Source: Dietzia aurantiaca (GTDB lineage: Bacteria > Actinomycetota > Actinomycetes > Mycobacteriales > Mycobacteriaceae). From it: 64,000 nt of DNA. The position numbers were made by a program, and so were the translations under genes. The notes below the pieces were generated by a model. It made no database searches, was not told the DNA's origin, and saw nothing but the letters and a program-made list of their open reading frames with translations. This document shows, piece after piece, positions 1 to 64,000 of the stretch. Each line of letters opens with the position of its first letter. Within the stretch, counting starts at the first letter, position 1. The stretch lies in the NCBI RefSeq assembly GCF_021033825.1, contig NZ_JAIFXZ010000005.1, positions 1 through 64,000 on the forward strand. Reading direction: 5' to 3'.

Positions 1-1
1 T

Positions 2-340
2 CGAGCAGAGCTACTACGCCGCTCTCAACCGAGAGCTTCAACCCACATAGGAGCGGCGGGAAACCTGGGGCGGTTCAACCTGGACGCAGACGCCAACCTC
101 GATGCCCTCGGCTGGACACGGCGGATTTTCGAAGCATTCTCCTTCACCCCGCTGTTCAACACGACCGGAACACCGGCAATCAGCCTGCCCTTGGCCCAAT
201 CTCGCGCCGGCCTCCCCATCGGAATGCAGCTCGCCGGGCCAATGTGCTCAGAATCAATGCTGCTGCAGCTGGCATCGCAGCTCGAGACTGCAATGCCCTG
301 GTCCGAACGTCGCCCCGGCGTGCACGTCACGCAAATCTAG
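2..340 (+). CDS. Amidase (amidase signature family), 3' end only
   Basis: This is the last 112 codons of a gene entering from the left edge. The reading frame carries the C-terminal signature of amidase-signature enzymes: an FNTTGTPAISLPL segment, then GLPIGMQLAG, then a C-terminal helix. These hydrolases cleave amide bonds with a Ser-cisSer-Lys triad, but the triad lies upstream of the window. The first ~15 codons do not look like the expected core preceding this segment. In the next frame positions 3-50 read EQSYYAALNRELQPT and stop, which resembles the usual Y-AAL helix, so a small deletion or frameshift near position 45 is possible. A strong hairpin terminator follows at 350-385. The family call is good; whether the gene is intact is not. 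Confidence 0.7.
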   Translation, partial: RAELLRRSQPRASTHIGAAGNLGRFNLDADANLDALGWTRRIFEAFSFTPLFNTTGTPAISLPLAQSRAGLPIGMQLAGPMCSESMLLQLASQLETAMPWSERRPGVHVTQI

Positions 341-349
341 AACTCCGTA

Positions 350-385
350 GTGTTGCCCTCCCAGCCACCACTGGGAGGGCAACAC
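350..385. terminator. Perfect 15-bp hairpin between convergent genes
   Basis: Arms 350-364 and 371-385 are perfect complements (GTGTTGCCCTCCCAG on the left) with a 6-base loop. It starts ten bases after the amidase stop codon and faces the end of the minus-strand AlbA_2 gene, so it could serve both. Confidence 0.75.
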
Positions 386-522
386 ACCAGAGTCGTGTTT
401 GACGATCCTCTATTACGACGAACCGAAAGCGGCTTGACTGGAAGACTCCGCCCCAGGCAGGTCGTCTGGCAGACATGTCGCGCAAGCGAGTCGCGTTGAA
501 CTCGGTCATCTGCGACAGATCC

Positions 523-1944
523 CTATCCGCCAGTCGACCGTCGACTAACTTTCCCCAGGTCGAAGAACTCTCGAACCAAACCCGTGAGATAGGTGCGCTC
601 GGCGGTCTTCAACACCACTTCGCCCGTGAACACCTCGTTGTATCCGCGCACGGTTGCGGTCCAAGTCCCTCGAATTTGTTCAGGAGCATGGCCCTTCACG
701 AGAAGGACGACGTCACCGTCGCAGGTCTGGAACGTGGCCTTCGGCCGGAGATCCCCCACGGCGACCTCGGCGCTGACCGTCTCAGACGTCGTCCATTCAA
801 CGTCGGAAGGCGAGTAAGGATCGGTCACGAACGACGATGGGTTGACGAGGTCAGCTGAGTACGCCGGACCGAAACGGAGTTCTCGCTTGACAGGTCCCCA
901 TTTCCGAGGCGGAGAGGGTAGCTGCAGGTCGTCCCACCCCGGCCGGTCTTCATCTCCCAGAGCTTCCACAACCAGAACAGGTTCGTCGAGATGGATCTTC
1001 ACTTCAACGTCGTGCAGAAACGTCTGGGTCTTATTGACTACTGCTACTTCGATCGCAGGCAGAGAGTGCGCGGCGAACAGCTCTACGGCATCTGCCCAAG
1101 CTCGGCGAAAGCGCTCCCCCCAGGCATCGATTTCGGCTCTGTACTCGTCTTCGGAACGGCTCTCCGGGTCCTCGGTAGCGGCTATACCCGCAATCCGATT
1201 TACGGCTGATTGATCTGCCCGCAGTCGCGACAGGGAAGCGGAACCCATTGCTGCGCTCAAGTAGCTGGCAGCCCCTGCTGCCAAACCAGTTTCCCAGGGC
1301 TCCTTAGGCTCCGGCACCGGGAGTGCATCGAGCAAGCGTCGGCGCACCTTCTCAACCAGCTCGTTCAGGGTGGCCTCGTCAACAGTGAGAGGTACGACTG
1401 CGCCTTTGACAGCGACCTCGAGGTCGACCGGCGCCGGCGAGTTTGCAGCTCCGCGCGCCAGCAAGAGATCTAGCTCGTCGGCGGTCGCTTCACGCGTTTC
1501 CCCATCTCCCCGGAAGTAGATGCGGCCGTCTTGGAGGCCTTCACCATTGGCTCGGCAAGCGAAGGGGGGTTGCCCCTTCTGTGGAGGGTCAACGATAAAG
1601 ATCAGAACCTGATTGGGCGTGTCCTGCAGCGGGACACGCACGATGTCCCACCGGGGACCAGCCGCACCGAGGTATCGCTGGATCACCTTCGAAAGCTCAA
1701 GTTTTTCCATCGGAGGCACACCCTCGACGCCATTTTCGGTAATACCGACGATCATGACGGCGTACCCTCCGAAGGCTTCGGCGGCACGGGCAGGCAACCG
1801 GTTGGCGGCACCAAGGATGAACTTTGCCACCTTGGCTATAGCGGTCTTTGAACCGAGATCTGGTGGCCCCTTTAGCTCAAGGTAGTGGTCTTCGGCTAGA
1901 TCACCATGAGCTGAGACCGCGGCGACAAGACGTTCGGCGGCCAT
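523..1944 (-). CDS. AlbA_2 (Schlafen-type) domain protein
   Basis: The protein has 473 residues. Residues ~1-165 look like the AlbA_2/Schlafen fold: an early YLELKG motif, a GGYAVMIVGI strand, and a later IYFRGDGETREATADE segment matching the R-G-T-A signature at the end of that domain. The family is described as nucleic-acid binding or nuclease-like and occurs in regulators and phage-defence proteins. Residues ~165-473 are not recognised; they contain helical stretches and probable beta-rich segments with no clear catalytic motif or membrane span. The neighbours are an amidase fragment and a serine recombinase, so the setting is accessory. No ATPase motif is seen. A defence role is inference only. 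Confidence 0.55.
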   Translation of the reverse strand: MAAERLVAAVSAHGDLAEDHYLELKGPPDLGSKTAIAKVAKFILGAANRLPARAAEAFGGYAVMIVGITENGVEGVPPMEKLELSKVIQRYLGAAGPRWDIVRVPLQDTPNQVLIFIVDPPQKGQPPFACRANGEGLQDGRIYFRGDGETREATADELDLLLARGAANSPAPVDLEVAVKGAVVPLTVDEATLNELVEKVRRRLLDALPVPEPKEPWETGLAAGAASYLSAAMGSASLSRLRADQSAVNRIAGIAATEDPESRSEDEYRAEIDAWGERFRRAWADAVELFAAHSLPAIEVAVVNKTQTFLHDVEVKIHLDEPVLVVEALGDEDRPGWDDLQLPSPPRKWGPVKRELRFGPAYSADLVNPSSFVTDPYSPSDVEWTTSETVSAEVAVGDLRPKATFQTCDGDVVLLVKGHAPEQIRGTWTATVRGYNEVFTGEVVLKTAERTYLTGLVREFFDLGKVSRRSTGG

Positions 1945-2185
1945 CTCTCCGAAGGGGCGCGCGCGTGAGGTCTATAGCAGGAATCGGATTGTGGTTCGCG
2001 GTCATACCTGTCTGCCTTCAGTGACAAAGGGGAAAGCGCTGCACAGTCAGCACTACTTTTGGCGACCATGCGAAGTAGGTGCCCCGTTCAGCATGATCCC
2101 CATGCACCAGGTACTCCTCATCTCTGGCCAACACCTCAACTATCAACCGCCCCGGTCGGCAGAGTCTTAAACAGCGCAAACGGAG

Positions 2186-2950
2186 TCACGCTTCGATATT
2201 CGCAGCGTAGCGCTGGAGTGCCCTGTACAGGGTTGAACGACCCACTCCGAGATCTCGGGCGATCGCCGACGGCCCCTCCCCCGCCTCGACGCGTGCGTGG
2301 GCTTTGGCGACCTGCTCGTCGGTCAGGACGCGTTTGCGTCCCTTGTACTTGCCCTTTGCCTTGGCGATGGCGATGCCCTCGGCCTGGCGTTCCCGAATGA
2401 TGGCTCGCTCGAACTCGGCGAACGCCCCGAGTAGCGAGAGCATCAGATCGGCGCGAGGATCTTGAGCACCAGCGGAATAGGTGGCCCGCTCGTGGACGAA
2501 CTCCACACTCGCACCCTTCGCGGTGATCTCGCCCACGATCTGCTTCAAATCGACCAGAGATCGAGCGAGGCGGTCCATCGAGGCAACAACCAGCTCGTCA
2601 CCGTCTCGGAGGTACCTGATGCACTCGGCGAGCTTCACCCGGTCCGCGCGAGAGCGTGCGGACTGCTTCTCGACATAGACCTGATCGCACTCCCCCACCG
2701 CCTCGAGCTGACGCGCCACATTCTGATCGGCAGCCGACACCCGCACGTACGCCACCCGCTGTCCACGAGGACGTGAGGACTGGCGTGCCGGCTTCGGAGC
2801 CGGCTTCGGCTTTCGCTTCGGGTTCCGCTCAATGATGTTCTCCGAGTCCGTCGACTCCACCCGGATTGACCAGTCCAGCTCGTCCCGGCGACGGAACCGA
2901 GTCCGCACGCTCCCGCGAGCTGACGATGAGCACCTCCTCGCCACCGTCAC
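2186..2950 (-). CDS. Serine recombinase (resolvase/invertase family)
   Basis: The resolvase N-terminal domain begins near residue 65 (RVAYVRVSAADQN), with the catalytic serine in the YVRVS motif. Further family motifs are DELVVASMDRLARS, LGAFAEFERAIIRERQ and a C-terminal helix-turn-helix (EQVAKAHARVEAG through GVGRSTLYRAL). It would cut and rejoin DNA through a 5'-phosphoserine link at sites related to a transposon or plasmid. The ~64-residue basic, proline-rich leader before the catalytic domain is atypical. The GTG at 2950 is simply the longest possible start; a shorter start is possible. No transposase or obvious crossover site is seen nearby, so it may be a remnant of a mobile element. 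Confidence 0.8.
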   Translation of the reverse strand: MTVARRCSSSARGSVRTRFRRRDELDWSIRVESTDSENIIERNPKRKPKPAPKPARQSSRPRGQRVAYVRVSAADQNVARQLEAVGECDQVYVEKQSARSRADRVKLAECIRYLRDGDELVVASMDRLARSLVDLKQIVGEITAKGASVEFVHERATYSAGAQDPRADLMLSLLGAFAEFERAIIRERQAEGIAIAKAKGKYKGRKRVLTDEQVAKAHARVEAGEGPSAIARDLGVGRSTLYRALQRYAANIEA

Positions 2951-3210
2951 CCGAACGGCTCAACAACGTCCCGATCCGATCAGCCACCAGAAGACCCTCC
3001 CGCCCGCAATCTGTATCAGTACACACTAGACCCGAAGTGACGGCGTTTCATAACTCTATAAACCACCCTGTGGCACAGCGACGATGGCGGATCCCGAATC
3101 GCCCCGCATGGGTGTACCCGAAGGTACGAGGCCACCATCGCCGCCAAATCAGGACTCGCCGGCGGCGCAGCCCGCATCAGAAATCCCGCCCGCACCGGTT
3201 GACGGCGCCT

Positions 3211-3229
3211 GTGACGGTCGTACCGTCAC
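3211..3229. promoter_or_regulatory. Palindrome overlapping a leaderless -10 element
   Basis: GTGACGGT and ACCGTCAC form perfect 8-base arms around CGT. The right arm contains TACCGT (3221-3226), which ends six bases before the ATG at 3233, the spacing expected for a leaderless -10 element. A regulator binding here would block transcription directly. Confidence 0.45.
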
Positions 3230-3232
3230 GGC

Positions 3233-3709
3233 ATGGCCACCGAGATGCTGCACACGTACATGCAGGACCACCACGCCGGGGCGGCCGCGGGTGTCGACCT
3301 GTTCCGTCGCGTCGCCGAGAGTCACGACGACGCACACGTCCGCGAGGTGGTCTCCCGGCTCGGGAACCAGACAGAGGAGGACAAGCGGTCCCTCGAAGAC
3401 CTGATGACCCTGGTAGGCACCTCGCCCTCCACCTTCAAGGACCTGCCCGCCCGCGCGGCGGAGAAGGTCGGTCAGCTCAAGCCCAACCAGCGGCTCGCCG
3501 AGCGGTCCCCGCTCAGTGATCTGCTGGAGCTCGAGGCGCTGACGCTGGCCGTGACCGGCAAGGAACTCGGGTGGAAGTCGCTGATCGACATCGCCGATCC
3601 GCGACTCCCCCGGGCCACCCTCGAGGAACTGGCCACCCGCGCCCGGGAGCAGGGCGAGCAACTGGAGAAACTCCGGCTGCGGTGCACGGACGCGCTGCAC
3701 CAGGACTGA
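3233..3709 (+). CDS. Conserved helical hypothetical protein
   Basis: The protein has 158 residues and is predicted almost entirely helical, with many His, Glu and Asp residues along the helices (HTYMQDHHAG, ESHDDAHVRE, LLELEALTLAV). It lacks a signal peptide and membrane spans, which suggests a cytoplasmic four-helix bundle of the ferritin-like or DinB-like kind. No family is securely recognised. The ATG at 3233 has no Shine-Dalgarno sequence but has TACCGT six bases upstream, so the mRNA is probably leaderless. Its last ~38 codons and the following ~27 bases are repeated 887 bases downstream (4481-4628), where the copy carries a nonsense change. Confidence 0.7.
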   Translation: MATEMLHTYMQDHHAGAAAGVDLFRRVAESHDDAHVREVVSRLGNQTEEDKRSLEDLMTLVGTSPSTFKDLPARAAEKVGQLKPNQRLAERSPLSDLLELEALTLAVTGKELGWKSLIDIADPRLPRATLEELATRAREQGEQLEKLRLRCTDALHQD

Positions 3710-3740
3710 GCGGGGGCCCGGCCACAGCTGACCGAACCGC
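3594..3740 (+). repeat. Direct repeat, left copy (~147 bp)
   Basis: This segment covers the 3' end of the preceding gene plus its downstream bases and matches 4481-4628 with only a handful of differences. It flanks the gene at 3846-4460 on the left. Confidence 0.85.
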
Positions 3741-3845
3741 GCCAAGGGGCTGCTGGCGCGGTGAAACTGTCGAGCGCGCGGAGATGGCCTCCCGATAGCG
3801 CTGTGAGCATTGACTACCACGATATGCGGCAGGAAGACTTGCCCG

Positions 3846-4460
3846 ATGATGCATCGAACGTGGTTCGATCTGGCGGCCGAGGGATTCACCCATGTCACCG
3901 AAGGCCTCCGCTCCACCGATCTCACGCGTCCCGGATTGGGTGACTGGGACCTACGGGCTCTCCTCGGTCACACCACCCGGGCATTTCTCACCACCGAGTC
4001 CTATCTCCGGTCTTCGGCCGGCACGTCAGCACCGGACCTGGCAAGCCCGGCGGCGTACTTTCACGCCGCCGCTACTGGCGGGCTCGCCGACCCTACCGAG
4101 GTCATCGCGCGGGGCCGGGACGCCGGGGCCGCGCTGGGAGAGAATCCGATCAACTCCGCGCTCGACATCGCTCAACGCGTGACCGCCGTGGTCGATGCCA
4201 GCCCCGATAATGCACTGGTCGCCACCCCTGTCGGGACGATGACACTCATGGACTACCTCCCCACCCGTGCATTCGAACTGACCGTCCACGGAATCGACCT
4301 CGCGTCGGCATCTCAGCAGCCGGTCCCACATGCACACACCGAGGCCGCGGCCTACTGTGTGGGACTTCTCACCGACATTGCGTCCCCGTCCGACCGCATA
4401 AAGATGGTGCTGGCCCTCACTGGTCGATCTGGACTACCGGCAGGATTCTCGCTTCTGTGA
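3846..4460 (+). CDS. DinB-like / maleylpyruvate-isomerase N-terminal family protein
   Basis: The protein has 204 residues. It shows the actinobacterial mycothiol-linked DinB pattern: an N-terminal helix, the LGDWDLRALLGHTTRA segment with its metal-ligand histidine, and DYLPTRAFELTVHGIDLA near residue 145, carrying the second conserved His/Asp. Members are metal-dependent thiol transferases or isomerases using mycothiol. The start is placed at 3846 (or 3849), where an AGGAAG sequence lies upstream; an in-frame ATG at 3810 is also open. The gene lies between the two copies of a ~147-bp direct repeat, suggesting it arrived by recombination or that its flank was duplicated. Substrate unknown. Confidence 0.7.
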   Translation: MMHRTWFDLAAEGFTHVTEGLRSTDLTRPGLGDWDLRALLGHTTRAFLTTESYLRSSAGTSAPDLASPAAYFHAAATGGLADPTEVIARGRDAGAALGENPINSALDIAQRVTAVVDASPDNALVATPVGTMTLMDYLPTRAFELTVHGIDLASASQQPVPHAHTEAAAYCVGLLTDIASPSDRIKMVLALTGRSGLPAGFSLL

Positions 4461-4480
4461 TCAGGCCTCAGTGACTCTGG

Positions 4481-4596
4481 CCGACCCGCGACTCCCCCGG
4501 GCCACCCTCGAGGAACTGGCCACCCGCGCCCGGGAGCAGGGCGAGTAACTGGAGAAGCTTCGGCTGCGGTGCACGGACGCGCTGCACCAGGAGTGA
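4481..4596 (+). pseudogene. Duplicated 3' fragment of the 3233-3709 gene
   Basis: The segment repeats the C-terminal codons from DPRLPRATLEEL onward, but a CAA glutamine codon has become TAA (GGCGAGTAACTGG), so it cannot encode the full tail. There is no start codon of its own. The repeat continues past the stop to about 4628. Confidence 0.75.
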
Positions 4597-4628
4597 GCGG
4601 GGGCCCGGGCCACAGCTGACCGAACCGC
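4481..4628 (+). repeat. Direct repeat, right copy (~147 bp)
   Basis: Partner of 3594-3740, same orientation, offset 887 bases at its start. The few differences include the C-to-T change creating a stop codon, one transition near the start and one extra G in the G/C run after the stop codon. Confidence 0.85.
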
Positions 4629-4729
4629 CGCGGAACGCACGGCGTCGTCGTCGTTGTCAGTCCCGCGACATCGACCACCGCGGACGCCGACCGGTGGGGC
4701 CACGCCTGATCCTTCCCTACGGTCGGGAC

Positions 4730-5632
4730 ATGAGCACCACGAGCGATATCGCACGGAATGCCAGAGAACTGACCAACGCAGAGGGCGGTTTCCCCGCGCA
4801 GGAGCAGGAGCCCCCCGGCCTGACCGGCGAGATGAGACCGCAGCCGGACCACGGTGAACAGAGCTACCGCGGTTCCGGACGGCTCGAGGGGCTGCGCGCG
4901 CTCATCACCGGCGGCGACTCGGGGATCGGCCGCGCTGCCGCCATCGCGTTCGCCCGCGAGGGTGCGGACGTGGCGATCGGCTACCTGCCGGTCGAACAGC
5001 CCGACGCCGAGGAGACCGCGGCGTGGGTGGAGAAGGCCGGTCGCAAGTCAGTCCTGCTGCCCGCCGACGTCCGGGACGAACAGGAGTGCCGGAAGATGGT
5101 CCGCGACGCCGCCGCTCAGCTCGGCGGGCTGGACGTGCTGGTCAACAATGCCGGCTACCAGCACGCGCGCGGCGCCGGCCTCGAGACGCTGGATACCGAG
5201 AACCTCGACCGGGTCATGAAGACCAACCTCTACGCCACCTTCTGGGCCAGCCAGGAGGCCCTCGAGTTCCTCGGCGAGGGCTCCTCGATCATCAACACCA
5301 CGTCCATCCAGGCCTACCAGCCGGCCCCGCCGCTGCTGGACTACGCCTCCACCAAGGCCGCCCTGAACAACCTCACCGTGAACCTCGCCAACGAGCTGGG
5401 CGAGCGGGGCATCCGCGTCAACGCGGTGGCGCCCGGACCCATCTGGACGCCGCTGCAGCCAGCCACCCAGGACGGCGAGAAGCTCGAGAAGTTCGGCGGC
5501 GACACCCCGCTGGGGCGGGCCGGCCAGCCCGGCGAGTGCGCGGGCGCCTACGTGTTCCTCGCCTCGCCCTCCGACGCCAGCTACGTCTCCGGCACCGTGC
5601 TCGGTGTGACCGGCGGCAAGCCGATCTTCTAG
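4730..5632 (+). CDS. Stress-type SDR oxidoreductase (YghA/YhdF-like)
   Basis: This 300-residue short-chain dehydrogenase has the cofactor motif TGGDSGIG near residue 52, the NNAG motif and the catalytic Y-x-x-x-K in DYASTKAAL. The ~45-residue N-terminal tail rich in Pro, Glu and Gln (FPAQEQEPPG, then RPQPDHGE) is characteristic of the subgroup that includes general-stress dehydrogenases. The substrate is unknown. The ATG at 4730 is chosen because TACGGT (4718-4723) ends six bases before it and no Shine-Dalgarno is visible, pointing to a leaderless transcript. The glycoside hydrolase gene starts 7 bases after the stop, so they are probably co-transcribed. Confidence 0.85.
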   Translation: MSTTSDIARNARELTNAEGGFPAQEQEPPGLTGEMRPQPDHGEQSYRGSGRLEGLRALITGGDSGIGRAAAIAFAREGADVAIGYLPVEQPDAEETAAWVEKAGRKSVLLPADVRDEQECRKMVRDAAAQLGGLDVLVNNAGYQHARGAGLETLDTENLDRVMKTNLYATFWASQEALEFLGEGSSIINTTSIQAYQPAPPLLDYASTKAALNNLTVNLANELGERGIRVNAVAPGPIWTPLQPATQDGEKLEKFGGDTPLGRAGQPGECAGAYVFLASPSDASYVSGTVLGVTGGKPIF

Positions 5633-5638
5633 CAGCCG

Positions 5639-7462
5639 GTGTCCACGCCGCTCGAGCAGTACGCGCTGCTGTCGGACCTGAACACCGCCGCGCTCGTCTC
5701 CCGCGACGGCAGCATCGACTGGCTGTGTCTGCCCCGTTTCGACTCCCCGTCCGTGTTCTCGGCCCTACTCGGCAACGCCGAGGACGGACGGTGGTCGCTC
5801 ACCGCGGTCGACGGTGAGGTGACCGGGCGCCGGTACCTCCCCGGCACGTTCGTCCTGGAGACCACGTGGCGCGCCCCGGGCGGCACGGTGCGGGTGACCG
5901 ACTTCCTGCCCCGCGCCGCCGGCAGCGGCGACCTGGTGCGACGGGTGGAGTGCGACGACGGCGAGGTGGACATCGAGCACGACCTGCGCATGCGCTTCGA
6001 CTACGCCCGGGCCACCCCATGGACGCGCGCTGTCGACCTGGACGACGGCGGCGAACGGGCCCTGCTGGCCATCGCCGGCCCGGACGGGTTGATCGTCACC
6101 GGGCCGGAGCTTCACTGGCCGGACGAGGAGGAGGACACCCGGACCGGCTGCCGGGCCGACCGGCTCGTGGGCCGGTTCTCGCTGACCGCCGGCGAGGTGC
6201 TCGACTGGGACATGTCGTGGTTCCCCTCCTACCAGGACCCGCCCCCACACCCGGACACCGACGAGACGCTTAGGTCCACCGTCGAGTTCTGGGAACGGTG
6301 GTCGGACCAGCTGCAGGTCAGCGGCCGGCACCGCGAGCACGTGGTGCGTTCCCTCCTGGTGCTGCGGGCCCTGACCCATCACGAGACCGGCGGGATCATC
6401 GCCGCACCCACCACGTCACTGCCCGAGCACTTCGGCGGCACCCGCAACTGGGACTACCGCTTCACCTGGCTGCGCGACGCCGCGTTCACGCTCGAGGTGG
6501 CCGCCTCCCACGGGCTCACCAAGGGCGCCAAACTCTGGCGGGACTGGCTGCTGCGGGCGGTCGCCGGCGACGTGGAGGACGTTCGGATCATGTACGGGCT
6601 CGGCGGCGAGCGCGAGCTGATCGAACGCGAACTGGACCACCTCGCGGGGTACGAAGGATCCCGACCCGTGCGGGTGGGCAACGCGGCCGCCGAGCAGTAC
6701 CAGGCCGACGTGGTGGGCGAGGTGATGATCGCCCTGCACGAGCTCCGGGCCGCCGGGGTGGAGGACGACGACTACACGTGGGGCCTGCAGAAGGGTCTGC
6801 TGCGCTACGCCGAGACCAACGTCGACCGCGAGGACCACGGCGTGTGGGAGATGCGCGGGGGCACCCACCATTTCACCCACGGCCGCACCATGCTGTGGGC
6901 GGCCTTCGATCGGGGCGTCCGCGCCGTGGAGGAGTACGGCTACACCGGGCCCGTCGCCAGGTGGCGCGAACTGCGCGAGCGCCTGGCCACCGAAATCGAT
7001 GCGCACGGCTACAACCGCGAACTGGGCATCTACACCCAGACCTATGACAACACCGAGGTCGACGCCTCGCTCCTGCAGTTACCGCACACCGGGTACCTGG
7101 CATACGACGACCCGCGGATGCTGCGCACCGTCGAGCGGATCGAACAGGATCTGGTCACCGACGAGGGCTTCGTCTTCCGCTATCGCACCGATACCGGCAT
7201 CGACGGGCTCGAGGGCGGCGAGTACCCGTTCGTGATGTGCACCTTCTGGCTGGTCGAGCAGTACGCCGGCAGCGGGCGGGTGGCCGATGCCGCAGCGCTC
7301 ATGGACACGGTCCTGGCGTGCGCGGGCGACCTGGGCCTGCTCGCCGAGGAGTACGACCCGGAATCCGGGCGGATGGCGGGCAACTTCCCGCAGGCGTTCA
7401 GCCACATGGGGCTCGTCCGGGCCGCCGACGCGCTCCGCACCGCGGAGGAGGCTGGCCAATGA
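5639..7462 (+). CDS. Glycoside hydrolase family 15 protein (glucoamylase or trehalase type)
   Basis: The protein has 607 residues, typical for bacterial GH15. It opens with the family hallmark LNTAALVSRDGSIDWLCLP, followed by an N-terminal beta domain and an (alpha/alpha)6 barrel with NWDYRFTWLRDAAFTLEV. The likely general acid is the Glu of GVWEMRGG and the region NFPQAFSHMGLV marks the C-terminal active-site helix. GH15 enzymes release glucose from alpha-glucans or, in mycobacteria, hydrolyse trehalose; sequence alone does not decide. There is no signal peptide, so it acts in the cytoplasm. The start is GTG. The stop codon overlaps the next start (ATGA), indicating translational coupling with the LLM oxidoreductase. 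Confidence 0.85.
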   Translation: MSTPLEQYALLSDLNTAALVSRDGSIDWLCLPRFDSPSVFSALLGNAEDGRWSLTAVDGEVTGRRYLPGTFVLETTWRAPGGTVRVTDFLPRAAGSGDLVRRVECDDGEVDIEHDLRMRFDYARATPWTRAVDLDDGGERALLAIAGPDGLIVTGPELHWPDEEEDTRTGCRADRLVGRFSLTAGEVLDWDMSWFPSYQDPPPHPDTDETLRSTVEFWERWSDQLQVSGRHREHVVRSLLVLRALTHHETGGIIAAPTTSLPEHFGGTRNWDYRFTWLRDAAFTLEVAASHGLTKGAKLWRDWLLRAVAGDVEDVRIMYGLGGERELIERELDHLAGYEGSRPVRVGNAAAEQYQADVVGEVMIALHELRAAGVEDDDYTWGLQKGLLRYAETNVDREDHGVWEMRGGTHHFTHGRTMLWAAFDRGVRAVEEYGYTGPVARWRELRERLATEIDAHGYNRELGIYTQTYDNTEVDASLLQLPHTGYLAYDDPRMLRTVERIEQDLVTDEGFVFRYRTDTGIDGLEGGEYPFVMCTFWLVEQYAGSGRVADAAALMDTVLACAGDLGLLAEEYDPESGRMAGNFPQAFSHMGLVRAADALRTAEEAGQ

Positions 7463-8439
7463 CTGACTACGGGTTCCACGCCTCCCACGAGCAGATCTCT
7501 CCCGGGCAACTTCTCGAGGACGTGCAGCGGGCGGAGCGCGCGGGATTCCGGATGGCGATGTGCTCGGACCACTTCGCGCCGTGGTCCGCGGCGCAGGGCG
7601 AATCCGGGTTCTCGTGGGCGTGGCTCGGGGCCGCGCTGGCCACCACCGGGCTGCGGTTCGGCACGGTGTGCGCCCCCGGCCAGCGCTACCACCCCGCGGT
7701 GGTCGCCCAGGCCGCGGCCACGCTGGCGCAGATGTTCCCGGGCCGCTTCTGGCTGGCCCTGGGCACCGGGCAGAACATGAACGAGCACATCACAGGCGAC
7801 AAGTGGGTCGACAAACCGGCCCGCCAGGCTCGGCTCGAGGAGTGCGTGGATGTGATCCGTCGGCTCCACCGCGGCGAGGAGGTCACCCATCACGGCCTCG
7901 TGGAGGTGGACCGCGCCCGGATCTACTCCCTGCCGGAGTCGCCGCCGGCTCTCCTCGGACCCGCGCTCACGCCGGCCACCGCCGAGCGCGCGGCCGGCTG
8001 GGCGGACGGCCTCATCACGATCAACCAGGGACTCGACGAGACCGACCGGGTGCTGCGGGCGTACCGCGACGCCGGCGGGAGCGGGCCGACGGCGGTGCAG
8101 ATCCACCTGTCGATAGCGCCCACGCTCGAGGAGGCCCGTGGTATCGCGCGTGAGCAGTGGCAGAACCATGCGCTCGACGATCCGCTCCCCGCCGACCTCG
8201 CCACGCCGAAGCAGTTCGACGCGGCCGGGCGCTACGTCCCCGACGACAAGATCGCCGAGGGCGTGATCGTCACCGACTCGGTGCCCGAGCTGGTCTCGCG
8301 ACTGCGCCGGTACGAGGACCTGGGCGTCGACGAGATCTACCTCCACCACGTGGCCGCGGACCAAGGCCCGTTCCTCGAGCTGGCCGAGCAGGAATTGCTG
8401 CCCGCACTACACCGCCCCGGACCGCCGAGTTCCACGTGA
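7459..8439 (+). CDS. LLM-class flavin (FMN or F420) oxidoreductase
   Basis: This 326-residue protein belongs to the luciferase-like monooxygenase superfamily: an N-terminal MTDYGFHASHEQISP strand, SDHFAPW near residue 33, a central RFWLALGTGQNMNEH loop typical of F420/FMN enzymes, and a C-terminal SRLRRYEDLGVDEIYLHHVA. It resembles the TIGR03885-like group seen beside trehalase/glucoamylase genes. Substrate and cofactor are not settled. The ATG overlaps the stop of the upstream GH15 gene by four bases, implying a shared sugar-related role. The gene converges on the TetR gene with only 15 bases between stops. Confidence 0.8.
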   Translation: MTDYGFHASHEQISPGQLLEDVQRAERAGFRMAMCSDHFAPWSAAQGESGFSWAWLGAALATTGLRFGTVCAPGQRYHPAVVAQAAATLAQMFPGRFWLALGTGQNMNEHITGDKWVDKPARQARLEECVDVIRRLHRGEEVTHHGLVEVDRARIYSLPESPPALLGPALTPATAERAAGWADGLITINQGLDETDRVLRAYRDAGGSGPTAVQIHLSIAPTLEEARGIAREQWQNHALDDPLPADLATPKQFDAAGRYVPDDKIAEGVIVTDSVPELVSRLRRYEDLGVDEIYLHHVAADQGPFLELAEQELLPALHRPGPPSST

Positions 8440-8454
8440 AACTCGCCGCTCCGG

Positions 8455-9081
8455 TCAGGAGGTGACCCCGGCGCGATCCACTTCGGCCTCGTACAGCGCC
8501 CGGATGGCCTGCGCGGCCTCATCGAGCGGGCTGATCTCCCGACGCGCCCGCGACACGGCCACCGCCCCTTCGAGAATGCACAGCGACTGCAGGGCGAGGC
8601 GATCCGCCGACGTCGTCGTCATACCTCTCTCCCCCAACATCCGCGCCAACACCGACTGCCACCGCCCAAACGCCTCCCCCGCCTGCTCGGTCAGCTCGGG
8701 CAGCGCCGGATCGGCGTCCACCACCACGGCGAGCACCGGACATCCCGCGCGGTAGTCGCTCGCGAGCAACTGTTCGCGCCAGAGCGCGACGAATGCGTCC
8801 AGCGCGACAGCCGGATCGCCCTCCCCCGCCGCCCCGGCGAGCTCGATGATCGATTCTGTCGCGAGCTCGACCGCCTCCGACAGCAGTTGCGCGCGTCCGC
8901 CGGGAAAGTGGTGGTACACGGACCCCCGAGGCGCGCCGCTGGCCGCCAGGACCTTGTCGATGGTCGTCCCCGCCACCCCGTTCTCCCGCAACAAGACCGC
9001 GGCGGTGCGGATCATCTTCTCGCGCGTCGCACCTCGACGCCCCCGCCCGGCCTCCGGCGTACTCGATCTCCCTGTGGGCAT
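8455..9081 (-). CDS. TetR/AcrR-family transcriptional regulator
   Basis: The protein has 208 residues from the preferred start. The N-terminal TetR domain is clear: REKMIRTAAVLLRENGVAGTTIDKVLAASGAPRGSVYHHF, with the helix-turn-helix at its end; the first Tyr-His-His-Phe is the classic TetR signature. The C-terminal ligand domain resembles the LmrA/YxaF type (GCPVLAVVVDADP). ATG at 9081 is preferred because TAGAAT (9089-9094, minus strand) ends seven bases before it. A palindrome at 9098-9117 lies immediately upstream, between this gene and the divergent DUF4442 gene, so it probably represses both. Ligand unknown. Confidence 0.85.
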   Translation of the reverse strand: MPTGRSSTPEAGRGRRGATREKMIRTAAVLLRENGVAGTTIDKVLAASGAPRGSVYHHFPGGRAQLLSEAVELATESIIELAGAAGEGDPAVALDAFVALWREQLLASDYRAGCPVLAVVVDADPALPELTEQAGEAFGRWQSVLARMLGERGMTTTSADRLALQSLCILEGAVAVSRARREISPLDEAAQAIRALYEAEVDRAGVTS

Positions 9082-9097
9082 GCACTGCATTCTACGC

Positions 9098-9117
9098 ACT
9101 ATGCTCTATGCCATAGT
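9098..9117. promoter_or_regulatory. Probable TetR operator
   Basis: ACTATG and CATAGT are perfect 6-base arms separated by CTCTATGC. The site lies between the divergent TetR and DUF4442 genes, just upstream of the TetR -10 element and overlapping the likely -10 region of the rightward gene. This placement suits autorepression plus repression of the neighbour. Confidence 0.6.
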
Positions 9118-9169
9118 AAAGATGCGACAGGGCGGACCCATCGATCTGCCCCAAGGGAACGGAGTAGGC

Positions 9170-9715
9170 ATGTCACAGCAGGTCGGACCCATCAAGCGGG
9201 CACTGTCCTCTGCGCGGGGGATGCAGATCGGGATGAGCCTCTGGCCGCCCTATCTTGCGGCGGGCGTCCGCGTCGAGCACATCGCCCCGGACTTCAGCCG
9301 GGCTCGCGTGCGGCTGAACCGCCGGCCGTGGAACACCAACTACGTCGGCACGGCGTTCGGCGGCTCACTGTTCTCCATGTCCGACCCGTTCTGGATGTTC
9401 CTGCTGATGCGACGCCTGGGATCGGAGTACGTGGTGTGGGACGTCGCCGGTGAGATCGACTTCGTCTCCCCCGGGCGCACTGCTGTCCACGCGGAGTTCG
9501 AGGTAACCGCCGAGCACGTTGCCGAGATCCGCGACGCGGCCGCCGGCGGCCAGAAGGTACTGCGGTGGTTCAGCACCGACCTGACCGACGACAACGGCCA
9601 GGTCGTGGCGCGGGTGCGCAAGCAGATCTACGTGCGGCGCAAGCGCGATGCGGCCGCGCCGGCGCCCAACAGCGCGGCCGTCACGGCAACCGGGGTGCCA
9701 GCCACGCGGCCCTGA
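9170..9715 (+). CDS. DUF4442 hot-dog fold thioesterase-like protein
   Basis: The 181-residue protein matches DUF4442 proteins (PaaI-like hot-dog fold): VEHIAPDFSRARVRLNRRPWN, then NYVGTAFGGSLFSMSDPFWMFLLM, then VWDVAGEIDFVSPGRTAVHAEFEV. The GTAFGGSLFSMSDP helix is the equivalent of the hot-dog active-site helix. Members are taken to be acyl-CoA thioesterases or acyl-binding proteins; the substrate is not known. The ATG at 9170 has GGAG eight bases upstream. It is divergent from a TetR gene whose operator overlaps its promoter. The C-terminal ~20 residues are Ala/Pro-rich and probably disordered. Confidence 0.75.
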   Translation: MSQQVGPIKRALSSARGMQIGMSLWPPYLAAGVRVEHIAPDFSRARVRLNRRPWNTNYVGTAFGGSLFSMSDPFWMFLLMRRLGSEYVVWDVAGEIDFVSPGRTAVHAEFEVTAEHVAEIRDAAAGGQKVLRWFSTDLTDDNGQVVARVRKQIYVRRKRDAAAPAPNSAAVTATGVPATRP

Positions 9716-9804
9716 CGCCGCCTCGGTCGGGCTCTGCCCGGAACGGTCAGGCGGATGGCGCTCCGGGGTCCGCGCCGACGCGATAAGCGCGGTGACCCCC
9801 ACCA

Positions 9805-9863
9805 TCGACAAGAGGGTTTCGACCACATCTACTCGCACGATGTGGTCGAAACCCTCTTATCGA
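9805..9863. terminator. Very long hairpin between convergent genes
   Basis: Arms 9810-9829 and 9839-9858 are perfect over 20 bases and continue to 25 with one mismatch, with a 9-base loop. It separates the DUF4442 gene from the convergent pntB gene. Confidence 0.75.
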
Positions 9864-9914
9864 TGAGACCGGCGGGAGCTCACGCGCCAATCGGTCGCGC
9901 CGCGCACGCGAGCG

Positions 9915-11336
9915 TCAGGCGTTCGCGCCCTGCTGCTCCTTGACGGCGGTCAGGATGTCGCCGACGCGGTCCTTGGCGTCACCGAACAGCATGTCGGTGT
10001 TGTCGCGGAAGAACAGCGGGTTCTGGACACCGGCGTAACCGGCGGCCATGGAGCGCTTGAACACGATGACGTTCGAGGCCTCCCACACGTGCAGCACGGG
10101 CATGCCGGCGATCGGGCTGCCCGGGTCCTCGGCGGCGTCGGGGTTGACCGTGTCGTTGGCGCCGATGACCAGCACGACGTCGGTATCGGCGAAGTCGTCG
10201 TTGATCTCGTCGAGCTCGAGCACGATGTCATACGGCACCTTGGCCTCGGCCAGCAGCACGTTCATGTGCCCGGGCAGACGACCGGCGACCGGGTGGACGG
10301 CGAAGCGCACGTCCACGCCGCGGTCCCGCAGGGTGCGGGTCAGGTCGGCCACGGGGTACTGGGCCTGGGCCACGGCCATGCCGTAGCCCGGCGCGATGAT
10401 CACCGAGTTCGCATTCGCGAGCATCTCGGCCGCGCCGGCCACATCGATCTCGGTGTGCTCGCCGTGGTCCTTGCCCTCACCGGAGGAGGCCTCGATACCG
10501 AAGCCACCCATGATGACGGAGAAGAACGAGCGGTTCATCGCCTTGCACATGATGTAGGACAGGTAGGCACCCGAGGAGCCGACGAGCGCGCCGGTCACGA
10601 TCAGCAGGTCGTTGCCGAGCAGGAAGCCGGTGGCCGCTGCCGCCCAGCCGGAGTACGAGTTGAGCATCGACACCACGACGGGCATGTCGCCGCCGCCGAT
10701 GGAGGCCACCAGGTGCCAGCCCAGCGCCAGGGCGAGGATGGTGACGACGACGAGCATCCACAGCGCCGGCGTGATCACGAACCACACCGTCAGCACGATG
10801 AACGCCACGATGATTCCGGCGTTGATCAGGTTCTTACCGGGCAGCACCAGCGGCGCGGACTTCATCTTGGCCGAGAGCTTGAGGTAGGCCACGATCGAGC
10901 CGGTGAAGGTCACGGCGCCGATGAACACACCGATGAACACCTCGGCGTGGTGGATGCCCAGCAAGGATCCGGTCAGCTCACCGTGGAGCTCGGGCTCGAG
11001 GTAACCGTTCCAGCCCACCAGCACGGCGGCCAGACCGACGAACGAATGCAGGAGAGCGATGAGCTCGGGCATCTCGGTCATCTGCACGCTGCGCGCGCGC
11101 ATCAGGCCGATCCCGGCACCGACGATAACGGCGACGGCCATGAGGGCGATGCCGATCGTGGCGGGCTGGTGATCGAGGACCAGGACGACGGTGGCCACCA
11201 GGGCGATGGCCATGCCGGCGATACCGAAGGTCAGTCCGCGACGGGCGGTCTCATGCTTGGACAGGCCTGCCAGGGACAGAATGAACAGCAGCGCTGCGAC
11301 GAGGTAGGCCGCGTTGGCGGCGGTCACGAGTGACAT
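9915..11336 (-). CDS. pntB: NAD(P) transhydrogenase, beta subunit
   Basis: The protein has 473 residues, the normal length. The N-terminal half holds about nine membrane spans (domain dII), and the C-terminal ~180 residues form the NADP(H)-binding dIII domain with the motifs [12 protein letters not shown] and [10 protein letters not shown]. With PntA it couples proton re-entry across the membrane to hydride transfer from NADH to NADP+, supplying NADPH. Its start lies only four bases after the pntA stop, so the two form an operon. The gene ends against the long hairpin at 9805-9863. Confidence 0.95.
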
Positions 11337-11340
11337 GGTC

Positions 11341-12957
11341 TCAGGCTCCCTTCGAGAACATGCCGAGCATGCGACGGGTCACGGCGAAACCGCCGAAGAC
11401 GTTGATGGACGCGACGAGGATCGCGATGGCGGCCAGGGCCAGGCCGACGGAATTGTCGATGCCCACCTGCAAAAGGGCGCCGACGACGATCACGCCGGAG
11501 ATCGCGTTGGTGACCGACATCAGCGGGGTGTGCAACGCGTGGTGCACGTTGCCGATGACGTAGTAGCCGATCACGATCGCCAGCACGAACACCGTGATGT
11601 GCTGCGGCATATCGCCCGGGGCGATCGCGATCAGCACCAGCAGCAGCGCCATGCCCAGGCCGATCAGGCCCATCTTGGCGCCCGACGACATCTTCTTCTT
11701 CTCTTCGGCAGCCTCTGCGGGCGTCGCCGCAGCCGCAGGGGCCGGGGCGGCGCTGACCTGCACGGGGGGCGGCGGCCACATGAGCTCGCCACCCTTGGTG
11801 ACAGTGACGCCGCGCTGGACGACGTCCTCCATGTCCAGCGCCCAGACGCCGTCCTTCTCCGGAGTAACGAGCTTGGTCAGGTTGACCAGGTTCGTGCCGT
11901 ACAGCTGCGAAGCCTGCGCCGGCAGACGCCCCGCCAGGTCGGTGTAACCGATGATCGTGACGCCGTTCTCGGTCACCACGACCTCGTCGGCGACACTGCC
12001 CTCGACGTTCCCGCCCTGGGCAGCGGCCATGTCGACGATGACCGATCCACGCTTCATCGAGGCCACATCCGCGGCGGTGATCAGGCGCGGGGCCGCCCGG
12101 CCCGGGATCAGGGCCGTGGTGATGATGATGTCCACGTCCGCGGCCTGCGTCGTGTACAGATCGGCGGCGGCGCGGTCGTAGGCCTCACTGGTGGCCTTGG
12201 CATAGCCGTCGGAGGAGACCTCTTTCTCCTCGTCCGGAACCTCGACCGGCAGGTACTCGCCACCGATCGACTTGACCTGATCCGCGACCTCGGGCCGCGG
12301 GTCGGTCGCACGCACGATCGCGCCGAGGCTCGAGGCCGCACCGATGGCAGCCAGGCCGGCGACACCGGCACCCGCGACGAGGACCTTGGCCGGCGGGACC
12401 TTGCCCGCGGCGGTGACCTGGCCGGTGAAGAAACGGCCGAAGTGGTGGGCGGCCTCGATCACGGCACGGTAGCCGGCGATGTTGGCCATCGACGACAGCA
12501 CGTCCATCGACTGGGCACGCGAGATACGCGGCACCGCATCCATGGCCAGCGCGGTCACGCCACGCTCGGTCAGCAGGGTGAGCAGACGCTCGTTCTGCGC
12601 GGGGGCCAGAAGGCTCACCAGCGTCGCGCCGGAACGAAGTCGTCCGACCTCGACCTCGGTGGGGACGGCGACCTTCATCACGACATCGCTCGACCAGGCC
12701 GTGTCACCGTCGACCAGCTCCGCACCGGACTCGATATAGGAGGCGTCGGCGAACTCGGCGCGCGTGCCGGCACCGGACTCCACGACGACCCGGTACCCCA
12801 GGCCGATCAGCTTGGCCACGGTCGCGGGGGTGGCCGCGACGCGGTTCTCCGCAGGATTGACCTCCGCGACCACACCGATCACCGAGGGGGCCTCCGCGGC
12901 ATCCCGGACGTCAGTGTCCGGGGTCATATCTGGGATCTCTTCAAGGCTCGAGGCCAT
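11341..12957 (-). CDS. pntA: NAD(P) transhydrogenase, alpha subunit (undivided PntA)
   Basis: The protein has 538 residues. The N-terminal dI domain binds NAD(H): an alanine-dehydrogenase-like fold with [14 protein letters not shown] near the start and the Rossmann motif [15 protein letters not shown], then [12 protein letters not shown]. After a Pro/Ala/Lys linker the C-terminus has several membrane spans, ending in [15 protein letters not shown], the part encoded separately as pntAB in many other actinobacteria. The start at 12957 is set by AAAGGA nine bases upstream; an extra in-frame extension to 13002 lacks support. A ~20-residue acidic N-terminal tail precedes the conserved domain. Confidence 0.95.
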
Positions 12958-13303
12958 TAGGGTTTCCTTTGACAGCGTTGTGAACGAGCCGGTGCTGCGC
13001 ACCGGCTCCGACGTTCATCTCTGCGAGACGTATCTATTTTTCTCCCGGGTCCCGAGACGTGCTCGGGCCCGAGCGCTCCAGTCAACGATCGACCGATCGG
13101 AGCTCACGAGGCGGTGCAGGGTAAAAGGGTGGCCCGTACCTCGTCCGCCGTGGCGGCGTCTCCCCCGGGAGCAGACGGGGGTGCCGCCTTGACTGCCGGG
13201 AGAACTTCCGGCTGAGCCTACGGGACATCGTCGCACCGATTCGACCCGGTACAGCCTGGCCGGGCCAATCTGTGAGACATCCCACAGGAACGTGAGGAAC
13301 GCC
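12958..13303. other. pntA 5' region with several hairpins, no gene seen
   Basis: The 346-bp gap lies between pntA and the upstream flavoenzyme gene. It holds a 9-bp perfect stem with loop CTGCG (12986-13008) 29 bases before the pntA start, a 14-bp perfect palindrome GCTCGGGCCCGAGC (13061-13074), a possible -10 hexamer TAGATA on the minus strand (13031-13036), and a G/C-rich stem around 13151-13187 that could terminate the upstream gene. No riboswitch class is recognised. Confidence 0.45.
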
Positions 13304-14611
13304 TCAGCTCAGAAGCGACCCATCGATCTCGTCCCACGAACTCATGCCGCTCAGGGACAGCGTCAGGTCGATCTCGGCGAGCAGGTTGTCGAGGACCTCA
13401 CCGACTCCGCGCCGTCCCGCGATGGCGAGTCCGTAGAGGTGCGGTCGGCCCAGGGTGACGGCGTCGGCGCCGCAGGCCATCGCCTTGATGACGTCCGCGC
13501 CACCGCGTATGCCCGAGTCGAGCAGAACGGTGGGCTCGGAACCGACCGCCTCGCGGATCCGGACCAGTGCGTCGAGGGTGCCGATGGACCCGTCGACCTG
13601 CCGCCCTCCGTGATTGGAGACCATGACCGCGTCGACGCCGGTATCAAACGCGCGCTGTGCGTCGTCCGGGTGCAGGACGCCCTTGAGCACGATCGGCAGT
13701 CGCGTCCGCTCGCGCAGCGTGGCGAGGTGATCCCAACTGAGCGCGGGGTTGGAGAACGTGTCGAGGAAGGTCTGGACCGCGGCGCGGGTCTCGGGGGCGC
13801 GGAGGTTGTCGAGGAGCCGGCCCGGGCGGTTCCGGGCCATCTCTAGCATCGTCCGCACCGCCTGCGGCGTCACCGTCACCGGTTCGTCCTCCACGTCGGC
13901 GGCCACCCGCTCGGCGACGAGCTCGGCGAACCGCGGATCCGAGGTGTACTGGGCGATGCCGACCCCACGCGTGAACGGCAGCGAGCCCAGGTCGAGGTCC
14001 CACGGACGCCACCCCAGCAGCGTCGTATCCAGCGTCACCACCAGGGCGCCGGCATCGATGGCCTCCGCGCGGGCGATGAAGCTGTCGACCAGCGCCTCGT
14101 CCTTGCTCCAGTACAGCTGGAACCACCGGGAGGCGGAGCCCGTAGACGACGCTTCGTCCATCGCGGCGGCAGTCGCCTCCATCGGCGAGGAACCCTGCGA
14201 GGACAGGATGTAGGGCAGGCCACGCTCCGAGGCCGCCGCTCCCACGTCGAGGTCGGCGTCGCGGGTGATGAGCCCGGCCGCGCCGATCGGGGCGACCAGG
14301 ACCGGTGCGGGCAGCCGTCGGCCGAACAGTTCCACCGAGAGGTCACGCTCGGAGGTGTCCCGCAGCATCCGAGGGACGATCCGGCGGCGGTCAAACGCCT
14401 CGCGGTTGGCGTCCATCGTGGCGCCCGAGCCCGCGCCGCCGTAGATGTACGCCCACGCCCGGCGGCCGCCCGGGCGCCGCAGCAGCGAACGCCTCGCCGC
14501 GGCCTCCAGGCGGCCCGCCTCGGTCGGCACCTTCGGCGTGATCCCGGAGATCCCCGCTCGGTAGATGACGTTCTGGCGGGCGCGGCCGAGAGGGTTCGAG
14601 GGTGAGGGCAT
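13304..14611 (-). CDS. FMN-dependent alpha-hydroxy-acid oxidase (lactate 2-monooxygenase type)
   Basis: The 435-residue protein has the FMN alpha-hydroxy-acid fold: the YIYGGAGSG start, PVLVAPIGAAG, the FMN-phosphate region LLDSGIRGGADVIKA and the catalytic SNHGGRQ near residue 345. The LGWRPWDLDLGSLPF segment after the substrate strand is characteristic of lactate 2-monooxygenases, which convert L-lactate to acetate and CO2, as opposed to the LldD dehydrogenases. Substrate is inferred from that segment only. ATG at 14611 has TAGCGT ending seven bases upstream, so it is probably leaderless. A second family member (LldD2-like) lies at 23596-24849 on the opposite strand. Confidence 0.85.
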   Translation of the reverse strand: MPSPSNPLGRARQNVIYRAGISGITPKVPTEAGRLEAAARRSLLRRPGGRRAWAYIYGGAGSGATMDANREAFDRRRIVPRMLRDTSERDLSVELFGRRLPAPVLVAPIGAAGLITRDADLDVGAAASERGLPYILSSQGSSPMEATAAAMDEASSTGSASRWFQLYWSKDEALVDSFIARAEAIDAGALVVTLDTTLLGWRPWDLDLGSLPFTRGVGIAQYTSDPRFAELVAERVAADVEDEPVTVTPQAVRTMLEMARNRPGRLLDNLRAPETRAAVQTFLDTFSNPALSWDHLATLRERTRLPIVLKGVLHPDDAQRAFDTGVDAVMVSNHGGRQVDGSIGTLDALVRIREAVGSEPTVLLDSGIRGGADVIKAMACGADAVTLGRPHLYGLAIAGRRGVGEVLDNLLAEIDLTLSLSGMSSWDEIDGSLLS

Positions 14612-14652
14612 GGGCGCTACGCTACCGCCGCCGGCGGGACCGGATGACGGAA

Positions 14653-14682
14653 GCGGCCCGCCTCCTGCTGGAGACGGGCCGC
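14653..14682. terminator. Terminator of the leftward Ig-like operon
   Basis: GCGGCCCGCCTCC and GGAGACGGGCCGC form a 13-bp stem with one wobble and the loop TGCT. It lies 30 bases past the stop of the 650-residue Ig-like protein gene and before the promoter of the flavoenzyme gene. Confidence 0.75.
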
Positions 14683-14711
14683 CTACTGTTCGCGCGATGC
14701 TCGCTGGCCTG

Positions 14712-16664
14712 TCAGTTCCCTCCGAACATGCCGGTGAGGCTGCTCAGGCCCTCTTCTCCGAGCGCATCCGTAACACTGCCGAGGTCGAGCGATCCGACCA
14801 TGATCGGGTCCGGCTCAGGCGGCCCGGGCTCCTCGATGACGATCTCCGATGTCGTCACCGTCACCACGGTGGCGGAGGCCGTCTCGGACGGGGCGATCAC
14901 CTCGTCGCTGCCCGAGGCGCCGGAGTAGTCCGCGGTCATGCGGTACTCACCCCGCTCGGCGAACCGGTGCGTGAACACCGCGCTCGCCTCGCCGGTGTCA
15001 CGGTCGATCGTGACCGGTGCCGAGCCGATCGCCTCGCCGTCCGAGAAGAACCACACCGAGCCGAGGTCGTCGGTGCCGGCGTCGGAGAGCTCTCGGCCGT
15101 CGAGACGGGAAACGGTCGCGGTGATGGTGACCTCGTCGCCTGCGGTCGCCTCGGTCTGCAGCTCGATGGTGGTGCCGGAGTCGACCTCGGGCAGCGACTC
15201 CACCGTGAGGGTGGCCGGAGCAGAGGTCACAGGCAGGTAGTACATGCCGTCGATCAGTGCACCCTCGAAGACCGCCTCGATCGTCTTGTCGCCAGGGGTG
15301 GTGAAGACGTGGTCGGCGAGGGTCGCCGAGCCGTCGTCGTCGGTGGTGACGGTGCCGATGTCGCGGCCGTTGGCGCGGATGATCACCTCGGCGCCCGCGG
15401 GCAGCGGTTCACCTCCGGCGGTCATGGCGGCGGTCACGTCCACTGCGCGCCCGACCAGGACGGAGGCCGGATCCACGGCCACGGTGACCTCGGGGGTCGT
15501 CTCGGCGGCCAGCGTCACGTCGACCGGGTCGGACTCGGCCCCGCGGTAGATGGTGTCGTAGGTCTCCGACTCGAGGAGTCGCGCGGTGTAGCGGTAGACG
15601 GTCTCCTCCGCGACGTCCGCGTCGAGGTGGTCGGTGTAGGTCGCCGTGACGCCGTTGACGGCGATGGTGTCGACGACGACGCCGTCGCGCAGAATCTCGA
15701 CCTCGGTCCCCTCCGGCAGATCCGTTCCGCTGCTGGTGTCGACGGCCACGTCGAGGGTGACCGGCAGTTGTCCGTTTTCAACGAGCCCGCGGGTGGCGGT
15801 CAGGCCGACTGTGCTGGTGACCTCCGACTTGGGCTCGGGATCGATCCGCACCGTGTTCGTTGTCCAGTCGGAAGCCGCGAACCTCGGGGCATCTCCCAGG
15901 TAGCGAGCCCGGACTGTCTGGGTGACCGGGTCGCGGTTGTCGAGCAGCGGCGCGGTGTACGGGATGCTGGCGCGGCCGTTGGAGCCGACCGGCACCACAC
16001 CGAGCAAGACGCCATCTACTTCGAACCTGACATCGCCGGCAGTGACCCCGTTGCTGCCGTGAACCGCCCCGACATCCGCGGTGAGCGTGGTGGCGGTGCC
16101 TTCCTCGACGGTGGCCGGGTTAGCGGACACAGACGTGTTGGTTCCGACTGCCCCCAGGGTGAAGCCGACGACGTTGTCAGCGGTCGGTTTCCAACTCCCG
16201 CCAAGACCCAAGTGAGCACGTACACCAAACTGAAAATTAGTTCCGCCATCCGCATTTGAGGGAATGTTGAGTGAGAGCCATCCCGATCGCGATGCACCAG
16301 GCGCTAGAGTTTGGTAAGTAAAGTTTCGGGGCTTGCCACCCCAATACGTCGGCCCCTGGTCGTGATTTCCGACCTCGATAAAGTCAGTTCCCCCGCTACC
16401 TCGCAGCGTGAATCCTGCTGGCACGGTCAGTCCATATGTGTTGACAACCCGGTTATTAATAAGGGGCGCTCCCCCGCGGGTATTAGTGGCACTGATATTG
16501 AAGCGCACATGCCCGCCGGGACGCAGATTGCTCTGCCCGACATCTATAGCGACGTTAAATCGGATGTCGTCGATTCGGGTCTGCCCCGTTTGGGCGTGAG
16601 CGGCAGGCGCGAGGCCCACGATCAGGGCAAGGGCCGCCAAAGCGGCGAGGAGTTTACGAAGCAT
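14712..16664 (-). CDS. Secreted Ig-like repeat protein (650 aa)
   Basis: The protein starts with a classical signal peptide (MLRKLLAALAALALIVG, cleavage after AHA). Residues ~27-190 form a domain shared with the 1090-residue protein at 19539: PGGH near the start, a WW/YW segment, then LNIPSNADGGTNFQFG. Four bacterial Ig-like repeats of ~100 residues follow, each with the VRF-VDG and Y-G/P pattern. The C-terminus after an acidic, proline-rich linker reads SLDLGSVTDALG then SSLTGMFGGN, closely matching the tail of the 796-residue neighbour. No LPXTG, membrane anchor or lipobox is present. It probably sits on the cell surface. AAAGGA precedes the ATG. The 5' third is visibly less GC-rich than the Ig part. 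Confidence 0.75.
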   Translation of the reverse strand: MLRKLLAALAALALIVGLAPAAHAQTGQTRIDDIRFNVAIDVGQSNLRPGGHVRFNISATNTRGGAPLINNRVVNTYGLTVPAGFTLRGSGGTDFIEVGNHDQGPTYWGGKPRNFTYQTLAPGASRSGWLSLNIPSNADGGTNFQFGVRAHLGLGGSWKPTADNVVGFTLGAVGTNTSVSANPATVEEGTATTLTADVGAVHGSNGVTAGDVRFEVDGVLLGVVPVGSNGRASIPYTAPLLDNRDPVTQTVRARYLGDAPRFAASDWTTNTVRIDPEPKSEVTSTVGLTATRGLVENGQLPVTLDVAVDTSSGTDLPEGTEVEILRDGVVVDTIAVNGVTATYTDHLDADVAEETVYRYTARLLESETYDTIYRGAESDPVDVTLAAETTPEVTVAVDPASVLVGRAVDVTAAMTAGGEPLPAGAEVIIRANGRDIGTVTTDDDGSATLADHVFTTPGDKTIEAVFEGALIDGMYYLPVTSAPATLTVESLPEVDSGTTIELQTEATAGDEVTITATVSRLDGRELSDAGTDDLGSVWFFSDGEAIGSAPVTIDRDTGEASAVFTHRFAERGEYRMTADYSGASGSDEVIAPSETASATVVTVTTSEIVIEEPGPPEPDPIMVGSLDLGSVTDALGEEGLSSLTGMFGGN

Positions 16665-16689
16665 GATTGTTGAGTCCTTTTCCTGGCCG

Positions 16690-19080
16690 TCAGCCGCCGA
16701 GCGAGCCGGTGAGGCTGCTCGCGTCGAGGGAGCCGGCGCCGCCGCCGGTCAGAGATCCGAGGTCCAGCGAGCTGCCGCCGGCGCCCGGGCCCACGATGAC
16801 GCCGTCGTCGTCGGTTCCTTCGCCCGTCACGGCGACGGTTACGCCACCGACAGCACGCTCGGTGCCGTCCGCGGAGTGGTAGGTGAACTGGAGGAACTTG
16901 GACTGTGGGTAGCTGCTGGTCCAGGTGACGTCCACGTCGGCGACCCCGCGGGTGACCGCGACGCGCACGGGCTGACCGTCGGCGCCCAAGACCGGCTCGC
17001 CGTTATTGGTGACCGTGAGGTAGCCGTTGAGCGAATCGGCCGAGGTCAGCTCGCCCTGTGGTGCGACCGTCACGCGAAATTCGGCCGACTGCCCCACCTT
17101 CACGGGGCCCTCGGGCCCGGTCACGGTGAGTTCGAGAGCGTCCTCGTCGACGGCCCCCGCCGCCACGCTGATCGTGTGCACCGAACTGTGCGGGCGATGA
17201 ACCCGGGGATCAGCAGGCGTGAAGTCCACCGTCACCTGACGGTCCGTGGCGACGGCCGGGGGAAAGGTCAGGTCGAGAACTCCCTCGCCGTCGACGATCG
17301 CCACATCGGTGGCCACGACGCGGCCGTCGATGCGGACGTCCGCGGTGCCCTCGGCACCCGCCGGGGTTACGACGATCCGGTACGGCGTGGCCACCCCGGG
17401 ACGAGTCTGCGTTGGTCCGATCAGCTGCGAATCAGTGGCGGCAGCGTCGATGACCTGCAAGGTTCCGGAGTCCTCGGCGCGGTTCTGCTCCGACCCGGTC
17501 GGGTGGAAGGTCGCCGAGACCGGCACGTCGCCGGCGCGGCCGAAGCTGAACTCGGCGGCGGCGCGGCCGTCCGCCACGTCGACAATCTGGGTCTGTGAAC
17601 CGGCCACGAACTCGACTCGGCCCTGCGGGTTCTCCGTTCCCTCAGCCGGGTTGACAACCGCTTCCAGCATCACCGGTTCGGCGACGTAGCCGGGGGCGTC
17701 GAGCCCGTTGAGGATCAGCGTGGTGTCGGTGCTCTCCTCCACCAGGATCGAGGCCGACGCCGTGGCCGAGGCGTACGGCGAGGTGGCCGACGGTGTGAAG
17801 ACCGCCTCAACCTCGGTGCTGCCGACCTCGGTGAACGTGAGGCTGGTCGTAGCCCGGCCGTCGCGGACGTCCACCGCCCGCTCCTGTCCACCTCCGCGGA
17901 AGACGACGGTGCCGCGGGCGACAGCCGGGAGGGCGGCGGAGATTGCCGTGCGGGTGTTGGCGTTAGTGGACTCCGGCGCGGAGAGTGTCATTTCCGTGGC
18001 CAGCCGCTCGACCGTGATCGGAAGTTCGGACACCGCAGTCGCGTACCGGGTGTCAGACGGGGTGAAGATCGCCCGGACCGGCCCGGAAGGCTGCTCGGTG
18101 AACGTGAGCTGGGCCCGTGCCTCACCGGTGCCGGTGTTCACGGGGACCGTCACGCGCTGCGCTCCGCTGACAAACGCGACCTCACCGGCGATACGGGGGT
18201 CGACGGTAGCCACGAACTCGGCCGGGGTGCGCAGGTAGACGTTCTCCGGGCCTGTGAGCGTGGACGACGTGGGCAAACCCACGATCTCGATCGACTTCAT
18301 CGACGCGGCGCCCTGGTCGATGGGCGCGGTGGCCGAACCGCGCGGACTGCAGTAGCCCGGGACCCACTGAGTTCCGAGGAGCGGGACGCTGGCGGAAGCA
18401 AGGAGTGTCAGGAAGCTCGCCGCGTTGGGCCCATACCCGGCCGCCTGGCCCTGTGTACGGACACCGATGTCCGCATTGCCTGCACGCTCCGCCTCGAAGG
18501 TCAGCGTGACGCGCGGGAACTCGAAATCCAGAGAGTTTGCACCCGCCAGATTCATCCCGAGGCCCTGGTGGTTGCTCTGCGAGACATTCCCACCGTTGCC
18601 GATGGTGTTATGACCGCTGTCTGTCAGCCGCAACACATTCCCGTTAGGGTCGGGTGTGCCGCCTTCGTTCACGGTGATGACCTGCGCGTTGGCGATCGGG
18701 ATATTTCCGCCGCTGAAACTGGACCTGATCAGCTTCGTTCCCGCGGGCCGCTGCAGGTCGAGCTTGAGTCTCGATGCCTGCTTGAGACTGATGGCACCCG
18801 GCAAACTCTCGAGTGAGACGTTGATCGGGTCGATCTCGAAGGTCACGTCGAACCGGTCCCCGACGTCCACAGCCTCCGGGGCGGTCACGTGGATCCGCAC
18901 CGGGTTCTGAGGCGTGATATCCATTGGCCCGCCCAGACCGCCGACGCTGGGCGCGGCGATGTAGCAAGTGGTGTCGAACGAGGTGGTTGACCGGGTCGTC
19001 TGAGCGGAGGCCACCGACGGGACCGTGGCTACGCCGAGAGTGACGACGGCAGCGGAAAACCACGCGAGTACGCGGCGCAT
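16690..19080 (-). CDS. Secreted Ig-like repeat protein (796 aa)
   Basis: A signal peptide (MRRVLAWFSAAVVTLGVAT, cleavage after ASA) is followed by a ~230-residue N-terminal domain with a single-Cys FDTTCYIAAPSVGG start and a second Cys in WVPGYCSPRG, which could form a disulfide; this domain is not recognised and differs from that of the two sister proteins. Five Ig-like repeats follow (from ~TSSTLTGPENVYL), including ATFHPTGSEQN and DFTPADPRVH. The tail after a Gly/Asp linker reads SLDLGSLTGGG then SSLTGSLGG, the same motif as in the 650-residue protein. Its gene is 25 bases upstream of that gene, so they form an operon. GAGG precedes the ATG. Confidence 0.75.
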   Translation of the reverse strand: MRRVLAWFSAAVVTLGVATVPSVASAQTTRSTTSFDTTCYIAAPSVGGLGGPMDITPQNPVRIHVTAPEAVDVGDRFDVTFEIDPINVSLESLPGAISLKQASRLKLDLQRPAGTKLIRSSFSGGNIPIANAQVITVNEGGTPDPNGNVLRLTDSGHNTIGNGGNVSQSNHQGLGMNLAGANSLDFEFPRVTLTFEAERAGNADIGVRTQGQAAGYGPNAASFLTLLASASVPLLGTQWVPGYCSPRGSATAPIDQGAASMKSIEIVGLPTSSTLTGPENVYLRTPAEFVATVDPRIAGEVAFVSGAQRVTVPVNTGTGEARAQLTFTEQPSGPVRAIFTPSDTRYATAVSELPITVERLATEMTLSAPESTNANTRTAISAALPAVARGTVVFRGGGQERAVDVRDGRATTSLTFTEVGSTEVEAVFTPSATSPYASATASASILVEESTDTTLILNGLDAPGYVAEPVMLEAVVNPAEGTENPQGRVEFVAGSQTQIVDVADGRAAAEFSFGRAGDVPVSATFHPTGSEQNRAEDSGTLQVIDAAATDSQLIGPTQTRPGVATPYRIVVTPAGAEGTADVRIDGRVVATDVAIVDGEGVLDLTFPPAVATDRQVTVDFTPADPRVHRPHSSVHTISVAAGAVDEDALELTVTGPEGPVKVGQSAEFRVTVAPQGELTSADSLNGYLTVTNNGEPVLGADGQPVRVAVTRGVADVDVTWTSSYPQSKFLQFTYHSADGTERAVGGVTVAVTGEGTDDDGVIVGPGAGGSSLDLGSLTGGGAGSLDASSLTGSLGG

Positions 19081-19538
19081 GAATTCCTCGAATGCTCGGA
19101 GGGTATGCCCAGAGGGGCTGGGCGCTTGTCGAGTTACTATGCGAAACTATATAGGTGATTCTCAGTCGCGCAAGGGAGCTGAGGTTCTCGTTCGGGTCAC
19201 GCGATGATGTATCGCTCGCCGTTATCGTGGCATTGACCTGGTTGCCAAATGCCGTCAACCGGCAGTACATCTGCCTGTCTCTCTGGCGGTTTCGGGATTC
19301 GCAGCGCAATCCGCTCGTCCCGAACATTCCCGTCCCCCACAGGGAACCGTGCACTCTCGCCCGTCTCGCCGATCCATGATCCGGCAACAAAATAGTGCTT
19401 TACTTAAATCTCGATTTCATTACTATGGGCATCAGTTCCCCTCGATTCGCCGTCGACTTCTTCTGGCCAAGAACACGCTGTCGGCACGCGTCCAGATCCC
19501 TTTGAGATCTACCCCGCAACCCCTGATGGAGTTCTTCT
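19081..19538. other. Divergent promoter region of the Ig-like genes
   Basis: The 458-bp gap separates the leftward Ig-like operon from the rightward 1090-residue gene. It is clearly AT-richer than its surroundings. Leftward -10 candidates are CATAGT and TATAGT near 19135-19155. Around 19291-19324 there is a nested inverted repeat (TTCGGGA/TCCCGAA outside, GGATT/AATCC inside). TTTACTTAAAT near 19395 could belong to the rightward promoter. No gene is recognised. Confidence 0.45.
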
Positions 19539-22500
19539 ATGTCAGTCGACGTCCGTCCAGCCCACCCGCGCACCGCGGCGATGACTTTGCGATTGGCACG
19601 CATCGCGGTCGGCATAGTCTCGGCGTTGGCCCTCATGCTAGGACTAACTCCTGCCGCATCTGCCCAGACAAGCTCGAGAACTATTGACGGCGATTTTGAC
19701 GTCACCTTGGCAGTCAACGGCTCCCAGAGCACACCACTACCCGGTGGGCACTTGCAGATCGGAGTCTCGCCTCGACAGAACAAGTGCGGTTTCTGGGATA
19801 CCGCCACCGTGCTGTACCAGGCTGGCATACGAGCACCGTCAGGATGGGGGCTCGTCTCCTCAGGTGGCAACATCACCAACGTCCACAATGATCGGAACGC
19901 CAGTTGGTGGATCGGCGAAGTGACAGACATGCCCCTACTGGGCCTCAAATGCGAGTCGCGGAACTTTTGGCTTCGCCTGTCGATCCCGAACAACGCGATG
20001 GGCGGTCAGCAATTCCAATTCGGCGCTGAACTGGACAAGAACCGAACGAGTCGCAAATGGGCGGGCGTCAACGACATCATCCGCTACACCCTGCCCGCCG
20101 TCGCAACCACGACTCAGGCCGTCACCGTCAGCCCAGGCACCGGACGAGTCGGGGAGGACGTCACCCTGTCCACGCGAGTGACCGCCAACCACGGCACCAA
20201 CACCCCTACGGGCACCGTGCGATTCACCGTCGACGGTCAGACCCGCACGGCGACTTTGGTCAACGGGGTCGCGACCACCACGACGTCCTTCTCCACCACA
20301 GGCTCAAAGTCGGTCACAGCCACCTACGTCCCCGGAAACTCCAACCAATGGTCCGGCTCGTCGCGCGATGGGACGGTCAACATCCGGACCGAAGCCACAC
20401 AAACCAACCTGTCGCTCGACCCGGTCGAGGTGCTGACCGGCGGCACCGTTCAGGCCTCGGCCAGCGTAAGCCCGGTCGGCGCGGAAGGCGAGATCGAGTT
20501 CTCCGCCGGCGGCGATCCCGTCCGCGTTCCTGTGGGCGCCGACGGCTCAGCATCCGTAGAGCTCCCGGCCGATTCGACGGGCGAGATGACGGTCACCGCG
20601 ACCTTCATCCCGGCCGACCCGCAGCGCTACACCAGCAGCTCGGACAGCCAGACCGTCTACGTGTACGAGCAGACCTCGACCTCCACTGAAGTCAAGGTCG
20701 ACGCGGACCCTGTCCAGGCCGGTCAGGTGACGACGCTGACCGCGGCCATCACCCCGGAGACCGCGGCGGGGACCATCAGCTTCACCATCGACGGGCAGTC
20801 CTTCCCCGCGACCGTCTCGGGCGGCATCGCCACACTCGAGCACACCTTCCTCGCCGCCGGCCAGCACGTCGTCGTCGCCGACTTCTCCCCCACCGACACT
20901 GACCGCTACCTCACCAGCTCCGACCAGGTGACAGTGAACGTCGAGAGTGAAGCCACGCAGACCGCACTCACACTCGATCCCATCGAGGTCACCGCGGGCG
21001 GCGAGATCAGTGCCACCGCGCAGATCACCCCGGCCGACGCCGACGGCCGGGTCCGCTTCGACTACGCCGACCAGACCCGGACCGTACCGGTCACGGGGGG
21101 CGAGGCCACCGCCACCTTCACGGCGCAATCCGCCGGGACGGGCACCGTCACCGCCACGTTCCTCCCGGCCAACCCGGAGCGCTACACCGGCAGCAGCGAC
21201 AGCCAGACCGTCGACGTCACCGCCGAGACCACGCAGACCGACCTCACGCTGAACTCGCTCGAGGTCACCGCTGGCGGAACCGTCCTGGCTTCGGCCGCGG
21301 TCACCCCGGCCGGCGCGGCGGGCACCGTCGAGTTCACCGCCGGGGAGGACACCGTGAGCGTGCCCGTCGGCGCGGACGGCACCGCCTCCGCCGAGCTCCC
21401 CACCGAGGCGGCCGGGCTGCTCACCGTCACCGCGACGTTCGTCCCCGCGAACCCCGACCGGTACACCGAGAGCACCGATAGTCAGTCGGTCGACGTGCAA
21501 GCCGAGGCCACCGAAACGGTGGTCACCGTCGACACCGACCCGGTACGGCCGGACGAGGAGACCACCCTCACCGCGACCGTCACCCCCGCCGACGCGGTCG
21601 GGACGGTCCTCTTCACGATCGACGAGCAGACCTTTCCCGCGCAGGTCACCGACGGTATCGCCACCTTCGACCACACCTTCGCCATCGCCGGCGACCACGT
21701 CGTGGACGCCACCTTCACGCCCACGGACACCGGTCGATACACCGGCAGCACCGGCCAGATGACCGTGCACGTCGAGACCGAGACCACGCAGACCGCGCTG
21801 AGTCTCGACCCGGTGCAGGTCACCGCCGGTGGGGAGGTGACCGCCACCGCGCGGATCACGCCCGCCGGCGCCGACGGGCAGGTGCGCTTCGACTTCGTCG
21901 ACCAGAACCAGCCCGACCAGAGCCAGACCGTCGACGTGACCGGCGGAGAGGCCGTCGCCACGTTCACCGCTCCGGCCGCCGGGGCCGGCGTCATCACCGC
22001 GACGTTCATCCCGGCCGACCCGCAGCGGTACACCGGCAGCAGCGACACCCGCGACGTGGACGTCGAGGCCGAGTCGACGCAGGTCAGGGTCACCGCGGGT
22101 GCCGAACCGGCCCGGGTCGGCGAGGAGACCACCCTCACCGCGACCGTCACCCCCTCCGGCGCGGCCGGGGCCGTCACGTTCAGGTTCGACGACGACAACG
22201 CTGACGACAGCCTCGGTGGCGACGAGACCGGCGGCAGCGGACGCGAGTTCACCGTGGACGTGATCGACGGCTCGGCCACGCTCACGCACACTTTCCCGGC
22301 GGCAGGAGACGTCGTCGTCGTCGCCACCTTCTCCCCCGCCGACACCGCCCGGTACGCACCCGGCACCGGCCGGACCACCGTCACCGTGGAGGGCGAGGTC
22401 GTGGCCGAGGACACCAGCGTGTCCCTCGCCGCCCCGGACGCGGAGGCCGGCGAGGAGATCACCCTCACCGCCGAGGTGACCCCCGCCGACGCCGAGGGCG

Positions 22501-22811
22501 CAATCCGTTTCACCATCAACGGCGAGGACCACCTCGTCCCGCTGGTCGACGGCGTGGCCACCCTGACCCACGTCGCCGGTGGGCGCGGCAGCTACACGGT
22601 CCGGGCCCAGTTCGTCCCGGCGGATCCCGACGTTCACTCCCCGAGCGAGGCGATCGAGACCCTCACCGTGGTCGACGACGGCGATCCCGGCACCGGCCCG
22701 GACCCCGGCGCGGACGAACCGACCACCGGCTCACTCGCGTTTGTCGGGCTGGTCGCCTCGCTCGCGATCGGCGCCGGTAGCTCGGGATCCCTCGGATCGC
22801 TGGGCAGCTGA
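19539..22811 (+). CDS. Large secreted Ig-like repeat protein (1090 aa)
   Basis: A signal peptide (cleavage after ASA near residue 42) is followed by an N-terminal domain (~45-185) shared with the 650-residue protein: PGGH, a two-Cys segment (NKCGFWD, GLKCESRN), SWWIGEV and LSIPNNAMGGQQFQFG. Nine Ig-like repeats of ~92 residues then run to residue ~1045. Repeats 2-4 (287-564) and 5-7 (565-846) match each other one to one, so a three-domain block has been duplicated. The C-terminus has a short hydrophobic stretch (LAFVGLVASLAIGAG) and ends GSSGSLGSLGS. No LPXTG motif or basic stop-transfer tail. GGAG precedes the ATG at 19539; another ATG at 19581 is possible. Role: probably surface adhesion or envelope structure (inference). 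Confidence 0.75.
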   Translation: MSVDVRPAHPRTAAMTLRLARIAVGIVSALALMLGLTPAASAQTSSRTIDGDFDVTLAVNGSQSTPLPGGHLQIGVSPRQNKCGFWDTATVLYQAGIRAPSGWGLVSSGGNITNVHNDRNASWWIGEVTDMPLLGLKCESRNFWLRLSIPNNAMGGQQFQFGAELDKNRTSRKWAGVNDIIRYTLPAVATTTQAVTVSPGTGRVGEDVTLSTRVTANHGTNTPTGTVRFTVDGQTRTATLVNGVATTTTSFSTTGSKSVTATYVPGNSNQWSGSSRDGTVNIRTEATQTNLSLDPVEVLTGGTVQASASVSPVGAEGEIEFSAGGDPVRVPVGADGSASVELPADSTGEMTVTATFIPADPQRYTSSSDSQTVYVYEQTSTSTEVKVDADPVQAGQVTTLTAAITPETAAGTISFTIDGQSFPATVSGGIATLEHTFLAAGQHVVVADFSPTDTDRYLTSSDQVTVNVESEATQTALTLDPIEVTAGGEISATAQITPADADGRVRFDYADQTRTVPVTGGEATATFTAQSAGTGTVTATFLPANPERYTGSSDSQTVDVTAETTQTDLTLNSLEVTAGGTVLASAAVTPAGAAGTVEFTAGEDTVSVPVGADGTASAELPTEAAGLLTVTATFVPANPDRYTESTDSQSVDVQAEATETVVTVDTDPVRPDEETTLTATVTPADAVGTVLFTIDEQTFPAQVTDGIATFDHTFAIAGDHVVDATFTPTDTGRYTGSTGQMTVHVETETTQTALSLDPVQVTAGGEVTATARITPAGADGQVRFDFVDQNQPDQSQTVDVTGGEAVATFTAPAAGAGVITATFIPADPQRYTGSSDTRDVDVEAESTQVRVTAGAEPARVGEETTLTATVTPSGAAGAVTFRFDDDNADDSLGGDETGGSGREFTVDVIDGSATLTHTFPAAGDVVVVATFSPADTARYAPGTGRTTVTVEGEVVAEDTSVSLAAPDAEAGEEITLTAEVTPADAEGAIRFTINGEDHLVPLVDGVATLTHVAGGRGSYTVRAQFVPADPDVHSPSEAIETLTVVDDGDPGTGPDPGADEPTTGSLAFVGLVASLAIGAGSSGSLGSLGS
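20397..22076 (+). repeat. Two tandem three-Ig-domain blocks (~840 bp each)
   Basis: Within the 1090-residue protein gene, 20397-21230 and 21231-22076 encode domains in the same A-B-C order. A domains share GGTV-ASA and VPVGADG-AS-ELP; B domains share FTID-Q-FPA-V and AG-HVV; C domains share GGE-TGGEA-ATFTA. The blocks have diverged, so the duplication is not recent. Confidence 0.7.
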
Positions 22812-22847
22812 CCACCGGTCGACCCCGCGCGACCACCCCACACACGA

Positions 22848-22869
22848 CGGTCCGTCGACCGACGGACCG
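22848..22869. terminator. Hairpin between the large and small secreted-protein genes
   Basis: CGGTCCGT and ACGGACCG form a perfect 8-bp stem around CGACCG. It may limit read-through from the Ig-like gene into the small secreted-protein gene; there is no T-run. Confidence 0.4.
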
Positions 22870-22901
22870 CGACCGCCCTCCCCCCTCGACAGGAGATCCC
22901 C

Positions 22902-23417
22902 ATGTCCCTCACCCGAACCGCCACCCGCGTCGCCGCAGCTCTCGCCGCTTCGGCAGCCCTCACCGTCGGCGCCGCCGGCGTCGCGTCCGCCGCGACCGTC
23001 AGCAACACCGTCGACGGCAACTCGGTGTCTGTCACCTTCAAGGTCGGGCTCACCGACCTCACCACCCCCGTCGACGGCTGCGTCGCCGTGGTGGCCGAGC
23101 GCGGCCGGGCCGACGGAGTCATCGACCACATCAAGAACCTCGTCGATCTGGGCAACATCTCGGACGTGCTCTCCGGCGAGCGGACCACCGTCCTGCGCAC
23201 CGACACCGGCTCGCCGGTGGCGCTGCCCGTACTGACCCGCCCGGTGACGCTCTCGGCCGACGGCATCGCGGACGGAGTGCACTCGCTGGTCACCTACTGC
23301 GCCACCGACACCGTCCCGGTCATGCGCACGATCGTCGTGGGGGACGCCCAGAACACCACGGGCAGCATCGTCAGCGAGGGGCCCGCCCTCATCTCCTCCG
23401 GGATGAACTTCTTCTGA
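22902..23417 (+). CDS. Small secreted hypothetical protein
   Basis: The protein has 171 residues with a signal peptide ending VASAAT (cleavage after ~30) and a predicted beta-rich mature part of ~140 residues. Two cysteines (DGCVAVV and VTYCATD) could pair. It has two repeats of a VS-V/VTLSADG-type strand pattern but no recognised family, and it lacks the SLDLGS tail of its larger neighbours; it ends in ISSGMNFF with a C-terminal aromatic residue, a feature also seen in outer-membrane-directed proteins. ACAGGAG is nine bases before the ATG. It is 90 bases downstream of the 1090-residue gene and probably shares its transcript in part, suggesting a joint envelope role. Confidence 0.7.
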
Positions 23418-23433
23418 CGCCGGGCGCCCCTGT

Positions 23434-23479
23434 CGACCCCCTCCCGTGAGCTGCCAACGCGCATGCGGTGAGGGGGTCG
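23434..23479. terminator. Terminator after the small secreted-protein gene
   Basis: CGACCCCCTC (23434-23443) and GAGGGGGTCG (23470-23479) are perfect 10-base arms; a T-rich GCTTGTTTGC follows. It closes the rightward Ig-like transcript. Confidence 0.6.
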
Positions 23480-23595
23480 GCTTGTTTGCGGCAAAGATCG
23501 ATCCGGCCACGGTCGCCCACCAGCTCGATGACCCCTACCGTGTGACGTACGGCACGAGATGTGCGGGAACGAACGACGAAAGGCGGCCGATCGTC

Positions 23596-24849
23596 ATGGT
23601 CAAGCGTCAGGTACCGAAGCCGAGCGAGATCTTCGAACTCATGCAGTTCCGCAAGCCGAGTCTGGATTTCCGGGCCAACCGCCTGTCCCGCGCGCAGTCG
23701 ATTCCGGATCTCCGCGCGATCGCCAAGCGGCGTACTCCCGCCGCGGCGTTCGACTACACCGACGGCTCGGCGGACCGGGAGATCTCCCTCACTCGCGCAC
23801 GGAAGGCGTTCGAAGACGTCGAACTCCATCCGGGCGTGCTCACCGACGTCTCGGACCTCGACACCACCACGACGATTCTCGGGAGTCCGTCCGCTCTGCC
23901 GTTCGGCATCGCGCCGATCGGGTTCACCCGGCTCATGCAGACCGAGGGCGAGATCGCCGGAGCCGGGTCGGCGGCCGCTGCCGGTATCCCGTTCTCCCTC
24001 TCCACCCTGGGGACCACGTCGATTGAGGACGTCCGCGCCACCGCGCCGGACGGTCGCCTCTGGTACCAGCTTTACGTGATGAAGGACCGCGACATCTCCT
24101 ACGGCCTGGTCGACCGCGCGGCCGCGGCCGGCTTCGACACCCTGCTCTTCACCGTCGACACCCCGATCGCCGGCAACCGCATGCGGGACGCCCGCAACGG
24201 ATTCTCCATCCCGCCGCAGCTCACCGCCAAGACGATCCTCGACGCCATCCCGCGGCCCTGGTGGTGGTGGGACTTCCTCACCACGCCGAAGTTGGAGTTC
24301 GCCTCGCTCACGACCACCGGCGGCACGGTCGGTCAGTTGCTCGACAGCGCGATGGACCCGTCGATCGACTTCGACGACCTCGCGGAGATCCGCCGGATGT
24401 GGCCCGGGAAGCTCGCCATCAAGGGGGTCCAGAACGTCGAGGACGCCCGAAAGCTCGTGGACCTGGGTGTGGACGCCATCATCCTGTCCAACCACGGTGG
24501 TCGTCAGCTCGACACCGCGCCGGTGCCGTTTCACCTGCTCCCGGAGGTCAGGAAGGCAGTCGGGGACGACGTGGACATCATCATCGACACCGGCATCATG
24601 CACGGCGCCGACATCGTCGCCGCCATCGCGATGGGCGCCTCGTTCACCCTCGTCGGCAGGGCCTACCTCTACGGCCTCATGGCCGGGGGCCGCGAGGGCG
24701 TGGACCGGGCCATCGAGATCCTGTCCTCCGAGGTGCGGCGCACCATGAAGCTGCTGCAGGTCGGATCCGTGGAGGAACTCGAGCCGCGGCACGTCACCCA
24801 GCTGCGTTCGCTCGTGCCGATCGAGCACGGCGTGCAGAAACCGGTGTAG
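23596..24849 (+). CDS. lldD2: LldD2-like quinone-dependent L-lactate dehydrogenase
   Basis: The 417-residue flavoenzyme aligns by eye along its whole length with mycobacterial LldD2: [74 protein letters not shown] with the catalytic His/Arg, and [20 protein letters not shown] for FMN phosphate. It oxidises L-lactate to pyruvate at the membrane and passes electrons on to the respiratory chain, allowing growth on lactate. The start at 23596 is preferred over a longer frame because homology begins at [12 protein letters not shown] palindromic terminator follows at 24911. Confidence 0.9.
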
Positions 24850-24910
24850 CGGCGGCACCCCAGGAGTGACGGAGCACAACCTGCCAGACAGCGAGCCGGG
24901 CAAATGAGTA

Positions 24911-24938
24911 ATGTCCCGGATCATCTGATCCGGGACAT
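24911..24938. terminator. Bidirectional terminator (lldD2 and tRNA-Leu)
   Basis: ATGTCCCGGATCA and TGATCCGGGACAT form a perfect 13-bp stem around TC. It lies 12 bases from the 3' end of the minus-strand tRNA-Leu gene and 62 bases after lldD2, so it can stop both. Confidence 0.75.
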
Positions 24939-24950
24939 CTCGACTGACTG

Positions 24951-25033
24951 TGGGCGAAGGGGGACTTGAACCCCCACGTCCCGAAGGACACTGGCACCTG
25001 AAGCCAGCGCGTCTGCCATTCCGCCACTCGCCC
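24951..25033 (-). tRNA. leuT: tRNA-Leu (anticodon CAG)
   Basis: The 83-nt gene folds with acceptor GGGCGAG/TTCGCCC (one G-U pair at the base), anticodon stem CTGGC/GCCAG holding loop TTCAGGT (CAG anticodon, reads CUG), the long variable arm of leucine tRNAs (GTCCTTCGGGAC) and T arm GGGGGTTCAAGTCCCCC. The 3' CCA is not encoded. Upstream on the minus strand TACCGT (25050-25055) is a possible -10. Confidence 0.95.
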
Positions 25034-25171
25034 GAGTAACGCTCGAATACGGTAACACGGCCTGTCCGATCACTACTAATCAGCAGGTGGGGGCTGGTAA
25101 GCGGCTCCGCGCGGGGAATCACCGAACGAGTAGTCGCAACTCTGGCGCGTGCTTAGAGCGGCCTCCGCCTC

Positions 25172-25177
25172 TATGAT
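25172..25177 (+). promoter_or_regulatory. Candidate -10 of the fhaA-pknB operon
   Basis: TATGAT lies 78 bases before the fhaA start in a 220-bp gap between tRNA-Leu and fhaA. No convincing -35 is seen 16-18 bases upstream, so the call is tentative. Confidence 0.4.
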
Positions 25178-25254
25178 CGACCGGATGCCGCCGAGGGCGG
25201 CCCGACCGGTCGTGCCCGAGAGGCCACGACATGTGGAGAGAGAGGAGGCGCGAC

Positions 25255-26127
25255 GTGGGCATAGTCGGCAAGTTCGAACGGACCCTGCAGGGCGCTGTGG
25301 GCGACGCGTTCGCCCGTCTCTTCGGCGGCAGGGTGGTCGCGGCCGAGGTGGAGGCCCAGCTACGCAAGCAGGCGGAGGCCTCCCTCAAGGTGGTCGACGG
25401 ACATCTGCTGGTGTCCAACAGCTACACCATCACCCTGGCCCGGTCCGATTACGCGTCGTTCACCGAGGACGAGGCGCTGGCCGTCAAGACCTTCTCCCGC
25501 CACCTCTCGGACCACATCGGCGAGCAGGGCTGGGAGACGTACGGTCCGGTGGCCGTGACATTCGTCGAGCGTGATGATCTCCACACCGGACAGATGCGCA
25601 TCGACGGGATCGTGGATCCCGATGCCGTTCCGTTCCACATCTCGGCCGCCGCGCCGGCTCCGGCCCCGGATCACCCGGCGCCGTCGTCGCCCGCGTCCGA
25701 TTCGTCGTGGGCGAGCAAGGAGAGCAACGACATGCAGGCACCCGCGTCCAACTATCCCGTCTCGGCACGGCAGCCCGACCAGGGCGCCGGCTGGGGCGGC
25801 CCGTCCGACGCCCCGACCCGGATCACCCAGGGCCGATCATCGCTGACGGTGACGCTGCACCTCGAGGACGGCTCCGGCCGCACCTTCCGCCTGCAGCGGG
25901 GTTCCAACCTGCTCGGCCGCGGTCAGGATGCGGCGTTCCGCCTGCCGGACACCGGTGTGTCGCGGCAGCACGCGGACATCCGGTTCGACGGCCGCGAGGC
26001 ACTCCTGACCGACCTCGGTTCGACCAACGGCACCACGGTCAACGGTGGACCCGTGCAGGATTGGCAATTGGCCGACGGGGATGTGATCCGCGTCGGGCAC
26101 TCGGAGATCGTCGTACGGTTCGACTAG
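25255..26127 (+). CDS. fhaA: FhaA: DUF3662 and FHA domain protein
   Basis: The protein has 290 residues. The N-terminal ~120 residues are the DUF3662 domain (GKFERTLQGAVGDAFARLFGG, then EAQLRKQAEA and RSDYASFTEDE). A short Pro/Ser linker leads to an FHA domain at ~200-290 with the phosphothreonine-binding GSNLLGRGQD, VSRQHADIRFDG and DLGSTNGTTVNGG. In mycobacteria FhaA binds the phosphorylated pseudokinase MviN and regulates peptidoglycan synthesis; its own phosphorylation is by PknB. It is about half the length of the M. tuberculosis protein (527 aa), which has a long disordered linker. The GTG at 25255 is chosen for the GAGGAGG seven bases before it. Confidence 0.93.
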   Translation: MGIVGKFERTLQGAVGDAFARLFGGRVVAAEVEAQLRKQAEASLKVVDGHLLVSNSYTITLARSDYASFTEDEALAVKTFSRHLSDHIGEQGWETYGPVAVTFVERDDLHTGQMRIDGIVDPDAVPFHISAAAPAPAPDHPAPSSPASDSSWASKESNDMQAPASNYPVSARQPDQGAGWGGPSDAPTRITQGRSSLTVTLHLEDGSGRTFRLQRGSNLLGRGQDAAFRLPDTGVSRQHADIRFDGREALLTDLGSTNGTTVNGGPVQDWQLADGDVIRVGHSEIVVRFD

Positions 26128-26216
26128 CCTCCACTACAGCGGAATGTCCCCCGGAACCCCGGGGGACGATGACACGTTGGTAGAGGTGACAGACCGGCGA
26201 GGGGAGGACAACAGCG

Positions 26217-26675
26217 ATGCAGGGACTCGTTCTGCAGCTTTCGCGTGGCCTTCTGCTGGTCTTGCTGTGGCTGTTCATCTATCTGACGCTGCGCGCGCTC
26301 AGGACCGACGTGTTCGGCAATGTGGGCATGCGCTCGGGCGGTCGCGGTGAGCGCACGGGGGGCTTCCTCAGCCGCGGCTCCAAGACGATCCGGCACCTGG
26401 TGGTCACGCAGGGCGCCCTGGCGGGCACCCGCATCACGCTGTCCGAGCAACCGGTCCTGTTGGGCCGGGCCGACTCGTGCACGCTGGTGATCGATGACGA
26501 CTACGCGTCGAACCAACACGCCAGATTGTCTCCACACGGCCCTGACTGGTTCCTCGAGGACCTCGGGTCGACAAACGGGACCTATCTGGACAGATCGAGG
26601 GTCACCACCCCGGTCAAGGTGGAGGCCGGGACGCCGATCCGGATCGGCAAGACCGTGATCGAGCTACGCGCGTGA
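26217..26675 (+). CDS. fhaB: FhaB/FipA: membrane-anchored FHA protein
   Basis: This 152-residue protein has one N-terminal membrane span (LVLQLSRGLLLVLLWLFIYL) and a C-terminal FHA domain with PVLLGRADSCTLVI, SNQHARLSPHG and DLGSTNGTYLD. FhaB is a substrate of PknA/PknB and helps link them to FtsZ and the division site. GGGGAGG precedes the ATG. Its last codons overlap the pstP start by four bases (GTGA), so the two are translationally coupled. The order fhaA-fhaB-pstP-rodA-pbpA-pknA-pknB is the canonical one. Confidence 0.93.
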   Translation: MQGLVLQLSRGLLLVLLWLFIYLTLRALRTDVFGNVGMRSGGRGERTGGFLSRGSKTIRHLVVTQGALAGTRITLSEQPVLLGRADSCTLVIDDDYASNQHARLSPHGPDWFLEDLGSTNGTYLDRSRVTTPVKVEAGTPIRIGKTVIELRA

Positions 26676-28285
26676 CGCCCGCACTCGTCTACACGGCGCG
26701 GTCCCATCTGGGGATGGTGCGGGAGAACAACGAGGACTCGGCCTACGCCGGTCCCCGGCTCCTCGCGCTCGCCGACGGGATGGGTGGCCACGCCGCCGGC
26801 GAGATCGCCAGCCAGTTCGTGGTGGCGGCCCTGGCCAAGCTGGACGAGGACGAGCCCGGCCAGGACCTCACCGGCACCCTGAGCAGGGCCCTCACCATCG
26901 GCAACAGCGCGATCGCCGCACACGTCGACGCCCACCCCGAGACCGACGGCATGGGCTGCACGGCCACGGCGCTCCTGTTCGACGGCCGCCGCATGGGCCT
27001 GATCCACGTCGGTGATTCGCGCGCCTACCTGCTGCGCGACGGCGAGCTGTCGCAGATCACCAAAGACGACACATTCGTGCAGTCGCTGGTCGACCGCGGT
27101 GAGCTGTCGGAGGACGAGGCCCACTCACATCCGCGCCGCTCACTGATCCTCAAGGCGCTCACCGGCGAACCGGTCGAGCCGACCGTGGTCACGCGCGAGG
27201 CGCGGATCGGCGACCGCTACCTGCTGTGCTCGGACGGCCTGTCCGACCCGGTGAGCACCGCGACGATCTCGGAGACCCTCGCCGCCGGCTCCGTCGACGA
27301 AGCCGCCGACCGTCTGGTGCAGCTGGCGCTGCGCTCGGGCGGGCCGGACAACATCACCGTCGTGGTGGCCGACGTGGTCGAGTCCGCCCGCGACACCCCC
27401 GTCATCCCGGTGGTCGTGGGTGCCGCCTCCTCGGACGAGCCGGGCGTCGTGGACCCCGCCGCCGACCCCTACTCCGCCACCGCGGCCGGCAAGGCCGCCG
27501 CGTTCTCACGCTCCCGGGTCGCCTCCCGGAACGGCGAGGGCGCCGACGGTGACAGCGCCGACGGCGCCGGCGACGGACGTTCGGGCGGGCAGTCCGGAAG
27601 CGCCGGGCCTGCCGGGTCCGAGTCCGACGACGACGAGGCCGACGCCGACCCGCCCCGCGGCAGCCGCTGGCGATTCGCTCTGAGCGTGGTCGGGGTACTC
27701 GTGGTGATCGCCGGGATCGTGGGCGTCTCGACGCTGCTGGTGCGCAGCAACTACTTCGTCACCGATCAGGAGAGCCAGGTCGTGGTCAAGCGGGGCATCT
27801 CCGGAGACGTGTTCGGGATCGCCCTGTCCTCCGTCAGCCGTGTCGCATGCCTGACCCCAGAGGGCACGCTGACGATGCACGAGCCGGATTCGATCCCCTC
27901 CGGCTGCGACGTGTTCACCCTCGGTGACCTCCGTGAGCCCGCCCGGGAGACCGTCCGCGCCGGCATGCCCTCGGGCAGCCTGTCCGAGGCCAACTCCCAG
28001 GTCCTCCGACTCGCTCAGGACAATCTCCTCCCCCCCTGTGAGCCCGAGGAGGAGGAGATCCGCGGGGGTGAGGGCGGCGCCGGCGACGCGCCGTCGTCGT
28101 CGCCCTCCCCGACCCCCGATCCCGCCGATCCCGAGCCCGGTGCCGACACTCCCCCGCGCGGCGCCGACGATCCCACCGCCGAGCCGGCCGACCCCGCACC
28201 CGGCGAGGACGGCGGCGAGCCGTCTCCCACGGCGCGTCCCGCCCCACCGCAGGTCCCCGGGGAGAACTGCCGGGCGGTGAGCTGA
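26672..28285 (+). CDS. pstP: PstP: PP2C-family Ser/Thr protein phosphatase
   Basis: The 537-residue protein has a cytoplasmic PP2C domain (1-235) with the metal-binding [13 protein letters not shown] and [26 protein letters not shown] and [10 protein letters not shown] motifs. A disordered acidic/Pro-Ser linker leads to one membrane span (~residues 333-352), then an extracellular part and a long Pro/Asp-rich C-terminal tail. PstP is the sole PP2C phosphatase in mycobacteria and reverses PknA/PknB phosphorylation. The start is GTG overlapping fhaB. Two bases separate its stop from rodA. Confidence 0.95.
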
Positions 28286-28287
28286 CC

Positions 28288-29748
28288 ATGACCGGTCCCG
28301 CAACCAACCCGCGCGGGCAGGCGATCCCCGACCGGCCGCGCCGCGGCAAGGAACTCGTCCTGCTGATCGCCGCCACGGTGATCGTCGGCTTCTCACTGCT
28401 CATCGTCCAGCTCGCCCAGGAGCAGGAGCTCTCGCTCGCGCTGCTGTGGATCACGCTCGCGTTCCTCGGACTGACCGGCGGCGCGCACCTGCTCATCCGC
28501 TGGCTGGCCCCCTACGCCGATCCCGTCCTGTTGCCCGGGGTCGCGCTGCTCAACGGGCTGGGGCTGGTCCTCATCTACCGGCTCGACCTCGCCTACGCGT
28601 CACGCGCGGTCGCGAACGGCAGCGACCCGCCCGGCATGGACGTCACCCGCCAGCTGCTGTGGACGTTCATCGGGCTCGCCGTCATGGCCGGCGTGCTCTT
28701 CTTCCTGCGCGACCACCGCGTGCTGGCCCGGTACGGCTACACCACGGGCTTCGCGGGACTGCTGCTGCTGGCGATCCCCGCGGTGCTGCCCGCCCGGTTC
28801 TCCGAGATCAACGGCGCCAAGAACTGGATCATCCTGCCCGGCTTCACCATCCAGCCCGGCGAGTTCGCCAAGATCCTGCTCATCGTGTTCTTCGCCTCCA
28901 TCCTCGTGGAGAAGCGGGAGCTGTTCACCACCGCCGGCAAACGAGTGCTCGGCGTGGACCTGCCGCGTGCGCGGGACCTCGGCCCGATCATCGTGGCCTG
29001 GTTCCTGTCGCTGGGCGTACTGGTGTTCAACACCGACCTCGGCATGGCGCTGCTCATCTTCGCCACCGTGCTGACGATGCTGTACGTGGCCACCGAGCGC
29101 GTGAGCTGGCTGCTCATCGGCGTGGTGCTGGTGGCGATCGGCGGTGTGCTCGCGTACGCCCTGTTCGGGCACGTGCGGGTGCGGTTCCAGATCTGGCAGG
29201 ACCCGTTCGCCTACTTCGACACCGGCGGTTACCAGAGCTCACAGGCGCTGTTCGGGCTCGCGTCCGGCGGGATGGGTGGTACCGGGCTCGGCAACGGGCG
29301 GCCCGACCAGGTGCCGTTCGCGAACACCGACTTCATCACCTCCACCGTCGGGGAGGAGCTGGGCCTGATCGGCCTGACCGCCGTGTTGCTGGTGTACCTG
29401 ATCCTCGTGCTGCGCGGGATCCGCGTGGGGCTGACCATCCGCGACAGCTTCGGCAAGCTCGTGGCCGTGGGCCTGGCGTTCACCGTCGTGATCCAGGTGT
29501 TCGTGGTGGTGGGAGGCGTGTCCACCCTCATCCCGCTGACCGGTCTGACGCTGCCGTTCATGGCGTACGGCGGGTCGAGTCTGCTCGCCAACTATGCGCT
29601 GCTCGCGGTCCTGTTGCGGCTGTCCAACGACGCCCGTCGTCCCCTGCCCACCCCGCGCCAGGCCCCGGCACTGGCCGATGCCGCCACCGGCATGATGCGC
29701 GCGCCGCGGCTGTCACCGGGCCGCGCGTCCGACCGCAGGAACGGGTGA
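28288..29748 (+). CDS. rodA: RodA/FtsW-family SEDS peptidoglycan glycosyltransferase
   Basis: The 486-residue protein carries the SEDS fold with ~10 membrane spans, including the conserved [26 protein letters not shown] and [20 protein letters not shown] proteins polymerise lipid II into glycan strands and work with a class B PBP, here PbpA encoded next. The late [23 protein letters not shown] region is also characteristic. It starts two bases after the pstP stop. A basic, Pro/Arg-rich cytoplasmic tail ends the protein. Confidence 0.95.
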
Positions 29749-29755
29749 GCGCCGT

Positions 29756-31228
29756 ATGAACACCGCTATCCGCAGAGTTGCCGTCGCCGCCATGGTCATG
29801 GTCGTGGCGCTTCTCCTCCAGCTCACCTGGGTGCAGGTCTTCCGTGCCGACGAACTGCGCGCCGACTCCCGCAACACGCGCATGCTCCTCGACGAGTACT
29901 CGCGGCAGCGGGGGCAGATCACCGCGGGCGGGCGCGTGCTGGCCATGTCGCTGCCCTCGGAGGGGCGCTTCGAGTTCGAGCGCACCTACCCCACCGCCCC
30001 GTACTCGTTCGGGCCCACGGTCGGCTACTACTCGCTGCAGTACGCCACCGCCGGTATCGAGCATTCCCAGGACGCGTTCCTCAACGGCTCCGACCCGCGG
30101 CTGTTGTCCCAGCGCATCACCGGGCTCATCTCCGGCCGCACCCCGCAGGGCGGCAACGTCGAACTGACCCTCGACCCAGCGGCCCAGGAGGTCGCCTTCC
30201 AGGCCCTCCAGCGAGGCGCCGGGCAGGGGCCCTTCGTCGGCTCGGTCGCCGCCGTGCGGCCCTCGACCGGCGAGGTGCTGTCCCTGGTCTCGAGCCCGTC
30301 CTACGACCCAGGCGAGCTGTCCAGCCAGGACCAGGCCGTGCGCACGGACGCCATGCAGCGTATCGAGGAGAGCCCCGATCGTCCGCTGCTCAACCACGCC
30401 ACCCAGCAGTCGCTCCCGCCCGGCTCGACCATGAAGGTCATCACCACCGCCGCCGCCCTCGAGCAGGGCATCGGCCCCGAGACCCCGGTCTCCGGTGCCG
30501 ACCGCACCCTGCTCCCCGGCACCTCCACCTACCTGCAGAACTACGCGGGCCAGACCTGCGGCGGCGGGACCGTCACCCTGCGCACCGCGTTCGAGCTGTC
30601 CTGCAATGTGCCGTTCGTCGAGCTCAGCCAGGACATCGGCGACGAGGCCTTCACCGACATGTCCGCCCGATTCGGCGTCGACGGCACCGCTCCCGAGAAC
30701 TTCGGACTCCCCGTCGCGCCGTCCGGTCTCGGCGAGATGGAAGACGCCGCCCAGTTGGCGATGAGCTCCATCGGGCAGAGCGACGTCCGCATGACGACCC
30801 TGCAGAACGCGATGGTCGCCGCGACCGTCTCCAACGGTGGCGTGCGGATGCAGCCGCAGCTCATCAAGGCCCTCACCGCGCCAGACCTGTCGGTGATCGA
30901 GGGCTTCACCCCCCGCGACGCCGGCCGCGCCCTCACCGACGAGCAGGCCGCCACCATGACCGAGCTGATGGTGGGCGCCGAGGCACACGCCGGCGGCGGG
31001 CTGCCCGGGGTCCCCATCGCCTCCAAGACCGGCACCGCCGAGCACGGCGCCGACTCCTCCGAGTCGATCCCCTACACCTGGTACATCGCGTTCGTGCCCG
31101 GGCAGGACATCGCCGTCGCGGTGGCGCTCGAGTCGGGCCCGGGCATCACCCGCGACACTGTCGGCGCGACCTACGCCGCACCCATCGGTCGCGAGGTCCT
31201 GGGCGCGTTGATGGGGGGTACGCCGTGA
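29756..31228 (+). CDS. pbpA: PbpA: class B penicillin-binding protein (transpeptidase)
   Basis: This 490-residue protein has an N-terminal membrane anchor ([17 protein letters not shown]), a dimerisation region and a C-terminal transpeptidase domain. The active-site motifs are SxxK at PGSTMKV (Ser224), SxN in ELSCNVPF and KTG in SKTGTAEHG. It cross-links peptidoglycan and is the partner of the upstream RodA. The length matches PbpA of mycobacteria. The ATG lies seven bases after rodA; its stop overlaps the pknA start (GTGA), so coupling is tight. Confidence 0.95.
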
Positions 31229-32799
31229 GCTTGAACTCCGGTGCGGTGCTGTCAAGCCGCTATCGACTACTGCGGCTGATCGCCACCGGCGGCATGGGCC
31301 AGGTGTGGGAAGCCGACGACGCCGTACTCGACCGGCGGGTCGCGGTGAAGATCCTCAAGCCCGAGTTCTCCTCCGACCCCGAGTTCGTGGAACGGTTCCG
31401 CTCCGAGGCCAAGGTCACGGCGCGGATCTCGCATCCGGGGATCGCGACGGTCTACGACTACGGCCAGGTCGAGGACCCCGCCTCCGGCAGCCCGCTGTCC
31501 TACCTGGTCATGGAGCTCGTCGTGGGCGAGCCGCTGTCGGACGTGTTGGCCCGCGAGGGCAGGCTGCCGCTGCGGCACACCCTGGACATGCTCGAGCAGA
31601 CCGGCCGGGCCCTCAACGCCGCGCACGCGATCGGCCTGGTCCATCGCGACGTCAAGCCCGGCAACATCCTCATCACGCCGGCCGGGCAGGTGAAACTCAC
31701 CGACTTCGGGATCGCCAAGTCGATGGGCGCCTCGGCCGTCACCCAGACCGGCATGGTCGTGGGCACGGCCCAGTACATCTCGCCCGAGCAGGCGATGGGC
31801 CACCACACCTCCCCGGCCGGCGACGTGTACTCACTCGGGGTGGTGGGCTACGAATGCCTGGCCGGGCGGCGGCCGTTCGTGGCCGATTCCCCTGTGACCA
31901 TCGCGATGATGCACGTCCGCGACACCCCCGAGCCGTTGCCGGACTCCGTGCCCGAACCCGTCCGCCGGGTCCTCGCCGAGGCCATGGCCAAGGACCCCGC
32001 CCGCCGTTATCCTGACGGCGGTGCCTTCGCCGACGCCATCTCCGACGTGCGGGCCGGCCGGGACCCCAGGCCGGCGAGTGCGTTCATCACCGCGGCAGGT
32101 GTTGCCGGGGCCGCGGGTGCCGCGGGCGCGGCCGCCGGGTACCTGGCCGGCGACACCGCGGCGACCACCGTCCTACCCGACGGCCCGGGCGGCCACCCGC
32201 CGACTCAGCAGCAGGGGCCCACGCCCACCCGGCAGTTCACGCAGATGCAGCCCGGGGCCGCCGGCTATCCCGGCACCGCCCGGGGGCAGCGTCCACCGCA
32301 GGCGGGCGCCCGCCCCGGGGCCGCACAGACGTCCACGCAGCGGGCCGCCGCGCCGCCGGCCACCACCCGGGCGCCGAAGCGCCAGTCGAACAGCGGGTGC
32401 GTGGGCTGGTTCCTCGTCGTGTTCCTCCTGGTGGCGGCTATCGCCGTCGCCGCGGTGGTCGCCCTGTCCAGCGCGGGCGTCTTCGGCCCGGGCGGACTGT
32501 TCGGTGGCTCCACCACCACCCCCACCACGCCGACGTCCCCGCCGGTCACCGTCACCACCACGCAGGAACCCACCCAGCAGCCCACACCCACGCCGTCACC
32601 CTCGCCGACGCCCGAGCCGAGCCCGACGACCTCCGACGTGCCGGCGCCACCGGACCTGAACGACATGCTCGACTCGATCACCTCGGAGTTCAACTCGCTG
32701 GTGCCGCAGCCCGGTCAGGGACAGGGCCAGCAGGGTCAGGGCCAGCAGGGACAGAGCGTTCCGGGCGCAGGCGGACAAGGCGGAGGAGAGCGCGGATGA
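31225..32799 (+). CDS. pknA: PknA: membrane Ser/Thr protein kinase
   Basis: Residues 1-270 form a eukaryotic-type kinase domain: GGMGQVWEA glycine loop, the ATP lysine in [10 protein letters not shown], catalytic HRDVKPGN (Asp142) and DFG in [11 protein letters not shown] Pro/Gln/Thr-rich juxtamembrane region is followed by one membrane span ([21 protein letters not shown]) and an extracellular tail rich in Thr/Pro then repeats of GQGQQ. PknA is essential with PknB for cell shape and division. It is longer than M. tuberculosis PknA (431 aa), mostly from the linker and tail. Start is GTG overlapping pbpA; the stop overlaps pknB. Confidence 0.95.
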
Positions 32800-34844
32800 C
32801 CACTCCTTCGATCCTCGCCGGGCGCTACGAGATCGGTGACGCCCTCGGCTTCGGCGGCATGTCCGAGGTCCGCCGCGGCCGCGACACCGTCCTCGGCCGG
32901 GACGTCGCCGTGAAGATCATGCGACCCGAGCTCGCCCGCGACGAGAGCTTCTATCAGCGGTTCCGGCGCGAGGCCCAGAATTCGGCGTCGCTCAACCATC
33001 CCTCGATCGTCGCGATCTACGACCAGGGCGAGGAGCCGACGGCCGACGGCGCCCTGCCGTACATCGTGATGGAGATCGTCGAGGGCGACACCCTGCGGGA
33101 CATCGTCAAGATGGACGGCGCGATGGACATCGACCGATCCCTGGGCGTCATGGCCGATGTCTGCGGGGCGCTGGACTTCTCGCACAAGAAGGGCATCATC
33201 CACCGGGACGTCAAGCCCGCGAACATCATGATCTCCCGCGACGGCGCGGTGAAGGTCATGGACTTCGGGATCGCGCGCGCGGTCAGCGACGCCACCTCGA
33301 CACTCACCAAGACGTCCTCGGTCCTGGGCACCGCCCAGTACCTGAGCCCGGAGCAGGCCCGCGGGGAAACCGTCGACGCCCGCTCGGATCTGTACTCGGC
33401 GGGCTGTGTGCTCTACGAGATGGTGACCGGCGAGCCGCCCTTCACGGGTGAGTCCCCGGTCGCCGTGGCCTACCAGCACGTGCGCGAGACCCCCCAGCCG
33501 CCGTCCTCGGTGAACCCGCAGGTCAGTCGATACGTCGACGCGGTGATCATGCAGGCGATGGCCAAGAACCCGGAGAACCGGTACGCCTCGGCCGGAGAGA
33601 TGCGCTCGGATCTGCTCGCCGTGCTGTCGGGCGGTCGACCGTCCGCGCCGCTGGTCCTGTCCGACGACGACCTCGACGACGACCAGCGGCCCGACGCACC
33701 GCACGGCTTCACCGGTGCCGGTTTCGGTTCCGGGCGTTCGGACTGGTCGTCGCCGTCCGAGGCCCTGACCGAGGCGCACGATCTCGGCGGGACGACCGGT
33801 AGCGGCGCGGCGGCGGGCGGCGCCGGGGTCGCGGCGGCGGCGACCGCGGCGCCCTCCTCCGGTAACCGGGGCTCCGGGCACGGGGAGAGTAGGCGTCCGC
33901 GCGCCGTCATCATCGCGCTGTCCGCACTGCTCGTCCTGGGCGTGATCGCGGGGGTGTCGATCTGGGCGACCGGCGACGGAGGCCCGGGTTTCTCGCGTCA
34001 GCAACAGGAGGTCTCCATCCCCGAGGTCGCACAGCGGCCCGTGGAGGAGGTCGTCGATGAGCTCACCGCTCTCGGACTGGAGCCGGTACAGATCCCACAG
34101 ACCGATCCGCAGATCCCCGTGGGTCATGTGATCTCGTCGGATCCCATCGCCGGCAAGCGGCTGGCGGTCGGCTCGGAGATCACGCTGGTGGTGTCCACCG
34201 GTAAGCCGATCCTGTCCGTGCCGAACGTCATGGGGATGTCCCCGGTCGACGCCCGCCGGGCCCTCGAAGAGGCCGGCTTCCAGGTGGTTCCGGAGAACGA
34301 GGCCCGGCCGTCGACGATCGAGGACCAGGACAAGGTCGTCGACACCGACCCGTCGCCGGGCTCGCAGGTCCCCTCAGACCGGCCCGTCCGGCTGACCGTC
34401 GGGTCTGGGCCGGAAGAGGTGCAGGTCCCCGACGTCGTGGGTCAGAACGCGAACACCGCCAGGGCGACTCTCGAGTCCGCCGGCTTCCGGGTGGACACCC
34501 GACGCGTCGACGGCACCGCCCCCGAGGGCCAGGTCGTCGAGCAGTCGACCTCGGCCGGCCAGACCCAGCTCAAGGGCGCGACCATCACCGTGCAGGTGTC
34601 CGCCGGCAACCGGTTCGAGATGCCGAATATCGTCGGCGACAGAGTCGACGAGGCGCTGGCCAAGCTCGAGCAGGCCGGATGGCGCGGCGGCCGTGGCCAG
34701 CTGGTGGAGCTTCCCCAGAACGATCCCGATCTAGGCCGGGTCGGCCAGATCTACTCCCAGCAGCCCCCGGTGGGTGAGGCGGGCGTGAACGACCAGGTCG
34801 TGGTCCGCGTCATCCGCTTCGGCCTGGTCCCCGGGCCCGGCTGA
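32796..34844 (+). CDS. pknB: PknB: membrane Ser/Thr kinase with PASTA domains
   Basis: The 682-residue protein has a kinase domain (1-280) with [27 protein letters not shown] (Asp138) and DFGIARA; the activation loop has the two phosphorylatable threonines in [15 protein letters not shown] disordered Gly/Ser/Ala linker leads to one membrane span ([21 protein letters not shown]) and four extracellular PASTA domains (~410-680), the last ending in [14 protein letters not shown] domains bind muropeptides, so the kinase reports on cell-wall state and controls growth. Start at 32796 overlaps pknA by four bases (ATGA). The downstream gene is convergent. Confidence 0.95.
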
Positions 34845-34851
34845 GCCGGCC

Positions 34852-34874
34852 CCGCCCACCGCACGGATGGGCGG
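34852..34874. terminator. Hairpin between convergent pknB and trpG/pabA
   Basis: CCGCCCA and TGGGCGG form a perfect 7-bp stem around CCGCACGGA just after the pknB stop. It can act for both converging genes; no T-run is present. Confidence 0.5.
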
Positions 34875-34936
34875 TGGCCTGCCGCTCTCGGCTCGCCCCG
34901 GCTCGCCCCGGCCCGGGCCGGCCGGGGGTGCGCAGC

Positions 34937-35617
34937 TCAGGCCAGGGCGGCGCCGCGGGTGCGGTCGAGTTCGGCCTCGAGGCGCGTCACGAGCGTCTCC
35001 GACGGCCGCTCCCCACATATCCCCAGCCAGTTGGCGAGCATCCTGTGGCCGCCGTCGCTCATCACCGACTCCGGATGGAACTGCACGCCGTGGATCGGCA
35101 GATCCCGGTGTCGCATACCCATGAGCAACCCCGACTCCGTCCAGGCCGTGGCGATGAGCTCGTCCGGAAGCGTTTCCGGCAGGACGGTCAACGAGTGGTA
35201 GCGAGTGGCGGTGAACGGGCTGGGGAGCCCCGCGAGCACAGCTGAATCGTCATGGGTGACCTGGCTGGTCTTGCCGTGCATCAGCTCGGCGGCCCGGTCG
35301 ACGGTCGCGCCGAAGGCCGCGCCGATCGCCTGGTGACCCAGGCAGACGCCGAGCACGGGAACTCCGGCCCGCCCACTGACTTCGATGAGCGGGATCGTGA
35401 CGCCCGCGCGGTCAGGCGTGCCGGGCCCGGGGCTGAGCAGAACGCCGTCGAACCGCACCGCGACGTCCCGAAGGACCGACGGATCGTTGACTCCGTCCGG
35501 GCCGGAGAATCTCTCGTCGTCGTTCCTCCACACCTCACACGCCGCGCCCAACTGCCCCAGGTACTGGACGAGGTTGTAGACGAAGCTGTCGTAGTTGTCG
35601 ACGACGAGGATGCGCAT
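34937..35617 (-). CDS. trpG: Anthranilate / aminodeoxychorismate synthase glutamine amidotransferase
   Basis: This 226-residue class I amidotransferase carries ILVVDNYDSFVYNLVQYL at its start, SPGPGTPDRAG, the nucleophile Cys92 in VLGVCLGHQAIG and the His/Glu pair in VQFHPESVMSDGG. It makes ammonia from glutamine for the chorismate-using partner of tryptophan or folate synthesis; in mycobacteria the copy next to pknB is called trpG and may serve both pathways. The partner subunit is not in this window. ATG at 35617 is preceded by TACGCT ending six bases upstream, so the transcript is probably leaderless; an upstream in-frame extension is not used. Confidence 0.93.
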   Translation of the reverse strand: MRILVVDNYDSFVYNLVQYLGQLGAACEVWRNDDERFSGPDGVNDPSVLRDVAVRFDGVLLSPGPGTPDRAGVTIPLIEVSGRAGVPVLGVCLGHQAIGAAFGATVDRAAELMHGKTSQVTHDDSAVLAGLPSPFTATRYHSLTVLPETLPDELIATAWTESGLLMGMRHRDLPIHGVQFHPESVMSDGGHRMLANWLGICGERPSETLVTRLEAELDRTRGAALA

Positions 35618-35668
35618 AGATGCAGCGTACTGCGCCCCGATGAGGTGAACGTCCCGGGCGCGGCTTGG

Positions 35669-35674
35669 TAGGGT
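35669..35674 (+). promoter_or_regulatory. Candidate -10 of crgA
   Basis: TAGGGT lies 35 bases before the crgA ATG, in the gap to the divergent trpG gene, whose own -10 (TACGCT, minus strand, 35624-35629) is 39 bases away. Confidence 0.5.
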
Positions 35675-35709
35675 ATCGCCAGACATCCCCCAGCAGTTCG
35701 AGGACTGAA

Positions 35710-35976
35710 ATGCCCAAGTCAAAGGTACGGTCGAAGACCGAGTACACCGAGGCCGCCGTCAGCCGCACGCCCGTCAAGGTCAAGGGCTCGCCGACGCCGC
35801 GCTGGTACCTCGTCGTGATGCTCGGACTGATGATCATCGGCCTGGCGTGGCTGGTGGTCTACTACCTCGCCGGTGAGCAGATCCCGTTCATGATGGCTCT
35901 GGAGACGTGGCAGAACTTCGCGATCGGCTTCGGTCTGGCGGTTGTGGGCCTGCTCATGACGATGAACTGGCGCTGA
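35710..35976 (+). CDS. crgA: CrgA: divisome membrane protein
   Basis: The 88-residue protein starts MPKSKVRSK, has two membrane spans ([24 protein letters not shown] and [19 protein letters not shown]) and ends in the characteristic NWR. CrgA coordinates FtsZ, the late divisome and wall synthesis in actinobacteria. Family length and the trpG/pknB neighbourhood fit exactly. CGAGGAC is about 8 bases before the ATG. A strong terminator with a T-run lies 32 bases after the stop. Confidence 0.95.
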
Positions 35977-36007
35977 CGCCCCGCTTTTTTATCCACAGCT
36001 TCATCCA

Positions 36008-36049
36008 CAGGTCACCCCCCGCGATACGCGGGGGGTGACCTGCATTTTT
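36008..36049 (+). terminator. Intrinsic terminator of crgA
   Basis: CAGGTCACCCCCCGCG (36008-36023) and its exact complement (36027-36042) form a 16-bp stem with a 3-base loop, followed by CATTTTTA. It is a textbook intrinsic terminator, rare in such a GC-rich genome. Its first bases overlap the second DnaA box. Confidence 0.85.
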
Positions 36050-36068
36050 ACCTCCTACCACCATTTAT

Positions 36069-36113
36069 GCAGGTCAACAGGCCTTCACGTGGATGTTCCG
36101 CCTGTTGACCTGC
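36069..36113. repeat. 13-bp inverted repeat in the DnaA-box region
   Basis: GCAGGTCAACAGG (36069-36081) and CCTGTTGACCTGC (36101-36113) are exact complements, 19 bases apart. The outer bases resemble those of the crgA terminator just to the left. It may be a second terminator or a protein-binding site. Confidence 0.7.
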
Positions 36114-36294
36114 GAATTTCTCAGCCCTCACACGCTGTGGATAACTCCCTCCACACTGTGGATTACAAGAAAAGGGCGACGACGACGACCCCGCCGCAGG
36201 TCGGACGCTCGTCTGGTCGAACAGCACTCGAACTCCACCCGTGTTATTCATCCACAGTGTGGATAGAGCCTGTGGATAAGGGAGGATGGGCGGC

Positions 36295-36762
36295 ATGAGT
36301 GGTGGAGACGCGTCAGACGCCGGGCCGAAGGTCGCATCGTGGTCTCCGGGCGTGCTGTGGCCGGGCGTTCAGATCGTTATCGGCTTCGGCTTGGTGCTGG
36401 TGGGTCTCCTGCGTCAGGATCCCCTTGCGCTCCTGCTCACGGGCTTGGCCGCACTGATTCTCATCCCCACCGCGGTCTCACAGCTGCTGCGTCGGCCCCG
36501 CCTGGAAGTCGTGGACGGCTCGCTCGCGGTCAGGAAGCTGAGCGGCACGATCTTCGTCCCCAGGGAGGAGGTCGTGGAGGTGAGATCGCTGGGAGTGGCC
36601 CGGTGGGGTGCGCGGCAGCACCTCATGCGCCTGGAGTATGTGGATGACCGTGGGCGCGAGCAGCTCGACGTGTTCACTCGTCTGGATCTGGGCACGGATC
36701 CCCGGGATGTGGTGGAGACCCTGACCGGCCTCGGTTTCCGCGGCCGACCCACCGACGAGTGA
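36295..36762 (+). CDS. PH-domain membrane protein (Rv0010c-like)
   Basis: The 155-residue protein has two membrane spans (VLWPGVQIVIGFGLVLVGLL and PLALLLTGLAALILIPTAVSQLL) then a cytoplasmic PH-type domain with RLEVVDGSLAVRKLSG and TIFVPREEVVEVRSLGVARWG. Proteins of this kind sit between crgA and ppiA in mycobacteria (Rv0010c), on the opposite strand there. Function unknown. The start at 36295 has GGAGG ten bases upstream; an ATG at 36286 directly abuts that sequence. Three DnaA boxes lie within 50 bases of the start, so its transcription may respond to DnaA. Confidence 0.8.
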   Translation: MSGGDASDAGPKVASWSPGVLWPGVQIVIGFGLVLVGLLRQDPLALLLTGLAALILIPTAVSQLLRRPRLEVVDGSLAVRKLSGTIFVPREEVVEVRSLGVARWGARQHLMRLEYVDDRGREQLDVFTRLDLGTDPRDVVETLTGLGFRGRPTDE

Positions 36763-36795
36763 CGAGAGCCGACGCCGCGGAGTCGACGCCAGGGG

Positions 36796-37542
36796 TCAGA
36801 GGCCCGACAGGGCGGCCCCCGCGAGTTCGGAGAGCAGGGCCTGTGCGGAGAACCACGCCACGACGCCCAGCAACACGGCCACCACGAGGTAGCCGGTCCA
36901 CGAGGCGACCTCACGCCCCGCACGGCCGGTGCGGGAGGGCAGCAGGCGGGGCAGAACCACCAGGGCCAGCGCGGCGATCGCGCCCACGACCAGACCCCCG
37001 AGGTGGGCAGCGAGTGAGATCCCGGGGACGACGATGCTGATGCCGATGTTGAGGGCCAGCAGGACCGCGACCCCCTTGACGTCCAGCTTCATGGACATCG
37101 CGACGATCGCGTAGGCGCCCATGAGGCCGAAGATCGCGCCGGACGCGCCCGCGGTGAGGGCGACCGGGCTGAAATGTAGGACGGCGACGGAGCCACCGAT
37201 CGCCGAGATCAGGTAGAGCGCCAGAAACCGGAGATGTCCGATACTGCGCTCGATGCCGTAGCCCAGGATCCACAGCATGTACATGTTCAGAAGCAGGTGC
37301 ATGGGCCCGAAGTGCTGGAACGCGGAGGTGAGCAGCCGCCACCACTCGTCCCGGACCACCACCACGGGCGGGAAGAGCGCGGTGGCATCGAACAACGCCG
37401 AATGGTGGTTGTTCATGAAGCTGCGCGACTGGGCCACGGTCGCGAGATAGACGGCGAGGTTCGCGGTGATCAGCCACGCGGTGACGGGCTGGAGACGGAA
37501 GAAGCGTGCGATGGCGCCGCCGCGGCGGGTCTGGGTGCTCAT
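36796..37542 (-). CDS. Rhomboid-family intramembrane serine protease
   Basis: This 248-residue protein has six to seven membrane spans and the catalytic dyad of rhomboids: Ser134 in TAGASGAIFGLMGA and His180 in SLAAHLGGLVVG. The conserved HxxxN in MHLLLNMYML (His82, Asn86) and the WWRLLTSAFQHFGP region of loop 1 are also present. It cleaves membrane-protein substrates within the bilayer; the substrate is unknown. The gene is downstream of ppiA on the same strand but separated by ~100 bases containing a strong hairpin. It converges with the PH-domain gene. Confidence 0.93.
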   Translation of the reverse strand: MSTQTRRGGAIARFFRLQPVTAWLITANLAVYLATVAQSRSFMNNHHSALFDATALFPPVVVVRDEWWRLLTSAFQHFGPMHLLLNMYMLWILGYGIERSIGHLRFLALYLISAIGGSVAVLHFSPVALTAGASGAIFGLMGAYAIVAMSMKLDVKGVAVLLALNIGISIVVPGISLAAHLGGLVVGAIAALALVVLPRLLPSRTGRAGREVASWTGYLVVAVLLGVVAWFSAQALLSELAGAALSGL

Positions 37543-37585
37543 GATGTCCGGTCGCTCGGGTGCTGCAGGGCCCTGCGGATACGAC

Positions 37586-37623
37586 GGCGGCGCGGGCCCG
37601 GTCGAACCGGTTCCCGCGCCGCC
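37586..37623 (-). terminator. Terminator after ppiA
   Basis: GGCGGCGCGGG and CCCGCGCCGCC are perfect 11-base arms with a 16-base loop, between the ppiA stop and the rhomboid start. A second small stem (CTGACC/GGTCAG) lies nearer ppiA. No T-run. Confidence 0.55.
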
Positions 37624-37642
37624 GCCTGACCGCGGTGGTCAG

Positions 37643-38173
37643 TCAGGAGATCTCGATCGACTCGATCACGACGTCCTCGGTCGGGCGGTCCATCGCGCCC
37701 GTGCGGGTGGCCGCGATCTCGTCGACGACCTTCCGCGAGGCGTCGTCGGTGACCTTGCCGAAGATGGTGTGACGGTTGTTCAGGTGCGGGGTCTGGCCCA
37801 CGGTGATGAAGAACTGCGAACCGTTGGTGCCCGGCCCGGCGTTGGCCATGGCCAGCAGGTAGGGCTCGTTGAACTGGAGCTCGGGGTGGAACTCGTCCTT
37901 GAACTGGTAGCCCGGGCCGCCACGGCCGGTGCCGGTCGGGTCGCCGCCCTGGATCATGAAACCGGAGATGACGCGGTGGAAGATCGAGCCGTCGTAGAAC
38001 GGACCGGTCTTCTCGCCCTTGGCGTTGGCCTGCGCGTACTCCTTGGACCCGTCGGCCAGGCCGACGAAGTTGCCGACGGTCTCCGGGGCATGGTTGCCGA
38101 ACAGCTCGACGACGATGTCGCCACGGTTGGTGCGGATGGTTGCCTTCTGCGTTGCGATGCTCACGCTCCCCAT
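37643..38173 (-). CDS. ppiA: PpiA: cyclophilin-type peptidyl-prolyl isomerase
   Basis: The 176-residue protein is a single cyclophilin domain with FYDGSIFHRVISGFMIQGGDPTGTG, GYQFKDEFHPEL, LAMANAGPGTNGSQFFITVG and HTIFGKVTD; the catalytic Arg is in FHRV and the Gln/Phe of SQFFITV line the pocket. It speeds proline isomerisation during folding in the cytoplasm. No signal peptide. Either ATG at 38173 or GTG at 38164 could be the start. In mycobacteria ppiA (Rv0009) is likewise beside cwsA. Confidence 0.95.
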   Translation of the reverse strand: MGSVSIATQKATIRTNRGDIVVELFGNHAPETVGNFVGLADGSKEYAQANAKGEKTGPFYDGSIFHRVISGFMIQGGDPTGTGRGGPGYQFKDEFHPELQFNEPYLLAMANAGPGTNGSQFFITVGQTPHLNNRHTIFGKVTDDASRKVVDEIAATRTGAMDRPTEDVVIESIEIS

Positions 38174-38295
38174 CCTGCCACGCAGCGCAGACGCTCACCG
38201 CCGGAGACGCGATGAGAGCCCCACGTTCGCGGTGAGCAGGCCTTCGCCTCCTGATACTGGTGGTCGGTGTCGGACTGCTGTGCCACCATCGTCAT

Positions 38296-38982
38296 ATGAG
38301 CAAACGAAGCGATCGCGCTGCCGAACGTCGGGCCGTCAAGCAGGCCGAGAAGGACCTGAAGCTGGCCGGTACCGCCGCACGTAAGGCATTCGACCTGAAG
38401 GATCCCCGTTTCCTCGGCGAGGCCGCGGTGGCCGCCACCCGGGGTCCCGTCGGCCTCGCCCTCTTCGGCGCCAGCCGGGGCCTCCAGGTGGTGCGGGACC
38501 GTCGCGCCGAGCAGGCCGAACTCCTGGGCGAGCTGGCGGCGGACGCCAAGCAGCACGCCGACACGCTGCGCGAGAAGACGTCCGTCCTGGCGGCGCCGCC
38601 GCAGAAGCGGAGCCCACTGCGCCGATTCGCCCCGCTGTGGATCGCCGGACTCGCCGGCGGCGCCGCCATCGCGGGCGCGACCGCCTACTTCCTGCGCGAC
38701 CCGGGTGCTCCCTCCGCTGCGCCCACGCCCACGCCGGCCCCGACCCCCGCCCAGTCCCCCGCGGCTGGCAGCGCTGCGCCCGGCCCCGCCGCCGGATCCG
38801 CACCGCAGCCCGCCGAGGCCGCCGGCGACCCCGCGGAGCCCGCGACCGGGGAGGACGTGTCGATCGACGCGGCGGATCCGGAGGGCCCGGCCGATCAGCA
38901 GGCCGACACCTCACCGGCTGCCGGAAGCCCGATACCCGGCCCCGCCGCCGGATCGGCTCCCCAGCCGTCCGAGGACGAGTGA
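38296..38982 (+). CDS. cwsA: CwsA-like cell-wall synthesis membrane protein
   Basis: The 228-residue protein has a basic N-terminus, an amphipathic helix (ATRGPVGLALFGASRGLQVVRDRRAEQ), a coiled coil to ~100, one membrane span (PLWIAGLAGGAAIAGATAYFL) and a Pro/Ala-rich extracellular tail. This layout and the ppiA neighbour match mycobacterial CwsA (Rv0008c, 145 aa), which works with CrgA and Wag31 at growing poles. The tail holds two near-identical ~20-residue units (SPAAGS-GPAAGSAPQP). The call rests on layout, motif order and synteny, not strong identity. The GNAT gene start overlaps the stop (GTGA). Confidence 0.7.
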   Translation: MSKRSDRAAERRAVKQAEKDLKLAGTAARKAFDLKDPRFLGEAAVAATRGPVGLALFGASRGLQVVRDRRAEQAELLGELAADAKQHADTLREKTSVLAAPPQKRSPLRRFAPLWIAGLAGGAAIAGATAYFLRDPGAPSAAPTPTPAPTPAQSPAAGSAAPGPAAGSAPQPAEAAGDPAEPATGEDVSIDAADPEGPADQQADTSPAAGSPIPGPAAGSAPQPSEDE

Positions 38983-39461
38983 GCGAGGCACCACCGTCGG
39001 CCGAGACTCCCGAGCTGCGGGTAGCGGCCTCGGCGCTCGACCAGCTGGAACCGCTGGACGTCCACGCGCTGTACAAGCTGCGCGTGGACGTCTTCGTGGC
39101 GGAGCAGGACTGCCCCTATGCCGAGATCGACGAGGTTGACGCGGATCCGGCGACCACTCACCTGCTGGCGCGGGTCCCCGGCCGGGAGCGGTCGGAGCTC
39201 GCGGCCACCCTGCGCATCTACGGCACCGGCGAGGTCATGCATCTGGGCCGGGTGTGTACGGCTCCACAATGGCGCGGCCGCGGCGTGGCCGCGCGGCTCA
39301 TCCGGATGGGACTCGACCTGTGCGGCGGCCAGCCCGTCGAGATCGGCGCACAGGCGCACCTGCAGCCGTGGTACGAGCAGTTCGGCTTCGTGCGATCCGG
39401 GCCCGAATACCTCGATGGGCGGATCCCCCACGTTCCGATGCGGCGTGACCTCTTAGGATGA
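38979..39461 (+). CDS. GNAT-family N-acetyltransferase (ElaA-like)
   Basis: The protein has 160 residues, close to ElaA-type GNATs. The N-terminal ALYKLRVDVFVAEQDCPYAEID and the acetyl-CoA loop LGRVCTAPQWRGRGVAARLI are typical, as is the closing WYEQFGFVRSGPEYLDGRIPH. It transfers an acetyl group to an unidentified amine. The GTG start overlaps the cwsA stop by four bases, so translation is coupled; the next gene (trpB2) follows after ~40 bases. Confidence 0.85.
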   Translation: MSEAPPSAETPELRVAASALDQLEPLDVHALYKLRVDVFVAEQDCPYAEIDEVDADPATTHLLARVPGRERSELAATLRIYGTGEVMHLGRVCTAPQWRGRGVAARLIRMGLDLCGGQPVEIGAQAHLQPWYEQFGFVRSGPEYLDGRIPHVPMRRDLLG

Positions 39462-39500
39462 GGTGTAGATCACCCCTCCCACTCCATCCGAGGACCACAC

Positions 39501-40823
39501 ATGACGTCTGACGCCTCCGCAGGTTCGCTGGTCAAGGCACTTCTGCCCGAGAGCGAGATGCCGACCCACTGGTACAACATCCAGGCGGATCTCCCGGAGC
39601 CGATGGCTCCCCACCTGCACCCCGGTACCACGGAGCCGTTGGGGCCGGAGGATCTCGCGCCACTGTTCCCCATGGCGCTCATCGAGCAGGAGGTCACCGG
39701 CGAGCGGTACGTCGAGATCCCCGAGGCCGTCCAGGAGATCTACCGGCTGTGGCGCCCCGCGCCGCTGATCCGGGCCCGCCGGCTCGAGAAGGCGCTGGGC
39801 ACGTCCGCCCGGATCTACTACAAGTACGAGGGCACGAGCCCGGTCGGCTCGCACAAGCCCAACACCGCTGTCGCGCAGGCCTATTACAACGCCGCCGAGG
39901 GAATCACCAAGCTCACCACGGAGACCGGGGCCGGGCAGTGGGGCGCCTCGCTCGCGTTCGCCGGCCAGGCCTTCGGGATCGAGGTCGAGGTGTGGCAGGT
40001 CAAGGCCTCGTTCGAGTCCAAGCCGTACCGCCGCATGCTCATGGAGACCTTCGGTGCCTCGGTACACCCGAGCCCGTCAGATCTCACCGAGTCCGGGCGC
40101 GCCATGCTCGCCAAGGACCCCGAGACCCCGGGTTCGCTCGGTATGGCCGTGTCGGAGGCCGTCGAGGTCGCGGCCGGGGACCCGGAGGCCCGCTACTCGC
40201 TGGGCTCCGTGCTCAATCACGTGTGCCTGCACCAGACCGTGATAGGTGAGGAGGCCATCAAGCAGCTCGCGATGTTCGGCGAGGGCGCGCCGGACTACAT
40301 CTACGGTTGCGCCGGCGGCGGCTCCAACCTGGCCGGCCTCGCGTTCCCCTTCATCCGGGAGAACCTGGCCGGGGCCACGACCGAGATCATCGCCGTCGAG
40401 CCCTCCGCCTGCCCGTCGCTCACCGAGGGCGAGTTCCGCTATGACCACGGCGATGTGGCCGGGCTGACGCCCCTGATGAAGATGTACACCCTCGGTCAGG
40501 ACTTCGTGCCGGACCCCATCCATTCCGGTGGCCTGCGCTACCACGGCATGGCGCCGCTGGTCAGCCACGTCAAGCACCTGGGGCTGATCGACTCGATGGC
40601 GGTGGAGCAGAACGTTGCGTTCGAGGCGGGCGTCGAGTTCGCCAAGGCGGAAGGCGTCGTGCCCGCGCCCGAGTCGACCCACGCCATCGCCGGCGCGCTC
40701 GCCAAGGCCCGCGAGCACACCGGGGAGGCCGGCACCGGCCCGTCCATCGTGATCGGCCTGTCCGGCCACGGCTTCCTCGATCTACCCGCCTACCAGTCCT
40801 ACGTCCGCGGCGAACTGGGCTGA
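39501..40823 (+). CDS. TrpB2-type PLP-dependent tryptophan-synthase-beta homologue
   Basis: This 440-residue enzyme belongs to the TrpB2 subfamily, longer at the N-terminus than TrpB1. PLP lysine is in [11 protein letters not shown], with the ETGAGQWG loop and glycine-rich phosphate site [13 protein letters not shown]. TrpB2 enzymes can make tryptophan from indole and serine without the TrpA tunnel, perhaps for indole salvage, or act on other substrates such as phosphoserine. No trpA lies nearby. TAGGAT and TAGATC (39453-39470) are possible -10 elements; GAGGA precedes the ATG. Confidence 0.85.
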
Positions 40824-40901
40824 CCCCCCCGCCAACATGGCGAACCGTCCGCTCGTCACCGTCGACCCACACCAGACGACCCACCCGAACAGGAGCACTT
40901 C

Positions 40902-41828
40902 ATGACATCGATCGACTTCACCGACCGCGTCGCGATCATCACCGGTGCCGGCGGCGGCCTCGGCCGCGCCTACGCCCTCGCCCTGGCCGAACGTGGCGCC
41001 AAGGTCGTCGTCAACGATCTCGGCGGCGACGTTCACGGCGGTGCCGGCGACTCCTCCCCCGCCCAGCTGGTCGTCAACGAGATCACCGCCGCCGGCGGCG
41101 AGGCGATCGTCGACGGCAGCGACATCACTGACGAGGCCGCCGTCCAGCAGATGGTCGCCACCGTCATGGACACCTGGGGCCGCATCGACGTCCTCATCAA
41201 CAACGCGGGCATCCTGCGCGACAAGTCCTTCGCCAAGATGGAGTCCGCCGACTTCCGCAAGGTCGTCGAGGTCCACCTCATGGGTTCGGTCAACTGCACC
41301 AGGGCCGTGTGGCCGCACATGGCCGAGGCCGGGTACGGCCGCATCCTCATGACCACCTCCACCTCCGGCATCTACGGCAACTTCGGCCAGTCCAACTACG
41401 CGGCCGCAAAGTCCGGTCTGGTCGGTCTGATGAACGTGCTCGCCATCGAGGGCGCCAAGAAGAACATCAAGGTCAATTCGATCGCCCCGACCGCCGCCAC
41501 CCGGATGACCGAGGACCTGCTGCCGCAGCGCGTGCTGGACATCATGGGCCCGGAGACCATCGCCCCCGGTGCCCTGTTCATGGTCAGCGACGACGCCCCC
41601 ACCAAGACGATCCTCGGCGCCGGCGCCGGCGTGTTCGCCGTCTCCCAGATGGTCGAGTCGCGCGGCGTCTACCTACCCGACGGAGCCCGCACCCCCGAGG
41701 TCGTGGCCGAGCGTTGGGCCGAGATCGCCGACATGAACGACGTCAACCCGCTCGAGTCAGCATTCGAGCAGACCTCGAAGTACGCGGCGCTGGCCGCGCG
41801 TGAGCTGGGCCTGCACCTGGAGAGCTGA
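40902..41828 (+). CDS. SDR of the multifunctional-enzyme (hydroxyacyl-CoA dehydrogenase) type
   Basis: The 308-residue SDR has the NAD-binding TGAGGGLGRAYALALAERGA followed by VVVNDLGGDVHGGAGDSSPAQ, a signature of the (3R)-hydroxyacyl-CoA dehydrogenase part of peroxisomal multifunctional enzyme 2. NNAGILRDKSFAKM and the catalytic Tyr/Lys in SNYAAAKSGLVGLMN are present. Such actinobacterial enzymes act in beta-oxidation of fatty acyl or steroid side-chain CoA esters. ACAGGAG precedes the ATG. The gene is followed by an 11-bp hairpin terminator. Confidence 0.85.
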   Translation: MTSIDFTDRVAIITGAGGGLGRAYALALAERGAKVVVNDLGGDVHGGAGDSSPAQLVVNEITAAGGEAIVDGSDITDEAAVQQMVATVMDTWGRIDVLINNAGILRDKSFAKMESADFRKVVEVHLMGSVNCTRAVWPHMAEAGYGRILMTTSTSGIYGNFGQSNYAAAKSGLVGLMNVLAIEGAKKNIKVNSIAPTAATRMTEDLLPQRVLDIMGPETIAPGALFMVSDDAPTKTILGAGAGVFAVSQMVESRGVYLPDGARTPEVVAERWAEIADMNDVNPLESAFEQTSKYAALAARELGLHLES

Positions 41829-41858
41829 CGTTCTCGAGCCTCCTCACCAGACCGCCGC

Positions 41859-41909
41859 GAGAGCGTCCCACCCGAAGCCGTCGACCGGCTGAGGGTCGGA
41901 CGCTCTCGT
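41859..41909 (+). terminator. Terminator after the MFE-type SDR gene
   Basis: CGAGAGCGTCC (41859-41869) and GGACGCTCTCG (41899-41909) form a perfect 11-bp stem, with a smaller nested stem AGCCG/CGGCT in the loop. It is followed by CTCCTCTGCT. Confidence 0.65.
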
Positions 41910-41993
41910 CGCCTCCTCTGCTGCCCGTACCGGTAATACGCTGCCCACCTGCGCCGGGGACATCGCCGCGGCCCCTCACGAGCGGGACACACC

Positions 41994-43661
41994 ATGGCCA
42001 CCACCTCACACGCAGCTCGCCTCCGCGGATTCGCGAGCTCGTTCCATCCCGCGGGCCTGACGTCGGCGCTGCTGTTCTTCGTCTGGTCGATGACGCCCTC
42101 ATTGCTCCCGCGGGCCTGGTTCCTCCAGGCCGTAGCGACCGGCATCAGCCTCGCCACCGGATACGGCCTCGGCTGCCTCGTCGCCTGGATCGTTCGTCTG
42201 TGCGGCTTCTCACCGCGCCTACCGGATCGTGTCCGACGGGCCGGCTGGTGGGCCCTCGCGGTGCTCACGGCGGTCGCGGTGCCGACGTTTCTCGTCCTGG
42301 GCTCATGGTGGCAACAGATCACCCGCGACCTGGCCGGCGTCGAGCGTATCGATCGAGCCGACTATCTGCTGATCCTCCCGCTCGCCGTGGTGGTGGCCAT
42401 CGCCATCCTCGCCGCCGCACGGGCGTTCCGCCGGGGCGCCGCCGCGCTCACCCGCCTGGGCTCTCGCTTCGTACCCGTCCGGGTGGCCCGGCTCCTCGCC
42501 GTGGTCCTGCTCGGAGTCCTCGCGTCCGTGTCGATCAACGGGGTCCTCCACAGGGGGATCATCAGCACCGCCGACAGGTCTGCGGCGGCGGCCGACCAGG
42601 GAACGGCTGAGGGTGTCGTCCAACCCTCGATACCCGAGCGTTCGGGGTCGCCGGCGTCGTTCCAGGCCTGGGAGAGCCTCGGCAGGGAGGGCCGCACGTT
42701 CGTCGCGGGCGGCCCGAGCGCCGAGCAGATCGCCGAGGTGACGGGTAGGCCGGCGGTGACCCCGATCCGGGTCTATGCCGGACACCAGGCCACCACGGAC
42801 ATCGAGGAGGCGGCCGCGTTGGTGGTCGACGAGCTCGAGCGCACCGGCGGTTTGGACCGGGAGGTCGTGGCGGTGGCCACCACGACCGGGCGAGGCTGGG
42901 TCAATGCCCGCGTGGCCACGGCGCTCGAGTACACGGCCGGCGGGGACTCGGCGATCGCCGCGATGCAGTACTCGTTCCTCCCGAGCCCGCTGTCCTTCCT
43001 GGCGGATCGTGAGTCGCCGCAGGTCGCCGGTCGGGCCCTGTTCGAGGCGGTGGAGCGGGCGATCAACGAGCGCCCGGCGTCCGATCGACCGAAGCTGGTG
43101 GTGTTCGGCGAGAGTCTCGGCTCGTTCGGCGGGCAGGCGGCGTTCAGCGGAGCACAGGATATGATCGCCCGCACCGACGGGGCACTGTGGGTGGGTACAC
43201 CCAACTTCTCGACGCAGTGGGCGCACATCACCGCGCATCGCGACCCGGGCTCCCCGGAACGACTACCGGTGATCGATCACGGTGAGCATGTACGCTTCGC
43301 CGCCTCCGGCGCGGACCTGGACCTGGGCGGCGCCCCGTGGTCCACACCGCGGGTCGTCTACTGGCAGCACGCGTCGGATCCCATCACCTGGTGGTCGCCC
43401 AGCCTGGTCCTCCAGCGTCCGGATTGGCTGCGCGAGCCCCTCGGCCCGGACCTCGATCCGGGTGTGCGGTGGATCCCCTTCGTGACGTTCTGGCAGGTCA
43501 CACTGGATATGGTGTTCTCCGCGGATGTGCCGGCCGGACACGGCCACACGTTCGGTCCGGACGCGGCGCAGATGTGGGCGGCGATCCTGAGCCCCGAGGG
43601 CTGGACCGAGGCCGACACGAGCCGGGTCCACACCACCGTGGCCGCCCTGGCCACCGGGTAG
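41994..43661 (+). CDS. Membrane alpha/beta-hydrolase (Abhydrolase_9-like)
   Basis: The 555-residue protein has four membrane spans in its first ~180 residues (SALLFFVWSMTPSLLPRAW, LGCLVAWIV, WWALAVLTAVAVPTFLVL, LLILPLAVVVAIAILAAA and a later VARLLAVVLLGVLASVS), then a large extracytoplasmic alpha/beta-hydrolase domain with the nucleophile elbow VVFGESLGSFGG and the unusual FMN-free YWQHASDPITWWSPSLV region. This arrangement matches actinobacterial Abhydrolase_9 proteins, whose substrate is unknown. The hydrolase is probably a lipase or esterase of the envelope. It converges on the ABC transporter gene. Confidence 0.75.
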   Translation: MATTSHAARLRGFASSFHPAGLTSALLFFVWSMTPSLLPRAWFLQAVATGISLATGYGLGCLVAWIVRLCGFSPRLPDRVRRAGWWALAVLTAVAVPTFLVLGSWWQQITRDLAGVERIDRADYLLILPLAVVVAIAILAAARAFRRGAAALTRLGSRFVPVRVARLLAVVLLGVLASVSINGVLHRGIISTADRSAAAADQGTAEGVVQPSIPERSGSPASFQAWESLGREGRTFVAGGPSAEQIAEVTGRPAVTPIRVYAGHQATTDIEEAAALVVDELERTGGLDREVVAVATTTGRGWVNARVATALEYTAGGDSAIAAMQYSFLPSPLSFLADRESPQVAGRALFEAVERAINERPASDRPKLVVFGESLGSFGGQAAFSGAQDMIARTDGALWVGTPNFSTQWAHITAHRDPGSPERLPVIDHGEHVRFAASGADLDLGGAPWSTPRVVYWQHASDPITWWSPSLVLQRPDWLREPLGPDLDPGVRWIPFVTFWQVTLDMVFSADVPAGHGHTFGPDAAQMWAAILSPEGWTEADTSRVHTTVAALATG

Positions 43662-43670
43662 CCGCGCGGC

Positions 43671-45542
43671 CTATTCCTGGTCGGCGAACTGGGTCTCGTA
43701 GAGCTCGGTGTAGCGGCCACCCGCGGCGAGGAGTTCGGCGTGAGTGCCGGACTCCACCACGCGACCGGCCTCCAGCACGAGGATCCGGTCGGCGGCCCGC
43801 ACGGTGGACAGCCGGTGCGCGATCACCAGCGAGGTGCGGTCCACCATGGCCTCGCCGAGCGCCTCCTGCACCGCGGACTCGTTGGTCGAGTCGAGCGCGC
43901 TCGTGGCCTCGTCGAGCACCACCACCGCCGGCGCAGCCAGGAGCAGCCGGGCGATGGTCAGGCGCTGCCGCTCGCCGCCGGACAGCCGGTAACCGCGATC
44001 GCCGATCACCGTGTCCAGGCCGTCGGGGAGCGCGCGGACGAGGTCCTCGAGTCGCGCGCGCCGCAGCGCGTCCCAGACCACGTCGTCGGTGACCTCCGGG
44101 CGCGCGAACGCGAGGTTGGCGCGGATCGTGTCGTGGAAGAGGTGGCCGTCCTGGGTGACCATGCCCACCGCTCGACGCAACGACGACGAGGTGACCTCTC
44201 GCACGTCCAGACCGGACACCCGGACCGCGCCGGAATCCACGTCATAGAGCCGCGGCAGCAGCGAGGCGATGGTGGATTTGCCCGCCCCGGAGGAGCCGAC
44301 GAGGGCCACCATCTGGCCGGGCTCGGCGCGGAAGGAGATCCCGTGGAGCACCTCCTGGCCGCCGCGGGAGTCCAGGACGGCGACCTCCTCGAGCGAGGCC
44401 AGTGAGACCTTGTCCGCGGAGGGGTAGGAGAAGCGGACGTCGTCGAACTCGATGGTGGCCGGCCCCCCGGGGACGTCCACGGCGTCGGGGGCGTCGGACA
44501 GCAGTGGCTTCAGGTCCAGCACCTCGAAGACGCGCTCGAAGCTGACGATCGCAGTGACGATGTCCATGGGCGCGTTGGCCAGTGCGGTGAGCGGACCGTA
44601 GAGCCGGGTGAGCAGCAGCGCCAGTGCCACGACCGAGCCGGCGTCCAGGCCGCCGTTGAGTGCGAACCAGCCGCCCAGGCCGTAGACCAGCGCCAGCGCG
44701 AGCGTGGAGACGAGGGTCAGCGAGTTCATGAACACACTCATGAGCAGCGCGGTGCGCACCCCGATACCGCGGACGCGCCCGGCGCGAGCGGCGAACTCCG
44801 CCGACTCGGCGTGAGGCCGGCCGAACAGCTTGACCAGGGTGGCACCGCCGGCGTTGAAACGCTCGGTCATCTGGTCGTTCATCGACGCGTTGAGGTCCGC
44901 GGCCTCGCGACGCAGTGTGGCCAGGCGACGTCCGACGTACCGGGCCGGGAACAGGAAGATCGGCAACAGCAGTACGGACAGGACCGTGAGCTGCCAGTTG
45001 ATGCCGGCCATCACGATGAGCGTCAGCACCAGCTGGACGAGGTTGGACACGACGCCGGACAGCGTGTCGGAGAACGCGCGCTGTGCGCCCATGACGTCGT
45101 TGTTCAGGCGACTGACCAGGGCGCCGGTGCGGGTGCGCATGAAGAAGGCGATCGGCATGGTCTGCACGTGGTCGAAGACCGAGCGCCGCAGATCCAGGAT
45201 CAAGCCCTCACCGATCCGCGCCGACCACAGCCGCGTGAACACCGAGGTCACGGCCTCGATCACGCCGATTGCTGCGATCGCCACCGCGAGGCCGATCACA
45301 ATCCGGACCGACTGGTGGTCCACGATCGCGGTCACCACGCGTCCCGCGAGCAGCGGGGTGAGGACCGCGAGCGAGGCCCCGAAGACCGAGAGCACCAGGA
45401 AGACGACGATCAGCCTGGTGTGCGGCCGGGCGAACTGACCGATTCTGCGGAAGTTCTCCCTCGTGAAGACGCTCCGGTCGAGCTTGATGTTGTTGTTCTC
45501 GGCCCGCATCAGAGTGCGCATCGCTGCTTGTTGCATCGTCAC
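43671..45542 (-). CDS. ABC exporter, fused permease and ATPase
   Basis: The 623-residue protein is a half-transporter: an N-terminal six-span ABC exporter domain (residues ~45-330) and a C-terminal ATPase with Walker A GSSGAGKST, signature LSGGERQRL, Walker B VVVLDEATSALD and H-loop VIAHRLSTVR. It would form a homodimer and export a lipid, peptide or drug; no substrate-binding protein is present. It is divergent from alkW1 with ~240 bases between. The GTG at 45542 is preferred because AAGGAG lies nine bases before it; an ATG six bases further on is the alternative. Confidence 0.92.
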   Translation of the reverse strand: MTMQQAAMRTLMRAENNNIKLDRSVFTRENFRRIGQFARPHTRLIVVFLVLSVFGASLAVLTPLLAGRVVTAIVDHQSVRIVIGLAVAIAAIGVIEAVTSVFTRLWSARIGEGLILDLRRSVFDHVQTMPIAFFMRTRTGALVSRLNNDVMGAQRAFSDTLSGVVSNLVQLVLTLIVMAGINWQLTVLSVLLLPIFLFPARYVGRRLATLRREAADLNASMNDQMTERFNAGGATLVKLFGRPHAESAEFAARAGRVRGIGVRTALLMSVFMNSLTLVSTLALALVYGLGGWFALNGGLDAGSVVALALLLTRLYGPLTALANAPMDIVTAIVSFERVFEVLDLKPLLSDAPDAVDVPGGPATIEFDDVRFSYPSADKVSLASLEEVAVLDSRGGQEVLHGISFRAEPGQMVALVGSSGAGKSTIASLLPRLYDVDSGAVRVSGLDVREVTSSSLRRAVGMVTQDGHLFHDTIRANLAFARPEVTDDVVWDALRRARLEDLVRALPDGLDTVIGDRGYRLSGGERQRLTIARLLLAAPAVVVLDEATSALDSTNESAVQEALGEAMVDRTSLVIAHRLSTVRAADRILVLEAGRVVESGTHAELLAAGGRYTELYETQFADQE

Positions 45543-45669
45543 GTCGGACCACTCCTTCCGGGTCGGATGACTGATCCGACGACCTGCACGTACAACCAGG
45601 TCAGCGGTTCAGATATTCCGGCTCGCGCGGGTGGCCGAGGCCCTCGTCGTCGTCATACCGCGAGAACTC

Positions 45670-45721
45670 TTTGGACAAAGAACCCTTGTGTGTCTAGACA
45701 TCGCCCGGCAATTTGTCTAAA
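45670..45721. promoter_or_regulatory. 52-bp symmetric operator upstream of alkW1
   Basis: TTTGGACAAAG (45670-45680) and ATTTGTCTAAAG (45711-45722) are inverted copies with one mismatch, and TGTCTAGACA (45691-45700) sits exactly at their centre of symmetry. The whole site ends 60 bases before the alkW1 start. It fits a binding site for the AlkX-type TetR repressor encoded downstream; a similar long palindrome upstream of alkW1 is reported for Dietzia. TTGGAC could double as a -35. Confidence 0.6.
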
Positions 45722-45780
45722 GTTGAGGCATCAGAGTGGCGTATGCCACACCGTCGTGAGTCTGGGGAAGGTCGTCAGCC

Positions 45781-47382
45781 ATGTCGAGCACCGAGTACAT
45801 CCGACCCGCCGGAGGGGACGGCGCCGACCGTCATGACGACCAGAGCGCTGGTCCCCACGGCCACACACACAACGACGCGCACGGCCACGCGCACCACGAC
45901 GACGCCGCGGTGGAGCCGTACGCGTGGACCGATGCCAAGCGGTACCTGTGGCTGCTCGGCCTCATCCCCGCCGCCGGGCTGTTCCTCTCGCTACCGCTGG
46001 TGGCCGGCTTCAACGCGCTCGGCTGGGGCGTGGCGGCCACCATCGCGTGGTACCTGCTGCCGTTCCTCGTCTACGTGGCCGTGCCGTGGGGTGACTATCG
46101 CGTCGGAGTCGACGGCGAGAACCCGCCTGACGAGGTGATGGAGCGGCTCGAGGCCGACCCGTACTACCGCTGGTGCACCTACCTGTACCTCCCCTTCCAG
46201 TACGGCGCGCTGATCCTGGCCTGCTACCTGTGGAGCGCCGACGACCTGTCGTGGCTCGGGTACGACGGCGGGCTCGGCATCGCCGCGTCGATCGGCGTGG
46301 CGTGGACGGTCGCGATCACCGGCGGCATCGGTATCAACACCGCGCACGAGCTCGGCCACAAGATCTCCGGCAGCGAGAAGTGGCTGTCCAAGATCGCGCT
46401 CGCCACCACCGGCTACGGTCACTTCTTCATCGAGCACAACCGCGGACACCACGCTCGCGTCGCCACCCCCGAGGATCCCGCCAGCTCGCGATTCGGCGAG
46501 TCGTTCTGGACCTTCCTGCCGCGCAGCGTCGTGGGTTCGGCGCGGTCCGCGTGGGCGCTCGAGAAGGAGCGGCTGGGCCGCATGGGCAAGGGCCCGTGGA
46601 CCCTCCGTAACGACAATCTCAACGCCTGGCTCATGACCGTCGTGCTGTACGGCGCGCTCATCGCGGTGTTCGGCTGGCAGGTGGCCCCGTGGCTGCTCGT
46701 GCAGGCGGTCTTCGGCTTCTCGTTGCTGGAGGTCGTCAACTACCTCGAGCACTACGGGCTGCTGCGCCAGAAGACCTCGGCCAGCCGCTATCAGCGCTGC
46801 CGCCCCGAGCACTCGTGGAACTCCGACCACCTGGTCACGAACATCTTCCTCTACCACCTGCAGCGTCACTCCGATCATCACGCCAACCCGATGCGCCGCT
46901 ACCAGGTGTTGCGCAGCTTCCACGAGGCCCCGCAGCTGCCGTCCGGTTACGCGGCGATGATGGTCGTGGCGTACATCCCGCCGCTGTGGCGCAGGGTCAT
47001 GGACAAGCGCGTCCTCGCGCACTATGACGGCGACATCACCCGCGCCAACATCCAGCCGTCCAAGCGGGACAAGATCCTCGCCCGCCACGCCGCCACCCCC
47101 GCCGAGGGTTCGACGGTCGCGCCGGCCGCGTCCGCCACGGACCGTGGCAACGCCGAGGCCTCGGCCGCGGAGCAGGTCATCGTGGACGCCGACATCGCCG
47201 GGGACCAGCACTCCGCGACCGGAGAGTACGTCTGCCCCAACTGCGGAAACCACTACTCGGAGGCTGCCGGCCTGCCCCGCGAGGGCTTCCCGCCAGGCAC
47301 CCCCTGGTCCGCCATCCCCGACTCGTGGAGCTGCTCGGACTGCGGGGTCCGCGACAAGATCGACTTCCGGCCCGTCGCCTAG
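45781..47382 (+). CDS. alkW1: AlkW1-type alkane 1-monooxygenase fused to rubredoxin
   Basis: The 533-residue protein opens with a His-rich segment (residues 18-40, PHGHTHNDAHGHAHHDD), then a membrane hydroxylase with ~6 spans. The diiron histidine boxes are HELGHK (189-194), HNRGHH (219-224) and LQRHSDHHANP (360-370), with the alkane-specific NYLEHYGLLRQ near 320. A 50-residue linker leads to a C-terminal rubredoxin (Cys 485, 488, 518, 521; CPNCG and CSDCG). The enzyme oxidises medium/long n-alkanes to 1-alkanols using electrons passed through rubredoxin. GGGGAAGG precedes the ATG. The fusion is the hallmark of Dietzia AlkW1. The His-rich tail is unusual. Confidence 0.93.
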   Translation: MSSTEYIRPAGGDGADRHDDQSAGPHGHTHNDAHGHAHHDDAAVEPYAWTDAKRYLWLLGLIPAAGLFLSLPLVAGFNALGWGVAATIAWYLLPFLVYVAVPWGDYRVGVDGENPPDEVMERLEADPYYRWCTYLYLPFQYGALILACYLWSADDLSWLGYDGGLGIAASIGVAWTVAITGGIGINTAHELGHKISGSEKWLSKIALATTGYGHFFIEHNRGHHARVATPEDPASSRFGESFWTFLPRSVVGSARSAWALEKERLGRMGKGPWTLRNDNLNAWLMTVVLYGALIAVFGWQVAPWLLVQAVFGFSLLEVVNYLEHYGLLRQKTSASRYQRCRPEHSWNSDHLVTNIFLYHLQRHSDHHANPMRRYQVLRSFHEAPQLPSGYAAMMVVAYIPPLWRRVMDKRVLAHYDGDITRANIQPSKRDKILARHAATPAEGSTVAPAASATDRGNAEASAAEQVIVDADIAGDQHSATGEYVCPNCGNHYSEAAGLPREGFPPGTPWSAIPDSWSCSDCGVRDKIDFRPVA

Positions 47383-47436
47383 TAGTTCTGTTCGTCACAC
47401 GGTCCCCGCCCACGCGACGCGCGCGCATCGGGAACA

Positions 47437-48081
47437 ATGGTCACCATGCCGCGTCACCGCTCGACCACTGCCAGCCGCTCCCCCGCCGGGGACCGCCCGG
47501 AGCGTCGGTCGTTACGTTCCACGGTGTTCGACGCGATGCACGGCCTATTGGAGAATCGCGACTGGTCGGCCGTGACCATGTCGGACGTGGCCAAGGCCGC
47601 CGGTCTGAGCCGCCAGACCCTCTACAGCACATTCGGCAACAGGCAGGGGCTGGCGCAGGCCTACGCGCTCCAGCTGTCGGAGCGGTTCGCCGGGGAGATC
47701 CGCGACTCGATCAACCGCAACCCGGGTGAGATCGAGACGGCGCTGAGCGAGGGGATCAACGGCTTCCTGCTCTCCAGCAGCCGCGATCCCCTCATCCGTG
47801 CGCTGCTCACCGGCGACATCAAGCCGGAGTTGCTGCGGATCATCACCACCGAGGCGGGCCCGCTCATCGAGCGGGCCACCGAGGTCCTGACCCCGGCGCT
47901 GTCCCAGAGCTGGATGCAGATCGCGCCCGAGCAGGCGAGGCTCGCCGCCTCGATCATCGCGCGCATCGGCATCAGCTTCATCTCGCTGCCGCCCGAGGAT
48001 CCCGACCAGCTCGCCAGCGGCCTGACCGAGGTGATCGCGCCCTACCTGCGGGAGGTCGTCCACCTGGACCTGCAGGCCTGA
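47437..48081 (+). CDS. alkX: AlkX-like TetR regulator
   Basis: The 214-residue protein has a TetR helix-turn-helix (TMSDVAKAAGLSRQTLYSTFGN) and a helical ligand domain (FISLPPEDPDQLASGL). Its place directly after alkW1, 54 bases downstream on the same strand, matches alkX of Dietzia, a repressor of alkW1 that responds to alkane-derived fatty acids. The start may be 47437 or 47446; both ATGs are in frame. The 3' end is three bases from the convergent thioesterase gene, leaving no room for a terminator. Confidence 0.85.
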   Translation: MVTMPRHRSTTASRSPAGDRPERRSLRSTVFDAMHGLLENRDWSAVTMSDVAKAAGLSRQTLYSTFGNRQGLAQAYALQLSERFAGEIRDSINRNPGEIETALSEGINGFLLSSSRDPLIRALLTGDIKPELLRIITTEAGPLIERATEVLTPALSQSWMQIAPEQARLAASIIARIGISFISLPPEDPDQLASGLTEVIAPYLREVVHLDLQA

Positions 48082-48084
48082 GGC

Positions 48085-48846
48085 CTACTCGCTGCCGTCA
48101 GCGACGGTCGAGCGGGATCCCGGCTGGCCGGGCACCGGCACGCTGGCCTCGAGGAACAGGCCACGAGCCTCCACACACAGTCGGTCACCGGCGTGGATCG
48201 TGCCGTGCGTCCACGTCTTGCGACCCTCGGTCTCGTGCACCCAGCACCGGAAGGTCAGCGGCACCAGCAGCGGCGTCGGCGACCGGTAGTCGAGCTCGTA
48301 GTGGGCGGTCATGCCGAAGCGGCCGCCCCAGTGGTTGGCCAGCCCCATCATGTGGTCGATGATCAGCGCGCTCATGCCACCGTGCACGCAACCGGGGGGA
48401 CCCTGGTAGACGGGACCGAGCGTGACCGTCGCCGTGACCGAGCCGTCGTCGCAGCCCACGAAGTCCACGGGCGGCGCGAGCGGGTTCTCCGGCCCGGACA
48501 CCGGGTTCGAACGACGGGTACCGGCGCCCGTCCACATGTTCGCGAGCCGATCGGCAGGGCTGGGCACGCGCGGTTCGAGCAGGTCGGCCACCTCGGCGAG
48601 ACGATCAGCGATGTCGCCGAGCTCGACCTCGGAGTGGGCGAGCCCTGCGGTGGCCTCCCGCAGCCTGCGCAGCTCGGACACGACCCGGTCGAGTTCGGGA
48701 TCCGCTGGTGGGAGGGCCGGAACGGGGAGCGGATCGAACGAATCCCCCAGGAGCTTGCGCGCCTCGTCGAACGAGAACACCTCGTCCGCCTTCAACCCCG
48801 GCAGGGGTACTCCACCGAAACCTGGCCGATCGCTGTCAGTCGTCAT
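48085..48846 (-). CDS. PaaI-type thioesterase with helical N-terminal extension
   Basis: The 253-residue protein has an N-terminal ~110-residue helical extension (ELRRLREATAGL, then GDIADRLAEVADLLE) followed by a hot-dog domain with YQGPPGCVHGGMSALIIDHMMGLAN; the HGG-D is the active-site pattern of PaaI-type thioesterases. It probably hydrolyses an acyl- or aromatic-CoA. Two paralogues lie at 49807-51268. Start at 48846 is dictated by the divergent SDR start only 11 bases away; TACTCT six bases upstream makes it a leaderless candidate. Confidence 0.82.
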   Translation of the reverse strand: MTTDSDRPGFGGVPLPGLKADEVFSFDEARKLLGDSFDPLPVPALPPADPELDRVVSELRRLREATAGLAHSEVELGDIADRLAEVADLLEPRVPSPADRLANMWTGAGTRRSNPVSGPENPLAPPVDFVGCDDGSVTATVTLGPVYQGPPGCVHGGMSALIIDHMMGLANHWGGRFGMTAHYELDYRSPTPLLVPLTFRCWVHETEGRKTWTHGTIHAGDRLCVEARGLFLEASVPVPGQPGSRSTVADGSE

Positions 48847-48860
48847 ACTCTGAGAGTATG
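48844..48860. promoter_or_regulatory. Symmetric divergent leaderless promoter
   Basis: CATACTC-TGA-GAGTATG is a 7-base-arm palindrome holding both start codons. On each strand TACTCT ends six bases before the ATG, so each gene's -10 overlaps the other gene's start codon. There is no other sequence between the two coding regions. Confidence 0.65.
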
Positions 48861-49676
48861 TCGACACCTGTCAATCCGAAGACTTTCGATCCATCTACCT
48901 ACGGCCCGTGGGCCCTTGTCGTTGGCGGTAGCGAGGGCGTGGGCGCCGAGATCGCGTTCCGCCTCGCCGATCAGGGCGTCTCCTCCGTCCTGGTCGCCCG
49001 CAAGCTCGCAGCCCTCGAGGAGACCGCCGAGGCCGTCCGCGCCAAGGGTGTCGAGTGCCGTGTCGTCTCCGCGGACCTGACCGAGGCCGACTCGACCGAC
49101 AAGATCGCCGCCGCCTGCGAGGGCCTAGATCTGGGCCTGCTCGTACTCAACGCCGGCGCCAACACCTACGGTGCCGAGTTCGTCGAGTCCGACATGGCAC
49201 AGGTGCAGAAGGTCATCGACCTCAACATCTCCTCGCCGATGCAGATCATCCGCCGCTTCGGCCCCGGACTGAAGGCCCGCGGCAAGGGCGGCATCGTGGT
49301 GATGGGCTCCATGGCCGGCTACCTCGGTCACGCCGACATGAGCATCTACTCCGCCGCCAAGGCCTTCAGCCGCGTCTTCGTCGAGGGCCTCTGGCTCGAG
49401 ATGCGTGAGCACGGTGTCGATGTCGTCGAGGTCATCCTCGGCGTCACCCGCACTCCCGCCATGATCCGCGCGGGCCTGGACATGGACCTGCCCGGAATGA
49501 CCGTGAGCGAGCCGCACGAGGTGGCCGACGAGGTCATCGCCTCCATCGGAAACGGCCCGGTCCACGTCTGCGGTGGCGAGGGCAACGAGAAGGGCGTCGA
49601 GTTCTCCTCCGGCGTCAACCGCGGTCGCATCGTGGCCGGCGCCCACAAGCGCATGAAGGCGCTGCGCGGGGAGTAG
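48858..49676 (+). CDS. SDR-family NAD(P)-dependent oxidoreductase
   Basis: The 272-residue SDR has the cofactor motif VVGGSEGVGAEIAFRLA, a NAGANTYGA loop in place of the usual NNAG, and Tyr/Lys in SIYSAAKAFSRVF. The substrate is unknown. It starts with a leaderless-type arrangement in a palindrome shared with the divergent thioesterase and ends at a ~19-bp imperfect hairpin. The setting next to CoA thioesterases and alkane genes suggests a role in lipid or hydroxyacyl catabolism (inference). Confidence 0.85.
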   Translation: MSTPVNPKTFDPSTYGPWALVVGGSEGVGAEIAFRLADQGVSSVLVARKLAALEETAEAVRAKGVECRVVSADLTEADSTDKIAAACEGLDLGLLVLNAGANTYGAEFVESDMAQVQKVIDLNISSPMQIIRRFGPGLKARGKGGIVVMGSMAGYLGHADMSIYSAAKAFSRVFVEGLWLEMREHGVDVVEVILGVTRTPAMIRAGLDMDLPGMTVSEPHEVADEVIASIGNGPVHVCGGEGNEKGVEFSSGVNRGRIVAGAHKRMKALRGE

Positions 49677-49690
49677 CCACCCCGCGCCCC

Positions 49691-49752
49691 CGTCGATAAG
49701 CGGGTTCCGCCCATATCAGCCGAGAGGGCCTGTGCGGAACACGCTTACGACG
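49691..49752. terminator. Long imperfect hairpin between convergent genes
   Basis: Left arm 49691-49710 and right arm 49734-49752 pair over ~18 bp with one bulged A and one mismatch. It separates the SDR gene from the convergent thioesterase gene, like the hairpin at 9805. Confidence 0.6.
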
Positions 49753-49806
49753 GCGGGGGTCAGGTGTCGCGCAGGCCGGCACACGCGCAGGCCGGCGCGC
49801 GTGCAG

Positions 49807-50502
49807 TCAGCCCTCGATGGGTCGGCTGCGCTCGTCGTCCCGGATGCCTCGGGGCTCGACGAACAGGCCCTCGGCGCTGGCGCACAGCGTGTCACCGGCG
49901 TGCAGGGTCGCGCTTGCCCAGATCTTCCGGCCCTCCACTCGGTTCTGCCGGGCCTCGAACCGCAGCGGCGCGTAGAGCGGCGTGGGCGAGGAGTAGGTGA
50001 TACGCAGGTGCGCGGTCATACCGACGCTCTTGGACGCGGCGTTGGCCAGCCCGAGCATCTCGTCGAACAGCAGCGCCACGATCCCGCCGTGCACGCAGCC
50101 CGGAGGGCCCTGGTACTCGATGCCGAGCTCCAGGTCGGCGCGCACGGTCGCGTCGGGGAACACCACGGGCTCCAGCGGCGGTGAGACCGGGTTGCGCTGA
50201 CCGATCGCCGGGTTGGCACCGATGTGCTCGGGCGTGCCCCAAGTTCCGTAATCCTTCGGACGGACCGGCTTCCCCACAGCCTCCAGATGATCGGCCAGCT
50301 CACGGACCGTCCGGACCACGTCATGGACATCCTCGTACACCGAACCCGCGACCAGGCCGCGGAGACGCCGCAGTTCGCGAGCGAGCTCCGTGGACCCGGA
50401 GGGGGTCTCGTCCCGGGGCAGGAGCGGTATCCCCTCACTGCTCGCGGCGGCGGGATCGGCCGTGCCGACCTGGTTCTGTTCGGCGTCGTCTCTGGCGGTC
50501 AC
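49807..50502 (-). CDS. PaaI-type thioesterase (paralogue 2)
   Basis: The 231-residue protein has a helical N-terminal extension (ELARELRRLRGLVAG, VRTVRELADHLEAVG) and a hot-dog domain with IEYQGPPGCVHGGIVALLFDEMLGLAN. It shares both parts with its neighbours and is presumably an acyl-CoA thioesterase with the same quaternary form. The GTG at 50502 has TAGATT ending seven bases upstream (50510-50515), so it is probably leaderless and has its own promoter, separate from the gene 22 bases upstream. Confidence 0.82.
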   Translation of the reverse strand: MTARDDAEQNQVGTADPAAASSEGIPLLPRDETPSGSTELARELRRLRGLVAGSVYEDVHDVVRTVRELADHLEAVGKPVRPKDYGTWGTPEHIGANPAIGQRNPVSPPLEPVVFPDATVRADLELGIEYQGPPGCVHGGIVALLFDEMLGLANAASKSVGMTAHLRITYSSPTPLYAPLRFEARQNRVEGRKIWASATLHAGDTLCASAEGLFVEPRGIRDDERSRPIEG

Positions 50503-50524
50503 GCGACCGAATCTACTCGGGCGG

Positions 50525-51268
50525 TCAGTGTCCGCCGTCCCGAACCCAGCCCTCGGGCCTCACGAACAGCCCCTCCGCGGTGGCGCACAGACGGTCGCCC
50601 GCGTGGATCGCCCCCTGCGCCCACACCTTACGGCCCTCCACTCGCACGGGCCGGCCGGTCACCACGATGGGCTCAAGGAGCGGGGTGGCGCCCCGGTAGT
50701 CGATGTCCAGGTACATGGTCATCCCGGTGGTGCCCGCGTGATGGTTCGCCCGACCCAGGACCGCGTCGAACAGCAGCGAGACGATTCCGCCGTGCACGCG
50801 GCCGGGCGGGCCCTGATACTCGATTCCGAGGGTCAGCTCGGCGCGCAGCGTGCCGTCCTCGAGGAGTTCGTACTCCGCCGGCAGGGCGAGCAGGTTCGCG
50901 CGTCCGACCACCGGGCAGTTGGTCATGTAGCGGCGGTTCGACCACATGGTCTCCAACCTGTGCTGCGGTGTCGCCGACGCGGCCTCCAACTCGTCGGCCA
51001 CCCCGCGGAGTCGCTCGGTGAGGGGACCCAGGTCGGTGTCGAAGATCCCGCCGGTGGTCAGGGCACGGATCCGACGCACCTGCTCGACCAGGGCGAAGAG
51101 GCCGGCCTCGTCGTCGTCGGCACGATCCACGGGCGCCCCGGCACCACGCGCCGGATCCAGGGGGCCCAGGTCGACCTCGGGGCGTGCCCTGCGCACGGCG
51201 CCGGGCGTCGGGGCTCCACCCGGGGCGGCCACGCCCGCCGCGCCCCCGTCGACCTCGTTCACGAGCAC
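50525..51268 (-). CDS. PaaI-type thioesterase (paralogue 3)
   Basis: The 247-residue protein has the same layout: a helical extension (FALVEQVRRIRALTTGG, TERLRGVADELEAAS) and a hot-dog domain with IEYQGPPGRVHGGIVSLLFDAVLGRAN, where a normally conserved Cys before VHGG is Arg. Its start (GTG) overlaps the end of the KstD-like flavoprotein gene by 10 bases, so the two are coupled and likely work on the same pathway. The first ~25 residues are Ala/Gly/Pro-rich. Confidence 0.82.
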   Translation of the reverse strand: MLVNEVDGGAAGVAAPGGAPTPGAVRRARPEVDLGPLDPARGAGAPVDRADDDEAGLFALVEQVRRIRALTTGGIFDTDLGPLTERLRGVADELEAASATPQHRLETMWSNRRYMTNCPVVGRANLLALPAEYELLEDGTLRAELTLGIEYQGPPGRVHGGIVSLLFDAVLGRANHHAGTTGMTMYLDIDYRGATPLLEPIVVTGRPVRVEGRKVWAQGAIHAGDRLCATAEGLFVRPEGWVRDGGH

Positions 51269-52707
51269 GCGGCCGCCCCGCGACCGGCGCGGCGGCCGAA
51301 GAACGAGCCGTCGCCCAGCGACGTACCCGAGATGTAACCGTCGCCGTGCAGGCCGTGCGTGCAGCGACCGGCCGCGAACAGGCCCGGGATCGGCTCGCCG
51401 GCGCGGTCGAGCACCCGCGCGTCCAGATCGGTGTGCAGGCCGCCGAGCGTGAAGCCCTGCGCCTTGAGCGGCAGGCCGTTGAAGCTGTCCGGACCGCCGG
51501 CGCCGGTGGGGTACGCGCCGAACGGCGGCTCGAGCGGCCGCATCCAGCCCGCGCTCTTACCGAACTGCGGATCCTCGCCGCGCTCGGCGCCGGCGTTGTA
51601 GCGGCGGAGCTGGTCGGCCAGCGCGTCGGCGGGCAGGCCGCAGTCCGCGGCCAGCTCCTCGATGGTCTCCGCGGCGTGCATGGGCTGCATCCCCCACAGC
51701 TCGGACTCGGGGACGTCCTCGATGCCCTTCTCGTCGATGATCACCCAGACCGGCGGCCGGCGATGATGTACGGCGGCGTGGCAGTACAGGCCCGGGTAGA
51801 CCTCCTCGTTGATGAAGCGCTGGCCGTCGCCGTCGACGAGCATCGCGCCCACGACCAGGCGCGGAATGATGAGCATCGCGGTCTCGGTCTGGTGCATACG
51901 GCGCACCGCGGCGCCGATCTCCATGCCCATCTCGATCCCCGAGCCGTCGTCACGGCCGTCGGAGACCGCGTCCTTGCCCAACTGCTGGGGCGCCCACTGC
52001 TCGATCATTCGCTCGTTGTCCACAAAACCGCCGGTGGCCAGCACGACGCCACGGGTGGCGCGGTACTCGCGCTCCACACCGAACTCGGTGGCGCGCACGC
52101 CCACCACCTTGTCGCCGGAAACGATCAGCGAACGGGCCTTGATGTCGCACTGGAGGGTGACCCCGGCCTTCTCGGCGGTGGCCACGAGCGCGTCCATGAG
52201 GAGGTTGCCGGCGAAGTTGGGGCCGGGCGGGCGGTGGCCGCGCGCGGCGGGCTTCGCGACCGAGGCGTACGGCTCGGCGCGCTCACCCATCCACATCAGT
52301 CCCGAGTCGTCGCCCGGCATCCAGGTGGGGGTGTCCCACAGCTTGTGGTTGAACACCGCGCCGTGCGCCACGAGCCAGTCGTGGTGCTCGACGGCGCCGG
52401 TGCAGTAGGCCTCGATCTTGGCCTCGTCGGCGTTCGGGCCGAGCGCCGCGGCGAGGAACGCGCGCATGTCCTCCACCGTGTCGGAGATGCCCAGCGCCTG
52501 CTGGGTGGCGGTGCCGCCGCCCAGGTAGACCTCGCCGCCGGACTGCGCGGACGAGCCGCCCGGCCCGGAGGCGCCCTCCAGCACGATCACCGTCGAGCCG
52601 GTCTCCGCCGCCTCGATGGCCGCGCACGCTCCGGCGATCCCCATCCCCACCACCACGACATCGGCCGTGACGATCGATGGACTGGTGTCCGAATTAGTGT
52701 CCGTCAT
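51259..52707 (-). CDS. FAD-dependent oxidoreductase, KstD / fumarate-reductase-like
   Basis: The 482-residue flavoprotein has the dinucleotide fold VVVVGMGIAGACAAIEAAETGSTVIVLE (FAD), the SSAQSGGEVYLGGG loop, and a second FAD segment near the end, GLFAAGRCTHGLHGDGYISGTSLGDGSFFG. It belongs to the group including 3-ketosteroid-delta1-dehydrogenase and flavocytochrome fumarate reductases, but substrate residues were not assigned. ATG at 52707 has TATAGT ending seven bases upstream, and a KstR-like box overlaps it, pointing to steroid or related catabolism (inference). It overlaps a thioesterase gene. Confidence 0.8.
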   Translation of the reverse strand: MTDTNSDTSPSIVTADVVVVGMGIAGACAAIEAAETGSTVIVLEGASGPGGSSAQSGGEVYLGGGTATQQALGISDTVEDMRAFLAAALGPNADEAKIEAYCTGAVEHHDWLVAHGAVFNHKLWDTPTWMPGDDSGLMWMGERAEPYASVAKPAARGHRPPGPNFAGNLLMDALVATAEKAGVTLQCDIKARSLIVSGDKVVGVRATEFGVEREYRATRGVVLATGGFVDNERMIEQWAPQQLGKDAVSDGRDDGSGIEMGMEIGAAVRRMHQTETAMLIIPRLVVGAMLVDGDGQRFINEEVYPGLYCHAAVHHRRPPVWVIIDEKGIEDVPESELWGMQPMHAAETIEELAADCGLPADALADQLRRYNAGAERGEDPQFGKSAGWMRPLEPPFGAYPTGAGGPDSFNGLPLKAQGFTLGGLHTDLDARVLDRAGEPIPGLFAAGRCTHGLHGDGYISGTSLGDGSFFGRRAGRGAAACS

Positions 52708-52714
52708 GGGGAAA

Positions 52715-52753
52715 ACTATAACGTGTTCACCGATTGAGACGGCGCTTTAATAT
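52715..52753. promoter_or_regulatory. Divergent leaderless promoters with a KstR-like box
   Basis: TATAGT on the minus strand (52715-52720) is the -10 of the flavoprotein gene and TAATAT (52748-52753) that of the SnoaL-like gene. At 52717-52730 the sequence matches TNNAACNNGTTNNA with one mismatch, the consensus of the steroid-catabolism repressor KstR. It overlaps the leftward -10. Confidence 0.55.
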
Positions 52754-52760
52754 GGAAGAC

Positions 52761-53315
52761 ATGACTTCTCCCTCCGACACCCCCGGCCTGGATGCCCTCG
52801 ACGCTCGGCTCGCCTCCGTCGAGGCCCGGATCGACCAGACCGAAGGCCGCCTGGCCGCCGCCGAGGACGAGCTGGCGATCCTGCGGATCCTCGGCTCCTA
52901 CTCACCCCGCGTCGACTCCGGCGACGCCGAGGGCGTAGCCGAACTGTGGACCTCCGACGGCGTGTACGACGTCGACACCGGCCGCCTGGACGGCCACGAC
53001 GGCCTCAGGGAGATGGTCAACGGCGAGGCCCACCAGGGACTGATCGCCCACGGCTGCGGGCATGTCCCGAGCCTGCCGGTGGTGCTGCTCAGCGGCGACC
53101 GTGCCGTGGCCACCGGATACACCCAGCTCGTCGTGCGGTCCTCGCGACCGGGCCGCTACACGGTGCTGCGGGTCACCGCCAGCAGGTGGGAGCTCGAGCG
53201 TCGCGGCCCGGTGGACGAGCCCGACCGCGGATGGCGGGTCGTGCTGCGCACCGCACGCGCGGTGACCGACGACGGCGAGGGCCGTCAGCTCCTGGCACGG
53301 TCACGGGAGGGGTAG
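52761..53315 (+). CDS. SnoaL/NTF2-like protein
   Basis: The 184-residue protein has a short coiled-coil N-terminus (ARLASVEARIDQTEGRLAAAEDE) followed by an NTF2-like domain (ILRILGSYSPRVDSGDAEGVAELWTSDGVYDV). Such domains occur in ring hydroxylases, isomerases and steroid-modifying enzymes. The start at 52761 is chosen because TAATAT (52748-52753) lies seven bases before it; an ATG nine bases upstream is less favoured. It is divergent from the KstD-like gene with a shared promoter, so a joint catabolic role is likely. Confidence 0.75.
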   Translation: MTSPSDTPGLDALDARLASVEARIDQTEGRLAAAEDELAILRILGSYSPRVDSGDAEGVAELWTSDGVYDVDTGRLDGHDGLREMVNGEAHQGLIAHGCGHVPSLPVVLLSGDRAVATGYTQLVVRSSRPGRYTVLRVTASRWELERRGPVDEPDRGWRVVLRTARAVTDDGEGRQLLARSREG

Positions 53316-53325
53316 CCTGGCGGGC

Positions 53326-53793
53326 ATGAAGCGTCGTCGGCCCGCGTCCGATCCGGCCCTGCGTGCGGGCCGCCTCGCACTGCTCACCACCTCGGCCATC
53401 ACGCTCGGGTTCCAGTCCATCGTCAGCTCCGTGGTGTACCCCCAGCTGTTCGACGGCACCACGCACGGCATCGCGGAACGGCAGTCCGACCACGCCCGAC
53501 GCATCGCGCCGGTCGCGCTGACACTCTATGCCACCTCGTTGGGTGCGGCCGTCTGGGCGACGTACGGGTCCGTGCGGTCCGGGGAGCGCACCGGGCGGGT
53601 CGCCACGGCGGTGGCCTGCGCGAGCAGCCTCGCCGGCCCGGTCATCACCGCCGGTGTGGTGCCGCTGCACGCGAGCATCGCGCAGGAGCAGATCACCCGG
53701 CCGCGGATCGCCGCACTGATGGCCTCGGACCGGCTGCGTACCGGACTGGCCGCCGTCGGGATGGTGGCCGCGGCCCAGTCGCTGAGCAACTGA
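53326..53793 (+). CDS. Small four-span membrane protein
   Basis: The 155-residue protein has four predicted spans (LALLTTSAITLGFQSIVSSVVY, VALTLYATSLGAAVWATYG, VATAVACASSLAGPVITAGVV and a C-terminal one). The ITLGFQSIVSSVVYPQLF start resembles small actinobacterial membrane proteins of unknown function; no named family is certain. TAGCCT (53313-53318) ends seven bases before the ATG and overlaps the stop codon of the SnoaL-like gene, so a leaderless internal promoter is possible. A 7-bp hairpin follows. Confidence 0.65.
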   Translation: MKRRRPASDPALRAGRLALLTTSAITLGFQSIVSSVVYPQLFDGTTHGIAERQSDHARRIAPVALTLYATSLGAAVWATYGSVRSGERTGRVATAVACASSLAGPVITAGVVPLHASIAQEQITRPRIAALMASDRLRTGLAAVGMVAAAQSLSN

Positions 53794-53830
53794 CGGCCCG
53801 GCTCGACCAGCCCTGCCGCCCCGCCCCGGG

Positions 53831-53852
53831 GCCTCAACCTTTCGATTGAGGC
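53831..53852. terminator. Hairpin before the DHA2 transporter gene
   Basis: GCCTCAA and TTGAGGC form a perfect 7-bp stem around CCTTTCGA, between the small membrane protein and the MFS gene. Confidence 0.5.
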
Positions 53853-53907
53853 ACGCATCCTCCTCTTTCACGATGTGAACGCGTTGTCTACATGATGAGA
53901 TGAGGTC

Positions 53908-55593
53908 ATGACCAAGCATGCCCCTGGCGGGGACGGCGCGATCACCCCCGAATCGACGCGCCCGGATGACGTCGCGGACGTAGCCGCCCCCTCGCGCCGA
54001 GACTGGGCCGGGCTGGCCATGCTCTCGATCGCCCTCGGACTGATCGTGCTGGATGGCACGATCGTCGGCGTGGCACTGCCCACGATCATCCTCGACCTGA
54101 ACCTCGACCTGACCGACGCGCAGTGGGTCAACAGCCTCTATGCCGTCCTGCTCGCCGCCCTCCTGCTCTCGACGGGCACCCTCGCCGACCGGCTCGGTAG
54201 GCGGCGCCTCGTCCTGGCCGGCATCGTGGTGTTCGTCGGCGGCAGCCTGCTGGCGGCGGCCGCCTCGTCGGCGGGCCCGCTACTCGCCGCCCGCGCGGTG
54301 CAGGCGGTCGGCGCGGCGTTCATCATGCCCGCCACCCTCTCGTCGGTGAACACACTGTTCCGCGGCCGGTACCGGGCCGCGGCGTTCGGGGTGTGGGGGG
54401 CGGTGATCTCCGGCGCCGCGGCGATCGGGCCGCTGCTCGGCGGCGCGCTGACCCAGTGGGCCTCGTGGCACTGGATCTTCCTCGTCAACCTCCCGCTGGG
54501 CGCGATTCTGTTCGTCGCGGTGATCGTCACGGTCCCCGAGACGCGCGGGGAGAAGACCCGCCCCGGAGTGGACGTCGACGGCGCACTGCTCAGCGCGATC
54601 GGGTTCGGCGCCCTGGTGTTCGCCGTGATCGAGGGCCCCGACCTGGGCTGGTGGACGCCGAAGGCCGATCTGTCCCTGTTCGGCCTCACGTGGCCGGCCG
54701 GCGCCCCCGTCTCGGCGACCCCGATCGCCCTCGCGATAGCCGCGGTTGCCCTGACACTGTTCGTCCTGTGGGAACGCCACCGCGAGAAGGTCCACCGGTC
54801 CGCCCTACTGGACCTGTCGCTGTTCTCCCTCCGGACCTTCTCGTGGGGCAACCTCACCGCCGGCACGGTGGCCGTCGGCGAGTTCGCCCTCCTGTTCATC
54901 CTGCCGCTCTACCTCGTCAACGTGCTCGGTCTCGAGGTGATCAGCGCGGGCCTGGTGCTGGCCGCGATGGCGTTCGGCGCGTTCCTGTCCGGTGCCTCGG
55001 CCCGTCATCTGGCCGCCAGGTTCGGCTCCCCGGGGACCGTGCTCATCGGGCTGGGACTGGAATTGATCGGTGTCCTGGCCCTCGTGCTGCTCATCCGCGA
55101 CGACACCCACGCCTGGCTGGTCGCGATCCCGCTGACCGTGTACGGCCTGGGCCTGGGCCTGGCCTCCGCCCAGCTCACGGGGACGGTACTCCGTGACGTG
55201 CCGGTGGCCATCTCCGGGCAGGGCTCGGCCACGCAGAGCACGGTCCGGCAGATCGGCTCGGCGCTCGGCACCGCCTTCGCGGGCGCCGCCCTGTCCATCT
55301 CGTTGGCGCGGACGCTTCCCGCGGCCCTCGAGAACGCGGGCCTGGCCGGCGGCCCGGCCGACCAGCTCGCGGAGTCGACTCGTCAGTCCGCCGGCAGCAC
55401 CATCGGTGTGCTCCGCGACCACGGTGACGCCAGCCCGCTCGGGGACCACACGGCCGCGGCCGTGGACGCGCTGGCCCACGGGTTCGCCGACGCCAGCCGC
55501 TGGGCGATGCTCGTGGCCGCGGCGTTCCTCGCCCTGGGCTTCCTCGGAGCCGCCTTCCTGCGACGCGCCTCCGCGGCCCCCGTCGCGCAGTAG
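53908..55593 (+). CDS. MFS drug transporter, DHA2 (14-span) family
   Basis: The 561-residue protein has fourteen predicted spans and the DHA2 motif LDGTIVGVALPTI in span 1, motif A ADRLGRRR after span 2, and the mid-protein GAVISGAAAIGPLLGGALTQ. Such proteins export drugs or lipid precursors with protons; the substrate is unknown. GAGG precedes the ATG. The 3' end is two bases from the convergent MFS gene. Confidence 0.88.
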   Translation: MTKHAPGGDGAITPESTRPDDVADVAAPSRRDWAGLAMLSIALGLIVLDGTIVGVALPTIILDLNLDLTDAQWVNSLYAVLLAALLLSTGTLADRLGRRRLVLAGIVVFVGGSLLAAAASSAGPLLAARAVQAVGAAFIMPATLSSVNTLFRGRYRAAAFGVWGAVISGAAAIGPLLGGALTQWASWHWIFLVNLPLGAILFVAVIVTVPETRGEKTRPGVDVDGALLSAIGFGALVFAVIEGPDLGWWTPKADLSLFGLTWPAGAPVSATPIALAIAAVALTLFVLWERHREKVHRSALLDLSLFSLRTFSWGNLTAGTVAVGEFALLFILPLYLVNVLGLEVISAGLVLAAMAFGAFLSGASARHLAARFGSPGTVLIGLGLELIGVLALVLLIRDDTHAWLVAIPLTVYGLGLGLASAQLTGTVLRDVPVAISGQGSATQSTVRQIGSALGTAFAGAALSISLARTLPAALENAGLAGGPADQLAESTRQSAGSTIGVLRDHGDASPLGDHTAAAVDALAHGFADASRWAMLVAAAFLALGFLGAAFLRRASAAPVAQ

Positions 55594-55595
55594 CG

Positions 55596-56801
55596 TCAGC
55601 ACCCGCGACCTCGTACGGCCACCACCGCCAGTGCCACGAGACCGGTCGCACCGACGATCGCCGCCAGCAGGTGATACGCCGGGATCAGTCCGATCTGCTC
55701 TGCGGCCAGCGCCGCGAGCACGGCGGGCACCCCGAGCGCGGTGTACGCCACGAGGTACAGCGCGGCGAACACCTGCCCCCGGGCCTCGGCGGGAGCGCTC
55801 TGCGCCACGAGCGTGGTGCCGATGAGGAACAGCAGGCCCATCCCCAGTCCGGTGAGAAGGGCCGCGAGCAGGAATACCGGCACCGTGCGCCACTCCAGCG
55901 AGAGCGAGGCCACGACGAGCCCCGGCAGCAGCAGCGCCACCCCGACGGTCATGCCGCGCCGCCACTGGTCCGGCCCCGCGCGCAGGTTCCACACCAACTG
56001 CGCGACGCCCGCGGCGCCCTGGAGCGCCGCCACGACCAGTCCGGTGACCAGGTAGTCGGATCGGCCCAGCAGGTCGCGGGCGATGGCCCCGCCGAGCCCC
56101 AGGAACACGCCCCCGACCGACCACGAGACGATCACGCAGATCGCCGCCAGCGCGAACGTCGACCGCATCCGCGCCGGCACGGTCGGCGGCCGCAGCCGCA
56201 ACGCCTCGCGCACGGTCGAGGAACCGCCGGCGGTCTCCGGCACGAACGCCGAGACCGCGGCGAGCAGGGCCAGGGTCGCCGCCGCGATCACCTGGTACGG
56301 GAGGGTCAGGGGCGACGACGACGCCGTGGCCACCGCGCCCGAGAGGAGAACGCCGCCGGCGATGCCGAAGTTCGTGGTGGAGCTGCTGGTGAGGGCGCCG
56401 ATCCGGGAATCACGGCGTGGGTGGAGCTCGATCAGCGCTGCCGCGGCGGGGCCGGTGATCAGCCCGACCGACACGCCCTGTGTGATACGGGCCGCGATGA
56501 GCCAGCCCACGTTCGGCGCGACGGCGAGAACCGCCATGCTCACCGCCAGCAGTACGAGCCCGGTGAGGATGACCGGCCGGCGTCCTACCGCGTCGGAGAG
56601 CCTGCCGAGAAACAGCAGCGGGATCAGCACGGCCAGGGCGTACACGGCGTAGACGACCGTGATCATGGTGCCGCTGGTGCCCCACGCCTGTTGATAGTCG
56701 ACGTAGAGCGGGGTGGGGGTCGCGCTGGAGGCCAGCGCCACGGTCACCACGAGGGCGATCAGGACGAAGGGGCGCCACGAGGGTCGAGGGGTCGTTTCCA
56801 C
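55596..56801 (-). CDS. MFS transporter (12-span)
   Basis: The 401-residue protein has twelve predicted spans beginning FVLIALVVTVALASSATPTPLY, with motif A LGRLSDAVGRRPVIL near residue 70. It probably exports small molecules. GTG at 56801 is preferred because GGAGAGG lies six bases upstream and the N-terminus then has the usual length before span 1; a longer start at 56852 is possible. It faces the DHA2 transporter gene tail to tail with only two bases between the stop codons. Confidence 0.83.
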   Translation of the reverse strand: METTPRPSWRPFVLIALVVTVALASSATPTPLYVDYQQAWGTSGTMITVVYAVYALAVLIPLLFLGRLSDAVGRRPVILTGLVLLAVSMAVLAVAPNVGWLIAARITQGVSVGLITGPAAAALIELHPRRDSRIGALTSSSTTNFGIAGGVLLSGAVATASSSPLTLPYQVIAAATLALLAAVSAFVPETAGGSSTVREALRLRPPTVPARMRSTFALAAICVIVSWSVGGVFLGLGGAIARDLLGRSDYLVTGLVVAALQGAAGVAQLVWNLRAGPDQWRRGMTVGVALLLPGLVVASLSLEWRTVPVFLLAALLTGLGMGLLFLIGTTLVAQSAPAEARGQVFAALYLVAYTALGVPAVLAALAAEQIGLIPAYHLLAAIVGATGLVALAVVAVRGRGC

Positions 56802-56880
56802 GGTCTGCCTCTCCGCCGGAAGGGGGCGGCGTGCGAACTGTGTGCCTGGCATGGGACATGGGCGACACGTCTGACTTCAG

Positions 56881-56953
56881 TGGAGCCTAGGGGATTCGAA
56901 CCCCTGACATCTGCCTTGCAAAGGCAGCGCTCTACCAACTGAGCTAAGGCCCC
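56881..56953 (-). tRNA. alaT: tRNA-Ala (anticodon TGC)
   Basis: The 73-nt gene has acceptor GGGGCCT/AGGCTCC (one G-U pair), D arm GCTCAGTTGGTAGAGC, anticodon stem TGCCT/AGGCA around loop TTTGCAA (anticodon TGC) and T arm AGGGGTTCGAATCCCCT. CCA is not encoded. It lies downstream of tRNA-Ile on the same strand; the two sit after gyrA in mycobacteria too. Confidence 0.95.
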
Positions 56954-56994
56954 GCACATCGGCGAGGTGGCCGATGCGTACCTCCAAGCATAAA

Positions 56995-57022
56995 CGCCGG
57001 ACCCGGCTTTGCGGATCCGGCG
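56995..57022. terminator. Hairpin between tRNA-Ile and tRNA-Ala
   Basis: CGCCGGA and TCCGGCG form a perfect 7-bp stem with a 14-base loop; a second stem (CATCGGC/GCCGATG, 56957-56976) lies nearer tRNA-Ala. They may be processing or termination signals. Confidence 0.4.
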
Positions 57023-57036
57023 TCTGCCTGTCGGAG

Positions 57037-57110
57037 TGGGCCTAGGAGGACTTGAACCTCCGACCTCCAAATTATCAGTTTGGCGCTCTAACCACCTGAG
57101 CTATAGGCCC
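57037..57110 (-). tRNA. ileT: tRNA-Ile (anticodon GAT)
   Basis: The 74-nt gene has acceptor GGGCCTA/TAGGCCC, D arm GCTCAGGTGGTTAGAGC, anticodon stem CCAAA/TTTGG around loop CTGATAA (anticodon GAT) and T arm GGAGGTTCAAGTCCTCC. CCA is not encoded. It is the normal isoleucine tRNA reading AUC/AUU. Confidence 0.95.
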
Positions 57111-57206
57111 TCGTACCGATGGATTAATCTACCCGACGCGCTCGCATTACCCCAAATCGGCCGCCGACCTGCATCGTTCCGGCGGTACCGTCGCGATCCG
57201 CGACGG

Positions 57207-57896
57207 TCAGTTCCGCCGGTCGGCGAGCGTCACCTGCACGCCTCCCCCGGTCAGGCCGGCGGCGAGGTTGTAGATGAACACGGCCAGCGTGCACAGGATC
57301 GACAGCAGCAGCACGTTGAGCAGGCCGACTCCACCGCTGTAGAGGAAAATCGTCGACGGCCCGATGACCGACGCCGACTCGTCGCCCGCGACACCGGACA
57401 GCAGCCCACCGAGGCGATCCCAGACGCCCATGCCGGACAGCAGCAGGTACGTCACGCCGATCGCGACCATCCACACGAGGTAGAGCGCGAACATCAGGCC
57501 CAGAACCGTGGTGAACGCGGACCACGGATCGATCCTGCGCAGCACCAGGACCGACTCGAGCGGGCCGCGGCGGTCCGTCGGCGAGATGATCGGCGCGGCG
57601 CGTCCGGCGGCGCCCCCGGAGGGAGCCGTGGAGACCCCGCCGAACCCGCCCTCGGCGCGGTGCTGCGTGGCTGCGGGGAACCGGGTGGTTTCCGCACTGC
57701 TCGGGGTCGTATCGGTCGGGGCGGCCGCCGGTGCGTCCGATGACGGGGCCGACGACGACGAAGCCGCCGGAGTCGAGGCCGTCGACCCGGCCGATGACGC
57801 GGTGGCAGAGGTACCCCCCGAGGCACCGTAACCGGGCGCCGGGGCGGACCCCTTCGGTGTGGGGCCGCTGGCGGCCGGATCGGTCGGCTCGGTCAT
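57207..57896 (-). CDS. DUF3566 membrane protein
   Basis: The 229-residue protein has a long disordered Ser/Ala/Pro/Thr N-terminus (~110 residues) and a DUF3566 domain with two membrane spans (AFTTVLGLMFALYLVWMVAIGVTYLLL and VGLLNVLLLSILCTLAVFIYNLAAGL). RRIDPWSAF immediately before the first span is typical. It sits right after gyrA in mycobacteria (Rv0007) and relatives. Function unknown. GAGGAGG precedes the ATG and it starts three bases after the gyrA stop, so it belongs to the gyrA transcript. Confidence 0.88.
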   Translation of the reverse strand: MTEPTDPAASGPTPKGSAPAPGYGASGGTSATASSAGSTASTPAASSSSAPSSDAPAAAPTDTTPSSAETTRFPAATQHRAEGGFGGVSTAPSGGAAGRAAPIISPTDRRGPLESVLVLRRIDPWSAFTTVLGLMFALYLVWMVAIGVTYLLLSGMGVWDRLGGLLSGVAGDESASVIGPSTIFLYSGGVGLLNVLLLSILCTLAVFIYNLAAGLTGGGVQVTLADRRN

Positions 57897-57899
57897 GGC

Positions 57900-60428
57900 T
57901 TACGCCTCCTCGACGGACTCGGCCTCGGACCGGTCCTCTTCGTCGGGCTCGTCGGCGTTACGGGCGATGGCCAGCAACGCGTCGCCCTCGGCCAGGTTCA
58001 TCAGGCGCACGCCCTTGGTCTGGCGACCCGCCTTGCGGACCTGCTTGGCGAACGTACGGATCACGCCACCGCTGGAGGTGATGGCGTACAGCTCGTCCTG
58101 CAGCTCCACGATCGTCGCACCGACGAGCTTGCCGCGCTTGGGATCGAACATGAGCGTGAGCACGCCCTTGCCGCCGCGCCCCTGCGCCGTGTACTCGTTC
58201 AGCGCGGTGCGCTTGGAGTAGCCGCGCTCGGTGGCCACCAGGAGGAAGTACTTCTCCTGGTCCGAGGTGTCGGCCCGCACGACGGACATGCTCAGCAGCG
58301 CATCGCCGTCGTTGAACCGCATGCCCATGACACCGGACGTGGCGCGGCCCATCGGGCGCAGCGTGTCGTCGTTGGCGTGGAAGCGGATCGACTGGCCCTT
58401 CTCCGAGACCAGCAGCAGGTCGTCGTCGGGGCCGGCGAGCGCCGCGCCGACGAGCTCGTCGCCATCACGCAGGTTGACGGCGATGAGGCCTCCCGAGCGC
58501 GGGGAGTCATAGTCCTCGAGACGCGACTTCTTGACCAGACCGTTCCGCGTGGACAGGACCAGGTACGGAGCGTCCTGGTAGCCCCTGATCCGGATGACGC
58601 TGGCGATCCGCTCCTCCGGCTGGAACGCCAGCAGGTTGGCCACGTGCTGGCCGCGCGCGGTGCGGTTGGCCTCGGGCAGCTCGTACGCCTTGATCCGGTA
58701 GACGCGGCCCTTGGTGGTGAAGAACAGCAGCCAGTCGTGCGTCGAGGAGACGAAGAAGTGGCGGACGATGTCGTCCTGCTTCAGCTCAGCACCGCGCACG
58801 CCCTTGCCGCCGCGCTTCTGGGCGCGGTACAGGTCGGTGCGGGTCCGCTTGGCGTACCCGGTCTCGGTGATCGTGACCACCACGTCCTCGCGGGCGATGA
58901 GGTCCTCGTCGCGCACGTCGCCGTCGGCCGGGATGATGACCGTCCGGCGGTCGTCGCCGTACTTCTCGACGATCTCGCGGAGCTCGTCGCCGACGATCGC
59001 GCGCTGGCGCTCGGGCCGGGCGAGGATGTCCTTGTAGTCCGCGATCTCGAGCTCGATGGACGCGAGCTGGTCGATGATCTTCTGCCGCTCGAGCGCCGCG
59101 AGGCGGCGCAGCTGCATGTCGAGGATCGCCTGCGCCTGGTCGTCGTCGATGTCCAGGAGGTCCTTGAGGCCCTGGCGCGCGATGTCGACGGTCTCGGACC
59201 GGCGGATCAGGGCGATGACCTCGTCCAGCGCGTCGAGTGCCTTGACCAGACCGCGCAGGATGTGGGCCCGCTTCTCGGCCTCGTCCAGCAGGTACTGGGT
59301 GCGGCGGACGATCACTTCGATCTGGTGCGTGACGTACAGGCGCACCAGCTGGTCGATGGGCAGGGTCCGCGGGACACCCTCGACGATCGAGAGCATGTTG
59401 GCGCCGAACGACGTCTGCAGCTGCGAATGCTTGTACAGGTTGTTGAGGACGACCTTCGCGACGGCGTCCCGCTTGAGCGTGATGACGATGCGCAGGCCGA
59501 CGCGGTCCGAGGACTCGTCGTCGATCTTGGAGATGCCGGCGATCTTGCCGTCGCGCAGCTGCTCCGCGATCGACAGGATCATGTTGTCCGGGTTGACCTC
59601 GTACGGCAGCTCGGTGATCACGATGACCGTGCGGCTGCCCTCCTCCTCGATGGAGGTCTTGCCCCGCATGCGGATCGAGCCGCGTCCGGTGCGGTAGGCG
59701 TCCTTGATCCCCTGGTCACCCACGATGAACCCGGCGGTCGGGAAGTCCGGGCCCTTGATGCGCGCCATGCACGCCTCGAGCGACTCCTCCTCGGTGGCGT
59801 CAGGATGCTCGAGCACCCAGTAGACCGCTTCCGCGACCTCGCGCAGGTTGTGCGGCGGCATCTTGGTGGCCATACCCACGGCGATACCGCTCGAGCCGTT
59901 GATCAACAGGCTCGGAACACGGGACGGCAGGACCACGGGTTCCTGCGTCTTGCCGTCGTAGTTCGGCTGGAAGTCGACCGTGTTCTTCTCGATGTCCCGC
60001 ACCATCTCCATGGCGAGCGGGGTCATCTTGCACTCGGTGTAACGCATGGCGGCTGCGCCGTCGTTGCCGCGGGAACCGAAGTTGCCCTGGCCGTCGACCA
60101 TCGGATAACGCATCGCCCACGGCTGGGCGAGGCGCACCAGCGTGTCGTAGATCGCCGAGTCGCCGTGCGGGTGGAAGTTACCCATCGTGTCGGCGACCGG
60201 CTTGGCCGACTTCACGTAACTGCGGTCCGGGCGGTAGCCGTTGTCCCACATCGCGTAGAGGATGCGGCGGTGCACGGGCTTGAGGCCGTCCCGCACGTCC
60301 GGCAACGCGCGCCCGACGATGACGCTCATCGAGTAGTCGATGTAGCTTCTCTGCATCTCGGCCTGGATGTCGACCGGCTCGATGCGGTCGTGTCCCCCGG
60401 CTTCGGGCGGCAGCGTGGTGTCCGTCAT
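57900..60428 (-). CDS. gyrA: DNA gyrase subunit A
   Basis: The 842-residue protein has the N-terminal breakage-reunion domain with catalytic Tyr130 (AAMRYTE) and the quinolone-determining region [13 protein letters not shown]: Ser91 and Asp95 occupy the positions altered in resistant strains, with Ser at the position where M. tuberculosis has Ala90. The C-terminal beta-pinwheel carries a GyrA box variant KRGGKGVRG. With GyrB it introduces negative supercoils. GAGGAG precedes the ATG; TATAGA (minus strand) lies ~65 bases upstream as a possible -10. A lipase gene is inserted between it and gyrB. Confidence 0.97.
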
Positions 60429-60587
60429 GGGCTCCTCTTCGTCTCGCTTCCGAAGCGGCGCATGGAAGCGTCACTTCGACCGGTCCAGTCTATAGGTCCT
60501 GCGGAAACAGCACGTACGGGCACGCGGCACTGTCCTCTATATCCTCGATCTCCTGCCGCGCGGTGTTGACGGTCCTAGCATCCGGGC

Positions 60588-61931
60588 ATGAGCCAGCACT
60601 CGAATCCGGTCCGCCGCCGGCGCCGCGCGGGGGTCACCGTGGCGGCGTCCCTCGCCCTGTGCGTGGCGGCGTTGCCCGCCGTGATGACGACGACAACGCC
60701 GGCAGCGACCGCGGCCACGCCCGGAGAGCAGTTCGATCAGCCCGGCGGTCTCTACGACACCTCCGGACTTCCCGCAGCCGACCCCGGCACGGTGCTGCGC
60801 ACTGAGCCCACCTCGTTGCCGCTGACCGTCGATGTCCCCGGGCTCCCTCCGCTGGCCTCGCCACTGCCGGCCGTCGCGCAGCGGCTGATCTACCAGACCG
60901 CCGACGTCCACGGCGCGCCCGTCGCGACCTCGGCGGCGCTGTACGACTCCACCGGCCCGTGGACGGGCGCCGGGCCGCGGCCGACGGTGGTGATCGGGCC
61001 GGGGACCCAGGGGCAGGGCGATGCATGTGCGCCATCCCGGAACATCGAGTCCGCGGTGAGCGTCAACCCGCAGACCGGCGGCGCCGTCCCGTCATACGAG
61101 GAGGCGTTCGCCCTCGCACTCGCGTCCCAGGGGTTCCGGGTGATGGTCATCGACTACATCGGTCTCGGCACGCCGGGGGTCCACACGTACTCCGACCGTG
61201 TCGAACAGGCGCACGCCATGCTCGACGGCGCCCGCGCGGCGCGATCCCTGGCGGGCGAGGCGCCCGTGGTGTTCTGGGGTCACTCCCAGGGCGGCGGTGC
61301 TTCGGCCGCGGCCGCCGAACTCGCGCCGGACTACGCCCCGGACGTCGATCTGCGGGCCGCGTACGCCTCGGCGCCGCCGGCGGACCTGCTCGCGGTACTC
61401 GATCATATCGACGGCTCCACCCTCACCGGCGCGATCGGATTCGCGATCAACGGGATGGTGGACCGCTACCCGTCGCTGCGCGACGTGATCGAGCGCAACA
61501 TCAACGACGGCGGCCGGGCGGCACTGGACGACATCTCCGGGTTGTGCACCCTCGATCTGCGGTCGACCTACGCGGGCCGGACCACCGACGAGTGGACGTC
61601 CACCGGGCACCGCCTGGGCGAGGTCATCCGTGAGGAGCCGGCTGCGCTGGCCGTACTCGATCACCAGCGCATCGGCAATGCGGTGCCCTCGGTACCGGTA
61701 ATGCTGGCGGGCGGGGTCAATGACGACATCATCCCCCTCGGCCAGGTCGAGCAGTTGGGTCGCGACTGGTGTGCGCAGGGTGCGACCGTGCACTTGCATC
61801 ACGAGACGACGCCGCCGGTCGCGGGGGTCACCCACGCCGCCGCGGCGGTGACCAACTTCCCGTTGGCGCTGCAGTTCGTCCATGACCGGCTCGCCGGGCT
61901 CCCCGCCCCGAACGACTGCGGCGCCTTCTGA
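60588..61931 (+). CDS. Secreted lipase of the LIP family
   Basis: The 447-residue protein starts with a basic n-region (VRRRRRAGVTVAAS) and hydrophobic signal ending ATAAT. The mature part matches bacterial LIP-type secretory lipases: GGLYDTSGLPAADPGTVLR, TQGQGDACAPS, VIDYIGLGTPG, the nucleophile in VVFWGHSQGGGASAAAAE and a C-terminal Asp (GGVNDDIIPL) and His (GVTHAAAAV). It would hydrolyse extracellular triglycerides or esters. TAGCAT (60576-60581) ends six bases before the ATG. Lying between gyrB and gyrA on the opposite strand is unusual. Confidence 0.85.
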   Translation: MSQHSNPVRRRRRAGVTVAASLALCVAALPAVMTTTTPAATAATPGEQFDQPGGLYDTSGLPAADPGTVLRTEPTSLPLTVDVPGLPPLASPLPAVAQRLIYQTADVHGAPVATSAALYDSTGPWTGAGPRPTVVIGPGTQGQGDACAPSRNIESAVSVNPQTGGAVPSYEEAFALALASQGFRVMVIDYIGLGTPGVHTYSDRVEQAHAMLDGARAARSLAGEAPVVFWGHSQGGGASAAAAELAPDYAPDVDLRAAYASAPPADLLAVLDHIDGSTLTGAIGFAINGMVDRYPSLRDVIERNINDGGRAALDDISGLCTLDLRSTYAGRTTDEWTSTGHRLGEVIREEPAALAVLDHQRIGNAVPSVPVMLAGGVNDDIIPLGQVEQLGRDWCAQGATVHLHHETTPPVAGVTHAAAAVTNFPLALQFVHDRLAGLPAPNDCGAF

Positions 61932-61935
61932 CTCC

Positions 61936-61978
61936 CACCCCGGATCAGGCCACGTCGACACGGTGGCCCTGACCGGGG
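61936..61978. terminator. Hairpin between convergent lipase and gyrB
   Basis: CCCCGGATCAGGCCAC pairs with GTGGCCCTGACCGGGG with one bulge, giving a ~15-bp stem in the 56-bp gap. It fits a bidirectional terminator. Confidence 0.6.
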
Positions 61979-61987
61979 GTCGCGGCG

Positions 61988-64000
<2,013 letters not shown>

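Follow-up and report, generated by a model that had tools for sequence, protein, structure and literature searches.

A C-terminal GSL tail shared by secreted Ig-like proteins and haem-binding proteins of Dietzia suggests a mycomembrane tag

A cluster of genes in Dietzia aurantiaca raises the question of protein sorting to the mycolic-acid outer membrane (mycomembrane) in a concrete form: how might large secreted Ig-like proteins be attached to the cell when they lack the known types of anchor? The window analysed here is a stretch of 64,000 nucleotides (positions 1 to 64,000 of contig NZ_JAIFXZ010000005.1). Four of its open reading frames (ORFs), all with export signals, lie in the order P4<-P3 / P2->P1, with P2 and P1 on the minus strand and P3 and P4 on the plus strand:

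14712..16664, minus strand: P1, 650 aa; signal peptide, N-terminal domain, Big_3_5 repeats, E/P linker, GSL tail (ORF, Pfam, orthologues 69-75% identical)
14853..16139, minus strand: Ig-like repeat region of P1, three Big_3_5 matches
16690..19080, minus strand: P2, 796 aa; signal peptide, two-cysteine N-terminal domain, Big_3_5 repeats, GSL tail (ORF, Pfam, orthologues 72-80% identical)
19081..19538, no strand: divergent intergenic region between P2 and P3, 458 bp
19539..22811, plus strand: P3, 1090 aa; signal peptide, N-terminal domain, nine Big_3_5 repeats, acidic linker, GSL tail (ORF, Pfam); alternative start codon at 19581
20121..22670, plus strand: nine Big_3_5 Ig-like repeats of P3 (Pfam)
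22902..23417, plus strand: P4, 171 aa; small exported two-cysteine protein with a conserved, partly tail-like end (ORF, orthologues)

By ORF coordinates, 25 bp separate P2 from P1 and 90 bp separate P3 from P4; no sigma-70-like consensus was found in the intergenic region between P2 and P3. Big_3_5 (PF16640) was the only Pfam family recognised in P1, P2 and P3, over three, four and nine stretches, with scores of 100, 63 and 253 bits, respectively, all above the gathering cut-off of 35.5 bits. The description given by the initial annotation, of secreted Ig-like proteins encoded divergently together with a small secreted protein, is confirmed by these ORFs, their export signals and the Big_3_5 matches. 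P1 to P4 are real genes, since the orthologues of P1, P2 and P4 are 69-80% identical and the gene order P4-P3-P2-P1 is conserved in other Dietzia. Ig-like repeat surface proteins are ordinary as such, and P1-P3 resemble other Big_3_5 proteins in stacking these repeats behind a signal peptide. They differ from them in their unassigned N-terminal domains and in the GSL tail, which replaces a sortase or membrane anchor. The mature forms of P1-P3 are strongly acidic (charge of -40 to -91).

Homologous loci were named by a scan with the P2 domain in Dietzia cinnamea, Dietzia sp. NCCP-2495 and Candidatus Dietzia intestinigallinarum; a first scan of the genome contigs with the whole of P1 gave no match. 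P3 is more divergent among relatives, also in repeat number (1090, 1349, 1387 and 1439 aa), and one relative carries a remodelled version of the cluster with three genes (L047). The cluster adjoins the same two pntA/pntB-like genes (window 9915-13002) in three relatives, and the flanks differ elsewhere. In the window it is flanked by two lactate-dehydrogenase-like (FMN alpha-hydroxyacid) genes, at 13304-14611 and 23446-24849; the counterpart of the former is shortened or in pieces at two related loci (L065 and L066), and that of the latter is absent from most relatives. Soon past the cluster start FHA-domain genes like fhaA/fhaB (window 25231-26675), which in mycobacteria sit near the replication origin. 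A phage origin of P1-P3 was considered and set aside: phrog_33716 matches the three proteins, mainly over the repeats but in P2 from residue 10. P2 and the N-terminal domain of P1 had no match in phages, the P2 domain had none in viral contigs, and P1 had none in plasmids.

The heads of these proteins are of two kinds:

16146..16589, minus strand: N-terminal domain of P1, from the mature start to residue 173; predicted Ig-like beta-sandwich (alignment, AlphaFold2, Foldseek)
19665..20105, plus strand: copy of the P1-type N-terminal domain in P3 (alignment)
18292..19005, minus strand: N-terminal domain of P2 (Cys39, Cys244); some orthologues have sub-threshold DIP2116-like_N matches

As the initial annotation had noticed, P1 and P3 share a domain of about 150 aa (35% identity, E=1.4e-19) that fits no named family: searches of Pfam, NCBIfam, PHROGs and PDB sequences gave nothing above threshold. 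The residues invariant over 11 aligned domains are mostly prolines and glycines (P-G, G..P.G, G, G, R, IP, GG, G). The motifs first proposed for the domain stand in part: in the 11 sequences, PGG, IP..A.GG, FG and the G-G that precedes the aromatic segment are invariant or nearly so, whereas the W-W/Y-W segment is not strictly kept. An AlphaFold2 model of the P1 domain, built from the sequences of the window and of the named loci, is nearly all beta (pLDDT 91.3, pTM 0.86). Foldseek matched this Ig-like sandwich to a broad set of Ig-like/E-set, cohesin, CBM and appendage sandwiches in the PDB, with the top query TM-score (0.61, E 9e-5) for 3lso, a Corynebacterium diphtheriae protein with a putative membrane anchor. 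In the models, this likeness to a C. diphtheriae surface protein is at the fold level only. The P1-type domain was present in 7 of the 23 Dietzia genomes, the source genome counted, and had no convincing match in the 378 other Mycobacteriaceae genomes. Beyond the cluster-bearing Dietzia, the 401 genomes of the family yielded weak partial matches (best E 6e-7), which were rejected as true domains, several or most of them being signal peptides. Two came from Ig-like proteins that lie outside Dietzia and have another head; one of these proteins has a clear GSL tail. The head of P1 and P3 is, as far as the model goes, a genus-limited new member of a common fold.

The claim that the third protein has a different, two-cysteine head also holds: profile comparison detected no homology between the P1 and P2 types (E 0.59), and the cysteines are residues 39 and 244. 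The model of the P2 domain is poor (pLDDT 65); its first fold match in the PDB is again 3lso (E 7e-6, TMq 0.43), and leukocidin-type matches were set aside as products of a low-confidence model with TM-scores of 0.35 or less. DIP2116-like_N (PF22089) is probably the family represented by 3lso. It matched weakly five of the nine P2-type domains (best 20.8 bits, below the curated cut-off of 27 bits) and had no match in the P2 of the window or in the source genome. DIP2116-like_N/3lso may resemble both heads in fold, as first fold match of P2 and best query TM-score for P1, and differs in that the P2-type domains stay under the cut-off and that 3lso is described as membrane anchored. From these models, we read both heads as probably sharing a fold class with surface proteins of mycolate bacteria, a likeness that does not by itself establish family membership or function.

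The feature that the initial annotation overlooked lies at the other end of the proteins. A tail of the GSL type (GSLDLGSL...GSLGS), free of Lys and Arg, closes P1-P3 and their orthologues; in P3 it includes a hydrophobic stretch:

14715..14795, minus strand: GSL tail of P1, GSLDLGSVTDALGEEGLSSLTGMFGGN (protein C-terminus)
16693..16782, minus strand: region of the GSL tail of P2, GGSSLDLGSLTGGGAGSLDASSLTGSLGG (protein C-terminus)
22722..22808, plus strand: GSL tail of P3 with its hydrophobic stretch, TTGSLAFVGLVASLAIGAGSSGSLGSLGS (protein C-terminus)

P2 ends in GSSLDLGSLTGGGAGSLDASSLTGSLGG. The last 40 residues of P1, P2 and P3 hold no lysine or arginine, acidic residues are present in the tails of P1 and P2, and every orthologue of the three proteins that was read to its end has the tail, preceded by a Pro/acidic linker that varies. 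For P1 and P4, conservation of the tail hardly exceeds that of the remaining protein, and the conserved end of P4 resembles a GSL tail in part only. The proteins had been described as having no anchor. This holds for the known types: none of the proteins has an LPXTG, the hydrophobic helix with a basic end that accompanies it in sortase substrates, or a lipobox cysteine after the signal peptide. It does not extend to anchoring in general, as the GSL tail is a candidate attachment. NCBIfam found nothing in the tails, and a full-text literature search for GSLGS gave nothing relevant among the matches listed. We know of no description of the GSL tail as a sorting element.

Are such tails found on other exported proteins? 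In the source genome, GSL-type ends occur in three other Ig-like or related exported proteins with different heads (two at L048 and one at L049). At these loci (L048:3436-9396, G000 C7; L049:3194-4909, G000 C1) lies a second cluster, in which two Big_3_5 proteins (1425 and 507 aa) are accompanied by a protein of 571 aa that is distantly related to P2. A tail census was then made in 2.0 Mb of a related genome (G015) and 0.4 Mb of a genome of another genus (G208), using a home-made gene caller, a simple export-signal rule and a strict tail rule whose motif was defined after seeing P1-P3. Strict tails were found in 6 of the 168 Sec-type genes of G015 vs 3 of its 1588 other genes (p=4.6e-5), with 0.53 tails expected over all genes when the ends are shuffled, and the excess remained without the homologues of P1-P3 (p=0.001). 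Two of the three bearers among the other genes are a Tat-signal sulfatase and the P3 homologue, which the export-signal rule had not counted as Sec-type because its tail is hydrophobic. In G208, the counts were 4 of 39 Sec-type genes vs 0 of 289 others (p=0.0015 once one repetitive protein is dropped). Given these small counts and a motif taken beforehand from P1-P3, the census is support and not proof. GSLGSL tails also end two adjoining Ig-like proteins of G208 (L137:9613-13861) that have different heads; the tail is therefore not confined to Dietzia. The Pfam domains of tail bearers comprise sulfatase, HtaA, BspA-type LRR with List_Bact repeats, and Big_3_5. Bearers without a Pfam domain are a 254-aa HtaB-like neighbour of HtaA, a 240-aa GSL-rich protein and a protein of 257 aa, in which the match could be due to chance. 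At the DNA level, a degenerate 18-bp pattern for GSLGS-stop (GGNWSNCTNGGNWSNTRR) showed no excess in the 401 genomes, with counts at or below the control; it is too degenerate. The tail, a very short query, had no match in plasmids.

Among these cargoes, HtaA is useful because one HtaA protein was localised. Wang and co-workers used western blot and immuno-electron microscopy to localise DtHtaA (QGW23845.1), a single-HtaA protein adjoining haem ABC genes in Dietzia sp. DQ12-45-1b, to the mycomembrane and the surface of its vesicles; these mycomembrane vesicles also contain DtHtaB (QGW23844.1) (PMC8027190). Proteins of the tail-bearing type are therefore probably mycomembrane proteins in Dietzia. 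All seven single-HtaA proteins of Dietzia, that of the source genome included, end in an acidic Gly linker followed by ...FGSLG[NT][LI]F..., and their last 30 columns are 54% identical vs 27% in the preceding 30, which correspond to the linker. The HtaB-like protein of the same haem locus has LGSL/FGSL-type motifs at its end. From these orthologues, we infer that DtHtaA itself carries a GSL tail. DtHtaA and DtHtaB are like the HtaA and HtaB-like proteins with GSL-type tails of other Dietzia and share their kind of gene neighbourhood; they differ from P1-P3 in having haem-binding domains instead of Ig rods, and the part of the report available to us does not mention the tail (PMC8027190). In the source genome, the haem locus (L227:4983-8985, G000 C36) encodes a large HtaA-domain protein, the HtaB-like protein, a haem-oxygenase-like gene product and the single-HtaA protein. 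The larger HtaA-domain paralogue ends in an ordinary membrane helix followed by RRKD or LRKD, so that two C-terminal address types stand side by side.

We propose that P1-P4 would be exported by Sec to the cell surface, where P1-P3 would form rods made of a beta-sandwich head, a stalk of Ig repeats, a negatively charged flexible linker and the K/R-free GSL tail. After export, the tail would be retained in the mycomembrane, and with the C-terminus held there the head would project outward. To judge from the sequences and from the analogy with HtaA, we consider that the tail probably does retain these proteins, by a fairly narrow preference. As for the chemistry, we would favour a secreted mycoloyltransferase that O-mycoloylates the tail serines, a step that we put forward tentatively and by analogy; alternatively, the Gly/Ser/Leu-rich peptide might itself insert, that of P3 being clearly hydrophobic. 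In Corynebacterium glutamicum, O-mycoloylation esterifies serines, and rarely threonines, of mycomembrane proteins, at sites clustered in flexible, accessible Ser/Gly/Ala-rich stretches without a strict consensus, and it has been proposed to direct proteins to this membrane (PMC11066868). P1-P3 are likewise exported and carry clustered serines in a flexible Gly/Ala/Ser context, and a multi-serine tail flanked by Gly and Leu is, by analogy, an apt substrate. The source genome has ten matches above cut-off to the PF00756 esterase family, which includes mycoloyltransferases. The C. glutamicum proteins are similar in their several clustered serines, in flexible Ser/Gly-rich stretches in loops or near termini; they differ in that the available part of that study describes no compact repeated GSL end, while the Dietzia tails are known from sequence alone (PMC11066868). 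The broadest version, in which the GSL tail acts as a multi-serine O-mycoloylation acceptor and is a general signal that targets and anchors proteins to the mycomembrane in Dietzia and one or more further genera, is doubtful.

Several explanations compete with this one. P1-P3 could be released to the medium or matrix, with the tail as a flexible low-complexity end that keeps the repeats soluble and with surface contact made by the N-terminal domains or Ig repeats. The strong negative charge of the mature proteins and the acidic residues in the tails of P1 and P2 would fit this, as would the ease with which Gly/Ser runs generally arise at gene ends in high-GC genomes. However, the tails exceed composition shuffles, they are common to unrelated exported proteins including a Tat substrate, the HtaA orthologues keep them across a fast-changing linker, and DtHtaA resides in the mycomembrane (PMC8027190), so that we regard release as unlikely. 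A modular tail behind a linker on many cargoes also recalls C-terminal sorting signals, and a dedicated enzyme or export machine might cleave or couple it, as in the LPXTG/sortase, PEP-CTERM or type IX systems; the source genome has one sortase-family gene. Such an enzyme is quite improbable in view of the missing LPXTG, the missing membrane helix with a basic end (P3 alone is hydrophobic), the lack of a conserved single cleavage motif and the silence of NCBIfam on the tails.

The proteins might finally be ordinary fast-evolving Ig-like adhesins anchored by an N-terminal domain that binds arabinogalactan or mycolates, the tail being irrelevant. That domain is the unique module of P1 and P3, and CBM and cohesin sandwiches are among its neighbours in fold, but P2, HtaA and others carry the tail without it and it is limited to few Dietzia, which makes this the least probable of the readings. 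On the strength of the tail, the HtaA localisation and the O-mycoloylation evidence, we rank retention by the tail above a mere linker, the linker above a dedicated sorting enzyme, and the latter above anchoring by the N-terminal domain.

If retention by the tail is correct, the head and stalk would serve as a surface layer or adhesin. From the architecture alone, we infer a role in a surface layer, in adhesion to surfaces or oil, or in self-aggregation; acylation and ligand binding are speculative. The surface or mycomembrane-associated structural or adhesive apparatus envisaged by the initial annotation gains support for its attachment, through a concrete candidate common to the single-HtaA type localised to the mycomembrane, and less for its function. 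The absence of a strict consensus may impede the prediction of O-mycoloylated proteins, as noted in the O-mycoloylome study (PMC11066868). The tail shared by Ig rods and haem-binding proteins suggests, at the level of sequence, an undescribed C-terminal mycomembrane tag. If so, a short, portable tail, carried by cargoes as different as Ig stalks, haem-binding proteins, an LRR protein and a sulfatase, would offer a direct, testable handle on sorting, the last 30 residues could reveal the outer-membrane placement of a protein, and the tail could explain how DtHtaA-like vesicle proteins ride on the mycomembrane.

Two of the tail bearers of G015 are peculiar in themselves. The Tat-signal sulfatase (L094:10385-12145, minus strand) ends in PSGSLGAGSLGSVAMS, so that a tail of this kind is also found on an enzyme exported through Tat. 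The 240-aa exported protein (L084:568-1290, minus strand) consists mostly of GSL motifs spaced by acidic stretches and might be a hub or carry multiple modifications.
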